From a virus: DNA of 64,000 bases. Below are positions 1 through 64,000 of this stretch, in pieces. The position numbers were made by a program, and so were the translations under genes. The notes under the pieces were generated by a model, which saw only the letters and a list, made by a program, of their open reading frames with translations, was not told the DNA's origin and made no database searches. Position 1 is the first letter of the stretch. The number at the start of each line of letters is the position of its first letter. Location of the stretch: positions 51,656 to 115,655 of the IMG/VR virus record IMGVR_UViG_3300027741_000030; one strand, written 5' to 3'.

Positions 1-1
1 A

Positions 2-2605
2 TTAGACAGCACTGGAAAAATTCCAGCAGCTCAATTAAATATTACAGAAACAATTCAAGACGTAGTTGGCTCAACGTTAGTTTCTGGAAGAGGATCAACT
101 TTTTATTATAGCGATCAAGATAATACAATAACTCTTACAGCAGGTTTAAGAGGACAAGGTTCAGTTTCCGTAACTAATGCAACAGATAATAATGATTTAA
201 TTGTTAAATTAAATCCAGTTGTTGCTGCTGATACAAAATTTACAGGACCTCTTGTTGAAGTTGGAACAGTAACAGCAACAGATGTTAATGCAACAAATGT
301 TTCAATATCTGGAAACTTAACAGTAAATGGAACAACTACAACTGTAAATTCAACAAATGTTACAATTGATGACCCAATGATCTACATTGGCGATAACAAT
401 CAATCAAATAGCCTAGATCTTGGTGTTGTAGCAGCATTTAATAATGGAACATATCAGCACTCAGGTCTTGTTCGTGATGCATCAGATGGAAAATGGAAAC
501 TTTTTTCAGGTGTAATAGCAGAACCAACAACAACAGTAGATTTTACAACGTATACAAAAGATTCTCTTGAAATTGGAGGATTGCATGCAGACTCAGCAAG
601 AATTGGAAATGTTACTAATGATGAAATTCAACATCTAGACGGAGTTAGCTCAGCAATTCAAACTCAAATTGATTCAAAGCTTTCTACAACTAGAGCAGAG
701 GCAATATATGCGCCAAAAGAATCACCTTATTTTTCTGGAACAGTAACTTTGCCAGAAGGAACAGTTACATCAGCAATGATTGCAAATGGCACAATTGTTA
801 ATGCAGATATAAATACTTATGCAGAAATTGATCAATCAAAAATTGCTAATCTTGTTACAAATCTTGCAGCAAAAGCTCCATCAGCATCTCCTACATTTAC
901 AGGCACAGTAGTTCTTCCTGCAAATACATCAATTGGAAATGTTTCATCAACAGAAATTGGTTATCTTGATGGAGTAACATCAGGAATTCAACAGCAACTT
1001 GCTCCAGTTCAAGGTTTAGTCAATTCAGTAAATACACTTGTAACTGATTTAAATTCAGCTGAAAATACAATATCTTCACTTGAATCATCTGTTACTTCAA
1101 TTAATACAACAACAAATAGCCTTCAAACACAAATTAATACAAAAGCATCAACTGCATCACTTACAGCACATGAGGCAGACACAACAAATATTCATGGCAT
1201 TGCAGATACAACTGCACTTGCTACAAAAACTTATGCAGATTCAGCAGTTTCAACTGCAGTTTCTGCACTAACAAAATCATCAGTTGGCCTTGCAAATGTT
1301 GATAACACATCAGATGCAAATAAGCCAGTATCTTCAGCAACATCAACAGCACTTGCGCTCAAAGCGTCACTTGCCTCACCAACATTTACTGGAACTGTTT
1401 CTGGTATTACAAAGTCTATGGTTGGGCTTTCAAATGTAGATAATACTGCAGATTCAGCAAAACCTGTTTCAACAGCACAGCAAACAGCACTTGATGCCAA
1501 ATTAGCGCTTGCTGGAGGAACAATGACAGGAGCACTTACACTTTCAGGTGCACCTACATCAGATCTTCATGCAGCAACTAAGTCTTACGTAGATGGAATT
1601 GCTTCTGGAATTAACTTTCATAAATCAGTTAAAATTGCAACAACAACTAACTGGTCAGCAGTATATGCAAATGGAACAAATGGTTATGGAGCAACATTAA
1701 CAGCATCCGTAAATCAATCAATTAACCCAGCAGATGGAGTAACTCTTGCTGTTGGTGATAGAATTCTTGTAAAATCACAAACAGATGCAAAGCAAAATGG
1801 TATCTATGATATAACTTCTGTGGGAGGTTCTTCTTCCAAGTGGGTTCTTACTCGTTCAGCAGATTCTGATAACAATCCAAATGGGGAAGTTGCAGGTGGA
1901 GATTTTACTTTCGTAACAGAAGGTTCTACAAATGCAAGTATTGGATTTATCTTGTCTTCACCATCAGGTGCAGCAACTCTTGGAACAGATAATATTGTTT
2001 ATACACAGTTTAACGCAGCACAAGCAGTAACTGTAGGTGCTGGTATTACTAAGTCTGGTTCAACACTTTCAATTGGAACTGGTGCCATTACATCAGATAT
2101 GATTGTAGATGGAACAATTGTTGATGCAGATATAAATGCTTCAGCAGCAATCGCACAATCTAAAATCTCAGGACTTTCAACAAGCCTAGGCTTAAAAGCT
2201 AACTTAGCAGATCCTACATTTACTGGAACAGTAACAGTTGATGCAGCAGGAGTAGCATTTACAGATGGAACTCAGACAAAAGAAGGCGTTCCATCACGGA
2301 CAACAATTATTTCAAAAACAACAGACTACACTCTTTCAAATCTTTCAGAACGTGATTCATTAATTGAAATAAATGCAGCAGGAGCTACAACATTAACAGT
2401 TCCAGCAGATTCATCAACAAACTATCCAGTAGGAACATCTTTGGATATTCTGAGAGTAGGAGCTGGAGCATTAACAGTGTCACCTGCAGCTGGCGTAACA
2501 TTAAATTACACACCAGGAAACAAGCTTCGTGCACAATGGTCATCTGCAACTCTTGTAAAGAGAGCAGCAAATACATGGGTACTTCTTGGAGACCTAACAG
2601 CTTAA
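2..2605 (+). CDS. Tail fibre protein, N-terminus outside window
   Basis: The reading frame is open from the first bases of the window, so the protein is longer than the 867 residues seen. The first ATG inside the window (377) is internal to the frame and is not a credible start. The visible part is Thr/Ala/Ser-rich, with recurring segments of the type SPTFTGTV and GNVSSTEIGYLDGV that are typical of trimeric beta-rich phage fibres. It also has heptad-like stretches around the middle and a compact domain near the C-terminus (motifs DRILVKSQTDAKQNGIY and GGDFTFV). The role is inferred as receptor-binding or side fibre. It is followed 26 bases later by another adhesin-like gene with its own ribosome site. 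Frequent GCA, ACA and TCA codons give the low-complexity DNA seen here. Confidence 0.8.
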   Translation, partial: LDSTGKIPAAQLNITETIQDVVGSTLVSGRGSTFYYSDQDNTITLTAGLRGQGSVSVTNATDNNDLIVKLNPVVAADTKFTGPLVEVGTVTATDVNATNVSISGNLTVNGTTTTVNSTNVTIDDPMIYIGDNNQSNSLDLGVVAAFNNGTYQHSGLVRDASDGKWKLFSGVIAEPTTTVDFTTYTKDSLEIGGLHADSARIGNVTNDEIQHLDGVSSAIQTQIDSKLSTTRAEAIYAPKESPYFSGTVTLPEGTVTSAMIANGTIVNADINTYAEIDQSKIANLVTNLAAKAPSASPTFTGTVVLPANTSIGNVSSTEIGYLDGVTSGIQQQLAPVQGLVNSVNTLVTDLNSAENTISSLESSVTSINTTTNSLQTQINTKASTASLTAHEADTTNIHGIADTTALATKTYADSAVSTAVSALTKSSVGLANVDNTSDANKPVSSATSTALALKASLASPTFTGTVSGITKSMVGLSNVDNTADSAKPVSTAQQTALDAKLALAGGTMTGALTLSGAPTSDLHAATKSYVDGIASGINFHKSVKIATTTNWSAVYANGTNGYGATLTASVNQSINPADGVTLAVGDRILVKSQTDAKQNGIYDITSVGGSSSKWVLTRSADSDNNPNGEVAGGDFTFVTEGSTNASIGFILSSPSGAATLGTDNIVYTQFNAAQAVTVGAGITKSGSTLSIGTGAITSDMIVDGTIVDADINASAAIAQSKISGLSTSLGLKANLADPTFTGTVTVDAAGVAFTDGTQTKEGVPSRTTIISKTTDYTLSNLSERDSLIEINAAGATTLTVPADSSTNYPVGTSLDILRVGAGALTVSPAAGVTLNYTPGNKLRAQWSSATLVKRAANTWVLLGDLTA

Positions 2606-2631
2606 TAAAATAAAAGAAATAGGGGAAAAAA

Positions 2632-3429
2632 ATGGCTAATAAGAAATTTGGTATTAAATCATCAGGACAGGATAACTTCCTAGCTCCATTTGCACCAACA
2701 ATAGGAACTGCGACAGATGTTGGTACTAACCGTCCATTTGGTAGCGGTGCAGTTACAGTAACATTTACACCTGATCCTACATACCCTGCAACATCTTTTA
2801 CAGCATCTGGTTACTGCAGTGTTCATAACATGACTCACTCAGCAACAGGATCATCTTCACCAATAACCATTACTGGTTTTGGTTCAGACATGACAACAAC
2901 AATTACTGTAACAGCTACAAATCAATATGGAACATCCCCTGCTTCAAATGCATCTAATACAGTAACAGTTACAACTGTTCCAGCAACTCCTTCGGCCCCA
3001 TCTGCAACAGCGCAGGTAAACCAAGACTCAGTATCTTGGTCAACACCTGCAAATGGAGGAAAAGCAATAACAGGTTATACATTAAGGTCAAGCGATGGCC
3101 CAACATATTCAACAGGATCAACTTCTTATACTGTTTCTGAAACTGCCAATACATCGCAAACATATTATGTAAAAGCTACAAATGCAAACGGAACTTCTCA
3201 AGAATCAGCCGCCTCAAATTCGGTTACAACTCTTGCACCGTTCTTTCCACCTTCATTCTTTGCACCACCAGGATTCTTTGCGCCACCTTCATTCTTCGCA
3301 CCTCCAGGGTTCTTTGCGCCACCTTCATTCTTCGCACCTCCAGGGTTCTTCGCACCTCCAGGGTTCTTCGCACCTCCAGGGTTCTTCGCACCTCCAGGGT
3401 TCTTCGCACCTCCAGGGTTCTGGGATTAA
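2632..3429 (+). CDS. Fibronectin-like surface protein ending in FFAPPG repeats
   Basis: This 265-residue protein has no signal peptide. Residues about 20-110 and 115-200 read as two Ig/fibronectin-III-like beta domains (for example the segments ITVTATNQYGTSPASNAS and ITGYTLRSSDG...TYYVKATNANG). Residues 209-262 are nine tandem FFAPP[G/S] hexapeptides, followed by a terminal FWD. A good ribosome site (ATAGGGG) lies before the ATG. Its place between a tail fibre and the dioxygenase genes suggests a virion decoration or fibre-tip protein. The aromatic/proline tail could be a polymerisation or docking element, or a substrate for prolyl hydroxylation by the neighbouring enzymes; both are inference. 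No enzyme motif is seen. Confidence 0.6.
   Translation: MANKKFGIKSSGQDNFLAPFAPTIGTATDVGTNRPFGSGAVTVTFTPDPTYPATSFTASGYCSVHNMTHSATGSSSPITITGFGSDMTTTITVTATNQYGTSPASNASNTVTVTTVPATPSAPSATAQVNQDSVSWSTPANGGKAITGYTLRSSDGPTYSTGSTSYTVSETANTSQTYYVKATNANGTSQESAASNSVTTLAPFFPPSFFAPPGFFAPPSFFAPPGFFAPPSFFAPPGFFAPPGFFAPPGFFAPPGFFAPPGFWD
3256..3417 (+). repeat. Nine 18-base tandem repeats encoding FFAPP[G/S]
   Basis: An 18-base unit is repeated nine times in frame. The last five copies are nearly identical (TTCTTCGCACCTCCAGGG) and the first four are more diverged (GCA/GCG and CCA/CCT swaps, Ser for Gly in units 2 and 4). The gradient from diverged to identical suggests recent expansion at the 3' end by slippage or unequal recombination. 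Confidence 0.9.
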
Positions 3430-3447
3430 TTAAATAAATTTTAGCTC

Positions 3448-3476
3448 TTGACAAAATAGTTTATAATTGATAAACT
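3448..3476 (+). promoter_or_regulatory. Promoter for the dioxygenase cluster
   Basis: A consensus TTGACA (3448-3453) is followed after 17 bases by TAAACT (3471-3476) with a TG one base upstream (extended -10). Transcription would start near 3483. A purine-rich ribosome site (AAAGAAAGAGA) then precedes the ATG at 3498. It is placed to drive the tightly overlapping genes 3498-8882. Confidence 0.65.
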
Positions 3477-3497
3477 ATAAATAAAGAAAGAGATGTT

Positions 3498-4172
3498 ATG
3501 ACACAAACATGGTCAAATAAAGAAATTTTATTTCCAGGATTATGGGTATATAAAGACGTAATTAAACCAGAATTAAATTTGGTTCCTAGACTGCTTAACC
3601 TAATTGACAGCAGTGCTGGAAGAATTAATTGGAAAGAAGCAACTGTTGGCTATAATGAAAATAGGCCAAAGTATAGGGATTGCCAAGATATAAAAATTGG
3701 TGAAATTAAAAATCCTAACAATCCATATGATTATGAATTTAATGAAATATGGAAATTAGCAAAACATGCACAGTCTGGTCCAGTCGAAGATTACTGCACA
3801 GCTCACAGCGTAAGAATGGATTTTTGGGAAGTAATGAATTTTATTTCTTATGGTCCAGGGCAACATTTTCAAGAACATGCAGATCACGGATTTTCTTACA
3901 GTGCAACCGTTTCCCTTGTTGCATATCCAAACGATGACTATGAGGGTGGAGAACTAGCTTTTCCAAAACTAGGAATTACTGTTAAACCACGAGCAGGAGA
4001 TCTATACATATTCCCTTCAAGCTATATTTATTCTCACGTGGCTCTTCCAGTTAAAAGCGGAAAAAAATATTCTATTGTAACTATGCTTGATTATAATGAC
4101 AATACGCATAACGATGAATACCGTGCATTAGTTGATAGAAGACTAGGCAATGATAAAAATAAGGGCATATAG
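3498..4172 (+). CDS. 2OG-Fe(II) dioxygenase, prolyl 4-hydroxylase-like
   Basis: This 224-residue protein has the jelly-roll signature of the prolyl-4-hydroxylase branch: H127-A-D129 for iron, the strand motif NDDYEGGELAFP (about 145-156), KPRAGDLYIFPS (163-174), the distal histidine H180, and K190 as the likely 2-oxoglutarate contact. Such enzymes couple 2OG decarboxylation to hydroxylation of a substrate, often a prolyl residue; the substrate here is unknown. It is the first gene after a strong promoter, and its 3' end overlaps the next gene by 23 bases. It directly follows the FFAPPG-repeat protein, which offers many Ala-Pro-Pro sites. Confidence 0.85.
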   Translation: MTQTWSNKEILFPGLWVYKDVIKPELNLVPRLLNLIDSSAGRINWKEATVGYNENRPKYRDCQDIKIGEIKNPNNPYDYEFNEIWKLAKHAQSGPVEDYCTAHSVRMDFWEVMNFISYGPGQHFQEHADHGFSYSATVSLVAYPNDDYEGGELAFPKLGITVKPRAGDLYIFPSSYIYSHVALPVKSGKKYSIVTMLDYNDNTHNDEYRALVDRRLGNDKNKGI

Positions 4173-4860
4173 AAAACAAAAAGATTCTGCAAACATATCA
4201 CAGCTTTCAGTTAAGAGAGACTGGATGGATGAAACATGGGAATCTCATGCATACAAATGTTTTCCAGTAAGCCTCACCAATCAGTTGGGATGGGGAATAT
4301 CATTTCCAGAGGATATAACTTTTATATGGGATGGGATTTCAGACTCTTCTTCAGATCATGTAAAAATATTATCAGGATTAAAATATGCACATTCAGGAAG
4401 AGGAAATGCCACAGTAAGCTTTAATACAGGCATTAGCTTTAAAACTGATGAAAATATAAGCCTACTAACAATGCCAGTTCCTAATTATTTAAGGGACGGC
4501 ATTCAGCCATTTACAACATTAATGAGCACTTCATTTTTTAATGGCGAATTGCCATGTGCTTTAAGAGTAACAAGACCAAATGTTGAAATAACAATTAAAG
4601 CAAATACTCCAATATTTTCAATTCTTCCAATTAACCTTGAAGAAATTCAAGATTCTGAAATAATATTTGAAGATGCAAGCCTTCTTCCAGAATTAAGTTT
4701 TGATCCAAAAGCTTATGGAGAAGAGGTATATAAAATAAATATGTCTGGAAAGTGGACAAATTTTTATAGAGATGCCGTTGATCATTTAGGAAACATTTTA
4801 GGAAAACATCAAATAAAATCAGTTAGGCTAAAGGTCCATGAGGACAAAAGCAACATATGA
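4150..4860 (+). CDS. Unknown protein, paralogue of the gene at 48870 (DUF6065-like)
   Basis: This 236-residue protein is clearly related to the one at 48870. Both have an N-terminal KRDWM motif, then PVSLTNQLGWGI / PVTLVNTLGYGI, FPEDITFIWDG / FEEDIAFSWDG, H-SGRG-x-(A/G)TVSFNT, F(K/R)TD-x-x(I/V)S-LT(M/L)PVPN and ST(S)xFxGxxP. It recalls the uncharacterised DUF6065 family as I remember it, but this was not checked. It has no membrane segment or signal peptide. It overlaps the preceding dioxygenase gene by 23 bases, implying coupled translation. The second copy also lies near a dioxygenase gene (47770), so a partnership is possible. The biochemical role is unknown. Confidence 0.6.
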   Translation: MIKIRAYRKQKDSANISQLSVKRDWMDETWESHAYKCFPVSLTNQLGWGISFPEDITFIWDGISDSSSDHVKILSGLKYAHSGRGNATVSFNTGISFKTDENISLLTMPVPNYLRDGIQPFTTLMSTSFFNGELPCALRVTRPNVEITIKANTPIFSILPINLEEIQDSEIIFEDASLLPELSFDPKAYGEEVYKINMSGKWTNFYRDAVDHLGNILGKHQIKSVRLKVHEDKSNI

Positions 4861-4887
4861 TAAAATTATATAAAAGGGGTATTAAAA

Positions 4888-5583
4888 ATGATGAGACAAA
4901 ATAATGAAATAATAGCAAACAGAGATATTGGTTTGCATGCTCCAAAATCAATAACCCCTTCAGGATTCTTTGGCAATTCATCTGACAATATAGTAGAGCT
5001 AGAAAACTTTTTAACAGAAGATGAAAGAGCAAGACTAATTGATTTTGCAATGAATAATAAAGTTTGGGATCAAACAGAAAGCCATGTTGATGAAGATGGC
5101 CTTGTCCTTTATGATGCTAACATATGGAAAGATAGAGTTTGCACATATCATTCTTTAATGAAATCAGATCCAAGTATACTAGAATTAATTAATTCCATGA
5201 TTGCAAGATTAAAAATTGAAGTAGATAAATTTTTTAATGTTGATGCAAAAGAAACTGGACCAGCAATTGTAAGGTGGCCAATAGGTGCAAGACAAGAACC
5301 ACATGCAGATAAAGAATTTCACACTGGAATAGAAAAGGGAAGACCAAATGATTTCCCCTGGTATGATCTAGCAGGCTTATTTTATTTTAATGATGATTAT
5401 GAGGGTGGAGAATTATATTTCCCACAACATGGAATTGAGTTTAAACCAAAAGCAGGAGCAGCTTATTTTTTCCCAGGAGACATGAACTATACTCATGGAG
5501 TTAGACCAGTAACCTCTGGAAATAGATTTACCTCCCCATTTTTTTGGACCATAATGAAACATTTGGATCAAGTTGAAAAATAA
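4888..5583 (+). CDS. 2OG-Fe(II) dioxygenase, prolyl 4-hydroxylase-like
   Basis: This 231-residue protein carries the full catalytic set: H139-A-D141, the FYFNDDYEGGELYFP strand (about 165-179), KPKAGAAYFFPG (186-197), H203 in YTHGV and R213 as the 2OG-binding basic residue. The first 40 residues end in a possible helix before the core (NIVELENFLTEDE). The ribosome site AAAAGGGG lies upstream of ATGATG. An extended -10-like element (TGATAAAAT, 4858-4866) precedes it and could give a secondary transcript start. The last codons overlap the next gene, whose TTG start is at 5573. Confidence 0.85.
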   Translation: MMRQNNEIIANRDIGLHAPKSITPSGFFGNSSDNIVELENFLTEDERARLIDFAMNNKVWDQTESHVDEDGLVLYDANIWKDRVCTYHSLMKSDPSILELINSMIARLKIEVDKFFNVDAKETGPAIVRWPIGARQEPHADKEFHTGIEKGRPNDFPWYDLAGLFYFNDDYEGGELYFPQHGIEFKPKAGAAYFFPGDMNYTHGVRPVTSGNRFTSPFFWTIMKHLDQVEK

Positions 5584-6208
5584 TAATTGTTTAATTGATG
5601 ACAATTTTTTGCTTGATGAAGAGATAGATTATTTACAGCAAATAATGTACTCTTATGAAAACACCTTTAATTGGATATATACTCCCACAGGAAACATGGA
5701 CGCTGGAGATTATCGAGCAGTTCACACTAAAAATACAAACAATTCAATGCAATTTATTCACACAGCAAAATTAGGAAAAATAGAATATTCAAATTTTTCA
5801 AAAGATGCTGAAAAAGTTTTATATAAGTTTTGTAAAAAAAACAATATAGAGGTTATAGATGTTTTTAGAATTAAAGCTAATTTAATTCCAAAACAAAATG
5901 ATTATTTGCAAACAAATATGCCACACGTAGATAATGTTATTGATATTATTCCTGAACATACAGAGGGAGAGCATTATGTTTTTTTGTATTATGTAAACGA
6001 TTCAGACGGCCCAACAGTAATCTTTAATGAAAAATATAATGGAGAAAAAAAAGATATCTTTTCTATAAAACAAAAAATTAACCCAGTAGCTGGAAGAGGC
6101 ATATTGTTTAATGCAGACCAATACCACGCCTCATCTATACCTAAAAAAACAAACTTAAGATGTGTAATAAACATTAATTTAATAGGAAAAAAAATAAATG
6201 ATAATTAA
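5573..6208 (+). CDS. 2OG-Fe(II) dioxygenase-like protein (divergent)
   Basis: This 211-residue protein starts at a TTG that overlaps the end of the previous gene. It keeps an iron-site pattern, H118-V-D120 (MPHVDN), a distal H185 (QYHASS) and R196 (TNLRCV), on a double-stranded beta-helix-like background (EGEHYVFLYYVNDSDGPTVIF). It lacks the YEGGE strand of its neighbours and looks more like the rapid-induction P4H relatives found in marine phages. Oxygenase activity is therefore likely but less certain than for the flanking genes. Its product ends 11 bases inside the following gene. Confidence 0.65.
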   Translation: MKNNNCLIDDNFLLDEEIDYLQQIMYSYENTFNWIYTPTGNMDAGDYRAVHTKNTNNSMQFIHTAKLGKIEYSNFSKDAEKVLYKFCKKNNIEVIDVFRIKANLIPKQNDYLQTNMPHVDNVIDIIPEHTEGEHYVFLYYVNDSDGPTVIFNEKYNGEKKDIFSIKQKINPVAGRGILFNADQYHASSIPKKTNLRCVININLIGKKINDN

Positions 6209-6638
6209 AAATTTAACCAAAAAAGAAATAGAGGCTTCCAGAGTCCTATTAGATCTGACCCTAGGCATAGAGCATTCAGGTAAATCTTTTTTTAGTCATT
6301 TATACAACACATTTTATATATTAAAAAAAATGAATTTAGACGAGGATACATGCCTGGCAGGAATGTATCATTCGATATATGGAACAGAGTATTTTAAGAT
6401 AGACAAACAGGTGCAAAAAGATGAAGTTATTAAAACAATTGGACAAAAAGCAAATAAATTGGTAGAATATTTTTGTACAGAAAACAGAAATGATTTTATT
6501 TTAAACGGTAAAATAGAAGATCAAGATAGGCTTTCTTTATTGTATATTTTATATGCAAACGAAATAGAGCAAAGAGGCGAAAAAAACATTTTGTTTTTAA
6601 ATCAAATAAAAGAAGAAATAGGAAAGAAATTGCTATGA
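6198..6638 (+). CDS. HD-like helical protein (DUF6817-like)
   Basis: This 146-residue, mostly helical protein has H26, H34 and H58 in the pattern HSGKSFFSHL...DTCLAGMYHSIYGTEYF. That pattern recalls an HD-phosphohydrolase-related family (DUF6817, from memory). No classic HD dyad is visible, so metal binding is possible but unproven. It overlaps both neighbours (11 bases upstream, 4 bases downstream ATGA) and so is translationally tied to two dioxygenase genes. A role in the same modification pathway is inferred from position only. Confidence 0.5.
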   Translation: MIIKNLTKKEIEASRVLLDLTLGIEHSGKSFFSHLYNTFYILKKMNLDEDTCLAGMYHSIYGTEYFKIDKQVQKDEVIKTIGQKANKLVEYFCTENRNDFILNGKIEDQDRLSLLYILYANEIEQRGEKNILFLNQIKEEIGKKLL

Positions 6639-7462
6639 CAAACTTAGAGTATATTGAGCTATATCCAAGAATAGATGTTTATAGAAATGTTTTAAAAGAT
6701 CCACAGGCTTTATATCAAACTATGAAAAAATCTGAGGAAACTTCAAATGGAGAATACCTTTTAAAAACTTGGGATGCATGGGCAAAATTTGGAACCTACA
6801 CTCAAAAGAAAGACTTGGCTGAAGTTTCAGAAGATACAAAAACTAAAAATATGTTTATTGAAGAAAAAGATTTTGTAGATCAGGTTCAAGCAGCTTATGA
6901 TTTAGTTTTGTTGGATTACATAAAAAGACACAATGTTGAGTTAAAGCCAGGTTGGCATTTTAGCGGCTGCTCTTTTTCAAAATATAAAGATGGAGTAGAC
7001 ACTCTAAAAAATAAAATGACAATGCAGTATCACACTGATTTTATTATTGCAGAAAGAGAAATGCCTGGACCTAAGTTTCAATTAACATGTACAATGTACA
7101 TAAATGATGATTATCAAGGCGGAGACATAGAATTTTTTATTGATGGAAAGCTGATTAATCATAAGCCACAAGCAGGAGACATTCTTGTCTTCCCATCAGA
7201 CGAACCATATTTTCATGGAGTTAAAACAATATACAATGGCCAAAAGTTTTTTGTAAGAAATTTTGTAATGTACCCTTACGATGGAAGCCCTGAATGGCTA
7301 GCAAATCAAAAACAATTTGGTGCAGTAAATTGGATGAAAAAAGAATTTATTAGATTAGAAGAAGATACAAAAAGAAACATGAAATACGTTGAAGATGGTG
7401 TAGAAATTGCAGTAGAGATTGCACACGCAAACCATAATGTAGAGTCAAAGGAAAGTATGTAA
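6635..7462 (+). CDS. 2OG-Fe(II) dioxygenase (paralogue of 47770)
   Basis: This 275-residue protein has H133-T-D135, the strand MYINDDYQGGDIEF (about 154-167), KPQAGDILVFPSDEP (177-191), H194 in YFHGV and a basic residue K204/R208. It shares the architecture of the gene at 47770, including the start PRIDVYRNVLKDP / PQIVVYKNIFKNS and a long C-terminal helix after the barrel. This C-terminal extension (about residues 215-275, acidic and helical) is absent from the shorter paralogues and may be an oligomerisation or substrate-docking part. It starts by ATGA overlap with the previous gene. Confidence 0.82.
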   Translation: MTNLEYIELYPRIDVYRNVLKDPQALYQTMKKSEETSNGEYLLKTWDAWAKFGTYTQKKDLAEVSEDTKTKNMFIEEKDFVDQVQAAYDLVLLDYIKRHNVELKPGWHFSGCSFSKYKDGVDTLKNKMTMQYHTDFIIAEREMPGPKFQLTCTMYINDDYQGGDIEFFIDGKLINHKPQAGDILVFPSDEPYFHGVKTIYNGQKFFVRNFVMYPYDGSPEWLANQKQFGAVNWMKKEFIRLEEDTKRNMKYVEDGVEIAVEIAHANHNVESKESM

Positions 7463-8220
7463 TGGAACTAATAAAAATAGCAGAAGACATTCATCTATAT
7501 AAAAATTTTATAGAAGATGAAGAACTTGCTAAAGTAACATCTTTATTAAAAAAATTACAAAATACCGACAAAGACTATTGGAAGTCTATATCTTTTTATG
7601 AGTCATATTCCGCCAGATACCCTTATGATGGAGAACCAATTTTAGAAGAATTTGGTTTGCCTGCAACTTATTTTTCTGATCTAAGAAATAGGTTTAAAGA
7701 AGCAGCCGCACATGTTGCTAATCAGCCAGTTGAAAAAATGTCTCAAATAAGTTTTCATATTCAAAGATGGCTTCCAGGTTCTTTTGCACCAAAGCATTCT
7801 GACAACAGTGATAATGAAGGAAACATGGGAGCCTTTACAAGAAGCAGATACGCTGGATTTTTATACTTAAATGATGACTTTGAAGGAGGCACCTTAAAGT
7901 TTGAAGCACAACACGGAGAGCTGCCATTAGAAATAATTCCAGAAGCTGGATCTTTTTTAATATTCCACGGCGGTCACAAAAACATGCATGAGGTTACTGT
8001 AGTAAAAAAGAGCCCAAGATACACAATAGGTTCTTTTTGGGACGATAGAGAAGAATCAGATTATCCACAAGACGTAAGAGATGCTTGGGCTGAAGAGCTT
8101 AAAAAAGTTAGAGCAATTCAAGCTGAAGAAGCGGTAGAGTGGAAAGAAGTTAGAGAAAAGGGATTACGTCTAACACCAGATGGCAAGTCTATACCAGCAT
8201 CTGAAGTGGAAGATTTATGA
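7462..8220 (+). CDS. 2OG-Fe(II) dioxygenase, prolyl 4-hydroxylase-like
   Basis: This 252-residue protein carries H112-S-D114 (APKHSDNSD), the strand FLYLNDDFEGGTLKF (133-147), PEAGSFLIFHGG (160-171), H176 (NMHEV) and R186 (PRYTIG), a complete 2OG/Fe(II) set. The C-terminal 45 residues are charged and probably helical. The start overlaps the previous stop by one base and the stop overlaps the next start by four, so it sits in a translationally coupled chain. The substrate is unknown. Confidence 0.85.
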   Translation: MELIKIAEDIHLYKNFIEDEELAKVTSLLKKLQNTDKDYWKSISFYESYSARYPYDGEPILEEFGLPATYFSDLRNRFKEAAAHVANQPVEKMSQISFHIQRWLPGSFAPKHSDNSDNEGNMGAFTRSRYAGFLYLNDDFEGGTLKFEAQHGELPLEIIPEAGSFLIFHGGHKNMHEVTVVKKSPRYTIGSFWDDREESDYPQDVRDAWAEELKKVRAIQAEEAVEWKEVREKGLRLTPDGKSIPASEVEDL

Positions 8221-8882
8221 TAGACGAAAAATCAAATAAATTTGATCCAAATGACATGTATCACATGTTTATACCAAATGTTTTAGAGAACAATATTTGG
8301 TATTATAAAAATGTTGTAAGCTATCCAAAAGAGCTATTAGATTTTATTAATGAAGTTGATAATGATGCTAGAAGCCACGGTAAAATAACAAAGTGGTTCC
8401 CTTGGACTGCTAGCAATAATGGCTCTTTAATATACGGAGATAACAAAAATGTTCTACCTTCAAATATGAAAGATGTCACAGACGCTGGAAGACTAGATCA
8501 AAAAATACTATATATATCAAATAGCATAAAGATGGCTTTTCAAATGTGTCTTGATAATTACTTTGCTTCAAGAAATATTGATTCGTCAAATTATGTTTTG
8601 CCAATGAGTGAGATTCCATTAAGAAGGTGGGGAGTGGGTCCTGGAATGGGTCCTCATTGTGATAACTATGACGGGCATACAAATCTTGCTTTTTCTATGA
8701 TTCTATATTTAAACAACAACTACGAAGGCGGGGAAATCGAGTTTCCAAATCAGGGAGTGTCTTTAAAGCCAGATGAGGGCAGCCTAATTATATTCCCAAG
8801 CAGTGAGCCATACCTTCACAAAGTAAATGAGATTAAATCGGGAGATAGGTACACATCACATCTTTCAGTATATACAAGATAG
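8217..8882 (+). CDS. 2OG-Fe(II) dioxygenase, prolyl 4-hydroxylase-like
   Basis: This 221-residue protein has H147-C-D149 (MGPHCDNYDG), the strand MILYLNNNYEGGEIEFP (161-177), KPDEGSLIIFPSSEP (184-198), H201 (YLHKV) and R211 (DRYTSH). The two residues around the distal histidine and the FPSSEP motif are shared with the gene at 6635. It is the last gene of the six-enzyme cluster. Directly after it comes a promoter for the collagen-like fibre gene, whose Gly-X-Y repeats are a conceivable substrate. Confidence 0.85.
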   Translation: MIDEKSNKFDPNDMYHMFIPNVLENNIWYYKNVVSYPKELLDFINEVDNDARSHGKITKWFPWTASNNGSLIYGDNKNVLPSNMKDVTDAGRLDQKILYISNSIKMAFQMCLDNYFASRNIDSSNYVLPMSEIPLRRWGVGPGMGPHCDNYDGHTNLAFSMILYLNNNYEGGEIEFPNQGVSLKPDEGSLIIFPSSEPYLHKVNEIKSGDRYTSHLSVYTR

Positions 8883-8892
8883 GTGGTATAAT
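8864..8892 (+). promoter_or_regulatory. Extended -10 promoter, likely leaderless
   Basis: TGGTATAAT (8884-8892) is an extended -10 with only a weak -35 (TTCAGT, 8864-8869, 17-base spacer). The hexamer ends six bases before the ATG at 8899, so transcription should begin at or next to the start codon. No ribosome site precedes that ATG. Confidence 0.55.
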
Positions 8893-8898
8893 TAAAAA

Positions 8899-10095
8899 AT
8901 GAGCACAGTTCCTAATCAACACGGATTGCATTTTCCAAACTACACGGATTCTCCAGACGTGCCTAAAGACCTGTCGCTACTAGCTAAAGATATTGCAGAT
9001 CTTATTGATGCTAACCCTGGACCGCAAGGTGAAGTTGGCCCAGCAAACTCTCTTGATGTAATTGCAACAAACACAATTACAGCAGGCCTAAATGCATCTG
9101 TAACAATTTCAGGAACAGCTCCATCACAACATTTAACGTTTAACATTCCCAAAGGACAAGATGGTGTGTTAGGTGGTCCAGGACCATCAAATGTTTTAAC
9201 AATAGGAACAGTAACTTCGGGAGCAACAGCAAGCGCATCAATTACTGGAACATCTCCATCTCAAATTTTAAATTTAATTTTACCGATAGGTCCCACAGGA
9301 TCAACTGGCGCAACAGGAGCGCAAGGAGCAAAAGGAGATGCAGCAGCAACTATAGCCGTAAACTCCACTACAACAGGAGCTGCAGGAACAAGTGCATCTG
9401 TAACAAATTCTGGAACATCAAGCAATGTTTTATTAAACTTTACAATTCCAAGAGGAGCAACTGGAGCAACTGGAGCAACTGGAGCGCAGGGTCCTACTGG
9501 AGTTGATGGAGCAACTCCAAGCATAGATCCAATATCATTAAGAATTGGTCTTATGTCACCAAATACATCCTCAACTGGAGTTAACTCAAACTGGTATCCA
9601 TTTTCTACAAACTTATATTCTTTAGGAAAAGATACATCTGATGGTGGACCAGCAAGATATTGGAAAGATATTTTTTCTAATGGAACAATAAGAGCAGCAT
9701 CTGTTATTGCAACAGGAAACATGTACATAAATACATCTACAGTAGTTACATCAGATGAAAATTTAAAAAATACAATAGCTCCATCTAATCTAGGTCTTAA
9801 TTTTATTAACTTGTTAAATCCAGTAAGCTACAAGTTTAATGTTGGCGGAATAAATTATTCAGTAGATGAAGATGGCAATCAAGTTGAGACTGCAGTTCCA
9901 GGTAATAGAACTCATTATGGCCTTATAGCTCAGGAAGTTAAAGAATCTCTAGACAGTTTAAATATTGAAGATTTTGGCGGATGGGTTCAAAAAGAAGATA
10001 AAACTCAAGCTTTGAGATATGAAGAATTTATAGCGCCATTAATTAAAGCAGTACAAGAACTTTCAGCGAGAGTACAAGCTTTAGAAGAAAAGTAG
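8899..10095 (+). CDS. Collagen-like fibre with S74 intramolecular chaperone
   Basis: This 398-residue fibre protein has short Gly-X-Y collagen-like runs (GPTGSTGATGAQGAKGD near residue 132, and GATGATGATGAQGPTGVDG near 190) separated by beta-rich spacers that repeat (SVTISGTAPSQHLTFNIPKG and similar). The C-terminal domain, from about residue 280, is a peptidase S74 (endosialidase-type) chaperone. Its S285-D-x-x-x-K290 catalytic pair is followed by GLNFINLLNPVSYKF and HYGLIAQEVKESL, and a helix ends the protein. S74 domains trimerise the fibre and then cleave themselves off before the Ser, which would release about 114 residues. The start is ATG with no ribosome site, consistent with a leaderless message. 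Confidence 0.85.
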   Translation: MSTVPNQHGLHFPNYTDSPDVPKDLSLLAKDIADLIDANPGPQGEVGPANSLDVIATNTITAGLNASVTISGTAPSQHLTFNIPKGQDGVLGGPGPSNVLTIGTVTSGATASASITGTSPSQILNLILPIGPTGSTGATGAQGAKGDAAATIAVNSTTTGAAGTSASVTNSGTSSNVLLNFTIPRGATGATGATGAQGPTGVDGATPSIDPISLRIGLMSPNTSSTGVNSNWYPFSTNLYSLGKDTSDGGPARYWKDIFSNGTIRAASVIATGNMYINTSTVVTSDENLKNTIAPSNLGLNFINLLNPVSYKFNVGGINYSVDEDGNQVETAVPGNRTHYGLIAQEVKESLDSLNIEDFGGWVQKEDKTQALRYEEFIAPLIKAVQELSARVQALEEK

Positions 10096-10101
10096 GTAAA
10101 G

Positions 10102-11907
10102 ATGTCATATAAGAATGCGGTCTTAAATGATCATCCAAATTCATTTTACCTTTTAGACGAAGTAAGATCTGGAACAGTAGGATCATACTCTGGAATTATT
10201 TCTCAGTTTGCAACATATCAAGATTTAAAAGATAGCGGTATTACATATTCTGCATTAAGCGGATTACCAATTATCGACTATTCAGGAAACATAAATAATG
10301 GATATGCAATAAGCACATCAAGCAAAGAACTTATGCCATTAGTGCCAGGAAGCATAAGAGGCACACAAGTTCTTGAGCAAACAATAGTTGCATTTAGTCC
10401 AAAAGGAATAGCAACAAAATATTTTAACGATAATTCTTTTAGCATAGAGGCCTGGGCAGTTTTGCCAAGCTATGATGTAGACGCTACAATTGTCGCAGAC
10501 CCAGACCTGGGAATTGGAATATTTTATGAAAACGGAAACATAGTATTTAAAGTAGGAGATATACAGACTAGCTATACCGTATCAAATTCAAGATCAAAAT
10601 ATATTGTTGCATTATTTGAAAACAGATCTATATCCCTTTATATTGATGGTGTAATTGTTGATAAGCAACCAACCAACAATTATAAATTTACAAATGAATA
10701 TATTAATTTTATAAGCAGCACATCAGAGGAACAGCTGGTTATAGACTCTGTAGCGTTTTATAAATTTGCCCTTTCTCAATCTCAAATAAACAATCATTAT
10801 AATGAAGGCATAAAAGAAATAAAGTACTCTCAAATAGTAAATCTTGATAACGGATATTTGTTTAGCATGAATGTAGAGCCAATTAAACCAAAATTTAAAT
10901 ACTCTTATCCAGAATCAAAATCATGGAGAGAGATTTATGGAGATAATGTGTCTATAGCAGATGACGGATCATACCTTTATTTTAAAAAAACTTTAGACTC
11001 TGCAACCTCAGAATTTTCTTTTATAGATTCTTTTATTGTTCCAAATTATTTAAACTTAACAACATCTCAAATTTATTGGGAATATGATGTTGACGGAATA
11101 TCAGTAGAAGTCAGCACCAACGGATCTAACTGGCAAGAATGCCAAAATGGAAACCCATTGCCATATTTTAATAAAAATGAAAATCTGTTTTCAGATTTGC
11201 TTTATTTGAGAGTTACAATTTCATCAGCTGATACAACAAAATATTTGCCAATATTAAAAAGCTTAGAAATTTTGTTCTTTAGTTCAAAAAATTTTTACAG
11301 CGATAACTCAGGCTACTATTTATCTTCAGACTATGACTATTCACTTCCTAAAAAAAATAATAGAATTTTAGCATACGATAAAAATAATGGTTTACGCATG
11401 TACAGCGGCCATGGATTTTATTTAAATAATGTGCCCTCAATTAAAACAGTTGAAATGATATTTACTCCAAGATATTCAGAAAACGTTCTTGTTTCTGCTA
11501 CGTCAAAAATATACGAGTGGAACCAGGCTGGAACTATAACAAAGTCAGGAATTGCCTCAATATATGTAAATGGTATAGATCAAACAAACAGTACAAATAT
11601 ATGGGATTTTATATCTCCAGATTTGCCACATCATGTGGTTATAACATTTTCTTCTCAGGCCACAAATCTTAAATTTAATCAAAATCAATCAGATTCCAAG
11701 TCTGGTTTAGGACACATGTATAACAATCTTGCTATATACCCAGACGAGCTTGGGGAATATAATACATTAAATCATTATACGCTTTATACAAATAGAATAG
11801 TAAATTCAATTAACGACACCTCATTAACAATATCAGAAAGCACATCAGGTAACGATTCTACGTCTGTCAGATTGATTTTAATACAGCCAGAAGCCATAAG
11901 TATATAA
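10102..11907 (+). CDS. Lectin-like (concanavalin/LamG) tail protein
   Basis: This 601-residue protein begins YKNAVLNDHPNSFYLLDE, a motif seen at the head of LamG/concanavalin-fold phage surface proteins. Residues about 110-235 read as one LamG domain (FSIEAWAVLP, IVFKVGDIQ, SLYIDGVIVDKQ, IDSVAFYKFALSQSQINNHYNEG). Residues about 440-580 look like a second one (TVEMIFTPRY...IASIYVNGIDQ...LAIYPDELG). Such domains bind carbohydrate, so a host-surface binding role on the virion is likely. It starts 6 bases after the S74 fibre gene with a weak site (AGGTAAAG), so it is probably co-transcribed with it. Confidence 0.7.
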   Translation: MSYKNAVLNDHPNSFYLLDEVRSGTVGSYSGIISQFATYQDLKDSGITYSALSGLPIIDYSGNINNGYAISTSSKELMPLVPGSIRGTQVLEQTIVAFSPKGIATKYFNDNSFSIEAWAVLPSYDVDATIVADPDLGIGIFYENGNIVFKVGDIQTSYTVSNSRSKYIVALFENRSISLYIDGVIVDKQPTNNYKFTNEYINFISSTSEEQLVIDSVAFYKFALSQSQINNHYNEGIKEIKYSQIVNLDNGYLFSMNVEPIKPKFKYSYPESKSWREIYGDNVSIADDGSYLYFKKTLDSATSEFSFIDSFIVPNYLNLTTSQIYWEYDVDGISVEVSTNGSNWQECQNGNPLPYFNKNENLFSDLLYLRVTISSADTTKYLPILKSLEILFFSSKNFYSDNSGYYLSSDYDYSLPKKNNRILAYDKNNGLRMYSGHGFYLNNVPSIKTVEMIFTPRYSENVLVSATSKIYEWNQAGTITKSGIASIYVNGIDQTNSTNIWDFISPDLPHHVVITFSSQATNLKFNQNQSDSKSGLGHMYNNLAIYPDELGEYNTLNHYTLYTNRIVNSINDTSLTISESTSGNDSTSVRLILIQPEAISI

Positions 11908-11932
11908 ATTTGTCACAAGCTCAGACAAAATC

Positions 11933-11961
11933 TGGACTTTAGCTACAACTAATGGTATGAT
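11933..11961 (+). promoter_or_regulatory. Possible promoter before the head module
   Basis: TGGTATGAT (11953-11961) is an extended -10, with TGGACT (11933-11938) 17 bases upstream. The -10 ends eight bases before the ATG at 11970, which has no ribosome site, so the mRNA would be nearly leaderless. The match is weaker than at 8884. Confidence 0.4.
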
Positions 11962-11969
11962 TATGGTCT

Positions 11970-12308
11970 ATGGATATCTTAAACAAAAATACTAAAATTA
12001 TTGAAGAAACCACCCTAGGGATATATGTGTGGGAAATGCCTGACGGCAGATGGATTGGAGACGACGATGGCAACTTTCTTTCGATCACGTCCAAAAAAGG
12101 TAATAGATCCAGAATCGATGCTTTGGCTAGAGAAGTTCGCTCGTTTGGTATATATGAGGGCAATCCCAAGTTCCTTTCAGGGCGTAGAAAAATTGACGAC
12201 GAAGAGTTTGAGCATCAAAACGAAAGACTCAAGTGGGGACTCACACCAGATCCTTTAGATATTGGTGTTTACAAAGACGCAATGCTTAGGGATGGTAAGG
12301 TTCAATGA
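11970..12308 (+). CDS. Hypothetical protein upstream of portal
   Basis: This 112-residue, highly charged protein has no recognisable enzyme motif. Its N-terminal half reads as a small beta unit (LGIYVWEMPDGRWIGDDDGNFLSI) and its C-terminal half as helical and polar. It overlaps the portal gene by four bases (ATGA), so the two are translationally coupled and it probably belongs to head assembly or packaging. It begins the head module behind a weak extended -10 promoter. No function is assigned. Confidence 0.6.
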   Translation: MDILNKNTKIIEETTLGIYVWEMPDGRWIGDDDGNFLSITSKKGNRSRIDALAREVRSFGIYEGNPKFLSGRRKIDDEEFEHQNERLKWGLTPDPLDIGVYKDAMLRDGKVQ

Positions 12309-13891
12309 GAGCTGAATATATTGAAGATGATGAAACCTCATCAAATACTATAGATATTTCAAACAGTGCAGATTGGTTTCATTTTCAAAAATCTGAAGAG
12401 CATGACGACCCATTTAAAATTAGTCTAGATGAAATTAAAAAGCTTCGTGGCCTAGGCACCAACTTTAAAAGAAAAATAAACCGTGACTTCTCAAAAGCCT
12501 TTGTTGGAAAAGAAGGGGTAGCAACACAACAAAATTTATTGCAGCAGGCAATCAGCGGATATGCATTATTTGATTTAGTTGAGCCAACCTACAATCTTGA
12601 ATATCTTTCAAAAATATATGAAATATCAACATATAACTATGCAGCAATTAATGCAAAGGTTTCAAATATTGTTGGATTAGGATATACGTTTGCAGAAACA
12701 CCTAAAGCAAAAGATGCAATGGATCAGATTACTGATGACAAACAGCTTGAAAGAGCTCGTACAAAAATAAATAGAATTAAGAATGGCTTAGATCAATGGC
12801 TTGATGATTGTAACGAAGAAGAGTCATTTACAGAAACCCTTATAAAGGCTTACACAGACCTTGAGGCCACAGGAAACGGGTACATTGAGATAGGACGTAC
12901 AACGGGTGGAGATATAGGCTACATCGGTCATATACCAGCTAAAACAATGCGTGTGCGTAGATTCCGTGACGGCTTTATTCAATTGCTTTATGGCAAGGCT
13001 GTATTCTTCCGTAACTTTGGAGACCTAGAAACGCCTAGCCCGATTGCTGGCCAAGAAGACAGACCAAATGAGATTATTCATTTAAAGAAATATACACCAA
13101 TGAATAACTATTATGGTGTTCCAGATATTATTGCAGCACAGCAAGCTTTAGCAGGAAATGAATTTGCAGGAAGATATAACCTTGATTACTTTGAAAACAA
13201 AGCGGTTCCAAGATATATTATTACAGTTAAGGGAGCAAAGCTTTCTCCAGAGTCAGAAAGAAAATTACTTGAGTTTTTTCAGGTCGGCTTAAAAGGAAAG
13301 AATCACAGATCTCTTTACATTCCACTTCCAGCGGATACACCAGACTCAAAGACTGAATTTAAGATGGAGCCAATTGAGGCGGGAGAGCAAGAGTCCTCAT
13401 TTAACATCTATCGTAAAACAAATAGAGATGAAATCCTTTTAGCTCATCGTGTTCCTATTAATAAAATTGGAACTCCTGAAGGTGTTAATTTAGCTGTAGC
13501 AAGAGATGCGGACAAGACATTTAAAGAGCAGGTTTGTCGTCCAGCACAAGATAGACTAGAAAAGAAATTAAACTATTTAATTGCAGAAAAAACAGATGTT
13601 GTCGAATTAAAGTTTAATGAGCTAAGCCTTACAGACGAAATAACTCAAAGCCAGATAGATGAGATTTATTTAAGAATGCAGGTTATTACTCCTAACGAAG
13701 TAAGAATTAGAAAAAATATGATTCCTAGAGATGGTGGAGATGAAGTCGTTGAATTAAAACCTCAGCAGGCGGCAGACCAACAGGCCAAATCTACTGGAAA
13801 TAAAACTAGAGACCAACAAAGAGCTTCAAATGCCCCAGATAAAAATGGGGAAGGTAGAAATGCCAAGGGAGATGGTCCAAAAGTCAAATAA
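12305..13891 (+). CDS. Portal protein
   Basis: This 528-residue protein matches the PBSX/HK97-like portal style. It has an N-terminal arm, then a core with NYAAINAKVSNIVGLGYTF (about 118-136), IGYIGHIPAKTMRVRR (about 204-219), the FF/GD loop and IIHLKKYTPMNNYYGVPDIIAAQQAL (about 257-282), which is the typical portal signature of a surface loop followed by a long helix. It then has the stem FNIYRKTNRDEILLAHRVP. The C-terminal 60 residues are polar and low-complexity (EVVELKPQQAADQQAK...). As a dodecameric portal it would sit at one capsid vertex and thread DNA. It lies just before the protease and capsid genes, as usual, but about 41 kb from the large terminase. Confidence 0.88.
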   Translation: MRAEYIEDDETSSNTIDISNSADWFHFQKSEEHDDPFKISLDEIKKLRGLGTNFKRKINRDFSKAFVGKEGVATQQNLLQQAISGYALFDLVEPTYNLEYLSKIYEISTYNYAAINAKVSNIVGLGYTFAETPKAKDAMDQITDDKQLERARTKINRIKNGLDQWLDDCNEEESFTETLIKAYTDLEATGNGYIEIGRTTGGDIGYIGHIPAKTMRVRRFRDGFIQLLYGKAVFFRNFGDLETPSPIAGQEDRPNEIIHLKKYTPMNNYYGVPDIIAAQQALAGNEFAGRYNLDYFENKAVPRYIITVKGAKLSPESERKLLEFFQVGLKGKNHRSLYIPLPADTPDSKTEFKMEPIEAGEQESSFNIYRKTNRDEILLAHRVPINKIGTPEGVNLAVARDADKTFKEQVCRPAQDRLEKKLNYLIAEKTDVVELKFNELSLTDEITQSQIDEIYLRMQVITPNEVRIRKNMIPRDGGDEVVELKPQQAADQQAKSTGNKTRDQQRASNAPDKNGEGRNAKGDGPKVK

Positions 13892-13908
13892 GTTTAATCG
13901 ACTGTTAT

Positions 13909-13937
13909 TTGCTTTATATGATATAAGACTATAAAAT
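13909..13937 (+). promoter_or_regulatory. Promoter for protease/scaffold/capsid
   Basis: TTGCTT (13909-13914) and TAAAAT (13932-13937) are separated by 17 bases, the same pair of hexamers as the tail-tube promoter at 19578. The -10 ends seven bases before the ATG at 13945 and no ribosome site is visible, so the message may be leaderless. Confidence 0.5.
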
Positions 13938-13944
13938 TAAGCAT

Positions 13945-15300
13945 ATGAACATCGAAAAGTCGCATTGGTCCAGCGATGGAGAAAACCTCCATCTCTCAGT
14001 TCCATTTACAAAAGTTAATCGTGAGACCAGAACCGTGTCTGGTTTTGCTACGCTAGATAATGTTGATCAAACAGGTGACGTTGTAACTGCAGAAGCAAGT
14101 CTAAAAGCATTTGAAAATTTTAGAGGAAATCTTCGTGAGATGCACCAGTCAATTGCAGTTGGTAAAGTAGTTTCATTTAAGCCTGAAACATACTACGATC
14201 AAAAGTCTCAAACATTTTATAATGGAGTTTACGTAACATCTTACATTTCAAAGGGTGCACAAGATACTTGGGAAAAAGTTCTTGACGGCACTCTTTCTGG
14301 TTTTTCAATCGGCGGAAAAATTAAAGAGTCAGACAATGAAGTTAACAAAGCTACAGGTGAAGCAGTAAGATTTATTAAAGATTATGATTTAGTAGAACTT
14401 TCAATTGTAGATTCGCCAGCAAACGAACTATGTAATATCTTTTCAATTGAAAAGGTTGGCGGAAAAATGGTTTATAAAGGTTTAGCAACTCAAGTTGTTA
14501 CAGAAAATATTTTTTATTGCGAAGAAAGCGATTCTGTATTTATGTCTACAGAAAAAACTTTTGAATCACCAGTATCAGGAAAACCAGCCACGCTAATTGG
14601 TTGGGTAGAAAGTTCTGATATTAATAAATCAAAAGAAATAAATAAAATTCTTGCTTCATTTAAGAAGTCAAGATTACCGTTGCCTGAAACACAATTAGCA
14701 AAACAGGCAAACGTAGAAGGAGGTAATAAAATGTCACATCATGATGAGAATGTTGTAGATGCTCCAGTAGCAGAAGCAGCAATCGTTGAAGAGACACCAG
14801 TTGCAGAAGCAGTAGAAGCTCCAGCAGCAGATGAATCAAACGTCAATCTTTTTGACAAGTCATTAGAAACTACTGATGTAGTTGCTGATGAAACCTCTGC
14901 CGACAACGTTGAAAAAGCAGCCGATACAGTAGAAGTTATGGTTGATGAACCTGATTTTGCAAAGATGTTAGGCGATCTAAAAGGCTTTTTCGCAGACACA
15001 CTCACAAAAGCTACAGAAGCTAATGCTGCACAAGTTACAGAAATTAAAACATCTGTAGAAGCTTTCAGCAAGAGCGTTGACGATAGAATTTTTGAGTTGG
15101 CAGAAAAGCACAGCGCACTTAGTGATGCTGTTGCAGAAATAAAGGGCACCATCGATGGTGTTCAAAAGCGTGTAGATGCCGTAGAAGGCGAAACCGCAAT
15201 TAAGAAGTCCTCTGACCTTGGCGGGTCTGAGGTTTTTACTAAATCAAAATCAAAATGGTCTGGAGCTTTCCTCGGTTCCGTAAATGAAATCTTTAACTAA
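13945..15300 (+). CDS. Prohead protease (XkdF/S78-like) fused to scaffold
   Basis: This 451-residue protein has an N-terminal serine protease domain (about 1-170) of the XkdF type: GFATLDNVDQTGDVV at 33-47, the likely catalytic H67 (REMHQ), GTLSGFSIGG at 115-124, and S153 in LVELSIVDSPANEL. A linker domain follows (170-260). The part from residue 263 on is acidic and Ala/Glu/Val-rich with a helical region (DFAKMLGDLKGFFADTLTKA...), as expected of a scaffolding domain. It would cleave scaffold and capsid N-termini during maturation. A second, internal start at residue 263 is described separately. The gene precedes the major capsid gene by 21 bases. Confidence 0.82.
   Translation: MNIEKSHWSSDGENLHLSVPFTKVNRETRTVSGFATLDNVDQTGDVVTAEASLKAFENFRGNLREMHQSIAVGKVVSFKPETYYDQKSQTFYNGVYVTSYISKGAQDTWEKVLDGTLSGFSIGGKIKESDNEVNKATGEAVRFIKDYDLVELSIVDSPANELCNIFSIEKVGGKMVYKGLATQVVTENIFYCEESDSVFMSTEKTFESPVSGKPATLIGWVESSDINKSKEINKILASFKKSRLPLPETQLAKQANVEGGNKMSHHDENVVDAPVAEAAIVEETPVAEAVEAPAADESNVNLFDKSLETTDVVADETSADNVEKAADTVEVMVDEPDFAKMLGDLKGFFADTLTKATEANAAQVTEIKTSVEAFSKSVDDRIFELAEKHSALSDAVAEIKGTIDGVQKRVDAVEGETAIKKSSDLGGSEVFTKSKSKWSGAFLGSVNEIFN
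14731..15300 (+). CDS. Nested in-frame scaffold protein
   Basis: Inside the protease gene, a near-perfect ribosome site AGAAGGAGGT (14715-14724) lies six bases before an in-frame ATG at 14731. It is among the strongest sites in the window, whereas the full gene's own start has none. Translation from here gives a 189-residue acidic, Ala-rich, helical protein identical to the C-terminal scaffold domain of the fusion. In lambda (C/Nu3) and related phages the scaffold is made in excess from just such a nested start. The start site is seen in the sequence; the product is inferred. Confidence 0.75.
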   Translation: MSHHDENVVDAPVAEAAIVEETPVAEAVEAPAADESNVNLFDKSLETTDVVADETSADNVEKAADTVEVMVDEPDFAKMLGDLKGFFADTLTKATEANAAQVTEIKTSVEAFSKSVDDRIFELAEKHSALSDAVAEIKGTIDGVQKRVDAVEGETAIKKSSDLGGSEVFTKSKSKWSGAFLGSVNEIFN

Positions 15301-15321
15301 AATAAGGTAGGTGAAATAAAA

Positions 15322-16371
15322 ATGAGTAATGAATTATTAGAAAAGGCCGCAGCAGCAGGTACAACAGTATCAACTGGCTTTGGCTCAACAACTGGTGGTT
15401 CAGGCGTACACGTTGCTTCAGAAAATGGCAACGGTGGACTTCTAAACCCAGAACAATCAGCACGATTCTTGGACTATATGTTCGATGCTACCGTAATTGG
15501 TAAAGTTGCACGTACTGTCCGAATGAAAGCTGACACAACAGAGATTGATCGTATGTCTATTGGTGAGAAGCTTGTAAAGCTTGCATCAGAAGGCGAGAAC
15601 ACAGCTGCTAACAGCGGTGTAACTTTCTCAAAAATCTCTCTTACAACAAGAAAACTTCGCATGGATTGGGAACTTTCAACAGAGTCTCTAGAAGACAACA
15701 TTGAAGGTGCTGATCTTGAAGATCACATTGCCAGAATGATGGCAACACAGGCAGGTAACGACATTGAAGATGTTATCCTAAACGGAGATACATCACTTTC
15801 AAGCGATGCTCTTTACAAGTCATTTGACGGTGCAGTTAAGAAGGCAAAGACATACGGTCACGTAGTTGATGCAGCAGGTGCGGGAATTTCTCGTGCAGTA
15901 TTTAACTCAGCACTTAAGGCACTCCCACGTAAGTACAAGCAGCGTCGTACAGACCTTCGCTTCCTTTCAGGATCAAACTTGATCCAAGATTACCTATACT
16001 CTAACTCACAGAACATTCAGAACGTTACTCCACAGGATATTGCTTCAGGCATCATCCGTGGTGATGTTCCAGTTCTTGGTGGTCCAGCAGGATATGTAGC
16101 TCCATACGCATTTGGTATTCCAATCGTTGAAGTTCCATTGCTTCCTGAGACACAGACAGGTACATATTCAAGCCCATCAGGTTCACATGGAGATATCCAC
16201 TTGACATTCCCAAATAACGTTGTTATTGGTATCAAGCGTGATGTAACTGTTTACCGTTTCTTCTGGCCACGTAAAGACTCAATTGAGTACACAATGTACA
16301 CAAGAGTTGGCGTACAGATTGAACAAGCTGATGCTTGGGTAGTCGTAAAGAACGTTAAGGTTGCTTCTTAA
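15322..16371 (+). CDS. Major capsid protein, HK97 fold
   Basis: The protein is 349 residues long. An N-terminal 40-residue Gly/Ser-rich arm precedes GGLLNPEQSARFLDYMFDATVIGKVARTVRM, a common opening of HK97-fold capsid proteins. Further motifs are TTRKLRMDWELSTESLEDNI (E-loop and spine-helix region), AGNDIEDVILNGD, the long P-domain helix region SRAVFNSALKALPRKYK and the C-terminal strand PRKDSIEYTMYTRVGVQI. Codon choice differs from neighbours: CGT/CGC for Arg, AAG for Lys, AAC and TTC are much more used, as expected for the most abundant phage protein. The ribosome site AGGTAGGTGA lies before the ATG, and a strong terminator follows. Confidence 0.9.
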   Translation: MSNELLEKAAAAGTTVSTGFGSTTGGSGVHVASENGNGGLLNPEQSARFLDYMFDATVIGKVARTVRMKADTTEIDRMSIGEKLVKLASEGENTAANSGVTFSKISLTTRKLRMDWELSTESLEDNIEGADLEDHIARMMATQAGNDIEDVILNGDTSLSSDALYKSFDGAVKKAKTYGHVVDAAGAGISRAVFNSALKALPRKYKQRRTDLRFLSGSNLIQDYLYSNSQNIQNVTPQDIASGIIRGDVPVLGGPAGYVAPYAFGIPIVEVPLLPETQTGTYSSPSGSHGDIHLTFPNNVVIGIKRDVTVYRFFWPRKDSIEYTMYTRVGVQIEQADAWVVVKNVKVAS

Positions 16372-16396
16372 TTAAATAAGAATTAACTACCGAAAG

Positions 16397-16422
16397 GCCC
16401 CCAATTAAATTTGGGGGCTTTT
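16397..16422 (+). terminator. Rho-independent terminator after capsid gene
   Basis: An 8-bp GC-rich stem GCCCCCAA / TTGGGGGC (16397-16404 with 16411-16418) closes a six-base loop and is followed by TTTT. It lies 25 bases after the capsid stop and directly in front of a new promoter, so capsid expression is separated from the connector genes. Confidence 0.85.
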
Positions 16423-16447
16423 CATTTTAATTTAACAATGCTATAAT
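16419..16447 (+). promoter_or_regulatory. Promoter for connector genes
   Basis: TGCTATAAT (16439-16447), a consensus extended -10, lies 17 bases after TTTTCA (16419-16424), which overlaps the T-tract of the capsid terminator. A strong ribosome site (AAGAGGAGAA) precedes the ATG at 16477. Confidence 0.65.
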
Positions 16448-16476
16448 TAAAGCACCTAGAAAGAGGAGAACTAAAT

Positions 16477-16869
16477 ATGTCATTTGACACATTAACAGTA
16501 GCTGAATTAAAGGAAATTGCAACCGAGTTTGCTGTAGACACAGAAGGTCTAAAAAATAAAAAAGACGTAATTGCTGCAATGGCAGAAGAAGGTGTAACAT
16601 ATTCCGTATATGCAAAAACACTAGAAGCAGTAGAAGCAGCAACAGAAGAAATTGAAGTTTTACCAAAATTTGACCCAAAAAATCAACCAGAGGATACAGT
16701 TTTGGTACGCATGACAAGAGCAAATTACAGATATGATGCTCATGGATATACGTTTACAGACAAACATCCATTTGTAGCAATGTCAGAAGAAGACGCTCAA
16801 TTAATCTTTGATACAGAGGAGGGTTTTCGTTTAGCGACACCAAAGGAAGTTCAAGACTTCTATAACTAA
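16477..16869 (+). CDS. Small head protein with SAP/HeH-like N-terminus
   Basis: In this 130-residue protein, residues 1-37 (LTVAELKEIATEFAVD...LKNKKDVIAAMAEEG) read as a two-helix HeH/SAP-type module often found in phage head proteins. The rest is a small acidic domain ending PFVAMSEEDAQLIFDTEEGFRLATPKEVQDFY. The location between capsid and connector genes suggests a capsid decoration, stabilising or completion protein. It has its own promoter, a terminator upstream and a good ribosome site. No enzymatic motif is visible. Confidence 0.6.
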   Translation: MSFDTLTVAELKEIATEFAVDTEGLKNKKDVIAAMAEEGVTYSVYAKTLEAVEAATEEIEVLPKFDPKNQPEDTVLVRMTRANYRYDAHGYTFTDKHPFVAMSEEDAQLIFDTEEGFRLATPKEVQDFYN

Positions 16870-16885
16870 ACGTTAACATAAGTTA

Positions 16886-17863
16886 ATGGAGATATTAGTA
16901 GGCACCAATTCACCAATTACTCATAGAATTTTTTGGAAAGGCGAAACTGTCGATGCCGACTCTTTGCCTATAGTAAAGATTTATGACATCACAGAAGATC
17001 CTGCTGTCACACCCGCAATAAACCCTGGAACTTTAATAACAACCATAACATCAGAAAAAAGAGAAACTGATGATGGTGTTTATGTTGCATATCTTCCTCT
17101 TGAATTAACAGATAGAGACAAGCAGCTAAAGGTTGTATGGGAATATGTAGTAGACGGAAGCCCAGTTAGAAAAGAGCATAAGCTTTTTGTTCAAACTCCA
17201 TATACTGATTTGACTCAAGCTGCAGAAGTTTTAGGGGTTGGAGCAGATTATTCTGACCCTAATAACAAAACATTCTTTGATTTATTAGAGGCAGAAAAAT
17301 ATGCTAGAAAATTAATTGAAAATTATACACAGCAACAATTTTATTTGTATGATGATGTTACTGTGGTATATGGAGCTGGAACAGATATTTTGCCGCTCCC
17401 ATATAAACTTTCTGAGTTGCATGAATTACATTCAAATGATATTTTGCTTGTAGATAATATTAACAATATCAATAACTTAGGTTATGATATAGTAGTTTCA
17501 GAAAGCGGATTTGGAATAAGAATTAATCGTGCTAATATGCTTGACAATACTGTATATGTTGCAAATGGTATGGTTCCTCCAACAATTAATGATTATGCAG
17601 GAGTTTTTGCTAAAGATGTTACCTACAGAGTTTCTGGCAAATTTGGATGGTCTGAAATTCCAGATGAAGTAGATCTTGCATGTATAGAATTAATGAAAGA
17701 TTATTTCTCTAAAGATAAAGTTTGGAGAAATAAATACATTAAAAACATCTCCACGTTTGACTGGAAATTTGAATACGATTCAACAACATTTTCTGGAACT
17801 GGAAACAATTATGTAGATCAACTACTTCTTCCATACGTTTTAAATAAGATGGTTGTTATTTAA
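16886..17863 (+). CDS. Head-tail connector (adaptor) protein with Ig-like N-terminus
   Basis: In this 325-residue protein, residues about 1-105 look like a beta-sandwich (SPITHRIFWKGETVDADSLPIVKIYDI...LTDRDKQLKVVWEYVVDGSPVRKEHKLFVQT). They are followed by an adaptor-like helical part (ADYSDPNNKTFFDLLEAEKYARKLIENYTQQQF) and a C-terminal helix bundle (IPDEVDLACIELMKDYFSKDKVWRNKY). The helical part resembles gp6/gp15-type connectors that sit under the portal. The order capsid - small protein - adaptor - completion proteins - tube supports this. Confidence 0.6.
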   Translation: MEILVGTNSPITHRIFWKGETVDADSLPIVKIYDITEDPAVTPAINPGTLITTITSEKRETDDGVYVAYLPLELTDRDKQLKVVWEYVVDGSPVRKEHKLFVQTPYTDLTQAAEVLGVGADYSDPNNKTFFDLLEAEKYARKLIENYTQQQFYLYDDVTVVYGAGTDILPLPYKLSELHELHSNDILLVDNINNINNLGYDIVVSESGFGIRINRANMLDNTVYVANGMVPPTINDYAGVFAKDVTYRVSGKFGWSEIPDEVDLACIELMKDYFSKDKVWRNKYIKNISTFDWKFEYDSTTFSGTGNNYVDQLLLPYVLNKMVVI

Positions 17864-17864
17864 T

Positions 17865-18293
17865 ATGAGCAGTATAGTAGACTCCCTTATGCCAATGGAG
17901 GCTGACATATATGTTCAAGAAGATGAACAAGATCCAGACACGGGAGCAATTAAAAAAAACTGGAACTACTCTAGAACTATAGCATGTTCAGCAAAAGGAA
18001 TAATATCAAATTCTGGCACAGCAAGATCTGGAGATAAACAAAATTTTTCAAATAGATATGCCAATGAACAAACAATTGAAATTAGAACAAATCTTCAAAT
18101 TAACTATAGAGAAAAAATTAGCAATATTAGGGATATTCAAGGAAATGTAATTTGGAAAGAATTAAACTATCCGACAGAAACTCCAACTGTTTTTGAAGTA
18201 TTTAGTTCAACACCAATAACCGATCCTTTTGGAAATATTCTTGCATATAATTCTATTGCAAAAAGATCGGAAAATCAAGAAATTGGACTCTAG
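17865..18293 (+). CDS. Head-closure (stopper) type protein
   Basis: This is a 142-residue protein from the ATG at 17865; an in-frame TTG four codons earlier would overlap the previous stop and is possible but less likely. The sequence is beta-rich (ADIYVQEDEQDPDTGAIKKNWNYSRTIACSAKGII and ANEQTIEIRTNLQI), like SPP1 gp16-type stoppers. No catalytic motif is seen. Position three in the connector series is the main argument for the call. It overlaps the next gene by about 10 bases. Confidence 0.5.
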   Translation: MSSIVDSLMPMEADIYVQEDEQDPDTGAIKKNWNYSRTIACSAKGIISNSGTARSGDKQNFSNRYANEQTIEIRTNLQINYREKISNIRDIQGNVIWKELNYPTETPTVFEVFSSTPITDPFGNILAYNSIAKRSENQEIGL

Positions 18294-19071
18294 CGTAGCC
18301 TTAATTCAAACTGCAAGCGGACTAGAAAGACTTATGGCTGGATCAGTTCCAGGAGTTCTTAAAGATAGTACTGTGGCGCAAGTGTCAGCTTTTTTATATT
18401 ATGAAGCATCGGTTTTATCAAAGCTTACAACAAATGATGCATTTAAGAAATTGTTTAAGACAACAGTCTTTAATCAAATAGAAAAAGATTTTTCAGAGTA
18501 TTTAGATTCGCAAGCAAGAATAAAACAAAAATCTTTGCAGCATGTTTATGAGTGGAATAAGGCTGGAAATCCAGCAGCTAGATTATTTAAGTTAAACAGG
18601 TTAGACACAGAAGGCCTTTCGTTTAGAATTAATTATGATTTTAAATTATCAAAATCAACAGTTCCTTCAACTAATAAGCTACAAAAGAAAAAATATGTAT
18701 TTGCAAACAAAGCCTCAATTATGGAATCTGGTATGCCAGTAGTTATAAGGCCAAGATCTGCAGAAAGACTTGTTTTTGAATTAGATGGAGAAACTGTATT
18801 TATGCCAAAAGGAACTTCAGTAACAGTAAAAAGACCTGGTGGCACAGCATCAACAAACCAATTTGCATTAGCCTACGGTAGATTTTTTGGCGGACCACTA
18901 GTTAATTCATCTATTAAATCTTCAGGCCTACAAAGAATATTTAACTCTAAAATGGCGGCAACCCTAGATGTTCCAATGAATATAAAGAAAGTGCAATATA
19001 TCTTTAGCCCTGGTAAAATAAGATTACAAGCAGATGCAGCATTAGAAAGATCATTTGGAGGCTCACTATGA
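18283..19071 (+). CDS. Tail-completion/head-tail joining protein
   Basis: The start is uncertain. TTG at 18283 gives 262 residues, with the previous gene's stop 11 bases inside; an upstream TTG at 18229 would add 18 residues that are encoded in the overlap and look unlike a protein terminus. The protein is basic. It has a helical N-terminus (SGLERLMAGSVPGVLKDSTVAQVSAFLYYEASVL), a middle MYEWNKAG-like segment and a C-terminal basic beta region. Position suggests an HK97 gp10-like joining protein. It is linked by ATGA overlap to the next gene. Confidence 0.5.
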   Translation: MDSSVALIQTASGLERLMAGSVPGVLKDSTVAQVSAFLYYEASVLSKLTTNDAFKKLFKTTVFNQIEKDFSEYLDSQARIKQKSLQHVYEWNKAGNPAARLFKLNRLDTEGLSFRINYDFKLSKSTVPSTNKLQKKKYVFANKASIMESGMPVVIRPRSAERLVFELDGETVFMPKGTSVTVKRPGGTASTNQFALAYGRFFGGPLVNSSIKSSGLQRIFNSKMAATLDVPMNIKKVQYIFSPGKIRLQADAALERSFGGSL

Positions 19072-19577
19072 CAGTAGATTATAAGATAGACGCAATGTTT
19101 GAGCTCCGTAAATTTCTATGGAAAGAACTAAAGGCTACAGGAATTTTTGATAAAAACGACTATTATTCAGATAATCTAAACGCTGAAATTATTCCTATAA
19201 TTCCAGTTCAGCAGTCCCCAGAATTAGATCAATTCTTAAATGGTAAAAAGCATATAGTCTACGACAAGATTGGATTGTCATTTGAGGACATATGGCTACT
19301 GGCATGCGAAAAGGTTTTATTTACAATATATTCAACTGACATAACAGATATATATGAAATAAGAAACTTAATGATGGACCTATTCAGAAGAATGGACGAG
19401 TCCGCAAGAGATGTCAATAATAGCTCAGATTCAACTAAATTAATATTTCATAGCATACATGTTGTAGAGACATCACCCATCGAGCCTTCCTCTGAGCTAA
19501 AGGGCTTCTTGTCGGCAGATGTGATTTTAGAGGTAAAATACTCAAGAACAACAGATGGCAGAGGAAGATTTGATTAG
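19068..19577 (+). CDS. Tail terminator-like protein
   Basis: This 169-residue protein has an alternating alpha/beta pattern: DAMFELRKFLWKELKATGIF (helix), AEIIPIIPVQQSPELDQFL, VLFTIYSTDITDIYEIRNLMMDLFRRMDESARDV and a final beta segment SADVILEVKYSRTTD. This arrangement, directly before the tail tube gene, is typical of gpU-like tail terminators that cap the tube. The start codon overlaps the preceding stop (ATGA). Confidence 0.55.
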   Translation: MTVDYKIDAMFELRKFLWKELKATGIFDKNDYYSDNLNAEIIPIIPVQQSPELDQFLNGKKHIVYDKIGLSFEDIWLLACEKVLFTIYSTDITDIYEIRNLMMDLFRRMDESARDVNNSSDSTKLIFHSIHVVETSPIEPSSELKGFLSADVILEVKYSRTTDGRGRFD

Positions 19578-19606
19578 TTGCTTTTAGTCAACTTATCCAG
19601 TAAAAT
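19578..19606 (+). promoter_or_regulatory. Tail-tube promoter with ~85-base leader
   Basis: TTGCTT (19578-19583) and TAAAAT (19601-19606) have an exact 17-base spacer. The transcript would carry a leader of about 85 bases with a small hairpin (AAAGC 19621-19625 with GCTTT 19633-19637), an AT-dinucleotide run and then a strong ribosome site (CAGGAGGT) before the ATG at 19697. Confidence 0.5.
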
Positions 19607-19696
19607 TGAACTTGAGGTAAAAAGCCTAGCCAGCTTTGATTAGATTTAAAATGTAAGTCAATATATATATATTTATTTAACAGGAGGTTTTACAAC

Positions 19697-20431
19697 ATGG
19701 CAAAGTTTAATAATGCTAAGAATATCCTTGTTGGAGCTTCACCGCTCTTTTTGTCTACTAAGGACATCACAACATCAGGATACGTAGAAAACATGGAGCC
19801 TGGTACAGTTGCAGGTGTAGCTTTCGAAAACGAAACTACAACAGGAACACCAGTAGTTAAGACAGCAGGAAAGTCTTATACAGATACTCTTAATGCAGAT
19901 TCAACAAACAAATTCCGTAACGTAGGTTACACAAACAACGGTCTTCAAATTACTTACAACCCATCATACGGTTCAGTAACAGTAGATCAGCTTCTTGATA
20001 CAGCAAAGCTTTTCAAGGAGACAATGGAAGTTATGATCGCTACAGAAATGGCAGAAGGTACTCTTGAGAACATTCTTGCTGTATTTGGTCAGGGAACATC
20101 AACTCTTAACGATTCAGGAACAGGTGTATCTGCAAAGCGCACACTTGGTCTTGAAGCAGGTGCTCTTGGACAGGCTCCAAATGAGCGTCAATTAGTTGCA
20201 GTCGGTGCAGCACCACAAGGTGGATCAGCATCAGCTGACGGTACACTTGGTTTAATTACTGAGCGTGTATATTATGCACGTCGTGTTCTTTCTGTACAAC
20301 AGTCACAGTTCTCTTTGGCTCGTAACGCAGCAACAACATTCCCAGTAACATTCCGTTTGCTTCCAGACGGTGCTAAGTCAGGTCAGGAATACGGACTAAT
20401 TATTGACCGTATCCTTTCAACTCACGCATAA
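19697..20431 (+). CDS. Major tail tube protein
   Basis: This 244-residue, beta-rich protein opens with AKFNNAKNILVGASPLFLSTKDI and has a helix in the middle (TVDQLLDTAKLFKETMEVMIATEMAEGTLENILAVFG), typical of tube proteins. It ends with a long beta region. Codon use matches the capsid gene (CGT, AAG, AAC, TTC enriched), indicating very high expression. It has its own promoter, one of the strongest ribosome sites in the window and a terminator immediately downstream, so it is expressed as a single-gene unit. It would polymerise around the tape measure protein to form the tail tube. Confidence 0.82.
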   Translation: MAKFNNAKNILVGASPLFLSTKDITTSGYVENMEPGTVAGVAFENETTTGTPVVKTAGKSYTDTLNADSTNKFRNVGYTNNGLQITYNPSYGSVTVDQLLDTAKLFKETMEVMIATEMAEGTLENILAVFGQGTSTLNDSGTGVSAKRTLGLEAGALGQAPNERQLVAVGAAPQGGSASADGTLGLITERVYYARRVLSVQQSQFSLARNAATTFPVTFRLLPDGAKSGQEYGLIIDRILSTHA

Positions 20432-20455
20432 TTAATACAAATTAATTAATAGATG

Positions 20456-20481
20456 CCCCCCAAGAAATTGGGGGGTTTCTT
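20456..20481 (+). terminator. Rho-independent terminator after tail tube gene
   Basis: An 8-bp stem CCCCCCAA / TTGGGGGG closes a GAAA tetraloop (20464-20467) and is followed by TTTCTT. It is 25 bases after the stop codon and immediately before the next promoter. Confidence 0.88.
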
Positions 20482-20482
20482 A

Positions 20483-20511
20483 TTGCTCTTATATTTTGCA
20501 TATGATACAAT
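20483..20511 (+). promoter_or_regulatory. Promoter for tail chaperone and tape measure genes
   Basis: TTGCTC (20483-20488), a 17-base spacer and TGATACAAT (20503-20511, extended -10) directly follow the terminator. A strong ribosome site (CTAGGAGGA) precedes the TTG start at 20541. Confidence 0.6.
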
Positions 20512-20540
20512 AATTAAGACAGAATCCTAGGAGGATTAAA

Positions 20541-20873
20541 TTGGCAACTACAGTATATGATGTTGAAGAAATTCAACTACAAAATGGCGCAACAGTTAAG
20601 CTCAAGCCTTTAACAATTAAAGAGCTTCGTGAGTTTATGAAAGTCATTCAAAGAACACAAGAAGTTACATCAGAAGATGAAACATTAACAATTCTTATTG
20701 AGGCATGTGGAGTAGCTTTAAAAAAGCAGCTTCCAGACCTAGTAGCAGATAAAGACGCATTTGAAGACACACTTGACGTTCCAACTATCAACCGCATTTT
20801 AGAAGTTTGCGGAGGAATTAAGATGGACGACCCAAACCAACTAGCGGCAGCAGTACTGGCTGGTCAGAACTAG
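20541..20873 (+). CDS. Tail assembly chaperone, short (G) form
   Basis: This 110-residue protein starts at TTG behind an excellent ribosome site (TAGGAGGA). It has an N-terminal beta hairpin (EEIQLQNGATVKLKPLTIKELREFMKVI) and then helices, the usual form of the G-type chaperone that binds the tape measure protein before tube assembly. It lies between tube and tape measure genes, the conserved place for this pair. The frame ends at 20873, but a slippery site at 20831 lets part of the ribosomes continue in the -1 frame (separate entry). Confidence 0.8.
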   Translation: MATTVYDVEEIQLQNGATVKLKPLTIKELREFMKVIQRTQEVTSEDETLTILIEACGVALKKQLPDLVADKDAFEDTLDVPTINRILEVCGGIKMDDPNQLAAAVLAGQN

Positions 20874-21205
20874 ATCTAGCCGCTTTAGAAGGGGAAGTTT
20901 TTCTTCTTGGTAATTGGATAAATTACGAACAACTAGAAGACAATCTTTCAATGCCAGAGTTAATCCAGACTTTTAAATCAATGCAAAAAACTGAATCAGA
21001 AAAAAGAAAATTCTTAGCTTCAATTCAGGGTGTAGATTTAAATGAAAACAGTAATCAAAATGAGGAGGGATCTTCCTTCGAAGATGTTAGAAGAAGAGCA
21101 CTTGGTATAAATGCATCAGCAGATGATGTTGTTTCACTACAAGGTTCATTTGCCAGCGAAGCTGGTTTCGGCATTGGAGCAGGATTAGGATACTCTATAG
21201 AGTAA
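20541..21205 (+). CDS. Tail assembly chaperone, frameshifted (GT) form
   Basis: A -1 shift at the canonical heptamer C CCA AAC (20831-20837), in the correct register, joins the first 99 residues of the short form to the overlapping -1 frame. That frame is open from 20822 to 21205 and adds 122 residues: PTSGSSTGWSELDLAALEGE, then VFLLGNWINYEQLEDNL and a helical tail. The total is about 221 residues. The -1 frame has no good start of its own before an internal ATG at 20951 that lacks a ribosome site. This is the lambda G/GT arrangement, conserved in siphophages. The reading frames and heptamer are seen; the frameshift itself is inferred. Confidence 0.8.
20831..20837 (+). other. -1 programmed frameshift site CCCAAAC
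   Basis: The heptamer fits X XXY YYZ in the reading frame of the short chaperone (codons CCA 20832-20834 and AAC 20835-20837). It lies 12 codons before that frame's stop and 9 bases inside the open -1 frame. No strong downstream stem is obvious by eye. Confidence 0.75.
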
Positions 21206-21214
21206 TATAAGTAT

Positions 21215-24200
21215 ATGGCAGATAATTTAATCACGACCAATATTACCGCCAATGCAGACTTTACGAGTTTAAAAACTCAATTAGCTGCAGTTACTGCCCA
21301 ACTCATAAAACTTCAAGAAACAACTGCTGGAACAAACGCAAAACTTGCAAATCAAATTGCAGTAATGAACAAGTCTTTTGCAGAGACTATGCGTTCTACT
21401 GGACAGTTTTCCTCACATTTTGTTTCTTTAACTTCAGACGTAGAAAAGTTTGGAAAGAATTTAGATCGTGGCCGTCTTAAATTAAATGATTACTATAATA
21501 CTTGGAACGGCCACACTAAAAAAACAAGCAATTTAATTAAAGATCTTGCAAAACAGCAAGTAATGCTTGAACAATCGATTATTCAACCATTAGGCAAAAA
21601 TGCACAAGGTCTAATGCAATACAATATAATGGTTGCAAAAGGTCTTGATGAAATAAAAAACAAAACAGCTTTAGCTAGACAAGAAGCTGCAATTATGAAT
21701 AAGGTCATGCAAGACGGAGCTGGCCAATTAATTAACTGGGGTAAAAATACACAGTGGGCAGGCCGTCAGCTTACTGTAGGACTTACAGTGCCTCTTGTTG
21801 CATTTGGCGCAGCAGCACAGAAAGCATTTAGAGAAGCAGATGCAGAGCTTGTAAGATTAACAAAAGTTTATGGCGGATTAGCAGCAACTTCATCTCAAGA
21901 TTTAGCGCAAGTTAGAAAAGATGTAAGCGCAACTGCAAAAGAAATTGCTAGCTCATATGGAGTTGCTTATAAAGATACAATATCTTTAGCTGCAGATTTA
22001 GCAGCAACAGGTAAACAAGGAAATGATTTACTTCAAGCAACTCAACAAACAACAAGGCTTGCAGTACTTGGTGAAGTAGACAGACAAGATGCTATGAAAG
22101 CAACTCTTGCTATTCAAAATGCATTTAAACAAAATACAGATCAGCTAACAGAATCAATTGATTTTCTTAACGCAGTTGAAAACCAAACATCTACAAGCCT
22201 TGCAGATTTAACAGAGGCAATTCCAAAAGCTGGTCCAGTAATTAAATCTTTAGGCGGAGATGTAAAAGATTTAGCTTTGTATCTTACAGCAATGAAAGAA
22301 GGAGGAGTTAATGCTGCAGAAGGTGCAAATGCAATTAAATCAGCAATGGCTTCTCTTATTAATCCAACAAAGGTTGCAACAGAGATGTTTGCTTCTTTTG
22401 GAATTGATCTTAGGGGAATAGTAACAAAAGACGCTGGAGATTTAACACAAACAATTTTAGATTTGCAATCAGCATTAGATGGGTTAAATCCATTAGATAA
22501 ATCAAGAGCAATTGAACAACTTTTTGGCAAATTTCAATTTGCTAGAATGTCAGCGTTATTTGAAAACTTAGGAAAATCTGGATCACAAACTCTTCAAGTT
22601 ATGGATCTTATGAAAGCAAGTGCATCAGACCTTGCTAATATATCTTCACGAGAATTAAAGTTGATGACAGAATCAGCATCAGGACAGTTTAAGCGAGCCT
22701 GGGCTTCTGTTCAGGCAGACCTAGCTTCTACTGGAGAACAATTCTTAAGAGTAAGTACAAAAGTATTAAATGTTGTAGATAAAATAATAAAGTTTTTTGA
22801 AAACTTACCAAAACCAATTAAAACATTTTTAAATGTTTTGGGAGGAATTACAGCAGTTACTGGACCAATAATCATGCTTACTGGTGTTTTAGGAAATTTC
22901 CTTGGATACATAATTAAAGGTATATTTCATTTAAAGCAATTAGGAAAAGGTGGGCAAGGGTTTAAACTTCTTACACCTGAAATTATGGCAGCGGAAGCTG
23001 CAGCAAAAGGACTTGCAACATCATTTTATAGTGATTCAGAAGCAACAATTGTTTTATCTAATGCTGTAAATACACTTGCAGAATCATTTGCTAATCTTGA
23101 AATGAAAGCAAATGCTGCAAAAGTTGCTGTTCAACCAGCAGTTACAACTGTTGCAGGAAATGCTGTAGCACCAGGAGTTTTTGGACAACGAGTAGTTGAT
23201 AAAAATAATCCATTAATTGGTGCACCTTATTCAAGAGATATGTCACATTTGATTCCAACTCAGATGCCACAGGCGGGAACAATTTTTGGAACAGTGCCAG
23301 GAGCTGGACCAGTAAACGTTAGAATTGGAAAAAATCCTCAAGCCTACATGGATCAGGATATGCCAAAGATTCCTGGGGTCACTTCAGTAAATAATGTTTC
23401 CACTGGAATTGTTGCTTCAGAAGCTGCAAAATGGCATGCAATGACTGCAGCAATTGCAATGCAATCAGAAGCAGAAATTAAATTACTTAAAACAGAAGTT
23501 ATGGCTACAGGAACTGTAACTGAAAGTTTATCTCAATCTTACCAAGCACTTCTCCCACAATTTTCTGAAATCACACAATTAGCAGCAGCTGAAACAAAAG
23601 CAATTGTTGCAGATTTACAAGCAAGTAAAATAACTGTTGATGAAGCTAGAGCAAAAGTTATTCAAATGAATGCAACTGTTGAAGCAATGCTTGCAGAAAC
23701 TGCAGCAGCCACAGCAGCTGGAATGGGAAGAACTGTTAATTTAACAACCGTTCCACTTACATCACAGCCAGTAGTTGATCCAGCTACAGGAAAATCAAAC
23801 ATGAAAGAAATGTTCCATAAAGGAACAACAAAAGAAATTGCAGATAGAATTGCAAGAGCTTTAGGCGGAGTTAGAACTTCAGGTGCTGGATATAACATTC
23901 ATACAACAAAGCCACAGCAATTAAACTCTGGAGGAAGAGTATATAATCCATCAAGAGACGGTAACATAGTCCCTGGAGACACATCAATTAACTATGATAA
24001 TACTCCAGCAGTTTTGCAAGAGGGCGGATATGTATTAAATCAAGGCGCTTCAAAAAATAATCCAGACTTAGTTAGTCTTGCAAAAAATTCCCGCAACTCT
24101 GGAGGAAAAATTGTACCAGCTGTAGTAACTCCAGGCGAAACTTATTTCCCTCCAGAAGTTGCTGAGACAATAATGCCTACACTTGAAAAAGCTAACAAAG

Positions 24201-27200
24201 GTTCAAAAATATCATTAAGAAATGTCGGCGGATATATAGGTGGTCTTGTAAAAAGATCAAAGAAGAACTATGGAATTAGTTTTGAAGATTCAGAGCAGAT
24301 GCGTAGATATGTTGAATATCATACATCATCAAATTTTGATCAGTATGCAAAAGCGGCTTCAATTGCAAATGATGCAGAAGCATTAGTTTCTTTAGGATTA
24401 AATCCAGAACAAGCTGTAAAAGAGGCTGACCGCTGGTTTGAGGAAAGATACAATAAGGCTTTAGAAAATAACAATGGCATATTTAAGCAATCAGAATTTG
24501 ATAAAGTTACACAAGAAAGTTATTCTGATTTACAAAAACATTTAAAGAAAAGATACGGTATAACAAAACCTATCTCAAAAGAATGGCGCACACTTTCAAA
24601 GTCTGGAAGCCAGCAAATGAAAACTCAAAGCTGGAGATATGTACGTGGAAAAGTTGATTATACAATAAGAAATAAAATATTTGATTTACTTGGAGAACCA
24701 GGAAAGAGATTAAAAAAAGAAGCCGTTTTTGCAAATCAAGAACGAGCACACTACACCTCTGGAAGCACACAGGCTAAGTCTGGATTTAATTATTTAGGAC
24801 AGGCAGTAATACAGCCTTGGGAAATTAATCAGCTTGCTCACGAGCTTTCAAGATATGGAGTTATACAAAATTCATTTTCTTTGTCATCTGCTGAGAATAA
24901 ACAGCAGTTTGATAGAATTGCAAAAAATTTAGGGTACTTAGATCACGATGACATGTTGGAAAGCTTAAAGGGCAAAAAGAGCTCTCCAGCAAAACCTCCT
25001 AGAGTATTTAAAGTTGAAAATGGAATGACAGCGCCATTGCGTAAAATGGTTTCTTCTTCCCCTGCACAATTTAAAAATTACATGAGATTGCCAGCCGTAG
25101 CAAGAATGCTCGCTATGTCTGGAGCAAGATTTAATGCTGGAGGAGCAGTTGGTGGCTCAGTTCGCAAAGATAAGCATAATTATGGAAAACTCCCAGCATG
25201 GATAATCAGAAATGAAAAGATCAAAAACTTAGCCAACACTGATCCAGCACATGGTGTTTTACAAATTGGTAAATATCACCCAGCTTTGCATGTTAGAAAT
25301 CAATATGTTGCTCCTTCTATTAGATATAAGAGTAACTATGAACCATTTACATGGGATAAAGGACCTCAAGCTGGCCAAACAGTATATTCTCCAAGAAGAA
25401 CTGGTGGGGTGCCAGCATTTGAAACTGGAACAATAGAAACAAGAGCAAAGACAGCTTTATACAATTACATGCAAGGTGATTATCAAGCAATTAATGATCC
25501 AGCAGTCCAAACATACCTTTCAACTTTAAGAACTAAATTTACAGGAACACTTCATAGAGGAGTTAGAAACATATCTAGCCTTCCTCCTGTAATTAGTAAT
25601 CTAATTAAAGAAGGCAAATGGGATGAGCTTGTAGGTAAAGAATTTATTATGCGTCGCTCATCATGGAGCACAAATAAAGATACCGCAGAAGGATTTGGAC
25701 AATTACAGCTTATTGCAAATGTAAAAAATAGAAATGCTGTTCCAGCTTCTGAAATATTTCCAAACTTAACATTTCAATCTCCACAGGGACCAGTACCAGT
25801 AAACGAAAGTGAAGTTTACATGGGAGGTAAGTTTAAAGTTATTGCAGCTGATAAAAATAGATTAAAGCTACAAGCAATATATGATGCTGCTCGTGAAAAT
25901 GGCGGACCAGTAAATGCTGGAAGACCTTATCTTGTTGGAGAAAAGGGTCCAGAAATCTTTGTTCCAAAAAATGCTGGAGGTGTAATTCCAGGATATAACG
26001 TTGGCGGAATGGTAAAGTCAATGATTATGAGCACACTCGGATACACGGGTGGATCGATGCTTGGAGGAATGACAGGTTTGCCAGGCGGAGCAATGATTGG
26101 CGGAATGCTTGGCTCAATGTTTGGAATGGGCGGAGACTCATCTATGGGAAGAAGTCCAAGGCCACAACCAGAAGGCCCACGTATGGAAAATGGAATGTTT
26201 TCAAAAAACTTTTCTATGGAGCATTTTACAAAACCAATAGGTCCAGCAGGAAAACTTGCAGATAAATTAAATCTGCTTGGATTATCAGGTGGAAGATTTT
26301 CTAATGTTTTAGCAAAAATAGGACCACTTCTTGCAAGACTTCCAATGGCATTTAATCCAGTTGGGGTTGCAATTGCAGCAGTAACAGCAGCTACAGTTCT
26401 CGGGGTTAAAAGATGGAAAGACCATAATGAACATTTAAGAATTGGAATGCTTCAATATAGTTTAACTGCAGAAGCAGCAAAAAAAGCTGGAGTAAAATTT
26501 ACTGATTACAATACAAAGTTAGCAGACACTGTTGCAAATATTAAAGCAATAAGAGAAAGAAATCAACTTCTTTATGAAAGCATGGAGTCTGCTGGAATGC
26601 CAATAGAAATGACTATTGAACAATATAAAAAATTGCGTAAAGAAGTTAAAGATTCTTATGCAGATCAAATTAAATTAATTAACCAAACAAAGGGTGAAGG
26701 AAATACAAGAAAGCTTGCAGAAGACCTTAAAATTGAATTAATGGCAGCAGGCATGTCAGCAGAAGATGCAACAAAGAAAATTTGGGCAATGTTTAAACTT
26801 TCTGAAAAAGCAAAAGACGCTGCAACATTTACACTAGGAAACTCTGGCTTTAATAAAATAAAAGATGGCCAATCTGTAGCAGTCAGTGCAATATCTAGAT
26901 ACAACGCTGCTGCAAAAGAAGGCGGGCGTGAAGGCGCAGGTGCAGTACAAACTGGACTAACATCAATAGATGCTGGCATACAAGACATGATTGCTAGAAG
27001 TAAAAAAGCAGCAAAAGCAGATAAGTCTGGAAACACAAAAGTATTAACTGAATATCAGGCACAAGAAGCTATGCTTAATAAATTAAATTCTCTTGAGTCA
27101 TCAAAAGCAAGATTAACAAAAGCAACAAGAGATGAAATGATTAAGCAAAACCCAGAACTTAAAAAGATTATTAATCCACTAGACACAATTGTAAGTCTAT

Positions 27201-28708
27201 GGGGAAAGATGAATCTTGCAGCAAAAGGCTTTACAGGTAATTTAGAAGCTCTAGGTCCAAAAGCAGTTGAAACATTATCTAAGATTGCTGATGCTGTTTC
27301 TGAAGCAACAGCTTCTTCAAACAAAACTGGACTATTAAAAGATCAATATGCAATGCTTGATAAATTAACTGCACAACAAAAGGCGTTAATGAAGGCTGCA
27401 AAAGGACAAAGCGTAGCACAGCAAATAAGTACTAAAGATCAACTTAAAGCTCTTCAGGCACAAATTGATGCAAACAATAAACTTGCGGATGCAAGATTAA
27501 AAGCTCTTGATGCTGCAAAACAAGAAGGAGATATAGCAAGAGAAATTGCTAAGAAGCAAGCAGAGTATGATGCTGCCTTAGCAACAGGTAATTCAGCTGC
27601 AGCACAACAGGCAAGCTTAGATATTCAAGGGCTTCAATCAGATCAGCAATATCTTGCACAGAAAAAAGCAATTGAAGATGCGCTTAAATTACAAAATGCA
27701 CCACTTGAAGCAAAAATAAAAGCAATTAACGAAGGTCAAGAAAAACTTTCAAATCAAGCAGCCCTTGCAGCTGAAAGTTTAGGAAAAATTAATGAAAAGA
27801 TAGCAACACAAAAACAAAAAATTGATGACGTTAATTCAGCAATGACAACATTTAGAATAAATGCAATCGCAGCTGGCAAAACTCTTGAAGAGTATGCTTT
27901 GACCAAAGAAGGAAAACAAGATGCTGCAGCAGTTGTAGGTGCATCAAAGACAGCGGGAATAAAAGTGCCTACCAGTGGCGGCGGTCATTACGAAGGAAGC
28001 ACATTTGTTCCAGACAAAAAGAATGTTGGATCACAAGCACTAGACTTAGTCAATCAGACTGAAGATGCTGTAGCCTCAGCTCTATCCTCAAAGGGCATTC
28101 AAATGGGTAGCGGAGACATCTACATTGTTGGAAAAGATGGAAAGAAAACAAAAGTTGATGCAACTTCATATCAAGATGGTAAAAAATCTAGTGCAGGTAT
28201 AAACAAATCCATGGTAAATGGAAAAGAAAAACTATCTGTTCAAGCATTGCAATTAACTGCAGAAAAAATACCTACAAAACAGGGAACAGAATTTTTTATT
28301 AAAGACCAAAAATACAAGATTACTGGGCCAGTGGGTTCTAACGGATATCTTCCAATTGAAAAAGCTGGATACGGAACAATGAATCTAAATCCAAGAATTC
28401 CTACAATTGTTGGAGACAGAGGCCCAGAGCTAGCATTTGGCGGAATGATTATTCCTAATATGGCTAAGGTGCCATTTTCTTCTCCAAGATATGATGTAAA
28501 TAAAGCAAATCTTAGATTTGAATCAATGCGTGATAGTTCAAGCGGAAGCGTAATTAATCTTACTCAAAACATTTATCCTTCAGACGGAATGAATACAGAA
28601 GCATTTGTAAGACAAGTTGTTCAGCAAACAAAGCAAGCTATTGGACAAGATACAAAATTAAATGCTAAAATGGTAGGAAATTCAATGAATGTGAGTATTA
28701 GATCATGA
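21215..28708 (+). CDS. Tape measure protein with embedded ADP-ribosyltransferase-like domain
   Basis: The protein has 2497 residues. Residues about 160-530 are the TP901-type tape measure core (GRQLTVGLTVPLVAFGAAAQ, AVENQTSTSLADLTEAIPKAG). A hydrophobic segment lies near 540-575, and others near 1600-1640 and 1705-1730. Glycine-rich linkers with the motif LVGEKGPEIFVPKNAGG recur (also VGDRGPELAFGG near the end). Residues about 1010-1570 form an inserted non-repetitive block. Its last part carries an R-S-E ADP-ribosyltransferase pattern: R1448 (LHRGV), S1485 (SWSTNKDTAEGFG) and E1531-S-E1533 (NESEVYMGGKFKVI). The C-terminal third is coiled coil. The protein sets tail length and is ejected with DNA, so the insert may act in the host. 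Start is ATG at 21215 after a short gap. Confidence 0.85.
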   Translation: MADNLITTNITANADFTSLKTQLAAVTAQLIKLQETTAGTNAKLANQIAVMNKSFAETMRSTGQFSSHFVSLTSDVEKFGKNLDRGRLKLNDYYNTWNGHTKKTSNLIKDLAKQQVMLEQSIIQPLGKNAQGLMQYNIMVAKGLDEIKNKTALARQEAAIMNKVMQDGAGQLINWGKNTQWAGRQLTVGLTVPLVAFGAAAQKAFREADAELVRLTKVYGGLAATSSQDLAQVRKDVSATAKEIASSYGVAYKDTISLAADLAATGKQGNDLLQATQQTTRLAVLGEVDRQDAMKATLAIQNAFKQNTDQLTESIDFLNAVENQTSTSLADLTEAIPKAGPVIKSLGGDVKDLALYLTAMKEGGVNAAEGANAIKSAMASLINPTKVATEMFASFGIDLRGIVTKDAGDLTQTILDLQSALDGLNPLDKSRAIEQLFGKFQFARMSALFENLGKSGSQTLQVMDLMKASASDLANISSRELKLMTESASGQFKRAWASVQADLASTGEQFLRVSTKVLNVVDKIIKFFENLPKPIKTFLNVLGGITAVTGPIIMLTGVLGNFLGYIIKGIFHLKQLGKGGQGFKLLTPEIMAAEAAAKGLATSFYSDSEATIVLSNAVNTLAESFANLEMKANAAKVAVQPAVTTVAGNAVAPGVFGQRVVDKNNPLIGAPYSRDMSHLIPTQMPQAGTIFGTVPGAGPVNVRIGKNPQAYMDQDMPKIPGVTSVNNVSTGIVASEAAKWHAMTAAIAMQSEAEIKLLKTEVMATGTVTESLSQSYQALLPQFSEITQLAAAETKAIVADLQASKITVDEARAKVIQMNATVEAMLAETAAATAAGMGRTVNLTTVPLTSQPVVDPATGKSNMKEMFHKGTTKEIADRIARALGGVRTSGAGYNIHTTKPQQLNSGGRVYNPSRDGNIVPGDTSINYDNTPAVLQEGGYVLNQGASKNNPDLVSLAKNSRNSGGKIVPAVVTPGETYFPPEVAETIMPTLEKANKGSKISLRNVGGYIGGLVKRSKKNYGISFEDSEQMRRYVEYHTSSNFDQYAKAASIANDAEALVSLGLNPEQAVKEADRWFEERYNKALENNNGIFKQSEFDKVTQESYSDLQKHLKKRYGITKPISKEWRTLSKSGSQQMKTQSWRYVRGKVDYTIRNKIFDLLGEPGKRLKKEAVFANQERAHYTSGSTQAKSGFNYLGQAVIQPWEINQLAHELSRYGVIQNSFSLSSAENKQQFDRIAKNLGYLDHDDMLESLKGKKSSPAKPPRVFKVENGMTAPLRKMVSSSPAQFKNYMRLPAVARMLAMSGARFNAGGAVGGSVRKDKHNYGKLPAWIIRNEKIKNLANTDPAHGVLQIGKYHPALHVRNQYVAPSIRYKSNYEPFTWDKGPQAGQTVYSPRRTGGVPAFETGTIETRAKTALYNYMQGDYQAINDPAVQTYLSTLRTKFTGTLHRGVRNISSLPPVISNLIKEGKWDELVGKEFIMRRSSWSTNKDTAEGFGQLQLIANVKNRNAVPASEIFPNLTFQSPQGPVPVNESEVYMGGKFKVIAADKNRLKLQAIYDAARENGGPVNAGRPYLVGEKGPEIFVPKNAGGVIPGYNVGGMVKSMIMSTLGYTGGSMLGGMTGLPGGAMIGGMLGSMFGMGGDSSMGRSPRPQPEGPRMENGMFSKNFSMEHFTKPIGPAGKLADKLNLLGLSGGRFSNVLAKIGPLLARLPMAFNPVGVAIAAVTAATVLGVKRWKDHNEHLRIGMLQYSLTAEAAKKAGVKFTDYNTKLADTVANIKAIRERNQLLYESMESAGMPIEMTIEQYKKLRKEVKDSYADQIKLINQTKGEGNTRKLAEDLKIELMAAGMSAEDATKKIWAMFKLSEKAKDAATFTLGNSGFNKIKDGQSVAVSAISRYNAAAKEGGREGAGAVQTGLTSIDAGIQDMIARSKKAAKADKSGNTKVLTEYQAQEAMLNKLNSLESSKARLTKATRDEMIKQNPELKKIINPLDTIVSLWGKMNLAAKGFTGNLEALGPKAVETLSKIADAVSEATASSNKTGLLKDQYAMLDKLTAQQKALMKAAKGQSVAQQISTKDQLKALQAQIDANNKLADARLKALDAAKQEGDIAREIAKKQAEYDAALATGNSAAAQQASLDIQGLQSDQQYLAQKKAIEDALKLQNAPLEAKIKAINEGQEKLSNQAALAAESLGKINEKIATQKQKIDDVNSAMTTFRINAIAAGKTLEEYALTKEGKQDAAAVVGASKTAGIKVPTSGGGHYEGSTFVPDKKNVGSQALDLVNQTEDAVASALSSKGIQMGSGDIYIVGKDGKKTKVDATSYQDGKKSSAGINKSMVNGKEKLSVQALQLTAEKIPTKQGTEFFIKDQKYKITGPVGSNGYLPIEKAGYGTMNLNPRIPTIVGDRGPELAFGGMIIPNMAKVPFSSPRYDVNKANLRFESMRDSSSGSVINLTQNIYPSDGMNTEAFVRQVVQQTKQAIGQDTKLNAKMVGNSMNVSIRS

Positions 28709-29151
28709 CTTTAACATTGCCCGTAGGTTCGGCTTTATTTATACAAGATGCTAATGGAACTTGGCAAAAGTTAACTGAGCATAACAGATCACCCATATCT
28801 TTTGATACTCAAAGAATTGAAAGAACATCTAGGATGTCAAACGGAAGTCTTAGAAAAGTATTTGTAGCAGATAAAAAATCTTTGTCTACTTCATGGACCA
28901 TGGTACCTTCATATAATTCAATGACTGTAGACGGCGGTTGGGGAGCTGAAGATTTAAAATCATTTTATTTAAGTGCAAAAGGTCAAGGTACATTTAATGT
29001 TAGAATAGCCTATAATCTATCTAGAACTGAAGATTTTATTGCTACATTTACCTCATGCTCATTTAGTATTATAAAAAGAAATGTTAAGGCTAGCTCTTCT
29101 GACACGCCACAGCTTTTTTGGGATGTATCTATTTCATTGGAAGAAGTATAA
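28705..29151 (+). CDS. Minor tail protein (distal tail-like)
   Basis: This 148-residue beta-rich protein (IQDANGTWQKLTEHNRSPISFDTQRIERTSRMSNG and AYNLSRTEDFIATFTSCSFSI...WDVSISLEEV) starts by ATGA overlap with the tape measure gene and ends by overlap with the hub gene. In siphophages the gene after the tape measure is usually the distal tail protein, and the size and fold pattern suit a short Dit or tail-tip ring protein. No carbohydrate-binding extension is present. Confidence 0.6.
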   Translation: MTLTLPVGSALFIQDANGTWQKLTEHNRSPISFDTQRIERTSRMSNGSLRKVFVADKKSLSTSWTMVPSYNSMTVDGGWGAEDLKSFYLSAKGQGTFNVRIAYNLSRTEDFIATFTSCSFSIIKRNVKASSSDTPQLFWDVSISLEEV

Positions 29152-32100
29152 TGTTAACGGCATCTTCTAGTGTTTTAAATGCAATAAATAAATCAACAAG
29201 CATCTCAATTACAAATGGATGCATGCTTGAATATAATATGAATGACATTATCCAGGGTACCTCTATAACGGCTCCAGAAGGGGTTTTAACGGCCTCTTTA
29301 ACAGCTTCTGCAGATCAGGGAGGGTATACCTACAAACCCTTTGAAAAGCTATTTCCAATAACCAGCATAATTGACCCAAGACGCCCAAAATACGCTGGAA
29401 TTCAATACATGATTGCGGGAGATCCAAGCTTAGCAACAACGCTATCAAGTGGTGTGGGGTCAAAAGATACATACGCTTCTTCTAAAGAATTTTCTAAAAG
29501 GCTTTATTTTTCAAGTATAAAAACTGCATATAAATATTGGGTTACACCGAAAGCATCTGGAAACTCATTATCAAATTGTATTTTATCATTAACATATCCT
29601 GCAGCAAAAACAGCAGTGTCAAACAAAATAACTATTAAGTTTGAGGTATCTCATTCAAAACCTACATCTTGGAATCTGAAGCTATTAAACTTGTCTGGCT
29701 CTGAATCTACTATATATACAGGAACAACCTGCCCAGATTCTGGAATTGTAAATCTTTATTATAATGGATCTACATGGACAGAGACAGAGCCATCATTACC
29801 ATCAACAGGAGTTGATTTAAGCGGACTAAAGCTACAAATAAATTCAATTAGCACATCAGGTGGGTATTTAGGAATAATAGAAATGTCTGCAAGGTATATT
29901 GTAGATATAACACAAAGGCTAGAATCATTTACTATATCCCAAAGCGCATCAGATTCAGTGGATGGAATTGTTCCAGTAGGCTCTGTTACAGCAAACTCAA
30001 TTTCACTTAATTTAAATTCATACGATAGGGTATGTGAAAATTATGACAAAGCAATAGCTTTTAATAAAAGTAAAATTAATTTGTATAAAAATGTTATGGT
30101 TAAGCCCTATGTTGTTATTGAATCTGAAAAAATAAATTTAGGTGTTTATTATTTAGAATCATCAGACATAAGTGAATTTGGAGATGTATCAATTACTGCC
30201 TTAGATGGGGCTAAAGAATTACAGTATATTAAGCCACCAGATACTGTGACAAAAGATATGTCTTCTGTTGCAATAATAAGAAGATTGCTTGACTCAGTTG
30301 GATTTACAAATTATAAGTTTAATGTTGCTGAAACAGATACGGCAACTATAACTCCAAATTATTGGTATACAGATCCAAACAAAACCGTGTGGGAACATAT
30401 TCAAGATTTATGTAAAGACACTCAAATGGTTGCTGTATTTGATCAAAATGATGTTTTGCAATTTTACCCAAGAGATTACATATTTGCAAAAAATAAATCT
30501 CCACAAATGTCATTTAGGTATAGTGCAAAATCTGACAAGCTTTCAAACATAGCATCTTTATCAGTAGAAACTGTCCCATCTGCAAAAGCAGTTAAGGTTT
30601 TGTATAGCCCGCAGCTTAGTTCTTCGTACGACATTAGCTCAAAAGATATCCTATATAGTTCTCCAGTAGTATCTCTTGGAGCAGCAGCACTCACTAAAGA
30701 TCTTTTACCAAATGCTCCAGCAGAGGGAACACAAGGAACAGACGACTATGCACCTCTAGGTGTAGCTTATTTGGAGCCAGTTGTAATCAGAGGGCAAGAA
30801 AAGCAATTATATTCTTATAGCGGTTATCTTGTTATTGAAAAAGAAATTATTGAATACGATGCAATACAATATCAATATCAAGACATTAACGATTCGTCTG
30901 TTAAGTATAAATGGATGCAATCTGAATCTGATGTTCAAAAAAGCCAGGGCCTTGCAAAACCAAATACTTTTGCTCCAACAGGTAAATATAGAATAAAAGC
31001 TAGAAATGTTTTTAATGTTGTTTCCAGCACTGACACCGCTTCATTGACTCACATTGTAAATACTGACACATTAGCAGCAGAATGGGAAGGTAAAAAATGG
31101 AACAGCGTTGCTGGAACAATTACATCAGATCAATCTGTTTTTACATTAAAAGAAGTTGTTGCATCAACAACAAATAATTTATTTAATCCAATACCAAAAT
31201 CTATGATGACGCTGTTTGCACCTAATGCAACTACAGTTGTAAATGCAGATAAAACTTTGCCAAATTCTTATAATCAAAATACAATTTATTCAATGGCAAC
31301 AACTAATGCAAAGTATTTAAATGGCAACAGCTTTGTTATAGGAACCAACATGTACTTCCCCTTAATTAAAGATCCAAAAACTCAGTTAGGCACTGGAGAG
31401 CAAAGAGTTACCTCTGGCTTGGCATTTTCTTTAAGCCCAGATAATAGAAGCGGATACCTTCTTACAGTATCAACATCTCAAAATTCTAATGGTGAAAAGA
31501 ACTATAGAGATGTAAATTTTTATAAAATAGTTGATGGAAAACCTGTGTCTATGACTAACTCTCAAAAAGATACAGACGGAACAATTATTACAAATATTAA
31601 TGGCGGTCAACTTTATAGAATAGATATTCGTGCAAACTATTCAATACCAGCTGGAGGAACAACCAAAGTTCTTGCGCTTAAAATTTTAATAAATAATAAA
31701 ACATTTGTTGTTGTTGACTCTAATCCATTAAGCATAACTGAAAAAATTGGTCTATTGTCTCTTCAGGGGACATCTGCTTTTGACTACGTCTATTCATCTT
31801 CAATAACCTCAGCAGAATTTTTAGCCAATAATAGTTTTAATTTGTATAAAGGATTTTTAGGTGGAGAATCTTCTGTTGTTAAAAATTTTGGAGACTTTAT
31901 TTTTGATCAAGGTAAAAAAGTAGAGAGCCCTTCCTGGATAAAAGAATTTGGTCCAGTAGCAAGAGAACTAAGAAGAATACAAACTAGATACACTACTCCA
32001 GGATTTCCAAAATATTCTCAGCTTGTAAATAACCCAGACGTTACAATTGTTGGCGAATCAATAGATTCTTTTACAATGGATATATTTGCAATGAATAACA

Positions 32101-32534
32101 GTGGAGCTTTTGCCTCATTAGCAAATGGTGAAGAAAAATCTTTTACTGTTGTAGGAGATTTTATTGTTCCATCTGATCCATTTCAATATATGGATTCCAC
32201 ATTAACAGATTTAGACAAACAAGAACAAGTTAGTTTTGAGTCTACATGGATTCAAAGAGAAACAGAGGCTAGAGATTTAGCAAAATGGATGACTGAGCAA
32301 TGGTCTAAGCAGCAAAGAGTAATTACCCTAGAAACATTTATAAACCCATTGATTCAAATAGGAGATGTTATTGAAATTTCTTATCCAGAAAATAAAATAT
32401 ACTCTTCAGAAGATACAGGTATACCTTCAGGATATTTGGCAAGCAAGTTTGCAGTGCTATCTTTAGACACCACTTATGATAATCAATCTTCTCCAACAAC
32501 AAGAATAACCTGTAGATCGATTTATACTGGATAA
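29151..32534 (+). CDS. Tail hub/tip protein (Tal-like)
   Basis: This is a 1127-residue protein starting at the ATG at 29151, which overlaps the preceding stop; in-frame codons further upstream lie within the previous gene. Residues about 275-440 contain a hub-like region (YKNVMVKPYVVIESEKINLGVYYLES, then VSITALDGAKELQYIKPPDTVTKD and VAIIRRLLDSVGF), similar to the start of siphophage hub/Tal proteins. A beta-sandwich, possibly concanavalin-like (SGLAFSLSPDNRSGYLLTVSTSQ...YRIDIRA...LKILINNK), follows near 740-880. No peptidase motif is evident. It likely forms the tail tip with the Dit-like protein. Confidence 0.7.
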   Translation: MLTASSSVLNAINKSTSISITNGCMLEYNMNDIIQGTSITAPEGVLTASLTASADQGGYTYKPFEKLFPITSIIDPRRPKYAGIQYMIAGDPSLATTLSSGVGSKDTYASSKEFSKRLYFSSIKTAYKYWVTPKASGNSLSNCILSLTYPAAKTAVSNKITIKFEVSHSKPTSWNLKLLNLSGSESTIYTGTTCPDSGIVNLYYNGSTWTETEPSLPSTGVDLSGLKLQINSISTSGGYLGIIEMSARYIVDITQRLESFTISQSASDSVDGIVPVGSVTANSISLNLNSYDRVCENYDKAIAFNKSKINLYKNVMVKPYVVIESEKINLGVYYLESSDISEFGDVSITALDGAKELQYIKPPDTVTKDMSSVAIIRRLLDSVGFTNYKFNVAETDTATITPNYWYTDPNKTVWEHIQDLCKDTQMVAVFDQNDVLQFYPRDYIFAKNKSPQMSFRYSAKSDKLSNIASLSVETVPSAKAVKVLYSPQLSSSYDISSKDILYSSPVVSLGAAALTKDLLPNAPAEGTQGTDDYAPLGVAYLEPVVIRGQEKQLYSYSGYLVIEKEIIEYDAIQYQYQDINDSSVKYKWMQSESDVQKSQGLAKPNTFAPTGKYRIKARNVFNVVSSTDTASLTHIVNTDTLAAEWEGKKWNSVAGTITSDQSVFTLKEVVASTTNNLFNPIPKSMMTLFAPNATTVVNADKTLPNSYNQNTIYSMATTNAKYLNGNSFVIGTNMYFPLIKDPKTQLGTGEQRVTSGLAFSLSPDNRSGYLLTVSTSQNSNGEKNYRDVNFYKIVDGKPVSMTNSQKDTDGTIITNINGGQLYRIDIRANYSIPAGGTTKVLALKILINNKTFVVVDSNPLSITEKIGLLSLQGTSAFDYVYSSSITSAEFLANNSFNLYKGFLGGESSVVKNFGDFIFDQGKKVESPSWIKEFGPVARELRRIQTRYTTPGFPKYSQLVNNPDVTIVGESIDSFTMDIFAMNNSGAFASLANGEEKSFTVVGDFIVPSDPFQYMDSTLTDLDKQEQVSFESTWIQRETEARDLAKWMTEQWSKQQRVITLETFINPLIQIGDVIEISYPENKIYSSEDTGIPSGYLASKFAVLSLDTTYDNQSSPTTRITCRSIYTG

Positions 32535-32545
32535 AATGGTAGAAT
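32517..32545 (+). promoter_or_regulatory. Extended -10 promoter, likely leaderless
   Basis: TGGTAGAAT (32537-32545) ends exactly six bases before the ATG at 32552. The -35 at 17 bases (TCGATT, 32517-32522) is weak. No ribosome site lies before that ATG. Confidence 0.45.
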
Positions 32546-32551
32546 GTAAAT

Positions 32552-32917
32552 ATGAGCAATATTAAACAGCCAGCGTCAAAAACAGCAAAGCCGCAAAAGC
32601 TTTTGCTGTTTCCTGGAGACCCATTAATAAAAACATTAAAGCCAGACTATTACGTAATTGTTGACCCATCAACATTAGAAGAGATTGGTGTTTCTGGATT
32701 ACAAAATACAGATGAGCAAACAACTGTTGAAGATGATGAGGCTGCAGCGGAAGAAGAATTTTATGGTGGCCTAGAAGCTCCAAATCTAGAAGATATAACT
32801 TTGATAAGTAAAAAAATGATTACAGACGATAATAAAAACCAATATGTTGAATTTGTTTTTAACATTAAAAATCACGTAGGCGATAAAGTGGTAGGAGTGC
32901 ATGGATATGGACAATAA
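32552..32917 (+). CDS. Hypothetical tail-module protein
   Basis: This 121-residue acidic protein has a Lys/Pro-rich first 15 residues, an acidic linker (TTVEDDEAAAEEEF) and a short C-terminal beta region (YVEFVFNIKNHVGDKVVGVHGYG). I recognise no family. It overlaps the next gene by 17 bases and is preceded by an extended -10 with leaderless spacing. Its place between hub and fibre genes suggests a tail-tip accessory or assembly factor. Confidence 0.5.
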   Translation: MSNIKQPASKTAKPQKLLLFPGDPLIKTLKPDYYVIVDPSTLEEIGVSGLQNTDEQTTVEDDEAAAEEEFYGGLEAPNLEDITLISKKMITDDNKNQYVEFVFNIKNHVGDKVVGVHGYGQ

Positions 32918-33863
32918 TTTAAATGTAACTGGAGAATATTTTTTTTATGAAGATGGAAAAGAAATATATCGCAGTAAAAATATTTTAACTAAATTTGGTA
33001 AAAGATACATTACTCAATACCTTGCAGGAAAATCTACTTCAAATTTAAAAGATATAGCGCTAGGAGTTGGATCAACAGCAGCAACAATAAATGATACTCA
33101 ACTTGAATTTGAATTTTATAAATCAGTTGTAAACATGAGCAGCGTAGATATACAGACTAGTCAACTAACTGGAGAAAGCACATACGGAATAGTTTATAAA
33201 TCAACAGTCCCAGTAGACGTAGCTGGAGTTATAAGCGAGGTTGGTTTATTTCCTTCAGTGACATTTGGCAGTACAGATTATGCAGGAAATTCAATATCAA
33301 CTTTTGAAAATAATCAAGAGTGGTACGATTCAAATAAAGAATTTGCACAATCATTAACATCTCCTGAGCCAAAAATTGGAACCTACTATATTTCAATTGG
33401 TGCAGCATCTTCACAATCTAAAAATTATTTTTATAATTTTAATTTAGATATTTCTGGGTATAGTTCAAATGACAGTCTAACATTAGCGTACTACCAGTCT
33501 GATTTAAATTTAGACTATGTGTTTGTAAGAACATATGATTCAAATGACAGATATTATGAAATTAGGTACCCTTCAAACAATTCAATAGGATATAAAATAA
33601 ACTCTTTAACTTTAAACAATTTATATACTAGTGGATACGGAAATGGAACACCCGATAATGAGTCTATTGTTAAAATATCAGTAGGGGTTAAAGCAAAGTC
33701 TTCGGGCTCAACAAATGTTTTATTTGATGGCTTAAGAATTAATGATGAAGATGCGTTTAGATCTGACTACGGACTAATAAGCAGATCAGTTTTATCTACA
33801 CCAATTGTAAAAACTTTGGGAAAGCAAATGGACATAGAGTATAGATTGGGAATTAATTTCTAG
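32901..33863 (+). CDS. Tail/baseplate protein, beta-rich
   Basis: This 320-residue protein starts ATG at 32901 (a second ATG two codons on is possible). The N-terminal 100 residues (VTGEYFFYEDGKEIYRSKNILTKFGKRYITQYLAGK...IALGVGSTAATINDTQL) resemble the conserved opening of phage tail proteins that describe a value field and difference, often called DUF2313/tail-collar-like, but this is uncertain. The rest is Ser/Tyr/Asn-rich beta structure, probably a jelly roll (NYFYNFNLDISGYSSNDSLTLAYYQSD). It overlaps the next gene by one base. Its role is inferred as a tail-tip or fibre attachment protein. Confidence 0.5.
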   Translation: MDMDNNLNVTGEYFFYEDGKEIYRSKNILTKFGKRYITQYLAGKSTSNLKDIALGVGSTAATINDTQLEFEFYKSVVNMSSVDIQTSQLTGESTYGIVYKSTVPVDVAGVISEVGLFPSVTFGSTDYAGNSISTFENNQEWYDSNKEFAQSLTSPEPKIGTYYISIGAASSQSKNYFYNFNLDISGYSSNDSLTLAYYQSDLNLDYVFVRTYDSNDRYYEIRYPSNNSIGYKINSLTLNNLYTSGYGNGTPDNESIVKISVGVKAKSSGSTNVLFDGLRINDEDAFRSDYGLISRSVLSTPIVKTLGKQMDIEYRLGINF

Positions 33864-36514
33864 TGGCAAGCTATTATGCAGATAATCCAGGAAATGCAAA
33901 TTTTTTATTTCCTGATTTACAAAAAAATACAAATGAAGCTGCAGCTGCCGCATCTAAAACATCACCAGGTTCATATGAAGTAAAGCTAAAACTTCCTCTA
34001 ACAAGAGCTGCAAAAGTTTTTTCTTTTTGGTTTAATTATTTATATGAAAATCCAGAAACAAAAATTGTTACAGAAGGCCCAAGATCACCGACAGTTCAAT
34101 ATGGATTTGATGTTCCAAATTTAACAAAATCAGTTCTTAACTTAACATTAACTGCAGGATTTAAATCTTACGGTGTTAAATTTGAAATAGATCCAACTAG
34201 TGTTCAAGAAGATATTGTAATATATGAAAGTCTTACGGGAGCATTTGGTGGAGAACAATATATAGTGTATGTAGGAACATCTACAAATGTAACCATTAAT
34301 ACATCAGATTTTGCACCTAGATGGGTTTTAGTTAGAACTAGAGATAAATGGCTAACAGCTAATCACTCAGATTCAACCGCTGGTCCAGTAACTCCTAAAA
34401 ATGCTGATCCAGATACCTCTACTCCGCCATCTGCACCGCAGTCCGCATCTGTAGCTGGATCTATAGATGCAAATGATAAAAGTGGTTTTAGCGCAAAGCT
34501 CACAGCTTCTTGGACGGCAAACTCGGATAATAATACTTCAGGGTATGTGATAAGATGGACAACTCAAAATCCAGCAACAACAATTAGTCCTTTATGGGAA
34601 TATGGGCAGGTTGATGGTAAAGCAACCACAACCTTTGACATAACTGGTTTAATTCCAAACACACTTTACTATTGGCAAGTAACAGCAAAGAGTCCTTACA
34701 ATGCTTTGACATGGGTAGGCTCTCAATCTGGAACAGTAGGTCCAATTGTAGATGCAAATGCTCCAGCAGATGCTTTTGCACAATTAAGATCAATTATTTC
34801 AATAGGCGGAAAAACAGCAGACCTGTTTAAAATAGGAACAGGAATATCTCAATCTATAAATACATCTACAACAATAACACCATCACAAACTTCAGGTAAT
34901 TATAGTGGAATAATTCTTAATAAATCAACAACAAATTTCGGACACAACTACTGGCTAAATACAGGGCAATTCAGAGTAGGCAGTGCAACAAACTTTTTAT
35001 ATTGGGACGGATCAGATTTATATACAACAGGTAAAATAAATGCAACTGGTGGCTCTTTTAGCGGAGATGTTCAAATATCAACAGGATCTTTGTATGCTGG
35101 AACACAACCAAATACTGGTGCAAGAGTAAGATTAAATAGCGCAGGTTTATTTGCATATGACACAAACAATAATCAAACAGTTGCAATTACTCAAGCTGAT
35201 GGAAAATTAGATGCAAGGCAAGGTTCTATTGCAGGTTGGACTATAAATGTAGCGTCTGGACAAACATATGGAACTATATCTCGAAACGCAACAATATTTG
35301 ACAGCAATGGTAATATAACTTTAGGAGATATAACAGGAACTCTTCCTTCAATTGTAAGGATGAGTGCAACAGATTCAACATACAGACTTTGGGTAGGATC
35401 TCAATCTGCATCAGCTGCAGCATTTAAAGTAGATTTAAATGGAAAGCTTTATGCAACAGGAGCGGTAATTGATGGAAGCGCATCGATTTCTGGAACAGTT
35501 ACAATAGGTGGAACCACTGCGTCAACAGTTGTTTCAAATGCATCAACAGCAGTATCTACTGCAAACACTGCATCTTCTAGTGCAAGCACCGCATTGGCTA
35601 ACGCACAAGCAGCTGCAACAGAAGCAAATACAGCTAAAGTTTCTGCAGCAGCTGCAAAAGCTATTGCAGATGCAGCACTTCCATCAACAAGCTTTAATGG
35701 TGATGCAATTGCTTCAAGAATTAATAGTCCAACAACAACTACAACAATTGATGGTGGAAAATTAACCACTGGAACAGTTAGGGCCAATGCTGTTGTTTCA
35801 GATTTTATTTCAGCATTTTCTATAAATGCAGATAATATTACTACTGGAACACTAACTGGTAGAGATATATCAATTGCTGGTGATTCAAATACAAATAGAT
35901 TTAGAACTTCTTATAATAGAAATACTCCAGTTAGCTTGTCAACTGTAAGCTCATTGGGAATAAACGCCATAGCAATGATTAGCGTTAATACTTCTGGTGT
36001 AGTAAGTCACTGGTATCCTTTTTTAGATGCGGAATCAGATATTGGAACTACAACTTATAAATGGAGATATATTAGATCTAATAATGGAACTATTCAAACT
36101 TCTGATATAAGAAAAAAAACAAATATAACAGACTCAGATCTTGGGTTAAATTTTATAAATTTATTAAGGCCAGTAAAATATAATAATAAATATGACCCAC
36201 AAATTCCAGAGGTAAATGAAAATAATCAACCTATATTAGATGAAAATGGAAATAGAGTCATCAAGCCTGGTCATGGATACACTGGGTCTAGGTATCATTA
36301 TGGACTTATAGCTCAAGAAGTAAAATCAACATTAGATCAAGTAGGAATCGGAGATAGTTTTTCTGGATGGACTCTTGATAATTTAGAAGATCCTGATTCA
36401 TATCAGGGTTTATCTTATGATAAATTTATTGCTCCAATGATTAAGTCTATACAAGAGCTATCAGATATGGTAGAATCGTTACAACAAGAAGTAAATACAC
36501 TGAAAGGTATATAA
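33863..36514 (+). CDS. Tail fibre with fibronectin domain and S74 chaperone
   Basis: This 883-residue protein starts at GTG 33863. After an N-terminal beta domain (KVFSFWFNYLYENPETKIVTEGP) there is a fibronectin-III repeat at about 190-295 (PSAPQSASVAGSI...SGYVIRWTTQNPATT...NTLYYWQVTAKSP). Then come beta-helix-like fibre segments and an Ala/Thr coiled region near 565-600. The C-terminus is a peptidase S74 chaperone with S747-D-x-x-x-K752, then GLNFINLLRPVKY and HYGLIAQEVKSTLDQ. Self-cleavage would remove about 137 residues. The chaperone is clearly homologous to that of the fibre at 8899, though the fibre shafts differ. Confidence 0.85.
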   Translation: MASYYADNPGNANFLFPDLQKNTNEAAAAASKTSPGSYEVKLKLPLTRAAKVFSFWFNYLYENPETKIVTEGPRSPTVQYGFDVPNLTKSVLNLTLTAGFKSYGVKFEIDPTSVQEDIVIYESLTGAFGGEQYIVYVGTSTNVTINTSDFAPRWVLVRTRDKWLTANHSDSTAGPVTPKNADPDTSTPPSAPQSASVAGSIDANDKSGFSAKLTASWTANSDNNTSGYVIRWTTQNPATTISPLWEYGQVDGKATTTFDITGLIPNTLYYWQVTAKSPYNALTWVGSQSGTVGPIVDANAPADAFAQLRSIISIGGKTADLFKIGTGISQSINTSTTITPSQTSGNYSGIILNKSTTNFGHNYWLNTGQFRVGSATNFLYWDGSDLYTTGKINATGGSFSGDVQISTGSLYAGTQPNTGARVRLNSAGLFAYDTNNNQTVAITQADGKLDARQGSIAGWTINVASGQTYGTISRNATIFDSNGNITLGDITGTLPSIVRMSATDSTYRLWVGSQSASAAAFKVDLNGKLYATGAVIDGSASISGTVTIGGTTASTVVSNASTAVSTANTASSSASTALANAQAAATEANTAKVSAAAAKAIADAALPSTSFNGDAIASRINSPTTTTTIDGGKLTTGTVRANAVVSDFISAFSINADNITTGTLTGRDISIAGDSNTNRFRTSYNRNTPVSLSTVSSLGINAIAMISVNTSGVVSHWYPFLDAESDIGTTTYKWRYIRSNNGTIQTSDIRKKTNITDSDLGLNFINLLRPVKYNNKYDPQIPEVNENNQPILDENGNRVIKPGHGYTGSRYHYGLIAQEVKSTLDQVGIGDSFSGWTLDNLEDPDSYQGLSYDKFIAPMIKSIQELSDMVESLQQEVNTLKGI

Positions 36515-36669
36515 TGGATAAAGCAGAATTGGTAATACAGGCATTGCAGCAAAGAATTGGCGAAGTTGTCTCACAATATGAGACTCATATTGCAGTTCTA
36601 CGTGCAGAAATTACACAATTAGTAGAACAAATTAAAAATCAGGAAGCTACACCAGAAACACAGGAGTAA
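36514..36669 (+). CDS. Small coiled-coil protein
   Basis: This 51-residue ORF starts ATG at 36514, overlapping the previous stop by one base. The sequence is a single amphipathic helix with heptads (LVIQALQQRIGEVVSQYETH, then AVLRAEITQLVEQIKNQ) and a polar end. The stop at 36667-36669 is two bases before the next ATG. It could be a fibre chaperone or a short structural linker; no family is assigned. Confidence 0.65.
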   Translation: MDKAELVIQALQQRIGEVVSQYETHIAVLRAEITQLVEQIKNQEATPETQE

Positions 36670-36671
36670 AA

Positions 36672-37106
36672 ATGGCAGACTTAAAATCAAAGAATATCAA
36701 TGCTGGTGACCCAGTAACGGCGGAGCTTATTAATAACATTATATTAGATTTAAATGAAATTAATAAAGGCTCTACAATTTCTACGATTACTCTTGCAAAC
36801 ACAACTGCATCAGGATCATCTACAACCGTATCCAGCACAGTTCAGGCTGTTGGCCCACAGATAGTATCGATGTCTGGAGGATCAACTGTTACTGAAAGAG
36901 AGTTTAAATTTGCTAAGCCATTTGCAGAAGCTCCAAAATGTTGGGTTCAAATTTATACAGAGGGTCTAGATCAACCAACATTTGCACAGTCTCAAGTTTT
37001 CACACAGGTAACTTTAGTTACAACAACATCTGCAAAGGTAAAGTTTAGAACATCAACTTCAACTAAATTAAAGGTTGTTCTTTTTGCTACAGGAGTTTTA
37101 GCCTAA
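36672..37106 (+). CDS. Hypothetical tail-module protein
   Basis: In this 144-residue protein, a helix near the N-terminus (NAGDPVTAELINNIILDLNEIN) is followed by a Thr/Ser-rich beta region with alternating hydrophobic residues (FTQVTLVTTTSAKVKFRTSTSTKLKVVLFATGVLA). This resembles small fibre-end or H-type-lectin-like domains. It ends the late tail operon; a promoter with a terminator-like hairpin follows. The start has a good site (CAGGAGTAAAA). Confidence 0.5.
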   Translation: MADLKSKNINAGDPVTAELINNIILDLNEINKGSTISTITLANTTASGSSTTVSSTVQAVGPQIVSMSGGSTVTEREFKFAKPFAEAPKCWVQIYTEGLDQPTFAQSQVFTQVTLVTTTSAKVKFRTSTSTKLKVVLFATGVLA

Positions 37107-37110
37107 ACTA

Positions 37111-37138
37111 TTGACAAGTCATAACCATATGTTACAAT
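37111..37138 (+). promoter_or_regulatory. Strong promoter for early/replication genes
   Basis: TTGACA (37111-37116), a 16-base spacer and TGTTACAAT (37130-37138) form the best -35/-10 pair in the window. It precedes the phosphoesterase gene and the replication block. The hairpin described next lies right at the predicted transcript start (about 37145). Confidence 0.7.
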
Positions 37139-37150
37139 TACTGTAACATC

Positions 37151-37175
37151 AAAGTCACGTACCCGTGACTTTTTT
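37151..37175 (+). terminator. Terminator-like hairpin in leader of 37192
   Basis: A 9-bp stem AAAGTCACG / CGTGACTTT (37151-37159 with 37164-37172), a TACC loop and a continuing T-run end just before the ribosome site for the ATG at 37192. It can terminate the upstream late operon. Because it also sits 10-30 bases downstream of the promoter start point, it could act as an attenuator or as a 5'-end stabilising hairpin. Confidence 0.6.
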
Positions 37176-37191
37176 CGCATAAAGGTAAATA

Positions 37192-37992
37192 ATGAGTAAC
37201 GATTTAAAGTGGATGCTATCATCCGACCAGCAGTTTCCATATCAGGATGATAAGATGATCGCCCTATGGTTTAAAGTAATGAAATGGTTTAAGCCAGATG
37301 TTGTTGACTACCTGGGAGACACTGACGATCAGGCATGCTATAGTAAGTACACAGAAGGTCGTTCTGCAGAGTTTATGCAACTTCACAAAGATGACAGTCG
37401 TGATTTAATTGTTCCAATGATGAGGCATGAAGCAAAGGGTGCTAGAGATTTCTACGCCAAAACACGAGAGATGCTTCCAGATGCACAGCTATTCTCAGCG
37501 CTTGGAAATCACGACATTAGAATTTTTGATTATATAGACAAAAAACTTCCAGACTATGCAAATGAAGTAACACCAGAAGCACTCTGGTCTTTGGACTCAT
37601 TGGGATACGATTACATATATTACGATGAACTCCCTAAACTTCGTTTTGGAGATATACATGTACACCATGGACTTTCAATTGCAACAACTGGATCTGCAAG
37701 AAAAGATATGGAAGACATGCAGATATCTTTAATTAGAGGACACTCTCACAGAATTGCATCGCATATGGTAACATATGAGCTTAGAAACAATGGTCAAGGA
37801 GAAACACTTCGTGGCTATGAGATTGGTCACATGTGTGACGAAAAAGGTCCAGGAATGAAGTACACACAACATCATGATTGGCAAAAAGGATTTGCAGTAG
37901 CGCATATTGTAAATGATTATCCTCATATTCAAATGATCCATGTGTCGCCAGACTATAGCTGTGTAGTGGATGGAAAGTTTTTTACACTATAA
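37192..37992 (+). CDS. Calcineurin-like metallophosphoesterase
   Basis: This 266-residue protein shows the motifs of a binuclear metallophosphoesterase: an Asp in SSDQQFPYQDD (about 10-20), D-Y-L-GDTDD (about 38-45), GNHD (about 104-107), HVHHG and RGHSHR (about 180-185). The usual DxH at the first site reads D-Q here, which may reduce or change metal choice. Such enzymes in phages cleave phosphodiesters or nucleotides; the substrate here cannot be read. It is the first gene after a strong promoter and begins the replication module. The next gene overlaps its stop by one base. Confidence 0.75.
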   Translation: MSNDLKWMLSSDQQFPYQDDKMIALWFKVMKWFKPDVVDYLGDTDDQACYSKYTEGRSAEFMQLHKDDSRDLIVPMMRHEAKGARDFYAKTREMLPDAQLFSALGNHDIRIFDYIDKKLPDYANEVTPEALWSLDSLGYDYIYYDELPKLRFGDIHVHHGLSIATTGSARKDMEDMQISLIRGHSHRIASHMVTYELRNNGQGETLRGYEIGHMCDEKGPGMKYTQHHDWQKGFAVAHIVNDYPHIQMIHVSPDYSCVVDGKFFTL

Positions 37993-38177
37993 TGTGGTGC
38001 GGTAAATGTGGTGGAAGAGTTTTTGTAGATAGAGTATTTTCACAAAAACTACATATGGAATTATTCTGTATCATGTGCGGCAAACGCTGGATGTGCAATA
38101 AAGAAACGAGTGCTTTCGGAAAATGGCTGGATCAAAAAGAAACGGCAAATCAAAAAACTTACGGTATTTCTTCTTAA
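37992..38177 (+). CDS. Small zinc-ribbon protein
   Basis: This 61-residue protein has two Cys pairs, C3-x2-C6 and C26-x2-C29 (with C34 after), typical of a zinc ribbon. It lacks other recognisable features. It overlaps the preceding gene by one base and the next gene by 55 bases, so the three are probably co-translated. The function is unknown; it may be a nucleic-acid or protein adaptor. Confidence 0.55.
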   Translation: MWCGKCGGRVFVDRVFSQKLHMELFCIMCGKRWMCNKETSAFGKWLDQKETANQKTYGISS

Positions 38178-38608
38178 ACGAAAAAGTACATAAAGTTTTA
38201 AGGTCATCCAGATCAAAAGATGAATTGGTTGCCTGGTGCTATCCAGACAGAAAGCGTGTAATGTATTCTTATTCGCAGGTAAAGAAATATATGGAAAACG
38301 CATACACAATTGTTGAAGTTTCTAGTATGTTAAATAAGCATAGAGTAACCATACAAGATTATATTTTAGAGGGTAAGGTTATGACGCCAGCCAAAATATA
38401 TCCAATAGGTGAGCCAGACAGTAAGTCTTGGTCAAAATATATGTTTAATGAAAAAAATATATTTGACATACACGAACATATATTAGATTCAGGACACTCA
38501 GGAGAACTTCCATCTAAAGCAGAATTAAAGGGGCTTCTCAAAAATAACTTTATATTGTATACTAAAACAGAAGAAGGAAAATTTATTCCAGTGTGGAAGG
38601 CGGAATAG
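38123..38608 (+). CDS. MerR/excisionase-like DNA-binding protein
   Basis: In this 161-residue protein, residues about 58-80 (AYTIVEVSSMLNKHRVTIQDYI) form a helix-turn-helix of the MerR/excisionase style, followed by a wing-like part (EGKVMTPAKIYPIGE) and a helical region (IFDIHEHILDSG). The basic N-terminus (AGSKRNGKSKNLRY) could contact DNA. The gene begins inside the zinc-ribbon gene (55-base overlap). It may regulate early transcription or replication; this is inference. Confidence 0.55.
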   Translation: MAGSKRNGKSKNLRYFFLNEKVHKVLRSSRSKDELVAWCYPDRKRVMYSYSQVKKYMENAYTIVEVSSMLNKHRVTIQDYILEGKVMTPAKIYPIGEPDSKSWSKYMFNEKNIFDIHEHILDSGHSGELPSKAELKGLLKNNFILYTKTEEGKFIPVWKAE

Positions 38609-38718
38609 TGGCAAGTAATAGAATCGTGATCTGTACAGAATGTTCAAAAGAGCTAGAAGTCAGATCAGGTTTTGCACACATGACATTATCTAATCATATA
38701 AAGAAGGAGCACAAGTGA
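38608..38718 (+). CDS. 36-residue zinc-finger peptide
   Basis: The GTG start at 38608 overlaps the preceding stop (TAGTG). The peptide reads C-x2-C (ICTECSKEL), then H-x7-H-x4-H (AHMTLSNHIKKEH), a compact C2H2-type finger. Its stop overlaps the GTG of the next gene (GTGA). The chained overlaps on both sides argue that it is real. Confidence 0.6.
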   Translation: MASNRIVICTECSKELEVRSGFAHMTLSNHIKKEHK

Positions 38719-38918
38719 CAACAAGGGTTAAGGTTGACTTATCTTTTACACGAAATCTAGGTAACTATGAAAGCATAAAGATTGGCATAGGTATTGAAGA
38801 TGACGTTAGGCAGGGTGAGACAGTTGATGCTGCAACCGAAAGAGTTTATGCTTTTGTTGAAAGTAAACTGATTCAAAAAACTCAAGAAGTAGAAGAAGAG
38901 TTAAAGAGTGGCAAATAG
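38715..38918 (+). CDS. Hypothetical small protein
   Basis: This 67-residue protein starts GTG. The sequence (VDLSFTRNLGNYESIKIGIGIEDDV...DAATERVYAFVESKL) is a small beta-alpha unit that I remember as a recurrent gene in replication modules of environmental phages, without known function. It overlaps both neighbours, suggesting translational coupling to the helicase genes. Confidence 0.55.
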   Translation: MTTRVKVDLSFTRNLGNYESIKIGIGIEDDVRQGETVDAATERVYAFVESKLIQKTQEVEEELKSGK

Positions 38919-39231
38919 CAAAGAGCCATATATCTTGCTTACAATGTATCAAAATTTATATAAAGATAAATATGGCAAGCCTGTAACCATAAATAAGTTT
39001 CGTGAAAAATGGGCTATGCAAGATGTAATAGATAGTGTAGGATTTGATCGTGCAAAAAAATTGCTAGAGTACTACTTTGGGTTAACAAAAAATGGACACC
39101 CACTTCAGTTTTTCTTTTATAACTTTGACAAAATGGATGAGCTAAAAAAAGAGATTGAAAAAGATAAAGAAAAACGTCGTTTGTTACTGGAAGAAACGAA
39201 GAAAATGGTAGAGCAAGGCGGAATAGAATGA
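38908..39231 (+). CDS. Hypothetical protein, possible helicase loader
   Basis: This 107-residue helical protein starts GTG and ends with a charged coiled stretch (DKMDELKKEIEKDKEKRRLLLEETKKMVEQ). It lies directly before the DnaB-type helicase with an ATGA overlap, the place often held by a loader. There is no ATPase motif, so any loader role would be of the small non-ATPase kind. The call is by position. Confidence 0.45.
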   Translation: MANSKEPYILLTMYQNLYKDKYGKPVTINKFREKWAMQDVIDSVGFDRAKKLLEYYFGLTKNGHPLQFFFYNFDKMDELKKEIEKDKEKRRLLLEETKKMVEQGGIE

Positions 39232-40490
39232 ATACAGAAGCTACATTAATTTCTGCTGTTTGTAAAAACAAAGATATCAGCACACTATTGGCAGATAACG
39301 TAGATGATTTATTTACCTCTCATAAAGACATTTGGGAAGGTCTTAAGTCATACTATTATAAATTTAAAGCTGTTCCAGAGGTAGGAATTCTTCAAGAAAA
39401 GTTTAAAGACTTTGAGCCAGTAGATACAAAAGCAGAGACAGGCTACTACCTAGATACATTAAAGAATGAATTTTTATCTGCAAAACTAAAGAATATACTT
39501 TTAAAAAGTGGGTCTGCATTAAAAGAAGATGCTGCCTCTAGAGTTCTTGAGCAAATGCAAAGCCAGCTAGCTAGCTTAAGTAGATTTACAAACAATGTAC
39601 GAGACTTAGATATTACAGATGCAGATGCAGCAATTAGGCATATGGAGTTGTTACGTGTTAGGTCTGCCGAAATGGGAGGATCTCCAGGCATCAAGACGGG
39701 CTTTGAGGCTATTGATTTAGCATATCCAACAGGTATGGCTCCAGGCCACCTGATTGTTGCTATTGGTTGGCCAGGCCGTGGTAAGACATGGTTTACCTCA
39801 TACCTTGCATGCAAAGCATGGGAGCAAGGATTTAAGCCAATGATTGTTTCTCTTGAAATGTCTCCAGAAAATATGCGTGACCGTATTTACACCATGCTAG
39901 GCTCTGGATTATTTAAGGCTTCTGATTTTTCAAAGGGCAATATTAATATAGATGATTTTCGTTCTTGGTCACAGAAGAAGTTTGAAAATAAGAACAGCTT
40001 TATTTTAATTTCAAATGAAGGAAATACTGAAGTTACTCCAGCAACTATTCAGGGTAAAATAGATCAGCATAAGCCAGACTTAGTTATTCTTGATTACCAC
40101 CAGCTATTTAATGATAACAAGCGAAGCAATTCTGAAGTTGAGCGTAACCGAAATGTTTCTCGTGAATTTAAGATGCTAGCGGTATCTAATAATATTCCAA
40201 TTATTGATATTACAGCAGCAACTGCAGACGATGTTTCAGACCAAGATAACCCACCAATGATGTCTCAAGTTGCCTGGTCAAAGGCAATTGAGTATGATGC
40301 AGACATGGCTATGGCTGTACATAGATACCCAGGTACAAATATGATTGAGATTGTATCACGCAAGAATCGACATGGACACGAGTTTGGTTTATACTTAGAT
40401 TGGGATATCAACAGGGGTATCGTCAAAGAAATTTATGAGAATCCATTCCAAAATAATGAATCACAAACCAATCAAAAGATTTCAAATTAG
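39228..40490 (+). CDS. DnaB-type replicative helicase
   Basis: This 420-residue protein has the N-terminal helical domain (1-120) and then a RecA-fold ATPase: Walker A GWPGRGKT (180-187), the strand PMIVSLEMSPENMRDRI (DnaB motif H1a) and Walker B DLVILDYHQLF (about 285-295). Further motifs are the H4-like S-N-NIPIIDITAA and SRKNRHGHEFGLYLDWD. It is the unwinding motor of the phage replisome, paired with the primase encoded next. It lacks the full-length N-terminal domain of bacterial DnaB but is normal for phage homologues. The C-terminus overlaps the next gene. Confidence 0.85.
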   Translation: MNTEATLISAVCKNKDISTLLADNVDDLFTSHKDIWEGLKSYYYKFKAVPEVGILQEKFKDFEPVDTKAETGYYLDTLKNEFLSAKLKNILLKSGSALKEDAASRVLEQMQSQLASLSRFTNNVRDLDITDADAAIRHMELLRVRSAEMGGSPGIKTGFEAIDLAYPTGMAPGHLIVAIGWPGRGKTWFTSYLACKAWEQGFKPMIVSLEMSPENMRDRIYTMLGSGLFKASDFSKGNINIDDFRSWSQKKFENKNSFILISNEGNTEVTPATIQGKIDQHKPDLVILDYHQLFNDNKRSNSEVERNRNVSREFKMLAVSNNIPIIDITAATADDVSDQDNPPMMSQVAWSKAIEYDADMAMAVHRYPGTNMIEIVSRKNRHGHEFGLYLDWDINRGIVKEIYENPFQNNESQTNQKISN

Positions 40491-40746
40491 AGTTGAATTT
40501 CTAGACGACTCTGATATTATTCGAATTAAGCATCAATACGAAAGTATGCTTACGCATCAGATGAGAGATAAAGGATATCTTAGGGTACTTGACATAGATA
40601 CCAACTTTTCGGTAGAATTTGACGGTACAACATGGGTGTTCTTAATGACACTCTATGGAACATATGTGGGAAAGAAGAAAGCATGGCAATCAGAAGCAAT
40701 TACGCAAGGAAAGCTGATCCCACGCACTACGCTATCTCGCAAGTAA
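40456..40746 (+). CDS. Hypothetical replication-module protein
   Basis: This is a 96-residue protein from ATG 40456; an in-frame ATG at 40435 would add seven residues. It is an alpha/beta protein (KRFQIRVEFLDDSDIIRIKHQYESMLTH, then FSVEFDGTTWVFLMTLYGTYVGKKKAW). Its first part lies within the helicase gene and its last 64 bases overlap the primase start, so it is read in a frame squeezed between two essential genes. That suggests a real, co-evolved product with a replication role. Confidence 0.5.
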   Translation: MNHKPIKRFQIRVEFLDDSDIIRIKHQYESMLTHQMRDKGYLRVLDIDTNFSVEFDGTTWVFLMTLYGTYVGKKKAWQSEAITQGKLIPRTTLSRK

Positions 40747-41675
40747 AAGCAATTGTAAAAGCTTTAGGGCTTCATGAAACTTCAGAAGCAAATAATAATT
40801 TACTTCTATATTGTCCTTTTCATTCCAATAGACATACTGCAAGCTTTAGCATTAGCTGCGAAAATGGAGCATGGCTATGCTATAACCCAGCATGCGGAGA
40901 GTCTGGTAATTTAGTTGAGCTTGTTAAAAGAATACTACACAAAAATGATTTTGAAGCACTAAGGTTTATTGCAGCTAAGCAAAACGAAACTCTAGAAAAT
41001 TTTGATGAACTTCTTGAAGGCATAATAGAAGATAAGCCAGAATTTGAAAAGTTTCCTGAAGAAACTCTTGTAAAGCTTTCTAATGAGTTAGCTTCGACAC
41101 AAGAAGGAAAAGATTATTTTAAGTCTAGAGGCATAGAGCAGCAATCAATTATTGACTTTAATTTAGGCTACTCTAAAAATATGGGAATGGTAACTGTCCC
41201 AGTGCATAGCCCAGACGGAGTTGCTATTGGAATTGTCGGTAGATCAATCGAAGGAAAGTCATTTAAAAATAGTACAAATTTACCTAAAAGCAAAACAATG
41301 TTTAATATACATCGTGCTAAAAAAATTGGCAGCAATGTAATAGTAGTTGAGTCTAGCTTTGATGCGATACGTGTTCACCAGGCTGGATTTCCAAATGTTG
41401 TAGCAACACTTGGAGGATCTTTGTCGTCAGAGCAGCAAAGGCTCCTAAATAAATATTTCAGCACAATCGTTATAATGACTGATGCTGATGAAGCTGGTCG
41501 TGAGCTTGGACTAAGTATTGCAAATAGATTAAATGCAAAAGATATCTTGTGGGCTTCTTATGATTATGGTAAGATATACCCTCATGACGCAAAAGATGTA
41601 GGAGATATGACAGAAGAAGAGATACAGAAATGTATTAAAAATTCTGTATCTCATATTGAATATGTCAGTTGGTAA
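40683..41675 (+). CDS. DnaG-type primase
   Basis: This protein has 330 residues from the ATG at 40683, chosen over an upstream ATG (40632) because it has the purine-rich site AAAGAAGAAAG. Near the N-terminus is a CHC2 zinc finger (CPFHSNRH...C...WLCYNPACGESGNLVELV). Then come a linker helix and a TOPRIM domain with VIVVESSFDAIRVHQAG, VVATLGGSLSS and IVIMTDADEAGRELG (Glu and the DxD-like residues). It synthesises RNA primers. It lacks the C-terminal helicase-binding domain of full DnaG, which may be supplied by the small overlapping protein upstream. Confidence 0.82.
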   Translation: MAIRSNYARKADPTHYAISQVKAIVKALGLHETSEANNNLLLYCPFHSNRHTASFSISCENGAWLCYNPACGESGNLVELVKRILHKNDFEALRFIAAKQNETLENFDELLEGIIEDKPEFEKFPEETLVKLSNELASTQEGKDYFKSRGIEQQSIIDFNLGYSKNMGMVTVPVHSPDGVAIGIVGRSIEGKSFKNSTNLPKSKTMFNIHRAKKIGSNVIVVESSFDAIRVHQAGFPNVVATLGGSLSSEQQRLLNKYFSTIVIMTDADEAGRELGLSIANRLNAKDILWASYDYGKIYPHDAKDVGDMTEEEIQKCIKNSVSHIEYVSW

Positions 41676-41684
41676 TGCTATACT
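41656..41684 (+). promoter_or_regulatory. Promoter for SSB gene
   Basis: TTGAAT (41656-41661), a 17-base spacer and TGCTATACT (41676-41684, extended -10) lie across the end of the primase gene. The short leader starts near 41691 and holds a small hairpin GATGG/CCATC (41694-41710). A strong ribosome site AAGGAG precedes the ATG at 41734. Confidence 0.65.
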
Positions 41685-41733
41685 AATAATACAGATGGAT
41701 CTATACCATCGACTATATAAATAAGGAGATACA

Positions 41734-42405
41734 ATGGGTATCGTTAAAGGACTAAAAGACCTAAATAAGGTTATGGATGCACCGCAACACTCAGGCGGAG
41801 ACGGAGTGAAAGCACGTTGGGCGAAGCTAGAAGATGCAGAAAGCGTAAAGGTTCGTTTTCTTCAAGAGCTTGATCCAGATTCACCAACATACAACGAAAA
41901 AGCTGGACTTGGTTTTATTGCAGTAGAACACACCAATCCAAAAGACTATCGTCGCAAGGCACTTTGCACAATGGAGGATCAAGGCAAATGTTACGGTTGC
42001 GAACAACACAGAAAAGATTACAAGGCAGGATGGAAGGGTCGTTCAAGACTTTACATCAATGTACTAATTGATGATGGAAAAGAAGATCCATATGTTGCAA
42101 TTCTTTCACAGGGTTCAAGCGGAAAAACAATTACGCCAACTTTAATTGAATATGCAGGAGAAATGGGATCAATCACAAATCTAATGTGGCGTGTTAAGCG
42201 TTCAGGAACAAAGACTGATACAAGCTACACAATTATTCCACTTGCAAAAGATGAATCACCATTTGATTCATCATCACTTGAACTGTACGATTTAGAAACA
42301 ACTGCAGTTCGTGATCTACCATACACTGAGCAAGAATCATTCTTCGCTGGTGAAGGCGGACATACAGAAGAAGCTTCTGCATCAAGCAGCAGCGTAGACT
42401 GGTAA
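41734..42405 (+). CDS. Single-stranded DNA-binding protein (gp32-like)
   Basis: In this 223-residue protein, the centre has a zinc-binding pattern C-x10ish-C-x2-C-x2-H (ALCTMEDQGKCYGCEQH, about 77-93), inside an OB-fold-like region (RSRLYINVLIDDGKEDPYVAILSQG). The C-terminus is acidic/Ser-rich and ends SSSSVDW, as expected of the protein-interaction tail of phage SSBs. It follows primase and precedes polymerase and is driven by its own good promoter with a terminator behind it, so it is probably highly expressed. It coats single strands during replication and recombination. Confidence 0.75.
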   Translation: MGIVKGLKDLNKVMDAPQHSGGDGVKARWAKLEDAESVKVRFLQELDPDSPTYNEKAGLGFIAVEHTNPKDYRRKALCTMEDQGKCYGCEQHRKDYKAGWKGRSRLYINVLIDDGKEDPYVAILSQGSSGKTITPTLIEYAGEMGSITNLMWRVKRSGTKTDTSYTIIPLAKDESPFDSSSLELYDLETTAVRDLPYTEQESFFAGEGGHTEEASASSSSVDW

Positions 42406-42417
42406 ATTAAATAGTTA

Positions 42418-42445
42418 GGGGCAGTCTATTGACTGCCCCTATTCT
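42418..42445 (+). terminator. Terminator after SSB gene, overlapping next promoter
   Basis: A 9-bp stem GGGGCAGTC / GACTGCCCC (42418-42426 with 42431-42439) closes a TATT loop, followed by a T-rich tail TATTCTATTT. Its right arm contains the -35 box (TTGACT, 42429-42434) of the next promoter. Confidence 0.8.
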
Positions 42446-42457
42446 ATTTGATAGAAT
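42429..42457 (+). promoter_or_regulatory. Promoter for polymerase operon, leaderless spacing
   Basis: TTGACT (42429-42434), a 17-base spacer and TGATAGAAT (42449-42457, extended -10) precede the ATG at 42464 by six bases. No ribosome site lies between, so the transcript should begin at the start codon. Confidence 0.65.
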
Positions 42458-42463
42458 GACATC

Positions 42464-42667
42464 ATGATTTCATATGATATTCCAGATCCTTTTGAAACAT
42501 TTGTAGCTAAAAAATATGCTAAAGCTAAAGGCTATGTATATGATTTTTTTGGTAGAGAATGGCATTATAAATGTACATGCAATGAAATACTATATGGTCC
42601 AACAAGAAAAACTATGACTAAGATAAGACTTTATCATACAAGAAACGAATGCACAGGCGGATACTAA
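42464..42667 (+). CDS. Small Cys/His protein before DnaE
   Basis: This 67-residue protein starts six bases after an extended -10 (leaderless). It contains C-x-C (YKCTCNE) and a later H-x4-C (YHTRNEC) that may form a zinc finger. Its stop overlaps the DnaE start by one base (TAATG). No family is recognised. Its position as first gene of the polymerase operon suggests a small replisome accessory. Confidence 0.5.
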   Translation: MISYDIPDPFETFVAKKYAKAKGYVYDFFGREWHYKCTCNEILYGPTRKTMTKIRLYHTRNECTGGY

Positions 42668-45600
42668 TGAGTTTTACACACCTACATGTTCATTCATACT
42701 ACTCATTAATGGATGGGCTAAATTCGCCTAAAGAATTATGTCAGGCAGCATTAGATGCGGGACAAACAGCAATTGCAATCACAGACCATGGAACATTGTC
42801 ATCTCATCGTGATATGCAAATTGCAGCAAAAGAATTAGGAATAAAACCAATACTTGGAGTAGAAGCGTACATTTCGCCTACAGATAGATTTGATCGCTCC
42901 TCTAAAACAGATAAATCAATTCAGGCATACAATCACATCATACTTCTTGCAAAAAATAAGAAGGGCCTAGAAAATATAAATATTTTACAGGAGCTGGCAT
43001 GGAACGAAGGTTTTTATCATAAGCCTCGTATTGATAGAGAGGTTTTAAATGATTATAGCGAAGGTATTATCGTTCTTAGCGGATGTCTTAATGGACTCAT
43101 TAGTAAGGCTATCGATAAAGGTAACATGGAGGAAGCAGAACTTCTTCTCAAAAGCTTTAAACAAACTTTCGGACAAGATTTTTACGTGGAAGTGCAATCA
43201 CATAACCCTGTGGAGATCAACTCTGCCCTTCTAGAATTAGCAGATAAACTTGGAATTAAAGCGGTGGCAACAGGAGATGCTCACTTTGCTAAAGAAGAAG
43301 ATAGAATCCTAGAAGAAGCATTATTGATTCTATCAACATCTCCTAAGTTTGATAAAGATGCTGACTTTGATATGTCTAGAAATATGAAAGATATGTTAGA
43401 TAGATTTAATTATCTTTATTCTGACCGTAAAATTTCATTTCAAGGTATGAATTTATTTATTCAAAGCCGTTCTGAGATAGAGGCAGACTTTAATAAATCT
43501 GGAATTAATAGAACAGACATCTATGATAATACAATGGAAATTGCAGACAAGATAGGAGAATATGACTTCTATCAGGGATTAGACCTACTGCCAGTTCCTA
43601 AAACAGATGCCGATGAAAGGCTTAGGGAGTTGGCTGAAAATGGCTTAGATAGGCTTCAGAAGGCTTCTGACCCTGCGTACATTAATAGACTTAACGAAGA
43701 GCTATCTATTATTGCTAAGAAAAACTTTGCTTCATACTTCTTGGTGGTGGGAGATATGATTAATTGGGCTAAAGAAAATGATATTCGTGTTGGTCCTGGC
43801 CGTGGCTCAGCTGCTGGATCATTGGTTTGCTATGCCTTGGGAATTACAGATGTAGATCCAATTGAATATAACCTATTGTTTTTTAGATTTATTAATGAAG
43901 AGCGTAATGACTTTCCAGATATTGACACCGACTTCGAAGACCGTCGCCGCAAAGAAGTTAAGGATTATTTAAAGAAAAAGTTTAAGCATGTGGCATCAAT
44001 TTCAACATACACTTATTTTAAAGATAAGGGTGTGGTTAGAGATGCTGCTCGTGTATTTATGGTTCCGCTTCAAGAAGTAAACCGTGCATTAAAAACTGTT
44101 GATACATTTGAAGACTTTATTGATTCTCCAAATACAAAAGAGTTTAGAATGAAATACCCAGAGGTAGTTTGGCTTGCAGATAGGTTGCGTGGAAGAATTC
44201 GTTCAGTTGGAGTTCATGCTGCAGGTGTTGTAGTTGCTAAAGATGACTTAAGAAAGTTTGCCCCAGTAGAGTCTCGTGAAGATTCACAAGATAAAGTGTC
44301 TGGAAGAATTCCTGTTGTTGCATACGATATGGATACAGTTGCGGATATTGGCCTAATCAAGCTAGATGCTTTGGGACTTAAGACATTGTCTGTAATCTCG
44401 GACACACTAAAATCAATTAAGGAAAGAACAGGTAAAGAGATTGACCTTTCAAAACTTTCACTTGATGATCCAAAGGTTTATCAGATGCTCAGTGATGGGT
44501 ATACAAAGGGAGTTTTTCAAGCAGAAGCAACCCCATACACAAACTTATTGATTAAGATGGGTGTAGACAAGTTTGAAGATCTTGCTGCTTCTAATGCTCT
44601 TGTGAGACCAGGTGCGATGAATACAGTAGGTGCTTCTTATATAAATAGAAAAAATGGAAATGAGGCAGTTGACTTTAGCCACACTATCATGAAGCCGTTT
44701 ACCGAGAACACATATGGTGTTATTATATATCAAGAGCAAGTTATGCAGGCATGCGTACACTTGGGCGGTATGACTTGGGCAGAGGCTGATAAGGTCCGCA
44801 AGATTATTGGAAAGAAAAAAGATGCAAAAGAATTTGACCAGTTCAAGGATAAGTTTGTTACTGGGGCTTCAGAACACATTACTAAGAAAAAAGCAGAAGC
44901 GCTTTGGCACGATTTTGAAGCGCATGCTGGTTATTCTTTTAACCGTTCCCATGCTGTTGCTTACTCTATGCTTAGTTACTATACTGCTTGGCTTAAGTTT
45001 TATTATCCACTTGAGTTCATGTTTTCAATTCTTAAAAATGAAAATGACAAAGACGCAAGAACAGAATATTTGATTGAGTCAAAAAGACTTGGCCTTAAGG
45101 TATTGCTTCCACATATTAATGAATCAGAGCTATACTTTTCATTACAAAAAGATTCTATTCGATTTGGTTTAGCTGAAGTAAAGTTTATTTCAGATAGCAT
45201 TGCAAACAAAATAATAGAAAGAAGACCTTACAGTGATTATGCTGATTTTATTGAGAAGGCATCGAAAAAAGGTTCTGGCATTAATAGCCGTGCTGTTACT
45301 GCTCTTAACGCCATCGGCGGTGCTGCGTTTCCTGATAACAAAAGGCAAGGAAACGAAAAAGACAATTACTACGAATACTTAGGAATACCAACATTTAATC
45401 TTGAGGGCATTCCCCCTAGAATTAAAGCTCAGGCTAGACCAATCAATGAGTTTGATGACCTAGGTTCGTTCGTTATGTTTGGAATGGTTAAGTCTATTAA
45501 GCGAGGTAATGGCTGGGCTAGAGTTGAGCTTGTTGATGAAAGCGGAACAGTTGGACTATTTCACACAGAACAAACTCAAATTGAAACAAATCAAATGTAT

Positions 45601-45936
45601 TTTATTCTAGTAGGAGATAATCGTATTGCTAGATACATTAAGGTTTCTGACATTGATCCAAAATCAGATGATCTATTTATTGATTACCTATATAGAAAAG
45701 AATATGATCTTGAAGAAGATGAGTATATTGTAGTAAACTTTACTCCATATACTACAAAAGCTGGAAAACAAATGAGTCATATTGTGTTGTCTAATAAGAA
45801 AAAAGAGCTTACTAGAGCTATTGCTTTTCCAGCTCTGTATAAAATGACTCTTGCAAAAATGCGAGAGGGAATGAAGTGCAAGGTTGTGTTATCTAAACTA
45901 GATGACGGAACATTAAGTATAAAGGAGATAAAATGA
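42667..45936 (+). CDS. dnaE: DNA polymerase III alpha subunit (DnaE-type)
   Basis: The protein has 1089 residues from ATG 42667, which overlaps the previous stop; an in-frame start six codons earlier is less likely. The N-terminal PHP domain keeps metal ligands (H5-L-H7-V-H9, ITDHG, GDAHF). The C-family palm has GPGRGSAAGSL, PDIDTDF with D418, D420 and D422, and AAGVVVA. The rest includes a fingers region, tandem HhH-like helices and a C-terminal OB domain (SFVMFGMVKSIKRGNGWARVELVDESG). It is full length for DnaE1-type enzymes. An intact PHP site suggests built-in 3'-5' exonuclease proofreading. Sliding clamp and loader genes are not seen, so host factors may be used. Confidence 0.9.
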   Translation: MSFTHLHVHSYYSLMDGLNSPKELCQAALDAGQTAIAITDHGTLSSHRDMQIAAKELGIKPILGVEAYISPTDRFDRSSKTDKSIQAYNHIILLAKNKKGLENINILQELAWNEGFYHKPRIDREVLNDYSEGIIVLSGCLNGLISKAIDKGNMEEAELLLKSFKQTFGQDFYVEVQSHNPVEINSALLELADKLGIKAVATGDAHFAKEEDRILEEALLILSTSPKFDKDADFDMSRNMKDMLDRFNYLYSDRKISFQGMNLFIQSRSEIEADFNKSGINRTDIYDNTMEIADKIGEYDFYQGLDLLPVPKTDADERLRELAENGLDRLQKASDPAYINRLNEELSIIAKKNFASYFLVVGDMINWAKENDIRVGPGRGSAAGSLVCYALGITDVDPIEYNLLFFRFINEERNDFPDIDTDFEDRRRKEVKDYLKKKFKHVASISTYTYFKDKGVVRDAARVFMVPLQEVNRALKTVDTFEDFIDSPNTKEFRMKYPEVVWLADRLRGRIRSVGVHAAGVVVAKDDLRKFAPVESREDSQDKVSGRIPVVAYDMDTVADIGLIKLDALGLKTLSVISDTLKSIKERTGKEIDLSKLSLDDPKVYQMLSDGYTKGVFQAEATPYTNLLIKMGVDKFEDLAASNALVRPGAMNTVGASYINRKNGNEAVDFSHTIMKPFTENTYGVIIYQEQVMQACVHLGGMTWAEADKVRKIIGKKKDAKEFDQFKDKFVTGASEHITKKKAEALWHDFEAHAGYSFNRSHAVAYSMLSYYTAWLKFYYPLEFMFSILKNENDKDARTEYLIESKRLGLKVLLPHINESELYFSLQKDSIRFGLAEVKFISDSIANKIIERRPYSDYADFIEKASKKGSGINSRAVTALNAIGGAAFPDNKRQGNEKDNYYEYLGIPTFNLEGIPPRIKAQARPINEFDDLGSFVMFGMVKSIKRGNGWARVELVDESGTVGLFHTEQTQIETNQMYFILVGDNRIARYIKVSDIDPKSDDLFIDYLYRKEYDLEEDEYIVVNFTPYTTKAGKQMSHIVLSNKKKELTRAIAFPALYKMTLAKMREGMKCKVVLSKLDDGTLSIKEIK

Positions 45937-46160
45937 CAGAAGAAGTAAAAGTTTCTACAGCAGAAGAAGTTTTTGGTTCGCTCAGCGTTCCTAAAATTCT
46001 AATTGCCACTTTGCAAATGCTGGGAGAAATCGTTGTTCCAACAGATTTATTTTTAAATGCAGGAACAGAAGATCAAGAGCTTGAGGTTGATTATAATTCT
46101 GATAATCAAACATTTACATTTAAGTTAAAGGAAAATAATGTACGAGAAGAAAATATCTAA
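45933..46160 (+). CDS. Hypothetical small acidic protein
   Basis: This 75-residue protein starts by ATGA overlap with DnaE and ends inside the next gene. It is acidic, with a helix (EEVFGSLSVPKILIATLQMLGEIVV) and a terminal beta hairpin (QELEVDYNSDNQTFTFKLKEN). I recognise no family. Coupling to the polymerase gene hints at a replication role. Confidence 0.45.
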   Translation: MTEEVKVSTAEEVFGSLSVPKILIATLQMLGEIVVPTDLFLNAGTEDQELEVDYNSDNQTFTFKLKENNVREENI

Positions 46161-46551
46161 AAAAATATTGGGTAGACATAAGCCAGAAGAGCGTAGACAT
46201 AAGCCAGAAGAGCCTAGAATGGTTACTGATTATGGCCTAGACGCACTGGCTGCAATATTGCATGAAACTGCAATTGAAAAGGGATTCTGGGATGGACCTA
46301 AAAATTTCGATGTGTTTGGAAATAAGATTGCTCTTATTCATTCAGAGGCAACAGAAGTTCTTGAGGCAGTTAGAAAAAACAAAGGTTCTGAATCTATTGT
46401 TGAAGAAATGTCAGACATTTTAATTAGAACTCTTGATCTATATGCAGCCATGAGAAACGCTGGCTTTGTAACAGATAGTTTGGATGAAATATTATCAAAT
46501 AAAATGAATAAGAATAGGTCACGTCCAAAGCTTCACGGCAATTTGTTTTAA
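46138..46551 (+). CDS. MazG-like nucleotide pyrophosphohydrolase
   Basis: In this 137-residue protein, residues about 60-110 show the all-alpha MazG pattern: helix LIHSEATEVLEAVRKN (with E-x2-E) and helix IVEEMSDILIRTLDLYAAM (E-x2-D), which bind metal and NTP substrate. MazG enzymes hydrolyse NTPs or ppGpp to NMP. Near the N-terminus the motif RHKPEE occurs twice from a 21-base tandem duplication (46172-46213). It overlaps the preceding gene by 23 bases and lies ahead of recA. Confidence 0.7.
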   Translation: MYEKKISKKILGRHKPEERRHKPEEPRMVTDYGLDALAAILHETAIEKGFWDGPKNFDVFGNKIALIHSEATEVLEAVRKNKGSESIVEEMSDILIRTLDLYAAMRNAGFVTDSLDEILSNKMNKNRSRPKLHGNLF

Positions 46552-46560
46552 TGATATACT
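46532..46560 (+). promoter_or_regulatory. Promoter for recA
   Basis: TGATATACT (46552-46560, extended -10) lies 17 bases after TTCACG (46532-46537). A normal leader of about 13 bases with a ribosome site (AAAGAGAGAGA) precedes the ATG at 46580. Confidence 0.5.
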
Positions 46561-46579
46561 ATAACAAAGAGAGAGATCA

Positions 46580-47584
46580 ATGACTATAACAATAGATAAT
46601 ATTCTAGCAGGACTAGATCCAAAAACAAGAGCACGAGTTCAATCTGCACAAAATGTAAAAGTTAAAAAACAAGTAACTCCCAGCATTGGCCTTAATATGG
46701 CTTTAAAAGGTGGTCTTGGATATGGCAGACAAGTACTTGTATGGGGAAATAAATCTGCTGGCAAGTCTTCGTTTTGTTTGCAGATGATAGCCCTTGCACA
46801 GCAAGAAGGCAAAACATGCGCTTGGATTGATGCAGAAGCATCATATGATCAGTCGTGGGCAGAGAGTTTAGGAGTAGATTCTTCTTCCCTTATTTACTCA
46901 CCAGCAAAAACTGTTAATGATATGGTTGATGTTGCAACAAAGCTAATGGATGCTGGTGTTGATATTATAGTTGTTGATTCAATCTCTGCGTTATTGCCAG
47001 CAATTTATTTTGAAAAAGACGGAAATGAAATGAAAAATTTGCAAGACACAAAGCAAATCGGAGCAGAAGCAAAGGATATGACTCATGCAGTCAAAATGTT
47101 AAATTATGCAAACAAAAACACACTATTGGTTCTCATCTCACAGCAAAGAAATCAGTTTGGATCTATGCATGCCTCCCACATCCCGACAGGAGGTATGGCA
47201 GTTAAGTTCTTCTCTTCCACTGTCATTAAATTATGGTCTTCAGAAGCTGAAGCTAATGCGATTAAAGCGGGCATTAAAGTTGGTGACAAGATCATTGAAC
47301 AAAGAGTTGGCAGGCCAGTCAATTGGATTATTGATTACAACAAGCTCGGCCCCCCTAATCTTTCAGGACAGTATGACTTCTACTACCAAGGAGAATCATT
47401 AGGGGTTGACAGAGTTGGAGAAACCCTTGATGTTGCAGAAATGGTTGGAGCTGTTGAAAAAGGCGGAGCATGGTATACAGTTAATGGAGAAAGACTACAG
47501 GGCAGAGCAAAAGCAGTTGCTTATCTTAGAGACAATCCAGAAGTTGTAGGCAAACTAATTGGAGAAATCAATGCCAAATCTTAA
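46580..47584 (+). CDS. recA: RecA-like recombinase
   Basis: The protein has 334 residues. It has Walker A GNKSAGKS (56-63), IDAEASYD (about 86-93), Walker B DIIVVDSISALLP (about 132-144), the L1/L2 region with SQQRNQFGSM and TGGMAVKFF, and a C-terminal lid. The E of the catalytic EA pair is present. As a phage RecA it would promote strand exchange during replication-coupled recombination and repair. The N-terminal domain is short relative to bacterial RecA. Neighbours include an SSB, RuvC-like and Cas4-like genes, forming a recombination set. Confidence 0.85.
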   Translation: MTITIDNILAGLDPKTRARVQSAQNVKVKKQVTPSIGLNMALKGGLGYGRQVLVWGNKSAGKSSFCLQMIALAQQEGKTCAWIDAEASYDQSWAESLGVDSSSLIYSPAKTVNDMVDVATKLMDAGVDIIVVDSISALLPAIYFEKDGNEMKNLQDTKQIGAEAKDMTHAVKMLNYANKNTLLVLISQQRNQFGSMHASHIPTGGMAVKFFSSTVIKLWSSEAEANAIKAGIKVGDKIIEQRVGRPVNWIIDYNKLGPPNLSGQYDFYYQGESLGVDRVGETLDVAEMVGAVEKGGAWYTVNGERLQGRAKAVAYLRDNPEVVGKLIGEINAKS

Positions 47585-47762
47585 TGAGTTTTTGAATAAA
47601 GAAACAAAGGTAGCAAACGATTCTACATTTGAAAACCTTCCAGGAACAAGACCTTGCTCCAAATGTGAGATTGATGTAGATGGTGGGCTGTGGGATCCTA
47701 AGAATTTAATAATGAAATGGACGTGTCCGTCTGGACACGAGACTGTACACAGGTTTGGATAA
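47571..47762 (+). CDS. Small zinc-ribbon protein
   Basis: This is a 63-residue protein from the ATG at 47571 with the site GGAG six bases before it; the upstream TTG at 47559 is unlikely. It has a C-x2-C (PCSKCEID) and a second Cys with nearby His (WTCPSGHETVH), the usual zinc-ribbon layout. It overlaps recA's end by 14 bases. The role is unknown. Confidence 0.5.
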   Translation: MPNLNEFLNKETKVANDSTFENLPGTRPCSKCEIDVDGGLWDPKNLIMKWTCPSGHETVHRFG

Positions 47763-47769
47763 TATTAAA

Positions 47770-48570
47770 ATGGATAAGCTTGTTGTTGCCCCTCAAATTG
47801 TTGTTTATAAAAACATTTTTAAAAACTCCAAGGAACTTATAGAAAATCTTGATATAGATAGAGAAGACTCTCTGTTTGATGGGTGGAGACAGTGGTATCA
47901 GCAAGGTTTTAGAAAAGATGTGGTCTTTGATTTAAATGAAAATTACCCAGAGACACAGGAGTCTTTATACTTAAAAGAAGCTTGTGAAATTGTAAACTTT
48001 ATTAGACAAGATTATTTTAATGATTTTGAAAAAGATAAAGGTGTTTGGCCTACGTTTATTAATAATTGGGATTCTTTAAAAAAAACACAAGACATATTTT
48101 ATTTAGACTACTTCAGATATGTAAAAGAACAAAATCATTATTCTGATGAAAAACTATTAATGGAATACCATGTAGATGAATTTCCAGTAGTGAACGAAGC
48201 TAAGACAAGAAGACATGTTGTAACTATTAACTTTTATTTAAATAACGAATACACTGGGGGAGAGATATCTGCATATGACGCTATCTCAAATAAGATCTAT
48301 ACATATAAGCCACAACCAGGTGATGCGGTTGTAATGCCATCAACCGAGCCTTTCTATCATGGAGTAAAGGGATTTAAAGATGCAGACAGGTATTTTTTAA
48401 GATCATTTATAGATTATAGAATGGACTCTGAAGAAGAATGGGTTGCTAAATATAAGTTAAATCAATCTGATAGACACAAAGAAGTTCAGCAACACGAAGA
48501 CGATTATGTTTCAAAAGACTTGCAGATGATAACAGTGTCTTCAGCAGAAGAAGTTATAGTTGGTAATTAA
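47770..48570 (+). CDS. 2OG-Fe(II) dioxygenase (paralogue of 6635)
   Basis: This is a 266-residue protein from ATG 47770 (an in-frame TTG at 47755 is possible). It has MEYHVDEFP (iron H and D), the strand NFYLNNEYTGGEIS, KPQPGDAVVMPSTEP, FYHGVKG (distal H) and a basic R in DRYFLRSF. It shares length and the C-terminal helical extension with the enzyme at 6635. Here it is inside the recombination block, followed by a nuclease-like gene and then a paralogue of the 4150 gene. So the dioxygenase/DUF6065-like combination occurs twice in the genome. Confidence 0.8.
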   Translation: MDKLVVAPQIVVYKNIFKNSKELIENLDIDREDSLFDGWRQWYQQGFRKDVVFDLNENYPETQESLYLKEACEIVNFIRQDYFNDFEKDKGVWPTFINNWDSLKKTQDIFYLDYFRYVKEQNHYSDEKLLMEYHVDEFPVVNEAKTRRHVVTINFYLNNEYTGGEISAYDAISNKIYTYKPQPGDAVVMPSTEPFYHGVKGFKDADRYFLRSFIDYRMDSEEEWVAKYKLNQSDRHKEVQQHEDDYVSKDLQMITVSSAEEVIVGN

Positions 48571-48571
48571 T

Positions 48572-48877
48572 TTGTCAGAGAGATCAGAAGTTAAAAGAGA
48601 CGGTGCTAAAGCTCAAAAAAATAGTGGTAGGGGAGAATATCAAAAGGGTGACGCACAATGGAAACAATTTCTTGTTGATTATAAAGAAGCATCATCATCT
48701 TTTACTTTAAATAAACAGGTCTGGTCTAAAATATGCACAGACACATTTAAAGTTAATAGAGATATGCATCCAGCATTAAAGATAATAATAGGAAATGAGT
48801 CAAAGGTTAGACTTGGTATAATAGAGTGGACAATTTTAGAAGAGCTAATAGAATTTTGGGAGAAAAATAATGTATGA
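48572..48877 (+). CDS. PD-(D/E)XK nuclease-like (Holliday junction resolvase type)
   Basis: This is a 101-residue protein from TTG 48572; an in-frame TTG at 48560 is also possible. Residues SERSEVKRDGAKAQKNSGRG, then YQKGDAQWKQFLVDYKEAS, show the PD-(D/E)XK layout of small phage resolvases: Asp in KGDA and the D-x-K of VDYKEA, with a conserved basic N-terminal segment. Related proteins in actinophages are annotated as Holliday-junction-type nucleases. It could process recombination intermediates from RecA and the DNA packaging branches. It ends by overlap with the next gene. Confidence 0.55.
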   Translation: MSERSEVKRDGAKAQKNSGRGEYQKGDAQWKQFLVDYKEASSSFTLNKQVWSKICTDTFKVNRDMHPALKIIIGNESKVRLGIIEWTILEELIEFWEKNNV

Positions 48878-49562
48878 ACTAGATGTATATAAAGATAATA
48901 GCAGAATGCCAAGTGCAAAAATAAGACAGCTTAAAACAAAAAGAGACTGGATGCATGAGGTTACTTATAACTGTACACCAGTTACCTTGGTAAACACACT
49001 TGGATATGGTATATATTTTGAAGAAGACATAGCATTTTCTTGGGATGGAGATAGAAAAAATCCAGCTGAGGCAACCATAGGTAAACATCTAGTATGGTCT
49101 GGAAGAGGAGAGGGAACTGTAAGCTTTAATACAAATTTAATATTTAGAACAGATAAAGATGTTAGCATGCTTACACTTCCAGTCCCAAATCAATTTATTG
49201 AAGGGGCAGAGGTTATATCTACTATATTATCTACATCTTTGTTTACAGGAGCATTTCCAATAGTATGGAAGCTGCACCATCCAAACAAAGAATATGTTGT
49301 GCCAGCAGGAACAAATATAGCTTGCTTGCTTCCAATTTCAATCGCTCAATTTCAAAATTCAAATATAAATGTAATAGATAAAATTTTTGATCCATCAAAA
49401 AGAATTCAAGATAGACCAGAGTATCTTAAAAAAATTCAAGAGTACGTTGAACAAGGAAAAAGAATTAGAATGTATAAAAAAGCTATTAATGAAAATAATG
49501 AAAAAATTGGTGAGCACGAAGTTGAAAATTTAACAATGAATGTGACATATAAAAATGACTAG
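48870..49562 (+). CDS. Unknown protein, paralogue of the gene at 4150 (DUF6065-like)
   Basis: This 230-residue protein shares with the gene at 4150 the ordered blocks KRDWM, PVTLVNTLGYGI, EEDIAFSWDGD, WSGRGEGTVSFNT, RTDKDVSMLTLPVPNQF and ST-SLFTGAFPIVW. The C-terminal 50 residues are charged and diverge. Both copies lie near a 2OG dioxygenase gene. It starts by overlap with the nuclease gene and ends overlapping a membrane peptide. The biochemical role is unknown. Confidence 0.6.
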   Translation: MYELDVYKDNSRMPSAKIRQLKTKRDWMHEVTYNCTPVTLVNTLGYGIYFEEDIAFSWDGDRKNPAEATIGKHLVWSGRGEGTVSFNTNLIFRTDKDVSMLTLPVPNQFIEGAEVISTILSTSLFTGAFPIVWKLHHPNKEYVVPAGTNIACLLPISIAQFQNSNINVIDKIFDPSKRIQDRPEYLKKIQEYVEQGKRIRMYKKAINENNEKIGEHEVENLTMNVTYKND

Positions 49563-49659
49563 TTTATTTTTTGGAGTTATGATAGGATTCTCTATAGGTT
49601 ATCCATTAGGATTATTTATAGATCAACTAAACAAAAGGATTAAGAATGACAGAAGATAA
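49555..49659 (+). CDS. 34-residue single-span membrane peptide
   Basis: The ATG at 49555 lies inside the end of the preceding gene, and the stop at 49657-49659 is inside the next gene. The peptide has one hydrophobic span (SLFFGVMIGFSIGYPLGLFI) and then a polar, basic tail (DQLNKRIKNDRR), the form of a single-pass membrane protein. No lysis motif is present. Candidate roles are an inner-membrane anchor or a small holin-like peptide, but this is inference. Confidence 0.5.
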   Translation: MTSLFFGVMIGFSIGYPLGLFIDQLNKRIKNDRR

Positions 49660-49981
49660 AAATACACTTCAACTAATTAGCGATATTACAGAGTTTAATG
49701 ATCTTCATGAGTACATGCAGGACGAGCATTTAGACAAAGCCCTTGCCATAGTTGTTAAGATATTAATGAATCCAGAAGTTCCCTCTGCAAAAGCACCTAT
49801 GCTTATAATGGAGCTCCAGGCAATGTCTACTAAGTTTGCTGTGATGGCTTCAGTTTATTCTACTATCGCCAAAGACAAATCTGGAACAGTAAACAATAAC
49901 AAGAAGAACGTATACTATTCTGTAAAGGAGTCCATAGACAAGCTTGTAGATGCACTTAAGTATGTCGTTAGGTACAACTAA
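49646..49981 (+). CDS. Hypothetical helical protein
   Basis: This 111-residue, mostly helical protein (LISDITEFNDLHEYMQDEHLDKALAIVVKIL, and MLIMELQAMSTKFAVMASVYSTIAK) has a basic, polar C-terminus (NNNKKNVYYSVKESIDKLVDAL). I recognise no family. It is four bases from the Cas4-like gene, so may act with it in DNA processing. Confidence 0.45.
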   Translation: MTEDKNTLQLISDITEFNDLHEYMQDEHLDKALAIVVKILMNPEVPSAKAPMLIMELQAMSTKFAVMASVYSTIAKDKSGTVNNNKKNVYYSVKESIDKLVDALKYVVRYN

Positions 49982-49984
49982 TAA

Positions 49985-50776
49985 ATGGGTAGAGATATAG
50001 TAAAAAATCTTAAATTTAAAAAACATGCTGGTAAGCATTTTGATCCAGAAAGATTTGCTCAGCTGCTCGATGAGTCGTATCGTAATACTAAACGTGCTGA
50101 TGGAGAGATGACAAAAAAATCATTTAGCCCAAGCTCCCTGGGATATGGACACGGAAGATGCCCCAGATACTGGTACATGGCTTTTTCTGGCGCAGTATTC
50201 ATTGATGAAAATGATGCAGTTGCCGTAGCAAACATGGCACAGGGAACTCAAGCTCATGAAAGACTTCAAAAGCTTATTTCTACTATGCCAGAGTGGAGGG
50301 CGGAAGAAGAAGAAATTGTTAGCGAGTACCCACCCATCAGAGGCTTTATAGATCTTATCATGGAGTATGATGGTGAAACGGTTATAGGCGAAATCAAAAC
50401 AGCTAAGCAGGAAGTATGGGATACGAGACAATCAGAGATGAAATCATCTGCAAACCACATGCTTCAGCTACTAACTTATATGAAATTAAAGAACGCAAAA
50501 GAAGGATTCTTTTTGTATGAGAATAAAAATACACAGGAAATATTAATTATTCCAATATCAATGAATGATAAGAATAAAAAAATTATCGAGGATGCATTTT
50601 TGTGGATGCAGGAAGTATATGATAATTTTAAAGACGGAGATCTACCAATGAGACCCGCAGGATCTACAAAGTCAAAAATGCCATGTACGTATTGTCCAAT
50701 TAAAAAAGAGTGCTATTCAAAAGAAACTCCTTTGGGAACTGTTCAAATTGAGCTGTTTGAGGTGGCAGGTATATGA
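49985..50776 (+). CDS. Cas4/RecB-like PD-(D/E)XK exonuclease
   Basis: The protein has 263 residues. The first Cys is in GRCPRYWYM. The RecB core follows: GFIDLIMEYDGE (Asp), VIGEIKTAKQ (E-x-K) and QLLTYM (QxxxY-like). A C-terminal trio of Cys (PCTYCPIKKEC) completes a four-Cys Fe-S or metal cluster as in Cas4/AddB-type nucleases. It should be a 5'-3' or end-resecting exonuclease. No Cas genes or repeat arrays accompany it, so a phage recombination role with the nearby RecA and SSB is most likely. The start codon follows the previous stop by three bases. Confidence 0.75.
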   Translation: MGRDIVKNLKFKKHAGKHFDPERFAQLLDESYRNTKRADGEMTKKSFSPSSLGYGHGRCPRYWYMAFSGAVFIDENDAVAVANMAQGTQAHERLQKLISTMPEWRAEEEEIVSEYPPIRGFIDLIMEYDGETVIGEIKTAKQEVWDTRQSEMKSSANHMLQLLTYMKLKNAKEGFFLYENKNTQEILIIPISMNDKNKKIIEDAFLWMQEVYDNFKDGDLPMRPAGSTKSKMPCTYCPIKKECYSKETPLGTVQIELFEVAGI

Positions 50777-51051
50777 TTTGTGTAAACTCAGAATGTAAAA
50801 AAGATTTTAATCCTAAAACACATAATCAAAAATACTGTTCTGATGAATGTTGCAGAATAGCAACAAACAAAAGAATTATGGAAAAATATTATGAAAAAAA
50901 AGCAATAAAAAATGGAGCTATTAGAAGTTGTAAAAAATGCAAAGCAGAACTTAGCAGATACAATAGCGAAAATGTTTGCTCAATCTGTCAAAAAAATAAC
51001 TATAAAAAATCTAAGGATCTTCTCTTGGAGATAATAAATGAAATTAGCTAG
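50773..51051 (+). CDS. Zinc-ribbon/zinc-finger protein
   Basis: This 92-residue protein has a C-x4-C (CVNSEC) near the start and C-x3-C (CSDEC). A second pair of Cys pairs follows (SCKKCKAEL and VCSICQK), so two zinc modules are likely. Lys/Asn-rich linkers suggest nucleic-acid contacts. It overlaps the Cas4-like and RuvC-like genes by four and 14 bases, placing it in the recombination operon. Confidence 0.55.
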   Translation: MICVNSECKKDFNPKTHNQKYCSDECCRIATNKRIMEKYYEKKAIKNGAIRSCKKCKAELSRYNSENVCSICQKNNYKKSKDLLLEIINEIS

Positions 51052-51604
51052 CTTAGTTAAAACAAAAGCTTACAGGGTTTTGGGTATAGACGCCTCAACA
51101 AATTCAATAGCCTTTTGCTTAATGGAAAATGATGTTCCTTTAAAATGGGGTAAGGTAAACCTATCTGGCGAAGACATCTATGAAAAAATACATGATGCAA
51201 AAAATAAAATGTCAGTAATGTTAGATGAATTAAAGTCTGATTACATAGCAGTAGAAGGCGCAGTGCTTGTCAGATCACCAGACGCTGTGATAAAATTGTC
51301 TTACGTATACGGAGTAGTTATTGCTGAACTAATGTCTACTGGCGCAAAGGTTATTACAATTAGCCCGTCCGCTTGGCAGTCATACATAGGCAATAAGAAC
51401 CCAACTAAAGATGAAAAGTCTGCAATAAGGCTGGCTAATCCAGGCTATGCGGATTCATGGTATAAAAATCAATTACGTAATATGAGGAAGCAGAGAACTG
51501 CTGACTACTTTAATAAAAAATATGGTTTACAAATTGTGGATTTTGATGTTGCAGATAGCTTTGGTATTGCACATTATAGCAACCAGGTGCTTACAAAACG
51601 ATGA
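51038..51604 (+). CDS. RuvC-like Holliday junction resolvase
   Basis: The protein has 188 residues. An RNase-H-like fold begins at VLGIDASTNSIAFCLMEN (first Asp, about residue 17), with the strand Y-IAVEGAVLVRSP (Glu) in the middle and VIT-ISPSAWQSYIGN, then DVADSFGIAHY (final Asp) at the end. This arrangement is RuvC-like, with the expected four acidic positions. It would resolve four-way junctions before packaging. It is the second resolvase-like gene in the module after the PD-(D/E)XK protein at 48572. Confidence 0.75.
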   Translation: MKLASLVKTKAYRVLGIDASTNSIAFCLMENDVPLKWGKVNLSGEDIYEKIHDAKNKMSVMLDELKSDYIAVEGAVLVRSPDAVIKLSYVYGVVIAELMSTGAKVITISPSAWQSYIGNKNPTKDEKSAIRLANPGYADSWYKNQLRNMRKQRTADYFNKKYGLQIVDFDVADSFGIAHYSNQVLTKR

Positions 51605-51744
51605 AGCTGTATCAGAGTAAAGACTGGCTATATAGAAGATATGTAGTTCAAAAGAAAAATGTGACAGAGATTGCTAAAGAGTGTAATGTGTCTGCTATGA
51701 CTATACAGAGATATTTAGAAAAATTTAATTTGATGAGGAAATAA
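51601..51744 (+). CDS. 47-residue helix-turn-helix peptide
   Basis: The ATG at 51601 overlaps the RuvC stop, and its own stop at 51742-51744 overlaps the next start. After a basic N-terminus (KLYQSKDWLYRRYVVQKK) there is a clear helix-turn-helix (VTEIAKECNVSAMTIQRYLE) and a short tail. The shape is that of a resolvase/Hin-type HTH or a small sigma-like or repressor peptide. It may be a minimal DNA-binding factor acting on a phage site. Confidence 0.65.
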   Translation: MKLYQSKDWLYRRYVVQKKNVTEIAKECNVSAMTIQRYLEKFNLMRK

Positions 51745-52547
51745 TGTTAGATCGTAATTTATTAATAAATCATCCAGAACCAGAAAAAATAGAATGGCTA
51801 AGGATTAGTAAAGAAGATTATATTGAAATTGAAAAAGTTGCAACCGATAATGTTGTTTTTTTTGATCCGTTTGTTATTGATAATTTTTTTAATGAGAATG
51901 ATTTTGAAGAGCTAAAAGAATATTTATTTAATAAAGACAAATCAGAATTTGAATATCAAGAGAATATGAAGAAGTTAGAAAAAGTTGTTGATCTGCCAGA
52001 AAAATTTGTTGATATGGCAACTAAAAAACTAAAGAGTATTTTAAATACAGAAGATTTAATAATGACTCATTCAAGATTTGCACATCATCAAATATCTAAA
52101 GATAAAGAAAAGCCAAATGTTTATTTCCATATAGATAGATCTCCAGGAACTTACATGGTAAACATACATATAGATGGCAATAAAGAATGGGGATTTGTTG
52201 TAAACGATAAAGAGTTCGTTACAAAACCATCACAATCAGTTTTGTGCCAGCCAGAATTTGATTTCCACTACAGGCCTGAGTGGATAGGCGATGATGAAAA
52301 TGAATATCATCAAGCTTTGTTTTTATTTTTTGTAAATAAAAATCATTGGTCAATAAGTAAAGATAATTTAGAACAAACCAGATCTGATTATTTAAATAAT
52401 AAATATAATTTTGGAAAAGATTTTAAAAATTCAAAAGAGTTAAGAGGCTTTGCAGATCAAAAATTTGAAATGTTTTTTAAATATTATAAAGAATTAAATA
52501 AAGATTTATTAAAAAAAACTAACCCAGGATTTGGAAAAAAACAATGA
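51744..52547 (+). CDS. 2OG-Fe(II) dioxygenase-like protein (divergent)
   Basis: In this 267-residue protein, H129-I-D131 (YFHIDRSPG) and a distal H175 with R177 (FDFHYRPEW) give the iron and 2OG positions of a double-stranded beta-helix enzyme. The fold resembles asparaginyl/aspartyl-hydroxylase-like members (TYMVNIHIDGNKEWGFVVND). The N-terminal 90 residues are helical and acidic and the C-terminal 60 residues are helical, Lys/Asn-rich. It is not closely similar to the P4H-like genes at 3498-8882. It starts overlapping the HTH peptide and ends overlapping a MazG-like gene. Confidence 0.6.
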   Translation: MLDRNLLINHPEPEKIEWLRISKEDYIEIEKVATDNVVFFDPFVIDNFFNENDFEELKEYLFNKDKSEFEYQENMKKLEKVVDLPEKFVDMATKKLKSILNTEDLIMTHSRFAHHQISKDKEKPNVYFHIDRSPGTYMVNIHIDGNKEWGFVVNDKEFVTKPSQSVLCQPEFDFHYRPEWIGDDENEYHQALFLFFVNKNHWSISKDNLEQTRSDYLNNKYNFGKDFKNSKELRGFADQKFEMFFKYYKELNKDLLKKTNPGFGKKQ

Positions 52548-52876
52548 CACCTAAAACATACCCGAATAAAGAAGGCGGATACCAAGCTTGGATAACTGAC
52601 CTTCAGTTAATTTCAACAGATGCCCCATCAGGACATAAGATTATTGTAGAATGCTTAGAGATAGCAGAAATGCTAATTAAAAAGAATATATCATACGGAA
52701 ACTCTGCCCTGGAACCAATTCGTATATTTTCAAAGGCGGACTCAAAAGAACAGATTCGTGTACGTATTGATGACAAGCTTAATAGAATTCAAAATGATCA
52801 GGCTTTCCCAGGAGACAATGACATTGACGATTTAATAGGCTATTTAATTTTATTAAAAATTGCAAATAAATCTTAG
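52544..52876 (+). CDS. MazG/Nmad1-like nucleotide-associated protein
   Basis: This 110-residue protein has a helical pattern with KNISYGNSALEPIRIFSKADSKEQ, then RVRIDDKLNRI and DIDDLIGYLILLK. These recall the DUF1599/nucleotide-modification-associated family related to MazG, in which acidic helices bind a nucleotide phosphate. The recognition is moderate. It ends a module, with a leaderless promoter starting the packaging genes soon after. Start ATGA overlaps the previous gene. Confidence 0.5.
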   Translation: MTPKTYPNKEGGYQAWITDLQLISTDAPSGHKIIVECLEIAEMLIKKNISYGNSALEPIRIFSKADSKEQIRVRIDDKLNRIQNDQAFPGDNDIDDLIGYLILLKIANKS

Positions 52877-52888
52877 TCAACTAAAACA

Positions 52889-52897
52889 TGGTATAAT
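52889..52897 (+). promoter_or_regulatory. Extended -10 promoter, likely leaderless
   Basis: TGGTATAAT (52889-52897) is a consensus extended -10 ending six bases before the ATG at 52904. No clear -35 is visible at 17 bases, and no ribosome site precedes the ATG. Confidence 0.55.
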
Positions 52898-52903
52898 AAT
52901 TAT

Positions 52904-53452
52904 ATGACAGAATTAGAGCCAGCAGTTCATTTTGACCGTATGAATAAAGTTGTTCAGGAATTGCTTAAGGGCAATTCAGCAACCCAGATAGCCACACTAA
53001 CAGGTTTCTCAAGAAAAGAAGTTTTAGAATATGTAGATGAGTGGAAATCTGTTGTTCATAATGATCAAAACATGCGTGACAGAGCAAGAGAGGCTATCTC
53101 TGGTGCTGACGAACATTATGCAATGCTCATCAAAGAAGCCTGGAAAACTGTTGAAGATGCGGACACACAAGGCCAGCTCAACGTTAAAGCTGGAGCCCTT
53201 AAGCTTATAGCAGACATAGAGACAAAAAGAATTGCAATGCTTCAGTCAGTAGGAGTTTTAGAAAACTCACAGCTTGCATCTCAGATTGCAGAAACAGAAA
53301 GAAAGCAAGAGCTACTTGTTGGCATTCTAAAAGAAGTTACCGCTGGATGCCCTAAGTGCAAGATGGAAGTTGCAAAACGTTTGTCTCAAATAACTGGTAT
53401 AGTTGAGTCTATAAAAATTGAAGATGCAGAGGTTATAACTAATGTTCAATAA
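52904..53452 (+). CDS. Candidate small terminase subunit
   Basis: The protein has 182 residues. The N-terminal part contains a helix-turn-helix (KGNSATQIATLTGFSRKEVLEYVDEW), followed by helices (EHYAMLIKEAWKTVEDADTQGQLNVKAGALKLIADIETKRIAMLQ). These match the DNA-binding and oligomerising layout of small terminases. A Cys pair (CPKCKME) near the C-terminus is unusual and may bind zinc. It starts the packaging block behind a leaderless promoter, separated from the large subunit by one dioxygenase-like gene. Confidence 0.6.
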   Translation: MTELEPAVHFDRMNKVVQELLKGNSATQIATLTGFSRKEVLEYVDEWKSVVHNDQNMRDRAREAISGADEHYAMLIKEAWKTVEDADTQGQLNVKAGALKLIADIETKRIAMLQSVGVLENSQLASQIAETERKQELLVGILKEVTAGCPKCKMEVAKRLSQITGIVESIKIEDAEVITNVQ

Positions 53453-54068
53453 AGATGGCTTTAAAGAAATTGGTAAAAATATATATGTATATAACAACTT
53501 TTTGTCAGACGAAGAATGCAATTTAATACTTGAAGATATTTTAAAATTAAAAGAAGAGGATTGGTCGGTAATACCTGGAACTAAAACTAAAGATTATTTT
53601 GGATCTATTGATCATTTAAAATCAATAATAAATGTAAGAAAAAAAATAATTTCTTTGATGTCAGAAGATAGTTATTGCACAATAGGTGGTAGAGTTCAAA
53701 AATTGCTTAAAGGTGCATATAGAAATCCTCATGCAGACATATATCAGTATCAAAATGTAGTTGATAAATCAGATAAATATATTAATGGACAAGATTTTGA
53801 ATTAGCAGATTTAATAACACATGGAACAATACTTTATTTTAATGAATTTGATGGAGGAGAGCTATGCTATTCAAATCAAAACAATTTAACATATAAGCCC
53901 AAAAAAGGTGATTTCCTAGTGCATGGTGCAGAAGAAGAATGCAGGCATGGAGTAAAAGAAATTTTAAGTGATGTTCGTTATTTTGCTGTAGGACATTTTT
54001 TTAAACACGTCAAAGTCCCAGCTGGATCTAATTTTAAATATACTCCAGCAAACAAGGCTCTGGGATAA
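53442..54068 (+). CDS. 2OG-Fe(II) dioxygenase-like, between terminase genes
   Basis: In this 208-residue protein, H97-A-D99 (RNPHADIYQ), the strand TILYFNEFDGGELCYS, KPKKGDFLVHG, H169 (CRHGV) and R179 (VRYFAV) form a complete 2OG/iron set in the P4H-like style. It begins 11 bases inside the candidate small terminase gene and is three bases before the large terminase gene, so it is placed to be expressed with packaging functions. A substrate among DNA-packaging or capsid proteins is possible but unproven. Confidence 0.8.
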   Translation: MFNKDGFKEIGKNIYVYNNFLSDEECNLILEDILKLKEEDWSVIPGTKTKDYFGSIDHLKSIINVRKKIISLMSEDSYCTIGGRVQKLLKGAYRNPHADIYQYQNVVDKSDKYINGQDFELADLITHGTILYFNEFDGGELCYSNQNNLTYKPKKGDFLVHGAEEECRHGVKEILSDVRYFAVGHFFKHVKVPAGSNFKYTPANKALG

Positions 54069-54070
54069 AA

Positions 54071-55873
54071 ATGTCATTTGATTTTTCTGATTTAATTGAT
54101 ATTTTAGATGGTGAAGAGTTTGAAGAAAAGCCAGTAGACTTAAGAACATTTGTAAATGATCCAAACTATTTAGGCCTTCCTCCGCTATCTGATTATCAGT
54201 ATATATTGATAGAAAAAAGCTCTCAGATATATAAAGAGTCTACATTAAAAAAATTATTTGGAGAAGATGAGGGTGCAGTTAGGTTTAAACAAACTGCCAA
54301 TGAAGTAGTTGCTCAGCTAGGTAAAGGTTCAGGAAAAGATTACTGTTCTACAATTGCTGTGGCATACATAGTATATTTACTTCTCTGCTTAAAAGATCCA
54401 GCAACGTATTACGGTAAACCTGCTGGTGACTCTATTGATATTATTAATATTGCTATTAACTCACAGCAAGCAACCAACGTATTCTTTAAAGGGTTTAAAA
54501 GCCGAATAGACAAGTCGCCATGGTTTGTTGGTAAATATTATTCCAAGGCATCTGAAATTCAATTCAGTAAAGCTATAACAGTACACTCAGGTCACTCAGA
54601 AAGAGAAGCTTGGGAGGGATACAATGTTATTGTTGTAATCCTTGATGAAATTTCTGGATTTGCAATTGAAAATACTACTGGGCACGATCAAGCAAAAACT
54701 GGTAGTGCGGTATATGACATGTACAGGGCCTCAGTAGATTCACGTTTTCCAGACTTTGGAAAAGTAATCTTACTATCATTTCCCAGATTTAAAAATGACT
54801 ATATACAGCAAAGATATGATGCTGTTGTTGGAGAAAAAGAAACTGTAGTTAGAGAGCATAAATTTAAGATGTACGAGGAGCTACCAGATGGCACAGAAGG
54901 CAATGAGTTTGAGATACAATGGGAAGAAGATCATATTGTATCTTATAAAATACCTAAAGTATATGCTATTAAACGCCCAACTTGGGAGATTAACCCAGTT
55001 AGAAAAATTGACGATTTTAAAACAGCATTTTACACAAACCCAACCGACGCCCTTTCAAGATTTGCATGCATGCCCCCCGACGCAATTGATGCATTTTTTA
55101 AATCAAGAGAAAAAGTAGAAAAAGCTTTTAATGTTGGCGCAATTGCAGTAGATAATTTTGGAAGACTTGAAGAATGGTTCTTGCCAGACCCAGATAAAAA
55201 ATATTACATACATGTAGACTTGGCTCAAAAACATGATCATTGTGCTGTAACTATGGCACATATAAACAAATGGGTAAACGTCAAAGTCACAGACACCTAC
55301 TCTCAGCCAGCTCCAATAGTAGAAGTAGATGCTGTAAGATACTGGACACCAACTAAAGATAAGTCGGTAGATTTTACAGAAGTAAAAGACTATATTCTTT
55401 CTCTTAAGACAAGAGGATTTAATATAGCAATATGTACCTTTGACAGATGGAACTCTCATGATATGATGCAACAACTAAAACAATACGGCATCAATACAGA
55501 GATTCTGTCTGTCGCTAAAAAACATTATGATGATATGGCAATGGTTGTTGCTGAAGAAAGATTAATTGGGCCACATATACCTTTGCTTATAGACGAATTG
55601 TGCCAGCTTAGAATCATGAGAGACAAGGTGGATCACCCTAGAAAGGGTTCAAAAGATTTAGCGGATGCTACTTGTGGAGCTATATTCAATTCAATTAGTA
55701 GAACAAGATTTGATAACAATCAAGAAATTAATGTGCATACTTATGAATCAATGAGTTATGATAATGATTTTGGGTCCAAAGATGACCCAGATACAACATC
55801 TTATAATATGATCAGGGCACCAAGAATGCCCCAAGATTTAAGAGAAGCAATGGACAGGATGCAAATAATATGA
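54071..55873 (+). CDS. Terminase large subunit
   Basis: The protein has 600 residues. The ATPase part has a Walker A-like GKGSGKD (84-90), Walker B VVILDE (about 188-193, D192-E193) and the coupling motif region. The nuclease part has YYIHVDLAQKHDHCAVTM (first Asp), ICTFDRWNSHDMMQQL and KDLADATCGAIFNSI (final Asp), giving the RNase-H-like metal site of TerL. It packages concatemeric DNA into the prohead through the portal. It lies about 41 kb downstream of the portal gene, an unusual separation. The three-base gap to the previous gene implies co-translation. Confidence 0.88.
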   Translation: MSFDFSDLIDILDGEEFEEKPVDLRTFVNDPNYLGLPPLSDYQYILIEKSSQIYKESTLKKLFGEDEGAVRFKQTANEVVAQLGKGSGKDYCSTIAVAYIVYLLLCLKDPATYYGKPAGDSIDIINIAINSQQATNVFFKGFKSRIDKSPWFVGKYYSKASEIQFSKAITVHSGHSEREAWEGYNVIVVILDEISGFAIENTTGHDQAKTGSAVYDMYRASVDSRFPDFGKVILLSFPRFKNDYIQQRYDAVVGEKETVVREHKFKMYEELPDGTEGNEFEIQWEEDHIVSYKIPKVYAIKRPTWEINPVRKIDDFKTAFYTNPTDALSRFACMPPDAIDAFFKSREKVEKAFNVGAIAVDNFGRLEEWFLPDPDKKYYIHVDLAQKHDHCAVTMAHINKWVNVKVTDTYSQPAPIVEVDAVRYWTPTKDKSVDFTEVKDYILSLKTRGFNIAICTFDRWNSHDMMQQLKQYGINTEILSVAKKHYDDMAMVVAEERLIGPHIPLLIDELCQLRIMRDKVDHPRKGSKDLADATCGAIFNSISRTRFDNNQEINVHTYESMSYDNDFGSKDDPDTTSYNMIRAPRMPQDLREAMDRMQII

Positions 55874-56100
55874 GCGAATACCAAGAAAAAGCAAAAGAAT
55901 GCAAATGCTGTAGCAAGCATGTGCCCCTACCTACCGTACTAAGAGAATACTCTGGCATAGTTGTATGCCCAACAACATTTGCAAATATAGTAGAGTATAA
56001 AAGGATATGGGAATCGTATGGACAAAGACCTATGGGAAGCATTAGAAAACATTTTTCAGAATACGTACAGCAGATAGTAGAAAAAGAATTTGTTAAATGA
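55870..56100 (+). CDS. Hypothetical small Cys-rich protein
   Basis: This 76-residue protein has a C-x1-C (CKCC) near the N-terminus and a further Cys at VVCP, so a small metal site is likely. The rest is helical (RKHFSEYVQQIVEKEFVK). It overlaps TerL by four bases and the next gene by four. No family is recognised. Confidence 0.45.
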   Translation: MSEYQEKAKECKCCSKHVPLPTVLREYSGIVVCPTTFANIVEYKRIWESYGQRPMGSIRKHFSEYVQQIVEKEFVK

Positions 56101-56999
56101 ATTTAGATATATGGAAAGAGTCATCTTATCCACTAAAGAATGACATATCTGATTGGCAAAATGTTTGTAACGAGTATGGCTTTAACTCTAAAGAATTTTC
56201 TAGCTCAGCAGATTTTTTAGCTTTAGGGTGTTCTATGACATTTGGGATAGGTGTTGAAGAAAATAAAAATTGGGCAGACATAATTTCTAAAAATGCTAAT
56301 TTAAATGGACACAACCTATCAGGATGTGGGAAATCAATAATGTGGAGCATAAATAAATTTTTTTCATACGTAAACAAATTTGGTAATCCAAAATTTGTAT
56401 TTTGTTTTTTCCCAGAGTTTTATAGGATTGAAATTGCTTCAAGAGCTGATCACATGATTCCAAAATACAATCATTTCCCAAAAAATAATTTAAACGAAAA
56501 AGATATTATAAGGTACGGAGTCTGGAATAAAAATAATAATAAAAATGAATTTAAAATAAATGAATCTTTAATTGCAGAAAACGTAATCCCAAAAGAAACT
56601 TCTTTTGATATATCAATTCAATATATAAAGATGTTAGAAATGTATTGTAATTCTAACAACATAAAGTTATTTTGGACAACGTGGTCTCAAGAGGAGTCTG
56701 ATTGGCTAGATTTAAATGTACAAAATACTGAATTTAAAAATTATATATCAAGCGATATGAAAAATTGGCATTGCAGAAGTGTTGATAATATGAAAGAAAT
56801 TTTTTGTCAAAACATATCTCAATGCTCTTCAAATGACGAATGTAGTTTTGCAGATAGCTGCCATCAAGAATATTCAAATGAAAAAAATTTTTATTATCCA
56901 AGGGATGCATATACCTCACCAGCCGTACATTTTGGCTTTCATAGACAAATTCATATTGCAGAAATGTTTTTAAAATCTATTGACGTTCCTGTAGTTTAA
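56097..56999 (+). CDS. SGNH/GDSL-like hydrolase
   Basis: In this 300-residue protein, block I reads LALGCSMTFGIGVEENKNWADII, the GDSL-like motif with Ser after GC. Block III-like GNPKFVFCFFPEF and a C-terminal H-x2-G-x-H-like end (HFGFHRQIHIAEMF) complete the pattern. The motif GCSxTFG is a common variant of the GDSL nucleophile in phage-associated esterases/acyltransferases. A second, differently built SGNH protein lies at 58377. Possible substrates are O-acetyl groups on glycans; this is inference. Confidence 0.6.
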   Translation: MNLDIWKESSYPLKNDISDWQNVCNEYGFNSKEFSSSADFLALGCSMTFGIGVEENKNWADIISKNANLNGHNLSGCGKSIMWSINKFFSYVNKFGNPKFVFCFFPEFYRIEIASRADHMIPKYNHFPKNNLNEKDIIRYGVWNKNNNKNEFKINESLIAENVIPKETSFDISIQYIKMLEMYCNSNNIKLFWTTWSQEESDWLDLNVQNTEFKNYISSDMKNWHCRSVDNMKEIFCQNISQCSSNDECSFADSCHQEYSNEKNFYYPRDAYTSPAVHFGFHRQIHIAEMFLKSIDVPVV

Positions 57000-57008
57000 A
57001 TGTATAAT
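56980..57008 (+). promoter_or_regulatory. Promoter for tRNA/AhpC-AhpD operon
   Basis: TTGACG (56980-56985), a 17-base spacer and consensus TATAAT (57003-57008) lie over the end of the SGNH gene. Transcription would start about 57015, a few bases before tRNA-Met, and run through tRNA-Arg towards the peroxidase genes. Confidence 0.7.
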
Positions 57009-57018
57009 TTACTAACTG

Positions 57019-57092
57019 GCGCCAGTAGCTTAGTTGGTTAAAGCCCCGAACTCATAATTCGGTAATCGTAGGTTCGAGTCCTACCTGCCGCA
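57019..57092 (+). tRNA. tRNA with CAT anticodon (Met or lysidine-type Ile)
   Basis: The cloverleaf folds by eye: acceptor GCGCCAG with CTGCCGC (57085-57091), D-stem GCTT/AAGC, anticodon stem CCGAA/TTCGG with loop CTCATAA, T-stem GTAGG/CCTAC with loop TTCGAGT, and discriminator A. The acceptor stem has one C-C mismatch at the fourth pair. CCA is not encoded. The absence of three G-C pairs in the anticodon stem argues against an initiator tRNA. CAT could also be read as Ile2. Confidence 0.85.
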
Positions 57093-57093
57093 C

Positions 57094-57165
57094 ACCTCTG
57101 TAGCTCAGCGGAAGAGCAACAGACTTCTAATCTGTTGGTCGCTGGTTCAATTCCAGCCAGGGGTA
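57094..57165 (+). tRNA. tRNA-Arg (TCT)
   Basis: Acceptor ACCTCTG/CAGGGGT, D-stem GCTC/GAGC, anticodon stem ACAGA/TCTGT with loop CTTCTAA (anticodon TCT), T-stem GCTGG/CCAGC, and discriminator A. It reads AGA, the preferred Arg codon of most genes in this window. It begins one base after the previous tRNA, so the two are processed from one transcript. CCA is not encoded. Confidence 0.9.
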
Positions 57166-57200
57166 CGATACACCGTATCACTTATATATAAGGAGAAAAA

Positions 57201-57737
57201 ATGAAAACCGTAGGAGATAAACTCGGTAATTTTGCCGTTACTGGAGTTAAACCTGGAGCTTTGTCTTATGAAGACAGCTCTTTTGAAACAATTACGCAAG
57301 ATTCTTTTCCAGGCAAATGGAAAATTATTGCGTTTTACCCAAAGGATTTTACCTTTGTTTGCCCAACAGAAATAGTTGCGTATGATGCATTAGTTAATGA
57401 TTTTAATGACAGAGATGCAATTCTTATGACGGGTTCTGTTGATAATGAATTTTGTAAAATTGCATGGAGAAATGCACATGAAGATCTTAAGAAGACAAAC
57501 TCATGGTCATTTGCAGATACAGCACATCAACTTGCAAACGATTTAGGAGTTCATCATCCATCAGGTGTTGCTTATCGTGCAACATTTATTATAGATCCAG
57601 ATAACATTATTCAGCATGTTACATGCAATAACCTTGATGTAGGACGTAATGCTGATGAAGCCTTACGTGTATTGGATGCACTTCAAACAGGAGAGCTATG
57701 TCCATGCAATAGGCCATTAGGAGGAGAAACTCTATGA
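57201..57737 (+). CDS. ahpC: AhpC-type peroxiredoxin
   Basis: The protein has 178 residues. The peroxidatic Cys is C54 in FTFVCPTE. The C-terminus reads ELCPCNRP, with C167 and C169. This Cys-Pro-Cys tail, with three cysteines in all, is the form I know from the mycobacterial AhpC, whose partner is AhpD. The enzyme reduces hydroperoxides and peroxynitrite, and the fold is otherwise full length. The gene has a clear ribosome site (AAGGAG), follows two tRNA genes from a promoter at 56980, and overlaps the AhpD-like gene by four bases. Phages rarely carry this pair; all catalytic positions are kept, so activity is likely. Confidence 0.88.
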   Translation: MKTVGDKLGNFAVTGVKPGALSYEDSSFETITQDSFPGKWKIIAFYPKDFTFVCPTEIVAYDALVNDFNDRDAILMTGSVDNEFCKIAWRNAHEDLKKTNSWSFADTAHQLANDLGVHHPSGVAYRATFIIDPDNIIQHVTCNNLDVGRNADEALRVLDALQTGELCPCNRPLGGETL

Positions 57738-58249
57738 CAAATTGGGTTACTCAACTTCAAGAATCTATTCCAGAATTTGCAAAAGACATTAAGCTTAATT
57801 TAGATGCAGTAATAAATAGATCAGAAATTGATCCAGAATATGCATTACATATTGCAATAGCATCAGCATTTGCTACTGGAAATTCAAAGCTACTAGCTTT
57901 TTTGGTTGCTAATTCAAATGATGAATTGGAAAAAAATGCAGCACTTGGAGCAGGTGCTGTCATGGCTCAAAACAACGTTTGGTATCCATATTCAAGAAAA
58001 TCACATAACGAAGAATTTAGACAAGTTAATGGTCAGCTTAGAATGAATATAATTGGAACCCATGGCGGAACTACAAAAGCTAAATTTGAATCATATGCAT
58101 TAGCAGCATCAATAATTGGTAAATGTGATTATTGTGTTTCTGGGCATTTTGATCTTCTTAAAAATGAAGGTTACACCAATGAACAGTTGCGTGATATTGG
58201 AAGAATTGCAGCAACAATTAATGCATTAGCAAAAATACTTAACGCATAA
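57734..58249 (+). CDS. ahpD: AhpD-type alkylhydroperoxidase/reductase
   Basis: In this 171-residue all-helical protein, the redox motif is K-C131-D-Y-C134-V-S-G-H138, with E119 upstream. This reproduces the Glu...Cys-x-x-Cys...His relay of AhpD (in the mycobacterial enzyme about E118, C130, C133, H137). AhpD recycles oxidised AhpC with electrons from a lipoyl protein such as dihydrolipoamide succinyltransferase. It starts by ATGA overlap with ahpC, so equal expression is expected. An electron donor is not encoded nearby, so the phage would use the host's. Confidence 0.87.
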   Translation: MTNWVTQLQESIPEFAKDIKLNLDAVINRSEIDPEYALHIAIASAFATGNSKLLAFLVANSNDELEKNAALGAGAVMAQNNVWYPYSRKSHNEEFRQVNGQLRMNIIGTHGGTTKAKFESYALAASIIGKCDYCVSGHFDLLKNEGYTNEQLRDIGRIAATINALAKILNA

Positions 58250-58283
58250 AAAAACTCCTTGGCAAGAGAATAAACTGCCATAC

Positions 58284-58356
58284 GTTCCTATAGCTCAGCT
58301 GGTAGAGCAGCAGACTTTTAATCTGCGGGTCGATGGTTCGATACCATCTGGGGACA
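58284..58356 (+). tRNA. tRNA-Lys (TTT)
   Basis: Acceptor GTTCCTA/TGGGGAC (with G-T wobbles), D-stem GCTC/GAGC, anticodon stem GCAGA/TCTGC with loop CTTTTAA (anticodon TTT), T-stem GATGG/CCATC with loop TTCGATA, and discriminator A. It reads AAA, the main Lys codon here. It lies after ahpD and is probably transcribed with it. Confidence 0.9.
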
Positions 58357-58360
58357 CATA

Positions 58361-58369
58361 TGATAGAAT
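58361..58369 (+). promoter_or_regulatory. Extended -10 promoter, likely leaderless
   Basis: TGATAGAAT (58361-58369) ends seven bases before the ATG at 58377 and directly follows tRNA-Lys. No clear -35 is visible and no ribosome site precedes the ATG. Confidence 0.4.
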
Positions 58370-58376
58370 ATAAGTT

Positions 58377-59132
58377 ATGACTAGAAAAATATTAATAATT
58401 GGAGATTCTCATTCGGCTAAACTTTCATTTGGCCTTAATAATTTTTTACAAAAAAATGAATCAAATGACACTAGGCAAGAATCTGATCATCAATACAGAA
58501 CAAAGTATATAGATAAACTTGGAAATAGTGTGTGGATGGAAGACTCTCTTGTAACTTATAAAAATGAATCTTTAAATTTTTATATATCTTGTCACCCAGG
58601 AAGATCTGCTTTACATTTTGATTTTGAAAATTTTGCAAGCGGAACTCAAAAAGAAATTTTAAGCGATTGGAATGAAGAGGGCAAAATAATAATGCCGTGG
58701 TTTGGGTATATAGATATAAGAAATTGGTTGCCGCAAACAGATTTAAAAAATTATGTTAATGTTTCAGGTGTTATCTCTAGATATATTGATAATGCTTTGG
58801 CTAAATTTAACAAAGCTAGGATTATATTTATTGAACCTATGCCTCAATTTATATGTATAGTTACAAGCAAATTTAGATTTTTTCATACAGATCCAGCTAT
58901 AGAGTTTGAAGATAGGCATGAGTTTCATTTAATGTTTGTAGAAGAGTTAAAAAAGCAGTGTTTAGAAAGAGGCCTTGATACCCCAGTAAACATAAGAGAA
59001 ATTTTGGGTACAGACATGATAGAGCCATGGATGCAGCCTAAAAAACCAATTAATTACCTATTAAATGATCATTTATTGCCAGAACATTACACAAAAATTT
59101 TAAAATATATATATGAAAATGTTGGAGTATAG
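58377..59132 (+). CDS. SGNH-hydrolase-like protein
   Basis: In this 251-residue protein, block I IIGDSHSA (nucleophile Ser in GDSH), block II/III PWFGYIDIRNW and a terminal NDHLLPEHYTKIL (Asp and His of block V) form the SGNH catalytic triad. The GDSH form is typical of sialate/acetyl-esterase-like relatives and of glycan O-acetyl modifiers. No signal peptide is present, so it acts in the cytoplasm or on nucleotide-sugar-derived glycans. It sits between the antioxidant genes and is preceded by a likely leaderless promoter. Confidence 0.65.
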   Translation: MTRKILIIGDSHSAKLSFGLNNFLQKNESNDTRQESDHQYRTKYIDKLGNSVWMEDSLVTYKNESLNFYISCHPGRSALHFDFENFASGTQKEILSDWNEEGKIIMPWFGYIDIRNWLPQTDLKNYVNVSGVISRYIDNALAKFNKARIIFIEPMPQFICIVTSKFRFFHTDPAIEFEDRHEFHLMFVEELKKQCLERGLDTPVNIREILGTDMIEPWMQPKKPINYLLNDHLLPEHYTKILKYIYENVGV

Positions 59133-59158
59133 ACCATAAATCACAAAAATGGTATACT
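59130..59158 (+). promoter_or_regulatory. Extended -10 promoter for dps, leaderless spacing
   Basis: TAGACC (59130-59135), a 17-base spacer and TGGTATACT (59150-59158) precede the ATG at 59165 by six bases. No ribosome site is seen before dps, so the message should be leaderless. Confidence 0.6.
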
Positions 59159-59164
59159 GAGATT

Positions 59165-59614
59165 ATGGATACAATAATTAGTTTATTAAAAAAATGGCAA
59201 GCAAATTCAGTTGTGCTTTATTCAACAGCACACGGGTTTCATTGGAACGTAGAGGGACCACTATTTACTCAGTATCACGCATTTTTTGAAAAAATATATA
59301 CAGATATATATGAAACTGTAGATACAATTTCAGAATTTTTAAGAAAATATGATGTACAAGCGCCTTATACTCTTCAAGAATTTATTCAAAATAATACCTA
59401 CGGAGATGTACAGATGGATAGCAATTCTCCAATTGCTATGTCAAAACAACTTTTATCTATGATTGAATACATGATTCAAGATGTTAAGATTTTGTTTGAC
59501 GAAGCAACCTTACAAAAAGAACAAGGATTGGCTAATTTTTTAGCAGATAGACAAGATCAACTTCAGTTCCACGCTTGGTGGTTGAGATCTTCGCTAAAAC
59601 AAACAGTAAACTAA
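59165..59614 (+). CDS. dps: Dps-like ferritin (DNA-protection protein)
   Basis: In this 149-residue four-helix protein, the Dps signature is present: FHWNVEGPLFTQYHAFFEKIYTD, then ETVDTISEFLRKY, containing the His, Asp and Glu ligands of the inter-subunit ferroxidase site. The protein is at the short end of the family. Dps cages oxidise Fe(II) with hydrogen peroxide and bind DNA, so this gene reinforces the peroxide-defence reading of the ahpC-ahpD pair. It has a leaderless-type promoter of its own and is directly coupled to the SDR gene (stop/start overlap). Confidence 0.85.
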   Translation: MDTIISLLKKWQANSVVLYSTAHGFHWNVEGPLFTQYHAFFEKIYTDIYETVDTISEFLRKYDVQAPYTLQEFIQNNTYGDVQMDSNSPIAMSKQLLSMIEYMIQDVKILFDEATLQKEQGLANFLADRQDQLQFHAWWLRSSLKQTVN

Positions 59615-60291
59615 TGAAAGATATTGTTGTAGTGACTGGTGCTTCTCGTGGAATTGGTAGAGCAACTTCAATACTACTTGCAGAAAACGGATACCATGTA
59701 ATTGCAATTGCAAGAAATAAAAAAAGTCTTGAAGCAATTCAAAATGATAATATAGAAGTTCATGTTGTAGATATAACAGAAAAAGATCAAGTTTATAATT
59801 TTTGTCAAAAACTTATTGGAAAAAATGTAGTAGCATTAATAAATAATGCAGGTGGAAAAGTTGGTTTTTCTGATAATATATTAGATGATGATATAGAAAA
59901 TTGGTCAAAATCATTTGATTTAAATGTAACATCTGTTGCAAACATAACAAAACAAATTGTTCCAATTATGGAAAATAATGGCGGAGGAAATGTTGTTGTT
60001 GTAACAGCAATGCAAGGTCATTTTGCTTATAAAGGTGGAAGTCTTTATAATGTTGCAAAACATGCAGAGGTGACGCTTACTGAAATTTTAAGATTTCAGC
60101 TATGCAACAAAAATATTAGAGTTACTGAAGTAGTACCTGGGCGTACTGAAAGTTATGATCATAAAGATGGGTCAAAGAACACATTAAGGCCAGAAGATGT
60201 AGCTGAATCAATTAGGTGGTCCATAATGGCACCAAAACATGTTAATATAGAAAAAATATATATATCACATGTTAATCCAGTTAAAAAATAG
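59614..60291 (+). CDS. Short-chain dehydrogenase/reductase
   Basis: This is a 225-residue protein from ATG 59614, which overlaps the dps stop; a longer in-frame reading would start inside dps. It has the Rossmann motif VVTGASRGIGRA (about 6-17), NNAG (about 77-80), a Ser-containing strand, and the catalytic Y-x3-K in YNVAKHAEV (about 147-155). The substrate cannot be read. It sits between Dps and the lysin gene. As an NAD(P)H enzyme it may act in redox or glycan metabolism. Confidence 0.8.
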   Translation: MKDIVVVTGASRGIGRATSILLAENGYHVIAIARNKKSLEAIQNDNIEVHVVDITEKDQVYNFCQKLIGKNVVALINNAGGKVGFSDNILDDDIENWSKSFDLNVTSVANITKQIVPIMENNGGGNVVVVTAMQGHFAYKGGSLYNVAKHAEVTLTEILRFQLCNKNIRVTEVVPGRTESYDHKDGSKNTLRPEDVAESIRWSIMAPKHVNIEKIYISHVNPVKK

Positions 60292-60301
60292 GAGAAATAA
60301 A

Positions 60302-60826
60302 ATGGCAGAAGAAACAAGACATCCAAATGCAGTAAAAGTTTTAGCAGCAGCAAAAAAGTATGCTGATGAAAAATATGTAGAGGGCCCAAATAACGATACA
60401 ATTTTTGGTAAACGTTATGGAATGAATAATCAACCTTGGTGTGCAATGTTTGTATCAGGTTGTTTTGATGATGCAGGATTAGTTCACCTAGTTGCTGCTT
60501 CAACAAAAAGGGGTTTTGCATCATGTGATGCAGGAGCACAATGGTTTGCTAAGAACAAAAGAATTGTTCCAATTGGGCAAGCACAGCCAGGAGACATCGT
60601 ATTTTTTAACTTTGACAAGAACCCAACAGACACAGAGCATGTTGGAATTGTTTACTCAAATGATGGAAAAAACCTAATTACTTTTGAAGGAAATACTAGC
60701 GGTGATGCAAAAGGATCTCAAGCAAATGGAGACGGTGTTTTTAAAAAGAAGAGAGCTTACAGTCTTGTAATGGCAGTTGCACGTCCAGATTGGGATGCAC
60801 CAGCACCAGTAAAGAAGGCTAAGTAA
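60302..60826 (+). CDS. CHAP-domain endolysin
   Basis: This is a 174-residue protein from ATG 60302 with the ribosome site TAGGAGA; an upstream in-frame start at 60269 would overlap the SDR gene. The catalytic Cys is in QPWCAMFVSGCF, and the His and third residue are in GDIVFFNFD and TEHVGIVYS (PGD and EHVG motifs), as in NlpC/CHAP amidase-endopeptidases. The C-terminus is Lys/Pro-rich, possibly for wall binding. No signal peptide is seen, so export would need a holin (not identified with confidence nearby). It probably cleaves peptidoglycan at lysis. Confidence 0.8.
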   Translation: MAEETRHPNAVKVLAAAKKYADEKYVEGPNNDTIFGKRYGMNNQPWCAMFVSGCFDDAGLVHLVAASTKRGFASCDAGAQWFAKNKRIVPIGQAQPGDIVFFNFDKNPTDTEHVGIVYSNDGKNLITFEGNTSGDAKGSQANGDGVFKKKRAYSLVMAVARPDWDAPAPVKKAK

Positions 60827-60828
60827 TT

Positions 60829-61353
60829 ATGAAAAAGCTGGGACTAACAATAATTGGATTATCAATAGTCCTATTAACATTTCAAGCAAGTGCAGCAACA
60901 CCAGATTGGGTAGTTCAGGATAAAAAAGTTACTCCTGGAGCTATTAATAAAGATGTTACACAAGCAAACATTGCTACAACTGTTTGTAAAGTCGGATGGA
61001 CAAAAACAATTCGTCCAACTGTTACTTATACAAACAAGTTAAAGGATACTCAGCTAGCAACAACATATAAATCATATGTTGCAATTTGGGGCTCAAAACC
61101 ATCTGCATATGAAGAGGATCATTTAATTTCTCTTCAGCTTGGCGGACATCCATCAGACCCTAAAAATCTATGGCCAGAGCCATATGCAGGAATTGGTGCA
61201 AGAAAGAAAGATGTTACCGAGACCGCATTAAAGCGTTTGGTATGTGATGGAACAATGAAATTGGTTGATGCTCAAAAAGCAATTTTAGATTGGCCTACAG
61301 CCTATAAGAAATATGTAAAGCCAACAGATCAGCCAGACACTTCCGATAACTGA
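60829..61353 (+). CDS. Secreted HNH-type nuclease
   Basis: The protein has 174 residues. Residues 1-22 are a signal peptide (positive KKLGLT, hydrophobic IIGLSIVLLTF, then cut after ASA-A). The mature domain ends with a beta-beta-alpha metal motif: YEEDHLISLQLGGHPSDPKN, then LWPEP, in which E-D-H and the Asn-Leu-Trp-Pro are the core of HNH/His-Me-finger nucleases of this secreted type. It should degrade DNA or RNA outside the cytoplasm. It follows the lysin by two bases, so it is co-expressed late. Two Cys (C53, C149) may form a disulfide. Confidence 0.72.
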   Translation: MKKLGLTIIGLSIVLLTFQASAATPDWVVQDKKVTPGAINKDVTQANIATTVCKVGWTKTIRPTVTYTNKLKDTQLATTYKSYVAIWGSKPSAYEEDHLISLQLGGHPSDPKNLWPEPYAGIGARKKDVTETALKRLVCDGTMKLVDAQKAILDWPTAYKKYVKPTDQPDTSDN

Positions 61354-61369
61354 AAGTAAATGCTATAAT
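61341..61369 (+). promoter_or_regulatory. Promoter for hsp20
   Basis: TGCTATAAT (61361-61369, extended -10) lies 17 bases after the weak TTCCGA (61341-61346). Transcription would start about 61376, inside the inverted repeat described next. Confidence 0.55.
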
Positions 61370-61371
61370 AT

Positions 61372-61400
61372 ATTAGTACCTGCCTTATGGGGGTACTAAT
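61372..61400 (+). repeat. 9-bp inverted repeat at hsp20 transcript start
   Basis: ATTAGTACC (61372-61380) and GGTACTAAT (61392-61400) are perfect inverted copies with an 11-base spacer. They cover the predicted transcript start, so they may be an operator for a dimeric regulator. They could alternatively form a 5' mRNA hairpin, but the ribosome site (AAAGGAG) lies 12 bases downstream and is not sequestered. Confidence 0.65.
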
Positions 61401-61424
61401 TTAACTCGCTTAAAAGGAGCAAAA

Positions 61425-61841
61425 ATGGTAACAAATTTCGCTATGGATCTTTTTAAAGATCCATTTTTTATTGGTTTCAACCGAGAGTTGGAGCGATTTA
61501 ATAGTTTAAGTAAAGTAAATAATACAGCATTTCCGCCGTATGATTTATTGAAATTAGATGAAGACAACTACCAGCTATCGCTGGCTGTTGCTGGATTCAC
61601 AAGAGAAGATTTAACTGTATCAATTGAGGACGGAAGTCTATGGATTACAGGTGAAATTAAAGAGGTAGTAGATGCCGAAGTTGTTCATAAGGGCATTGCT
61701 GCACGTAAGTTTACAAGAATCTTTGAATTAAGTGAATACATGGAAGTTTCAAATGTAGAGCTAAAAGACGGCATGCTTCATATCCGTGTAGTTAGAAATC
61801 TACCTAAAGAAAAACAACCTAAAATTCTGAAAATTAAATAA
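61425..61841 (+). CDS. Small heat-shock protein, Hsp20 (IbpA-like)
   Basis: The protein has 138 residues. The alpha-crystallin domain runs from about 35 to 125 (YDLLKLDEDNYQLSLAVAGF, LTVSIEDGSLWITGEI, HKGIAARKFTRIFELSEYMEV and LKDGMLHIRVVRNLP), with the usual A-G-F and C-terminal I-L-K-I (I-x-I) tail. It holds denatured proteins in a refoldable state, for phage assembly or host stress. Phage Hsp20 genes of this type are frequent in environmental phages. It has its own promoter and inverted repeat, so separate regulation is likely. Confidence 0.88.
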   Translation: MVTNFAMDLFKDPFFIGFNRELERFNSLSKVNNTAFPPYDLLKLDEDNYQLSLAVAGFTREDLTVSIEDGSLWITGEIKEVVDAEVVHKGIAARKFTRIFELSEYMEVSNVELKDGMLHIRVVRNLPKEKQPKILKIK

Positions 61842-61877
61842 CAAAATGAGACCTGGGTATGTCACAAAACTGCCCAC

Positions 61878-61883
61878 TATAAT
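61878..61883 (+). promoter_or_regulatory. Possible -10 for zinc-ribbon gene
   Basis: TATAAT (61878-61883) lies 13 bases before the ATG at 61897, after which a ribosome site (AAAGGATAGG) is present. No good -35 is seen at 17 bases, so this is a weak call. Confidence 0.35.
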
Positions 61884-61896
61884 TAAAGGATAGGTA

Positions 61897-62085
61897 ATGC
61901 CAGTATACGAATACAAGTGCTCATATGATGATGCACATCCAACAATGTCAACTCATAGATCAATTATGGATGAAGATCCAGGATACACATGCGTTGAATG
62001 TGATTCGGTAATGACAAGACACTTTACTCCATTTGGTATACAGTTTAAAGGTAATGGTTTTTACAAAACAGATAATGTTAAGTAA
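61897..62085 (+). CDS. FmdB-type zinc ribbon
   Basis: This 62-residue protein begins PVYEYKC, the FmdB/zinc-ribbon opening, has CVEC in the middle (C-x2-C) and ends GNGFYKTD, the family's typical tail. Only one of the two N-terminal Cys is kept, the other site reading DDAH. Such proteins in phages and bacteria are small regulatory or adaptor zinc ribbons. It lies between hsp20 and the secreted repeat protein. Confidence 0.65.
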   Translation: MPVYEYKCSYDDAHPTMSTHRSIMDEDPGYTCVECDSVMTRHFTPFGIQFKGNGFYKTDNVK

Positions 62086-62100
62086 TTTAAACTAACACTC

Positions 62101-62109
62101 TGCTATAAT
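62101..62109 (+). promoter_or_regulatory. Extended -10 promoter for secreted repeat protein
   Basis: TGCTATAAT (62101-62109) is a consensus extended -10 with no clear -35. Transcription would start about 62116, at the left arm of a hairpin (62114-62140). Confidence 0.6.
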
Positions 62110-62113
62110 TACT

Positions 62114-62140
62114 AAGTAAGCAAAAAATATTGCATTACTT
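62114..62140 (+). repeat. Inverted repeat at transcript start of 62154
   Basis: AAGTAAGCAA (62114-62123) pairs with TTGCATTACTT (62130-62140) with one bulged base and a six-base loop. It lies at the predicted start of the mRNA and before the ribosome site (TTGGAGAG), so it may stabilise the 5' end or form an operator. Confidence 0.5.
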
Positions 62141-62153
62141 TGGAGAGCCTTAG

Positions 62154-64000
62154 TTGACTAGAAAGATTAAATATTTTTTAACCAGCCTTTTTATAATCGG
62201 CTGGCTTTTCCTTTTTGGACCCAGCGTTGCATATGGTGATGAAGTACCAGCACCCGCAGAGCAGGTAGTTGTAAGTCCTGCACAACAAGCGGTTAACACA
62301 GCACTTGCTACAGCAACGACAGAAGTTGCACAAGCTGTAGCGGCATCAGATACAGCAACTGTAACAATAGCAACAGCGGTTCGGGCTGTATCAGCATCTA
62401 ATACTGCTGTAGTAGCAGCAAATACAGCAGTTGCAGCAGCAACCACTGCGGTTGCAGAAGTATCAAATGTGTCCACAGCGGTAGACACAGCAACAGCAGT
62501 TACTCAGACAGTTACTCAAACCGTGACTAGCGTAACTCAGGCAGTAGCAGCAATCCCAGTAAGCGCTACAACTCAAACACCAGAAGTTGTGGCAGCTCAA
62601 GCAGTAATATCAGCAGCAGTCCCTGTAATTGAATCAGCAACAGCCACGGTTATAGCCACAGCAACTCCATTAATGACAACAACACCAACTACAGTTGCAC
62701 AAGTTGCTACAGCAATTGCAACAGAAGTTGCACAATCTGTAACAGCTTCTACTGCAGTTCAAGCAGCACAAACAGCAATAAATACTGCTACTTCAACAGT
62801 TGCTACAGCAAGTACGGCTGTGGCAGCAGTAACACCTGCACGGACAGAAGCTCAAACACAATTAACTCAAGCAAATATAGCAATTAATAATGCTCAAGAT
62901 GCGGTAAATGCATTAGCAGCAACAATTGGAGCATCAACAAATGTGTTAGCAAATACAGACGATGCTGGCGTTCGTATGAACCTTCCATTTAATTTACGTA
63001 TGGGAAACACTATTTATAACAATGTGTATGTAGGTTCCAATGCGACTCTTACTTTTGGCGTAAATGAAGGACAAAATTATTATTCAACACCAACTGCCCC
63101 TTCTATTTCTATAGCAGGATATGACTGGACTACTTGGAGTAGTGGCTCTGGAGTTACCTACTCAACAACAACTAATACTCTTTCGGTGGCTTGGGATGTT
63201 CGTGTTTATCCTTTAAGAACAGCCGATACTCAGATGACACAAATTAGATTTAACGCTGATGTAAACCCAGCAAACGGTGCTTGGTTGGCAGATGTAAGTG
63301 TTACTGGTCCTATACCTAATGGTGCTCGTTTTAATGTTCGTGAGACTACTAACGGAACAGTAACCCCTATTACTGATACAAATTCTGGACCTGGATTTAA
63401 TGGAACTATTAGTCAAGGTGCATCATTTACACCTACACCAGATCCTTCAACAGCAGCAATTCAAACAGCAATTGATACGGCTAATGCACAAATTGCTACA
63501 TTAAACTCAGCAATTACAACAGTTGTTGCAACAAATACAGCAAATACAAATACAGTAATTGCTCCTATTGCAACAGTTTCACAAAATACTGTGACTGCAT
63601 TAGCAACAGCAAACACAACATTAACTGCAAAAGTAGCAGATCTTGCAATTGTTTCTACAGCAGTAGAAAAAGTAACTACTGCACCTGCAATAATTGCAGA
63701 AGCACAAACAGTAATTAATGCAATTCCAGCACCTGCACCAGCTCCTACTCCACCTGCGGTTGAGCCACCTGCGGTTGAGCCACCTGCGGTTGAGCCACCT
63801 GCGGTTGAGCCACCTGCGGTTGAGCCACCTGCGATTGAACCACCTGCAGAAGAACCACCTGCGGTTGAGCCACCTGCGGTTGAGCCATCTGCGGTTGAGC
63901 CACCTGCGGTTGAGCCACCTGCGGTTGAGCCACCTGCGGTTGAGCCACCTGCGGTTGAGCCACCTGCGGTTGAGCCAGAGGCGGGATCAACAGAAGATGT
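62154..64000 (+). CDS. Secreted Ala/Thr-rich repeat protein, 3' end outside window
   Basis: The frame opens with a TTG at 62154 (site GGAGAG upstream) and runs open to the window end, giving 615 residues so far. The N-terminus is a signal peptide (TRKIKYFLTSLFIIGWLFLF, then cleavage after AYG or nearby). Residues about 30-255 and 425-530 are Ala/Thr/Val-rich, coiled-coil-like (TALATATTEVAQAV style). They surround a beta domain at about 262-420 (LPFNLRMGNTIYNNVYVGSNATLTF, then IAGYDWTTWSSGSGV) that resembles nidogen-like or adhesin domains. A proline-rich PPAVE repeat follows. A signal peptide in a phage-encoded protein suggests secretion and a surface or matrix role. The gene product is unlike any fibre here. 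Confidence 0.65.
   Translation, partial: MTRKIKYFLTSLFIIGWLFLFGPSVAYGDEVPAPAEQVVVSPAQQAVNTALATATTEVAQAVAASDTATVTIATAVRAVSASNTAVVAANTAVAAATTAVAEVSNVSTAVDTATAVTQTVTQTVTSVTQAVAAIPVSATTQTPEVVAAQAVISAAVPVIESATATVIATATPLMTTTPTTVAQVATAIATEVAQSVTASTAVQAAQTAINTATSTVATASTAVAAVTPARTEAQTQLTQANIAINNAQDAVNALAATIGASTNVLANTDDAGVRMNLPFNLRMGNTIYNNVYVGSNATLTFGVNEGQNYYSTPTAPSISIAGYDWTTWSSGSGVTYSTTTNTLSVAWDVRVYPLRTADTQMTQIRFNADVNPANGAWLADVSVTGPIPNGARFNVRETTNGTVTPITDTNSGPGFNGTISQGASFTPTPDPSTAAIQTAIDTANAQIATLNSAITTVVATNTANTNTVIAPIATVSQNTVTALATANTTLTAKVADLAIVSTAVEKVTTAPAIIAEAQTVINAIPAPAPAPTPPAVEPPAVEPPAVEPPAVEPPAVEPPAIEPPAEEPPAVEPPAVEPSAVEPPAVEPPAVEPPAVEPPAVEPPAVEPEAGSTED
63750..63974 (+). repeat. Fifteen 15-base tandem repeats encoding PPAVE
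   Basis: Fifteen in-frame units of CCACCTGCGGTTGAG (some with GCGATTGAA, GCAGAAGAA or a TCT) run from 63750 to 63974. Twelve units are identical at the protein level, with one PPAIE, one PPAEE and one PSAVE. Identity at the DNA level points to recent expansion. The acidic proline-rich stretch probably forms an extended, wall-spanning stalk. Confidence 0.92.

Follow-up and report, generated by a model that had tools for sequence, protein, structure and literature searches.

Phage-mediated defence against reactive oxygen species and viral katG are both already known. Freshwater actinophages with genes for thioredoxin, glutaredoxin, ferritin, superoxide dismutase and glutathione peroxidase were reported by Kavagutti et al. 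in 2019 (PMC6802176), a setting that the locus described here shares, and the main text of that paper names neither AhpC/AhpD nor catalase and describes no slot, exchange or exclusion. Viral katG genes, in part transcribed, have been found in freshwater by Zhou et al. in Lake Mendota (cited in PMC12713726) and in an estuary study (PMC13390420). In the available parts of these reports they appear as single auxiliary genes, and neither a tRNA slot nor an exchange with ahpCD is described. Among cellular genomes, one group of katG genes of Ca. Planktophila (Nanopelagicales) is reported to lie near tRNA genes and is interpreted as horizontally acquired (PMC7527133). Within the searchable literature, comprising few subscription papers and no supplementary tables, we found no phage AhpC-AhpD pair, no tRNA slot with exchangeable peroxidases, and no AhpD decay after the loss of AhpC.

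At the level of the proteins, the closest structures are AhpC (PDB 2bmx, 4e-46) and AhpD (1gu9, 3e-24) of Mycobacterium tuberculosis. The phage and mycobacterial systems share the gene order, Cys54 with a C-terminal CxC in AhpC, and the E-x11-CxxC-x3-H signature and fold of AhpD. They differ in that the phage AhpC is shorter and of the CNR..GG type, on another branch, and that the phage AhpD has Tyr133 in place of His132; moreover, the genes are phage-borne between tRNAs, and the donor in the phage is putative.

The window, which is the entire 64,000-nucleotide stretch analysed, makes up the right-hand side of a virus record 115,655 bp long. The array and its neighbours are arranged in the following order:

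56980–57008, plus strand: candidate sigma-70-type promoter, TTGACG-17-TATAAT (11/12, a consensus match only)
57019–57093, plus strand: tRNA-Met (cat), ARAGORN
57094–57166, plus strand: tRNA-Arg (tct), ARAGORN; left border of the slot
57201–57737, plus strand: ahpC, 178-aa 2-Cys peroxiredoxin (C54; C167, C169)
57734–58249, plus strand: ahpD, 171-aa AhpD (E119, C131-x2-C134, H138), overlapping the ahpC stop
58284–58357, plus strand: tRNA-Lys (ttt), ARAGORN; right border of the slot
58377–59132, plus strand: 251-aa protein with a GDSH motif near its N-terminus; neighbour outside the slot
59165–59614, plus strand: Dps-like ferritin of 149 aa with ferroxidase ligands; occasional neighbour

The ahpC-ahpD pair and its neighbours

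The start codon of ahpD lies in an ATGA across the ahpC stop codon. In AhpC, the peroxidatic Cys54 is located within a P47-x3-T51-x2-C54 motif (PxxxTxxC), and these three residues are invariant among relatives. The CPC tail (Cys167 and Cys169), a CxC as in the M. tuberculosis enzyme, is invariant across the viral alignment and common to cellular homologues too. AhpC matches Pfam AhpC-TSA (PF00578) at 83.3 bits, where the cut-off is 26, and at 119 bits it falls below the 272-bit equivalog cut-off of TIGR03137 (AhpF-dependent type), to which it is related while standing outside the equivalog. AhpD matches CMD (PF02627) with 43.2 bits against a cut-off of 23 and exceeds the cut-off of TIGR00778 for the AhpD core domain (33.5 vs 27.8). 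It scores below that of the full-length TIGR00777 subfamily (111.9 vs 191.95 bits), with an alignment spanning nearly its whole length. The catalytic E-x11-CxxC-x3-H signature is present in 70/70 distinct paired viral AhpDs. An AlphaFold model of AhpD, computed from an alignment of viral sequences alone (pLDDT 87), agrees with 1gu9 and 1knc at a TM score of 0.87, the next families scoring far lower, and the protein is predicted to adopt the AhpD fold. His132 of M. tuberculosis AhpD, which belongs to a proton-relay network, corresponds to Tyr133 in the window, and most AhpDs of viruses and Burkholderiales have Phe there. We considered whether the loss of this histidine indicates damage and rejected this, since it characterises the Burkholderiales-type subfamily.

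The dN/dS values against the window are 0.02–0.07 for ahpC and 0.07–0.11 for paired ahpD. Purifying selection on the pair, with intact active sites, is shown at the sequence level. The first-pass annotation had described a complete AhpC-AhpD pair, coupled through ATGA, and a Dps with its metal ligands. All three proteins are present at the coordinates listed, with the residues named and scores above the curated Pfam cut-offs, and the pair is complete and under purifying selection.

In Dps, the ligands H26, H38, E42, D53 and E57 were assigned by eye to the canonical ferroxidase positions in an alignment to Dps structures. The protein matches Pfam Ferritin (PF00210; 62.7 bits, cut-off 24.5), and the closest PDB entry is 8ff9 (3e-14). 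Dps had been grouped with the pair as a triplet; however, among the best loci from IMG/VR, it lies near only 20 of 147 and is often far diverged, so that a conserved triplet is not borne out. Judged from these loci, the conserved unit is ahpC-ahpD alone, with Dps outside. In a related phage group, the Dps-like proteins (L057:4428-4895, L079:10281-10748 and L324:7978-8448) have VKGFYLNTES where AHGFHWNVEG is expected and lack the ferroxidase histidines; therefore, iron oxidation of the Dps kind is hardly to be expected of them. The 251-aa protein is possibly SGNH-like. It had no family match in Pfam, NCBIfam or PHROG, and its low-confidence structure model gave best fold matches with TM scores below 0.4.

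Occupants of the tRNA array

Upstream of ahpC, 47/66 distinct relatives have a promoter-like site that matches at least 11/12 consensus positions, compared with 2/66 shuffles that preserved single-base composition only; the distance of this site varies among loci. A tRNA within 200 bp upstream is present in 57/69 distinct ahpCD loci and 44/56 distinct katG loci, as against 73/1453 other ORFs in the same loci (Fisher p <1e-40, which is optimistic because the sequences are related). The 39 ORFs following tRNAs in loci fetched with TerL include endolysin (13), Hsp20 (7), AhpC (4), Dps (3) and KatG (2). The idea that the slot is reserved for peroxidases is weakened by these other genes at tRNA-adjacent sites, which indicate a general cargo site. 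The gene directly after tRNA-Met in 64 distinct related loci of viruses encodes a conserved protein (about 119 aa; L130:7515-7871). GPx-like genes occur near ahpCD or right after a tRNA (L017:9025-9558, L123 downstream of ahpD, and L139:3823-4653) and are possibly a third kind of peroxidase cargo.

Related loci show the slot in other states. In L328 (TerL 94%), tRNA-Met, tRNA-Arg and tRNA-Lys are contiguous, which represents the empty site. In L324 (TerL 95%), a 687-aa KatG follows tRNA-Arg, and the homology to the window reaches the start codon. A near twin of the window, L436, has 91% DNA identity up to position 57204 and carries katG exactly in the place of ahpC. Its homology to the window resumes at 57727, with an orphan ahpD and then tRNA-Lys. 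This orphan AhpD carries C134S and, in addition, ten substitutions at columns that are invariant in the 70 distinct paired viral AhpDs, whereas the largest leave-one-out count of such substitutions among the paired proteins is three. It also has a long terminal branch (0.48), and its gene has a dN/dS of 0.23 against the window. Comparison of these loci shows that ahpD decays where katG has replaced ahpC, in the one replacement event observed.

The KatG of the slot matches PF00141 in two stretches, and its closest PDB entry is the catalase-peroxidase 5l05 (8.5e-276). The RxxWH and YVNPEGP motifs and the proximal His are found in most of 81 viral copies. In the KatG tree, 17 viral and 17 actinobacterial proteins separate with a branch value of 100. 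A recent katG exchange between phage and actinobacterial host, which we considered, is not supported in view of this split. The KatG of L436 groups among the viral KatGs, so that the swap drew on the viral pool. The tRNA-adjacent katG of Ca. Planktophila (PMC7527133) is cellular, whereas the viral KatGs form a clade separate from the actinobacterial KatGs sampled. The cellular katG genes that we checked had no consistent tRNA alongside. A short membrane-like ORF (MRSAMFYLLHSTAIVGLMIGSYFYGAKQ...) follows katG at L436:11088-11220 and L324:6207-6340.

None of 13 ahpCD records (79–119 kb, G000 among them) contained KatG, and the same query matched 15/15 katG records as a positive control. AhpC was absent from all 15 katG records, with its query matching 7/7 ahpCD records, and AhpD was absent from 14 large katG records. 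The sole co-occurrence of ahpD and katG is the decayed orphan of L436. Intact ahpCD and katG never occur together in the records tested, some of which may be incomplete.

Proposed function of the pair

The ahpC-ahpD pair is probably a cargo module of freshwater actinophages that removes peroxide from the infected cell, placed in a tRNA-array slot where katG can stand instead. In the proposed mechanism, host RNA polymerase would transcribe tRNA-Met, tRNA-Arg, ahpC, ahpD and tRNA-Lys from the near-consensus promoter. Cys54 of AhpC would reduce hydrogen peroxide or an organic peroxide, and the disulfide formed with the C-terminal CPC would be reduced by the CxxC of AhpD. AhpD would in turn be recharged by a lipoylated E2 protein and Lpd of the host, as is established for M. 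tuberculosis AhpD, and the phage-encoded thioredoxin may act as a second donor. KatG would remove the same peroxide with haem and without the AhpD/lipoyl chain. Therefore, either enzyme could fill the slot, and AhpD would be useless once AhpC is gone.

Peroxide defence is the likeliest role of the pair on the evidence of these genes and their arrangement. The best argument for it is the replacement by KatG, whose only function in common with AhpC-AhpD is the removal of peroxide. The first-pass annotation had proposed that the phage protects the infected cell against peroxide; the function is inferred, and the KatG replacement at the same site strengthens this proposal. The exchange of peroxidases at the tRNA array is directly seen in the loci compared. 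We suggest more tentatively that the array may serve as an exchange site where thiol-based ahpCD and haem-based katG, drawn from a common viral pool, replace each other gene for gene, perhaps depending on the haem and reductant supply of the host. That the host decides which peroxidase occupies the slot is a conjecture.

The source of the peroxide can be seen differently. One proposal (PMC6802176) is that the ROS genes of freshwater phages serve infected cells inside protist food vacuoles, and the presence of the enzymes says nothing about where peroxide comes from. However, it is unlikely that the pair mainly counters the oxidative burst there rather than peroxide from water, metabolism or infection, because nothing found here links the slot to grazing, and peroxide in sunlit water, together with the catalase that Ca. 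Planktophila needs in culture (PMC7527133), offers a simpler source. We give quite low probability to a signalling or chaperone role of AhpC-AhpD, or to a redox tuning of phage enzymes such as class II ribonucleotide reductase, in place of scavenging. Peroxiredoxins do have side roles of the signalling and chaperone type, and the phage has both a ribonucleotide reductase and a thioredoxin, but the active sites of AhpC and AhpD are invariant, and the occupation of the same site by KatG is at odds with a role other than peroxide removal.

With peroxide removal from the infected cell as the preferred function, the protection of hosts from oxidants by freshwater phages is made specific: one site, two unrelated enzymes, one shared function, an empty state and a decaying leftover. 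Together, these features argue more strongly for selection on removing peroxide than the presence of the genes would by itself. A slot that holds ahpCD, katG or nothing suggests that peroxide removal in the infected cell matters to these lake viruses, and the phage would be expected to benefit from the pair. Ca. Planktophila is one possible host lineage. Its cultivated members need added catalase, which makes a benefit from a phage peroxidase plausible, and the KatG assayed from this lineage is no functional catalase (PMC7527133). If the hosts are the abundant streamlined actinobacteria of lakes, phage peroxidases could matter for the survival of hosts and the yield of phage across whole lakes.

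Ancestry, distribution and carrier phage

The viral AhpCs form one clade (branch value 97) inside the CNR..GG type, and a branch with a value of 99 separates them from the CNW type of Mycobacterium, Streptomyces and Corynebacterium. The viral AhpDs likewise form a single clade, with a value of 100, which falls on the Burkholderiales side of the tree. In an even draw of 397 Actinomycetota genomes, a close AhpD or AhpC was found in the seed genome only. The position of the viral clades near the Burkholderiales type and this survey argue against a recent capture from the usual actinobacterial stock, which the sequences do not support. The first-pass annotation had regarded the genes as the actinobacterial peroxidase pair; this origin was not borne out, since among the cellular matches listed both trees place the viral proteins with or near the Burkholderiales type and away from Mycobacterium and Streptomyces. 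A freshwater donor outside these cellular matches is conceivable.

The nearest AhpD group with known organisms is that of the Burkholderiales ahpC-ahpD loci (L155, L160 and L171). They share with the phage pair the GKCHFC motif of most viral AhpDs, the ELCPCNR tail and the gene order, with identities of about 63–65% for AhpC and 42–49% for AhpD. The cellular genes are usually 60–200 bp apart, whereas the phage ahpC and ahpD overlap.

No AhpD was recognisable in 50,697 annotated phage records, and these contained only distant AhpCs. IMG/VR, however, holds at least 580 relatives of AhpC and at least 580 of AhpD, so that the rarity of the pair in phages, which had been supposed, does not stand. 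Among the best IMG/VR loci, 145 have both ahpC and ahpD, and in every one of them the two genes are neighbours on the same strand; the loci were retrieved via the genes themselves, and related sequences inflate such counts. The pair recurs on a dozen independent viral contigs of 79–119 kb, and records of 105–119 kb from many samples contain one ahpC each. Its distribution is patchy. Of 32 TerL relatives whose sequence extends 4.5 kb or more downstream, 5 have the pair near terL, indicating that it is not essential.

TerL, at position 54071 of the window, is approximately 62–64% identical to those of Streptomyces phages of about 130 kb. A WhiB gene is located at G000:C1:1993-2166 (PF02467, 45.2 bits), and among 14 control genomes the WhiB profile gave matches in Corynebacterium only. 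WhiB is regarded as an actinophage mark (PMC6802176, PMC10202952). From these markers the record is assigned to an actinophage, and its host is taken to be an actinobacterium. The phage also encodes an endolysin, a thioredoxin, a GPx-like protein and a class II ribonucleotide reductase. The WhiB, TerL and endolysin genes and the many independent viral contigs confirm that the pair is phage-borne. It is extremely improbable that the segment consists of host DNA wrongly assembled or binned with phage sequence, a possibility raised by the first-pass annotation, or that it is a recent functionless transducing capture. Peroxiredoxin genes are typical of hosts, and several of the AhpC matches among annotated phage records come from very short or unannotated entries, possibly of host origin. 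Against this reading stand the finding of the pair in the same phage context on numerous independent viral contigs (at least 10 above 100 kb), the single clade formed by each viral protein, dN/dS values far below 1 and the natural empty site.

Reading by eye, we observed many 2-oxoglutarate/Fe(II) oxygenase-like (prolyl-hydroxylase-like) proteins on the phage genome, many of them in tandem (window 3498-8882, 47755-48570, 51744-52547 and 53442-54068; G000:C1:12225-17467). A tryptophan-halogenase-like FAD protein (G000:C1:34078-35574) and a run of sulfotransferase-like proteins (G000:C1:31247-33081) were also recognised by eye. A 265-aa protein near the tail genes (window 2632-3429) ends in C-terminal FFAPPSFFAPPGFFAPP repeats, and the protein at G000:C1:44769-47843 has the same kind of terminal repeat.

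Follow-up and report, generated by a model that had tools for sequence, protein, structure and literature searches.

In Mycobacterium tuberculosis, AhpD is a link to lipoylated complexes. The AhpC-AhpD pair of this organism (PDB: 2bmx and 1knc/1gu9) shares its plan with the phage pair described here, in that AhpC is followed by AhpD on one strand, AhpC has a peroxidatic cysteine and a CxC tail, and AhpD has an E-x11-C-x2-C-x3-H centre within an AhpD fold (TM 0.90). Unlike those of M. tuberculosis, the phage genes overlap and sit inside a tRNA operon, phage Y133 stands where M. tuberculosis AhpD has H132, and identity to the M. tuberculosis proteins is approximately 46% for AhpC (by structural alignment) and 35-38% for AhpD. 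Among the matches listed, the closest clearly cellular relatives are pairs of a betaproteobacterial/Mycobacteriales type (for example Rivibacter, Cupriavidus, Bordetella and G370), with AhpC 61-66% and AhpD 41-54% identical to the phage proteins. In these pairs, too, the genes stand in tandem on the same strand, less than 300 bp apart, but the phage pairs form one clade apart from them.

Phage genes for defence against reactive oxygen species (ROS) are an established kind. In the Rimov reservoir they were reported in more than 10% of freshwater phages, many of them predicted actinophages, where they probably shield the infected cell from ROS as we propose here; the main text of that study names ferritin, SOD, glutathione peroxidase, thioredoxin and glutaredoxin, and contains neither "Ahp" nor "hydroperoxid" (Kavagutti 2019, PMC6802176). 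A virus-assigned ahpC, comparable to ours, is listed among Microcystis-virus genes, in a different host group and in a passage that mentions neither AhpD nor a pair (PMC12542629). We found no report of a complete phage AhpC-AhpD pair in a search of CC-licensed PMC full text, and such a pair is thus unreported in the literature searched.

The window, the 64 kb of DNA analysed here, is the right-hand part of a 115,655-base IMG/VR record. The features considered below are as follows, all on the plus strand.

56980..57008, plus: near-consensus sigma-70 promoter, TTGACG-17-TATAAT, 11/12 matches, 10 nt upstream of tRNA-Met
57019..57093, plus: tRNA-Met (CAT), from ARAGORN
57094..57166, plus: tRNA-Arg (TCT), from ARAGORN
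57168..58280, plus: accessory insert between tRNA-Arg and tRNA-Lys, with ahpC-ahpD and its own ribosome-binding leader
57201..57737, plus: ahpC, 178-aa 2-Cys peroxiredoxin with C54 and C167-P-C169
57734..58249, plus: ahpD, 171 aa, with E119, C131-x2-C134 and H138, in a 4-nt ATGA overlap with ahpC
58284..58357, plus: tRNA-Lys (TTT), from ARAGORN, closing the insert site
58377..59132, plus: SGNH-hydrolase-like gene, 251 aa, weak Pfam SGNH match below the cut-off, outside the redox unit
59165..59614, plus: Dps-like ferritin, Pfam Ferritin 4.8e-17, PHROG 3636, with H26, H38, D53 and E57

The first of the paired proteins matches the Pfam AhpC-TSA family (1.8e-23), and its top match in a PDB sequence search is M. 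tuberculosis AhpC (2bmx, E 4e-46). The AlphaFold model (pLDDT 83) has a peroxiredoxin fold and is nearest to the same structure, with a TM of 0.84; for both AhpC and AhpD, the input alignments for modelling were made of phage and bacterial relatives. The peroxidatic PxxxTxxC motif, P47-K-D-F-T51-F-V-C54-P-T-E, is invariant in 75 of 75 distinct pairs, as are both cysteines of the resolving tail, C167-P-C169, and a further cysteine, C85. The protein scores 119 bits against the NCBIfam equivalog model TIGR03137, for which the cut-off is 272; on homology and predicted fold we therefore file it as AhpC-type and not as a TIGR03137 equivalog.

For the second protein, the sole matches in the PDB sequence search are the M. 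tuberculosis AhpD entries (3e-24), and the AlphaFold model (pLDDT 95) takes the full-length AhpD fold, superposing on 1knc with an rmsd of 1.4 Å. The AhpD model TIGR00777 matches at 2.8e-32 with a score of 111.9, below its cut-off of 191.95, which three bacterial AhpD loci also miss, and the core-domain model TIGR00778 matches at 33.5, above its cut-off of 27.8. The four residues of the E-x11-C-x2-C-x3-H centre (E119, C131, C134 and H138) are invariant in all 75 distinct pairs, and Y133, between the two cysteines, aligns with M. tuberculosis H132.

The preliminary description of this DNA had recognised an AhpC with C54 and a C-P-C tail, an ATGA-coupled AhpD with E119, C131-x2-C134 and H138, and a Dps with ferroxidase ligands, and the coordinates, the overlap and all of these residues agree with our analysis, in which the Dps pattern H-x11-H-x14-D-x3-E is correctly spaced at H26, H38, D53 and E57. 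Its further proposal that the three genes form an AhpC-AhpD-Dps cassette does not hold. The genes are not contiguous, with tRNA-Lys and the SGNH-like gene lying between AhpD and Dps, and the three are not conserved together in other phages: of 74 further distinct pairs, just 11 have a Dps homologue nearby, which may lie on either side, its offset from the end of AhpD shifting between roughly -1.7 and +3.2 kb, and we reject the triplet on these grounds. Four of those Dps copies, downstream of AhpD in L052, L057, L058 and L078, are conserved Dps-like ferritin paralogues that have lost the H/H/D/E ferroxidase ligands. Dps is a neighbour of the pair and not a conserved third member of the unit.

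The pair itself is a real unit, complete and under purifying selection, with a median dN/dS of 0.054 for AhpC and 0.067 for AhpD. The most frequent ahpC/ahpD junction among phage pairs is the 4-nt overlap. Across 80 loci selected by their large terminase gene (TerL), six hold both genes and none holds one without the other. In 122 of 123 bacterial loci with both genes, ahpC and ahpD share a strand and follow each other in tandem within 300 bp; the phage pair thus retains the cellular arrangement in compacted form. Where at least 4 kb of downstream sequence was available at TerL-chosen loci (n = 34), the pair was present in 5, a lower bound as it may lie farther off in some, and absent nearby in 29. 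Given this absence near most close TerL relatives, the pair is dispensable, an accessory element. The preliminary description had called phage-borne pairs rare, which is true of deposited genomes and not of uncultured ones: in 50,697 deposited phage records AhpD has no match and all AhpC matches are below 60% identity, whereas in IMG/VR at least 595 stretches match AhpD and at least 587 match AhpC, before dereplication. The pair is therefore frequent among uncultured phages, and deposited ones show no instance of it.

The insert is 1.1 kb long and has precise boundaries between tRNA-Arg and tRNA-Lys. An empty site is seen in L405, a relative with 94% identical TerL, where tRNA-Met, tRNA-Arg and tRNA-Lys adjoin directly. 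In another relative, L395, the pair instead follows tRNA-Lys, and its ribosome-binding leader, TTATATATAAGGAG, is the same as that in the window; given this shared leader at a different position, the insert seems to carry its own leader and no promoter. In 60 of 72 pairs the 500 bp upstream of AhpC contain a tRNA gene, as compared with about 0.16 per interval expected from overall tRNA density. Being within the tRNA operon, the pair is probably transcribed from the near-consensus sigma-70 promoter that precedes tRNA-Met downstream of TerL. This promoter is conserved across the phage group with or without the Ahp pair, and is found in the same place with 11-12 of 12 matches in 80 of 93 distinct upstream regions (shuffles, approximately 0.2 expected), a figure that measures conservation and not 80 independent events, as the regions are related by descent. 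Such a promoter could be recognised by unmodified host RNA polymerase.

The pair most likely serves peroxide defence, with electrons supplied by way of lipoyl groups. As expected from its family and its invariant residues, AhpC would reduce H2O2 or organic peroxides through C54, which would then form a disulfide with C167/C169. C131 and C134 of AhpD would reduce AhpC, with E119 and H138 as a proton relay. AhpD in turn, if it behaves as in M. tuberculosis, would be re-reduced through lipoamide dehydrogenase by dihydrolipoyl groups on the E2 component of host 2-oxoacid dehydrogenases. The outcome would be less peroxide in the infected cell, protecting replicating DNA, the phage ribonucleotide reductase and the burst. 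No phage-carried lipoyl donor was found, as none of 14 long phage records has a lipoyl domain; a lipoyl donor for AhpD would therefore need to be supplied by the host. E2-family matches are present in 372 of 398 sampled Actinomycetota genomes. We consider it probable that ahpC-ahpD serves a large group of aquatic actinophages as an accessory module for peroxide defence and draws electrons from lipoylated 2-oxoacid dehydrogenases of the host. Two observations weigh against this reading, namely the Y133 of phage AhpD in place of M. tuberculosis H132 and the dispensability of the pair.

The main rival donor is a thioredoxin of the phage itself, which could be the real reductant of AhpC. A canonical WCGPC thioredoxin is encoded on the window's contig and in 13 of 14 long records, and Streptomyces phage BillNye has a thioredoxin and no such pair near TerL. 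AhpD would then be auxiliary, or a stand-alone peroxidase or disulfide reductase, and the role of the pair would still be peroxide defence. Against this, AhpC never occurs without AhpD in the 80 TerL-selected loci, AhpD keeps every residue of its catalytic centre, and the thioredoxin belongs to the group's core genes and is unlinked to the pair. We regard this alternative as unlikely, though it deserves to be taken seriously.

Environmental peroxide might also not be the target. The known link of M. tuberculosis AhpD to lipoylated complexes and the host-type promoter of the operon would suit a pair that taps the lipoyl-E2/NADH pool as an electron sink, altering host central metabolism. Alternatively, tapping this pool may serve to blunt an anti-phage or grazer response that generates ROS, in keeping with a published hypothesis in which phage ROS genes help infected cells to survive in protist phagosomes (PMC6802176). 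The chemistry in either case still needs peroxide as the acceptor, and we consider both versions improbable. That the pair is host DNA joined to phage by misassembly, or a decaying host gene pair, is hardly credible: the window comes from one metagenomic contig, which is classed as linear and lacks end repeats, but an independent contig (L002) covers 54363-61146 at 99.6%, several further contigs are collinear at 83-84% over tRNA-ahpC-ahpD-tRNA-SGNH, and the active sites are invariant, dN/dS is low and the clade is virus-specific.

As these contigs span the segment independently, a host chimera is excluded, and the earlier reading of the DNA as phage is upheld, with hundreds of relatives in IMG/VR. 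The Streptomyces phage terminases at the top of the match list, that of BillNye (Stanwilliamsviridae) among them, share 60-64% identity with TerL, and the gene order (TerL, portal, capsid, tail, helicase, primase, DnaE) is that of BillNye. A WhiB gene is found on the window's contig and in 14 of 17 other long pair-bearing records (15/18 in all); in 14 control genomes WhiB had a match in Corynebacterium only. On terminase similarity, gene order and gene content, these viruses are actinophages related to Stanwilliamsviridae.

Several other genes of these phages deserve mention. Outside the window, its phage contig encodes a 498-aa homologue of flavin-dependent tryptophan halogenases (G000:C1:34078-35574, equivalent to L149:14078-15571; PF04820, 7e-103), which is absent from 13 further long records of this group, and three sulfotransferase-like ORFs lie in a row at L149:11247-13078. 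Two luciferase-like monooxygenase ORFs, the second adjoined by an APS-kinase-like ORF, were observed at L148:7244-8044, 9305-10066 and 10066-10824. Within the window, an HSP20 homologue (61425-61841) is up to 96-99% identical at the protein level among many relatives and variable in position, and a repeat-coding ORF of QPQVA units occupies a minus frame at the contig end (63745-63990).

The phage AhpC proteins form one clade (support 98/87), as do the phage AhpD proteins (SH-aLRT 98 in a quick tree). Betaproteobacterial pairs, together with some actinobacterial ones, come next beyond the phage clade, and M. tuberculosis AhpC and AhpD fall in a separate actinobacterial clade in which the phage proteins are not nested. 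The preliminary description had treated the genes as an actinobacterial pair; this stands for the probable host phylum but not for the lineage of the proteins, which have their own virus clade beside a mixed betaproteobacterial/actinobacterial type and outside the M. tuberculosis type. Recent acquisition from a sampled host is unsupported, given this separate clade and the identity of at most 54% to the closest clearly cellular AhpD among the matches listed. The cellular matches come from a bacterial genome scan with an alignment query, for which the best 80 matches, mostly Betaproteobacteria, were listed; a single-sequence AhpD query of the genome contigs gave no match, where the alignment query did. 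The sole near neighbour of the phage clade found was L156, a 5.9-kb contig binned as Bacteroidota, in which two unidentified ORFs of approximately 250 aa lie between the related AhpC and AhpD. L156 has seven tRNA genes, which argues that it is probably viral too and thus probably a misbinned virus.

Within a sample of 398 Actinomycetota genomes, AhpD was found in none of the 26 small ones (1.6 Mb or less), and one of these 26 has a phage-like AhpC and no AhpD. Judged from these 26, the data suggest that streamlined hosts may lack AhpD. L334 was considered as a host lead on account of its 1.2-Mb genome, an AhpC at 62-63% and no AhpD, a case weakened by the presence of genomes of up to 6.8 Mb in the same order. 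Two papers describe the peroxide biology of acI bacteria (PMC7527133, PMC8353197). They cite Kim 2019 for axenic cultures of the acI member 'Ca. Planktophila' that required added catalase and for one acI KatG that did not function as a catalase, and peroxide removal limits the growth of some acI-type bacteria. An acI host for the pair-bearing phages is an attractive guess; the published acI 16S probe had no exact match in the 398 Actinomycetota genomes.

We tentatively put forward a broader possibility, more doubtful than the peroxide-defence reading itself, in which the ahpC-ahpD insert of phage tRNA operons, mobile and lacking a promoter, would be the first known case of a phage module connected to the lipoylated 2-oxoacid dehydrogenase complexes of a host, giving streamlined, AhpD-lacking Actinobacteria a heme-free peroxidase that they otherwise lack. 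At least some abundant freshwater Actinobacteria are known to be vulnerable to peroxide, and if the phages infect such hosts, they would deliver a complete heme-free peroxidase together with its recycling partner. If true, the proposed phage-mediated ROS defence would become directly testable through a module of two defined genes with a specified electron source, and the pair would provide a case of phage metabolism plugged into lipoylated complexes.
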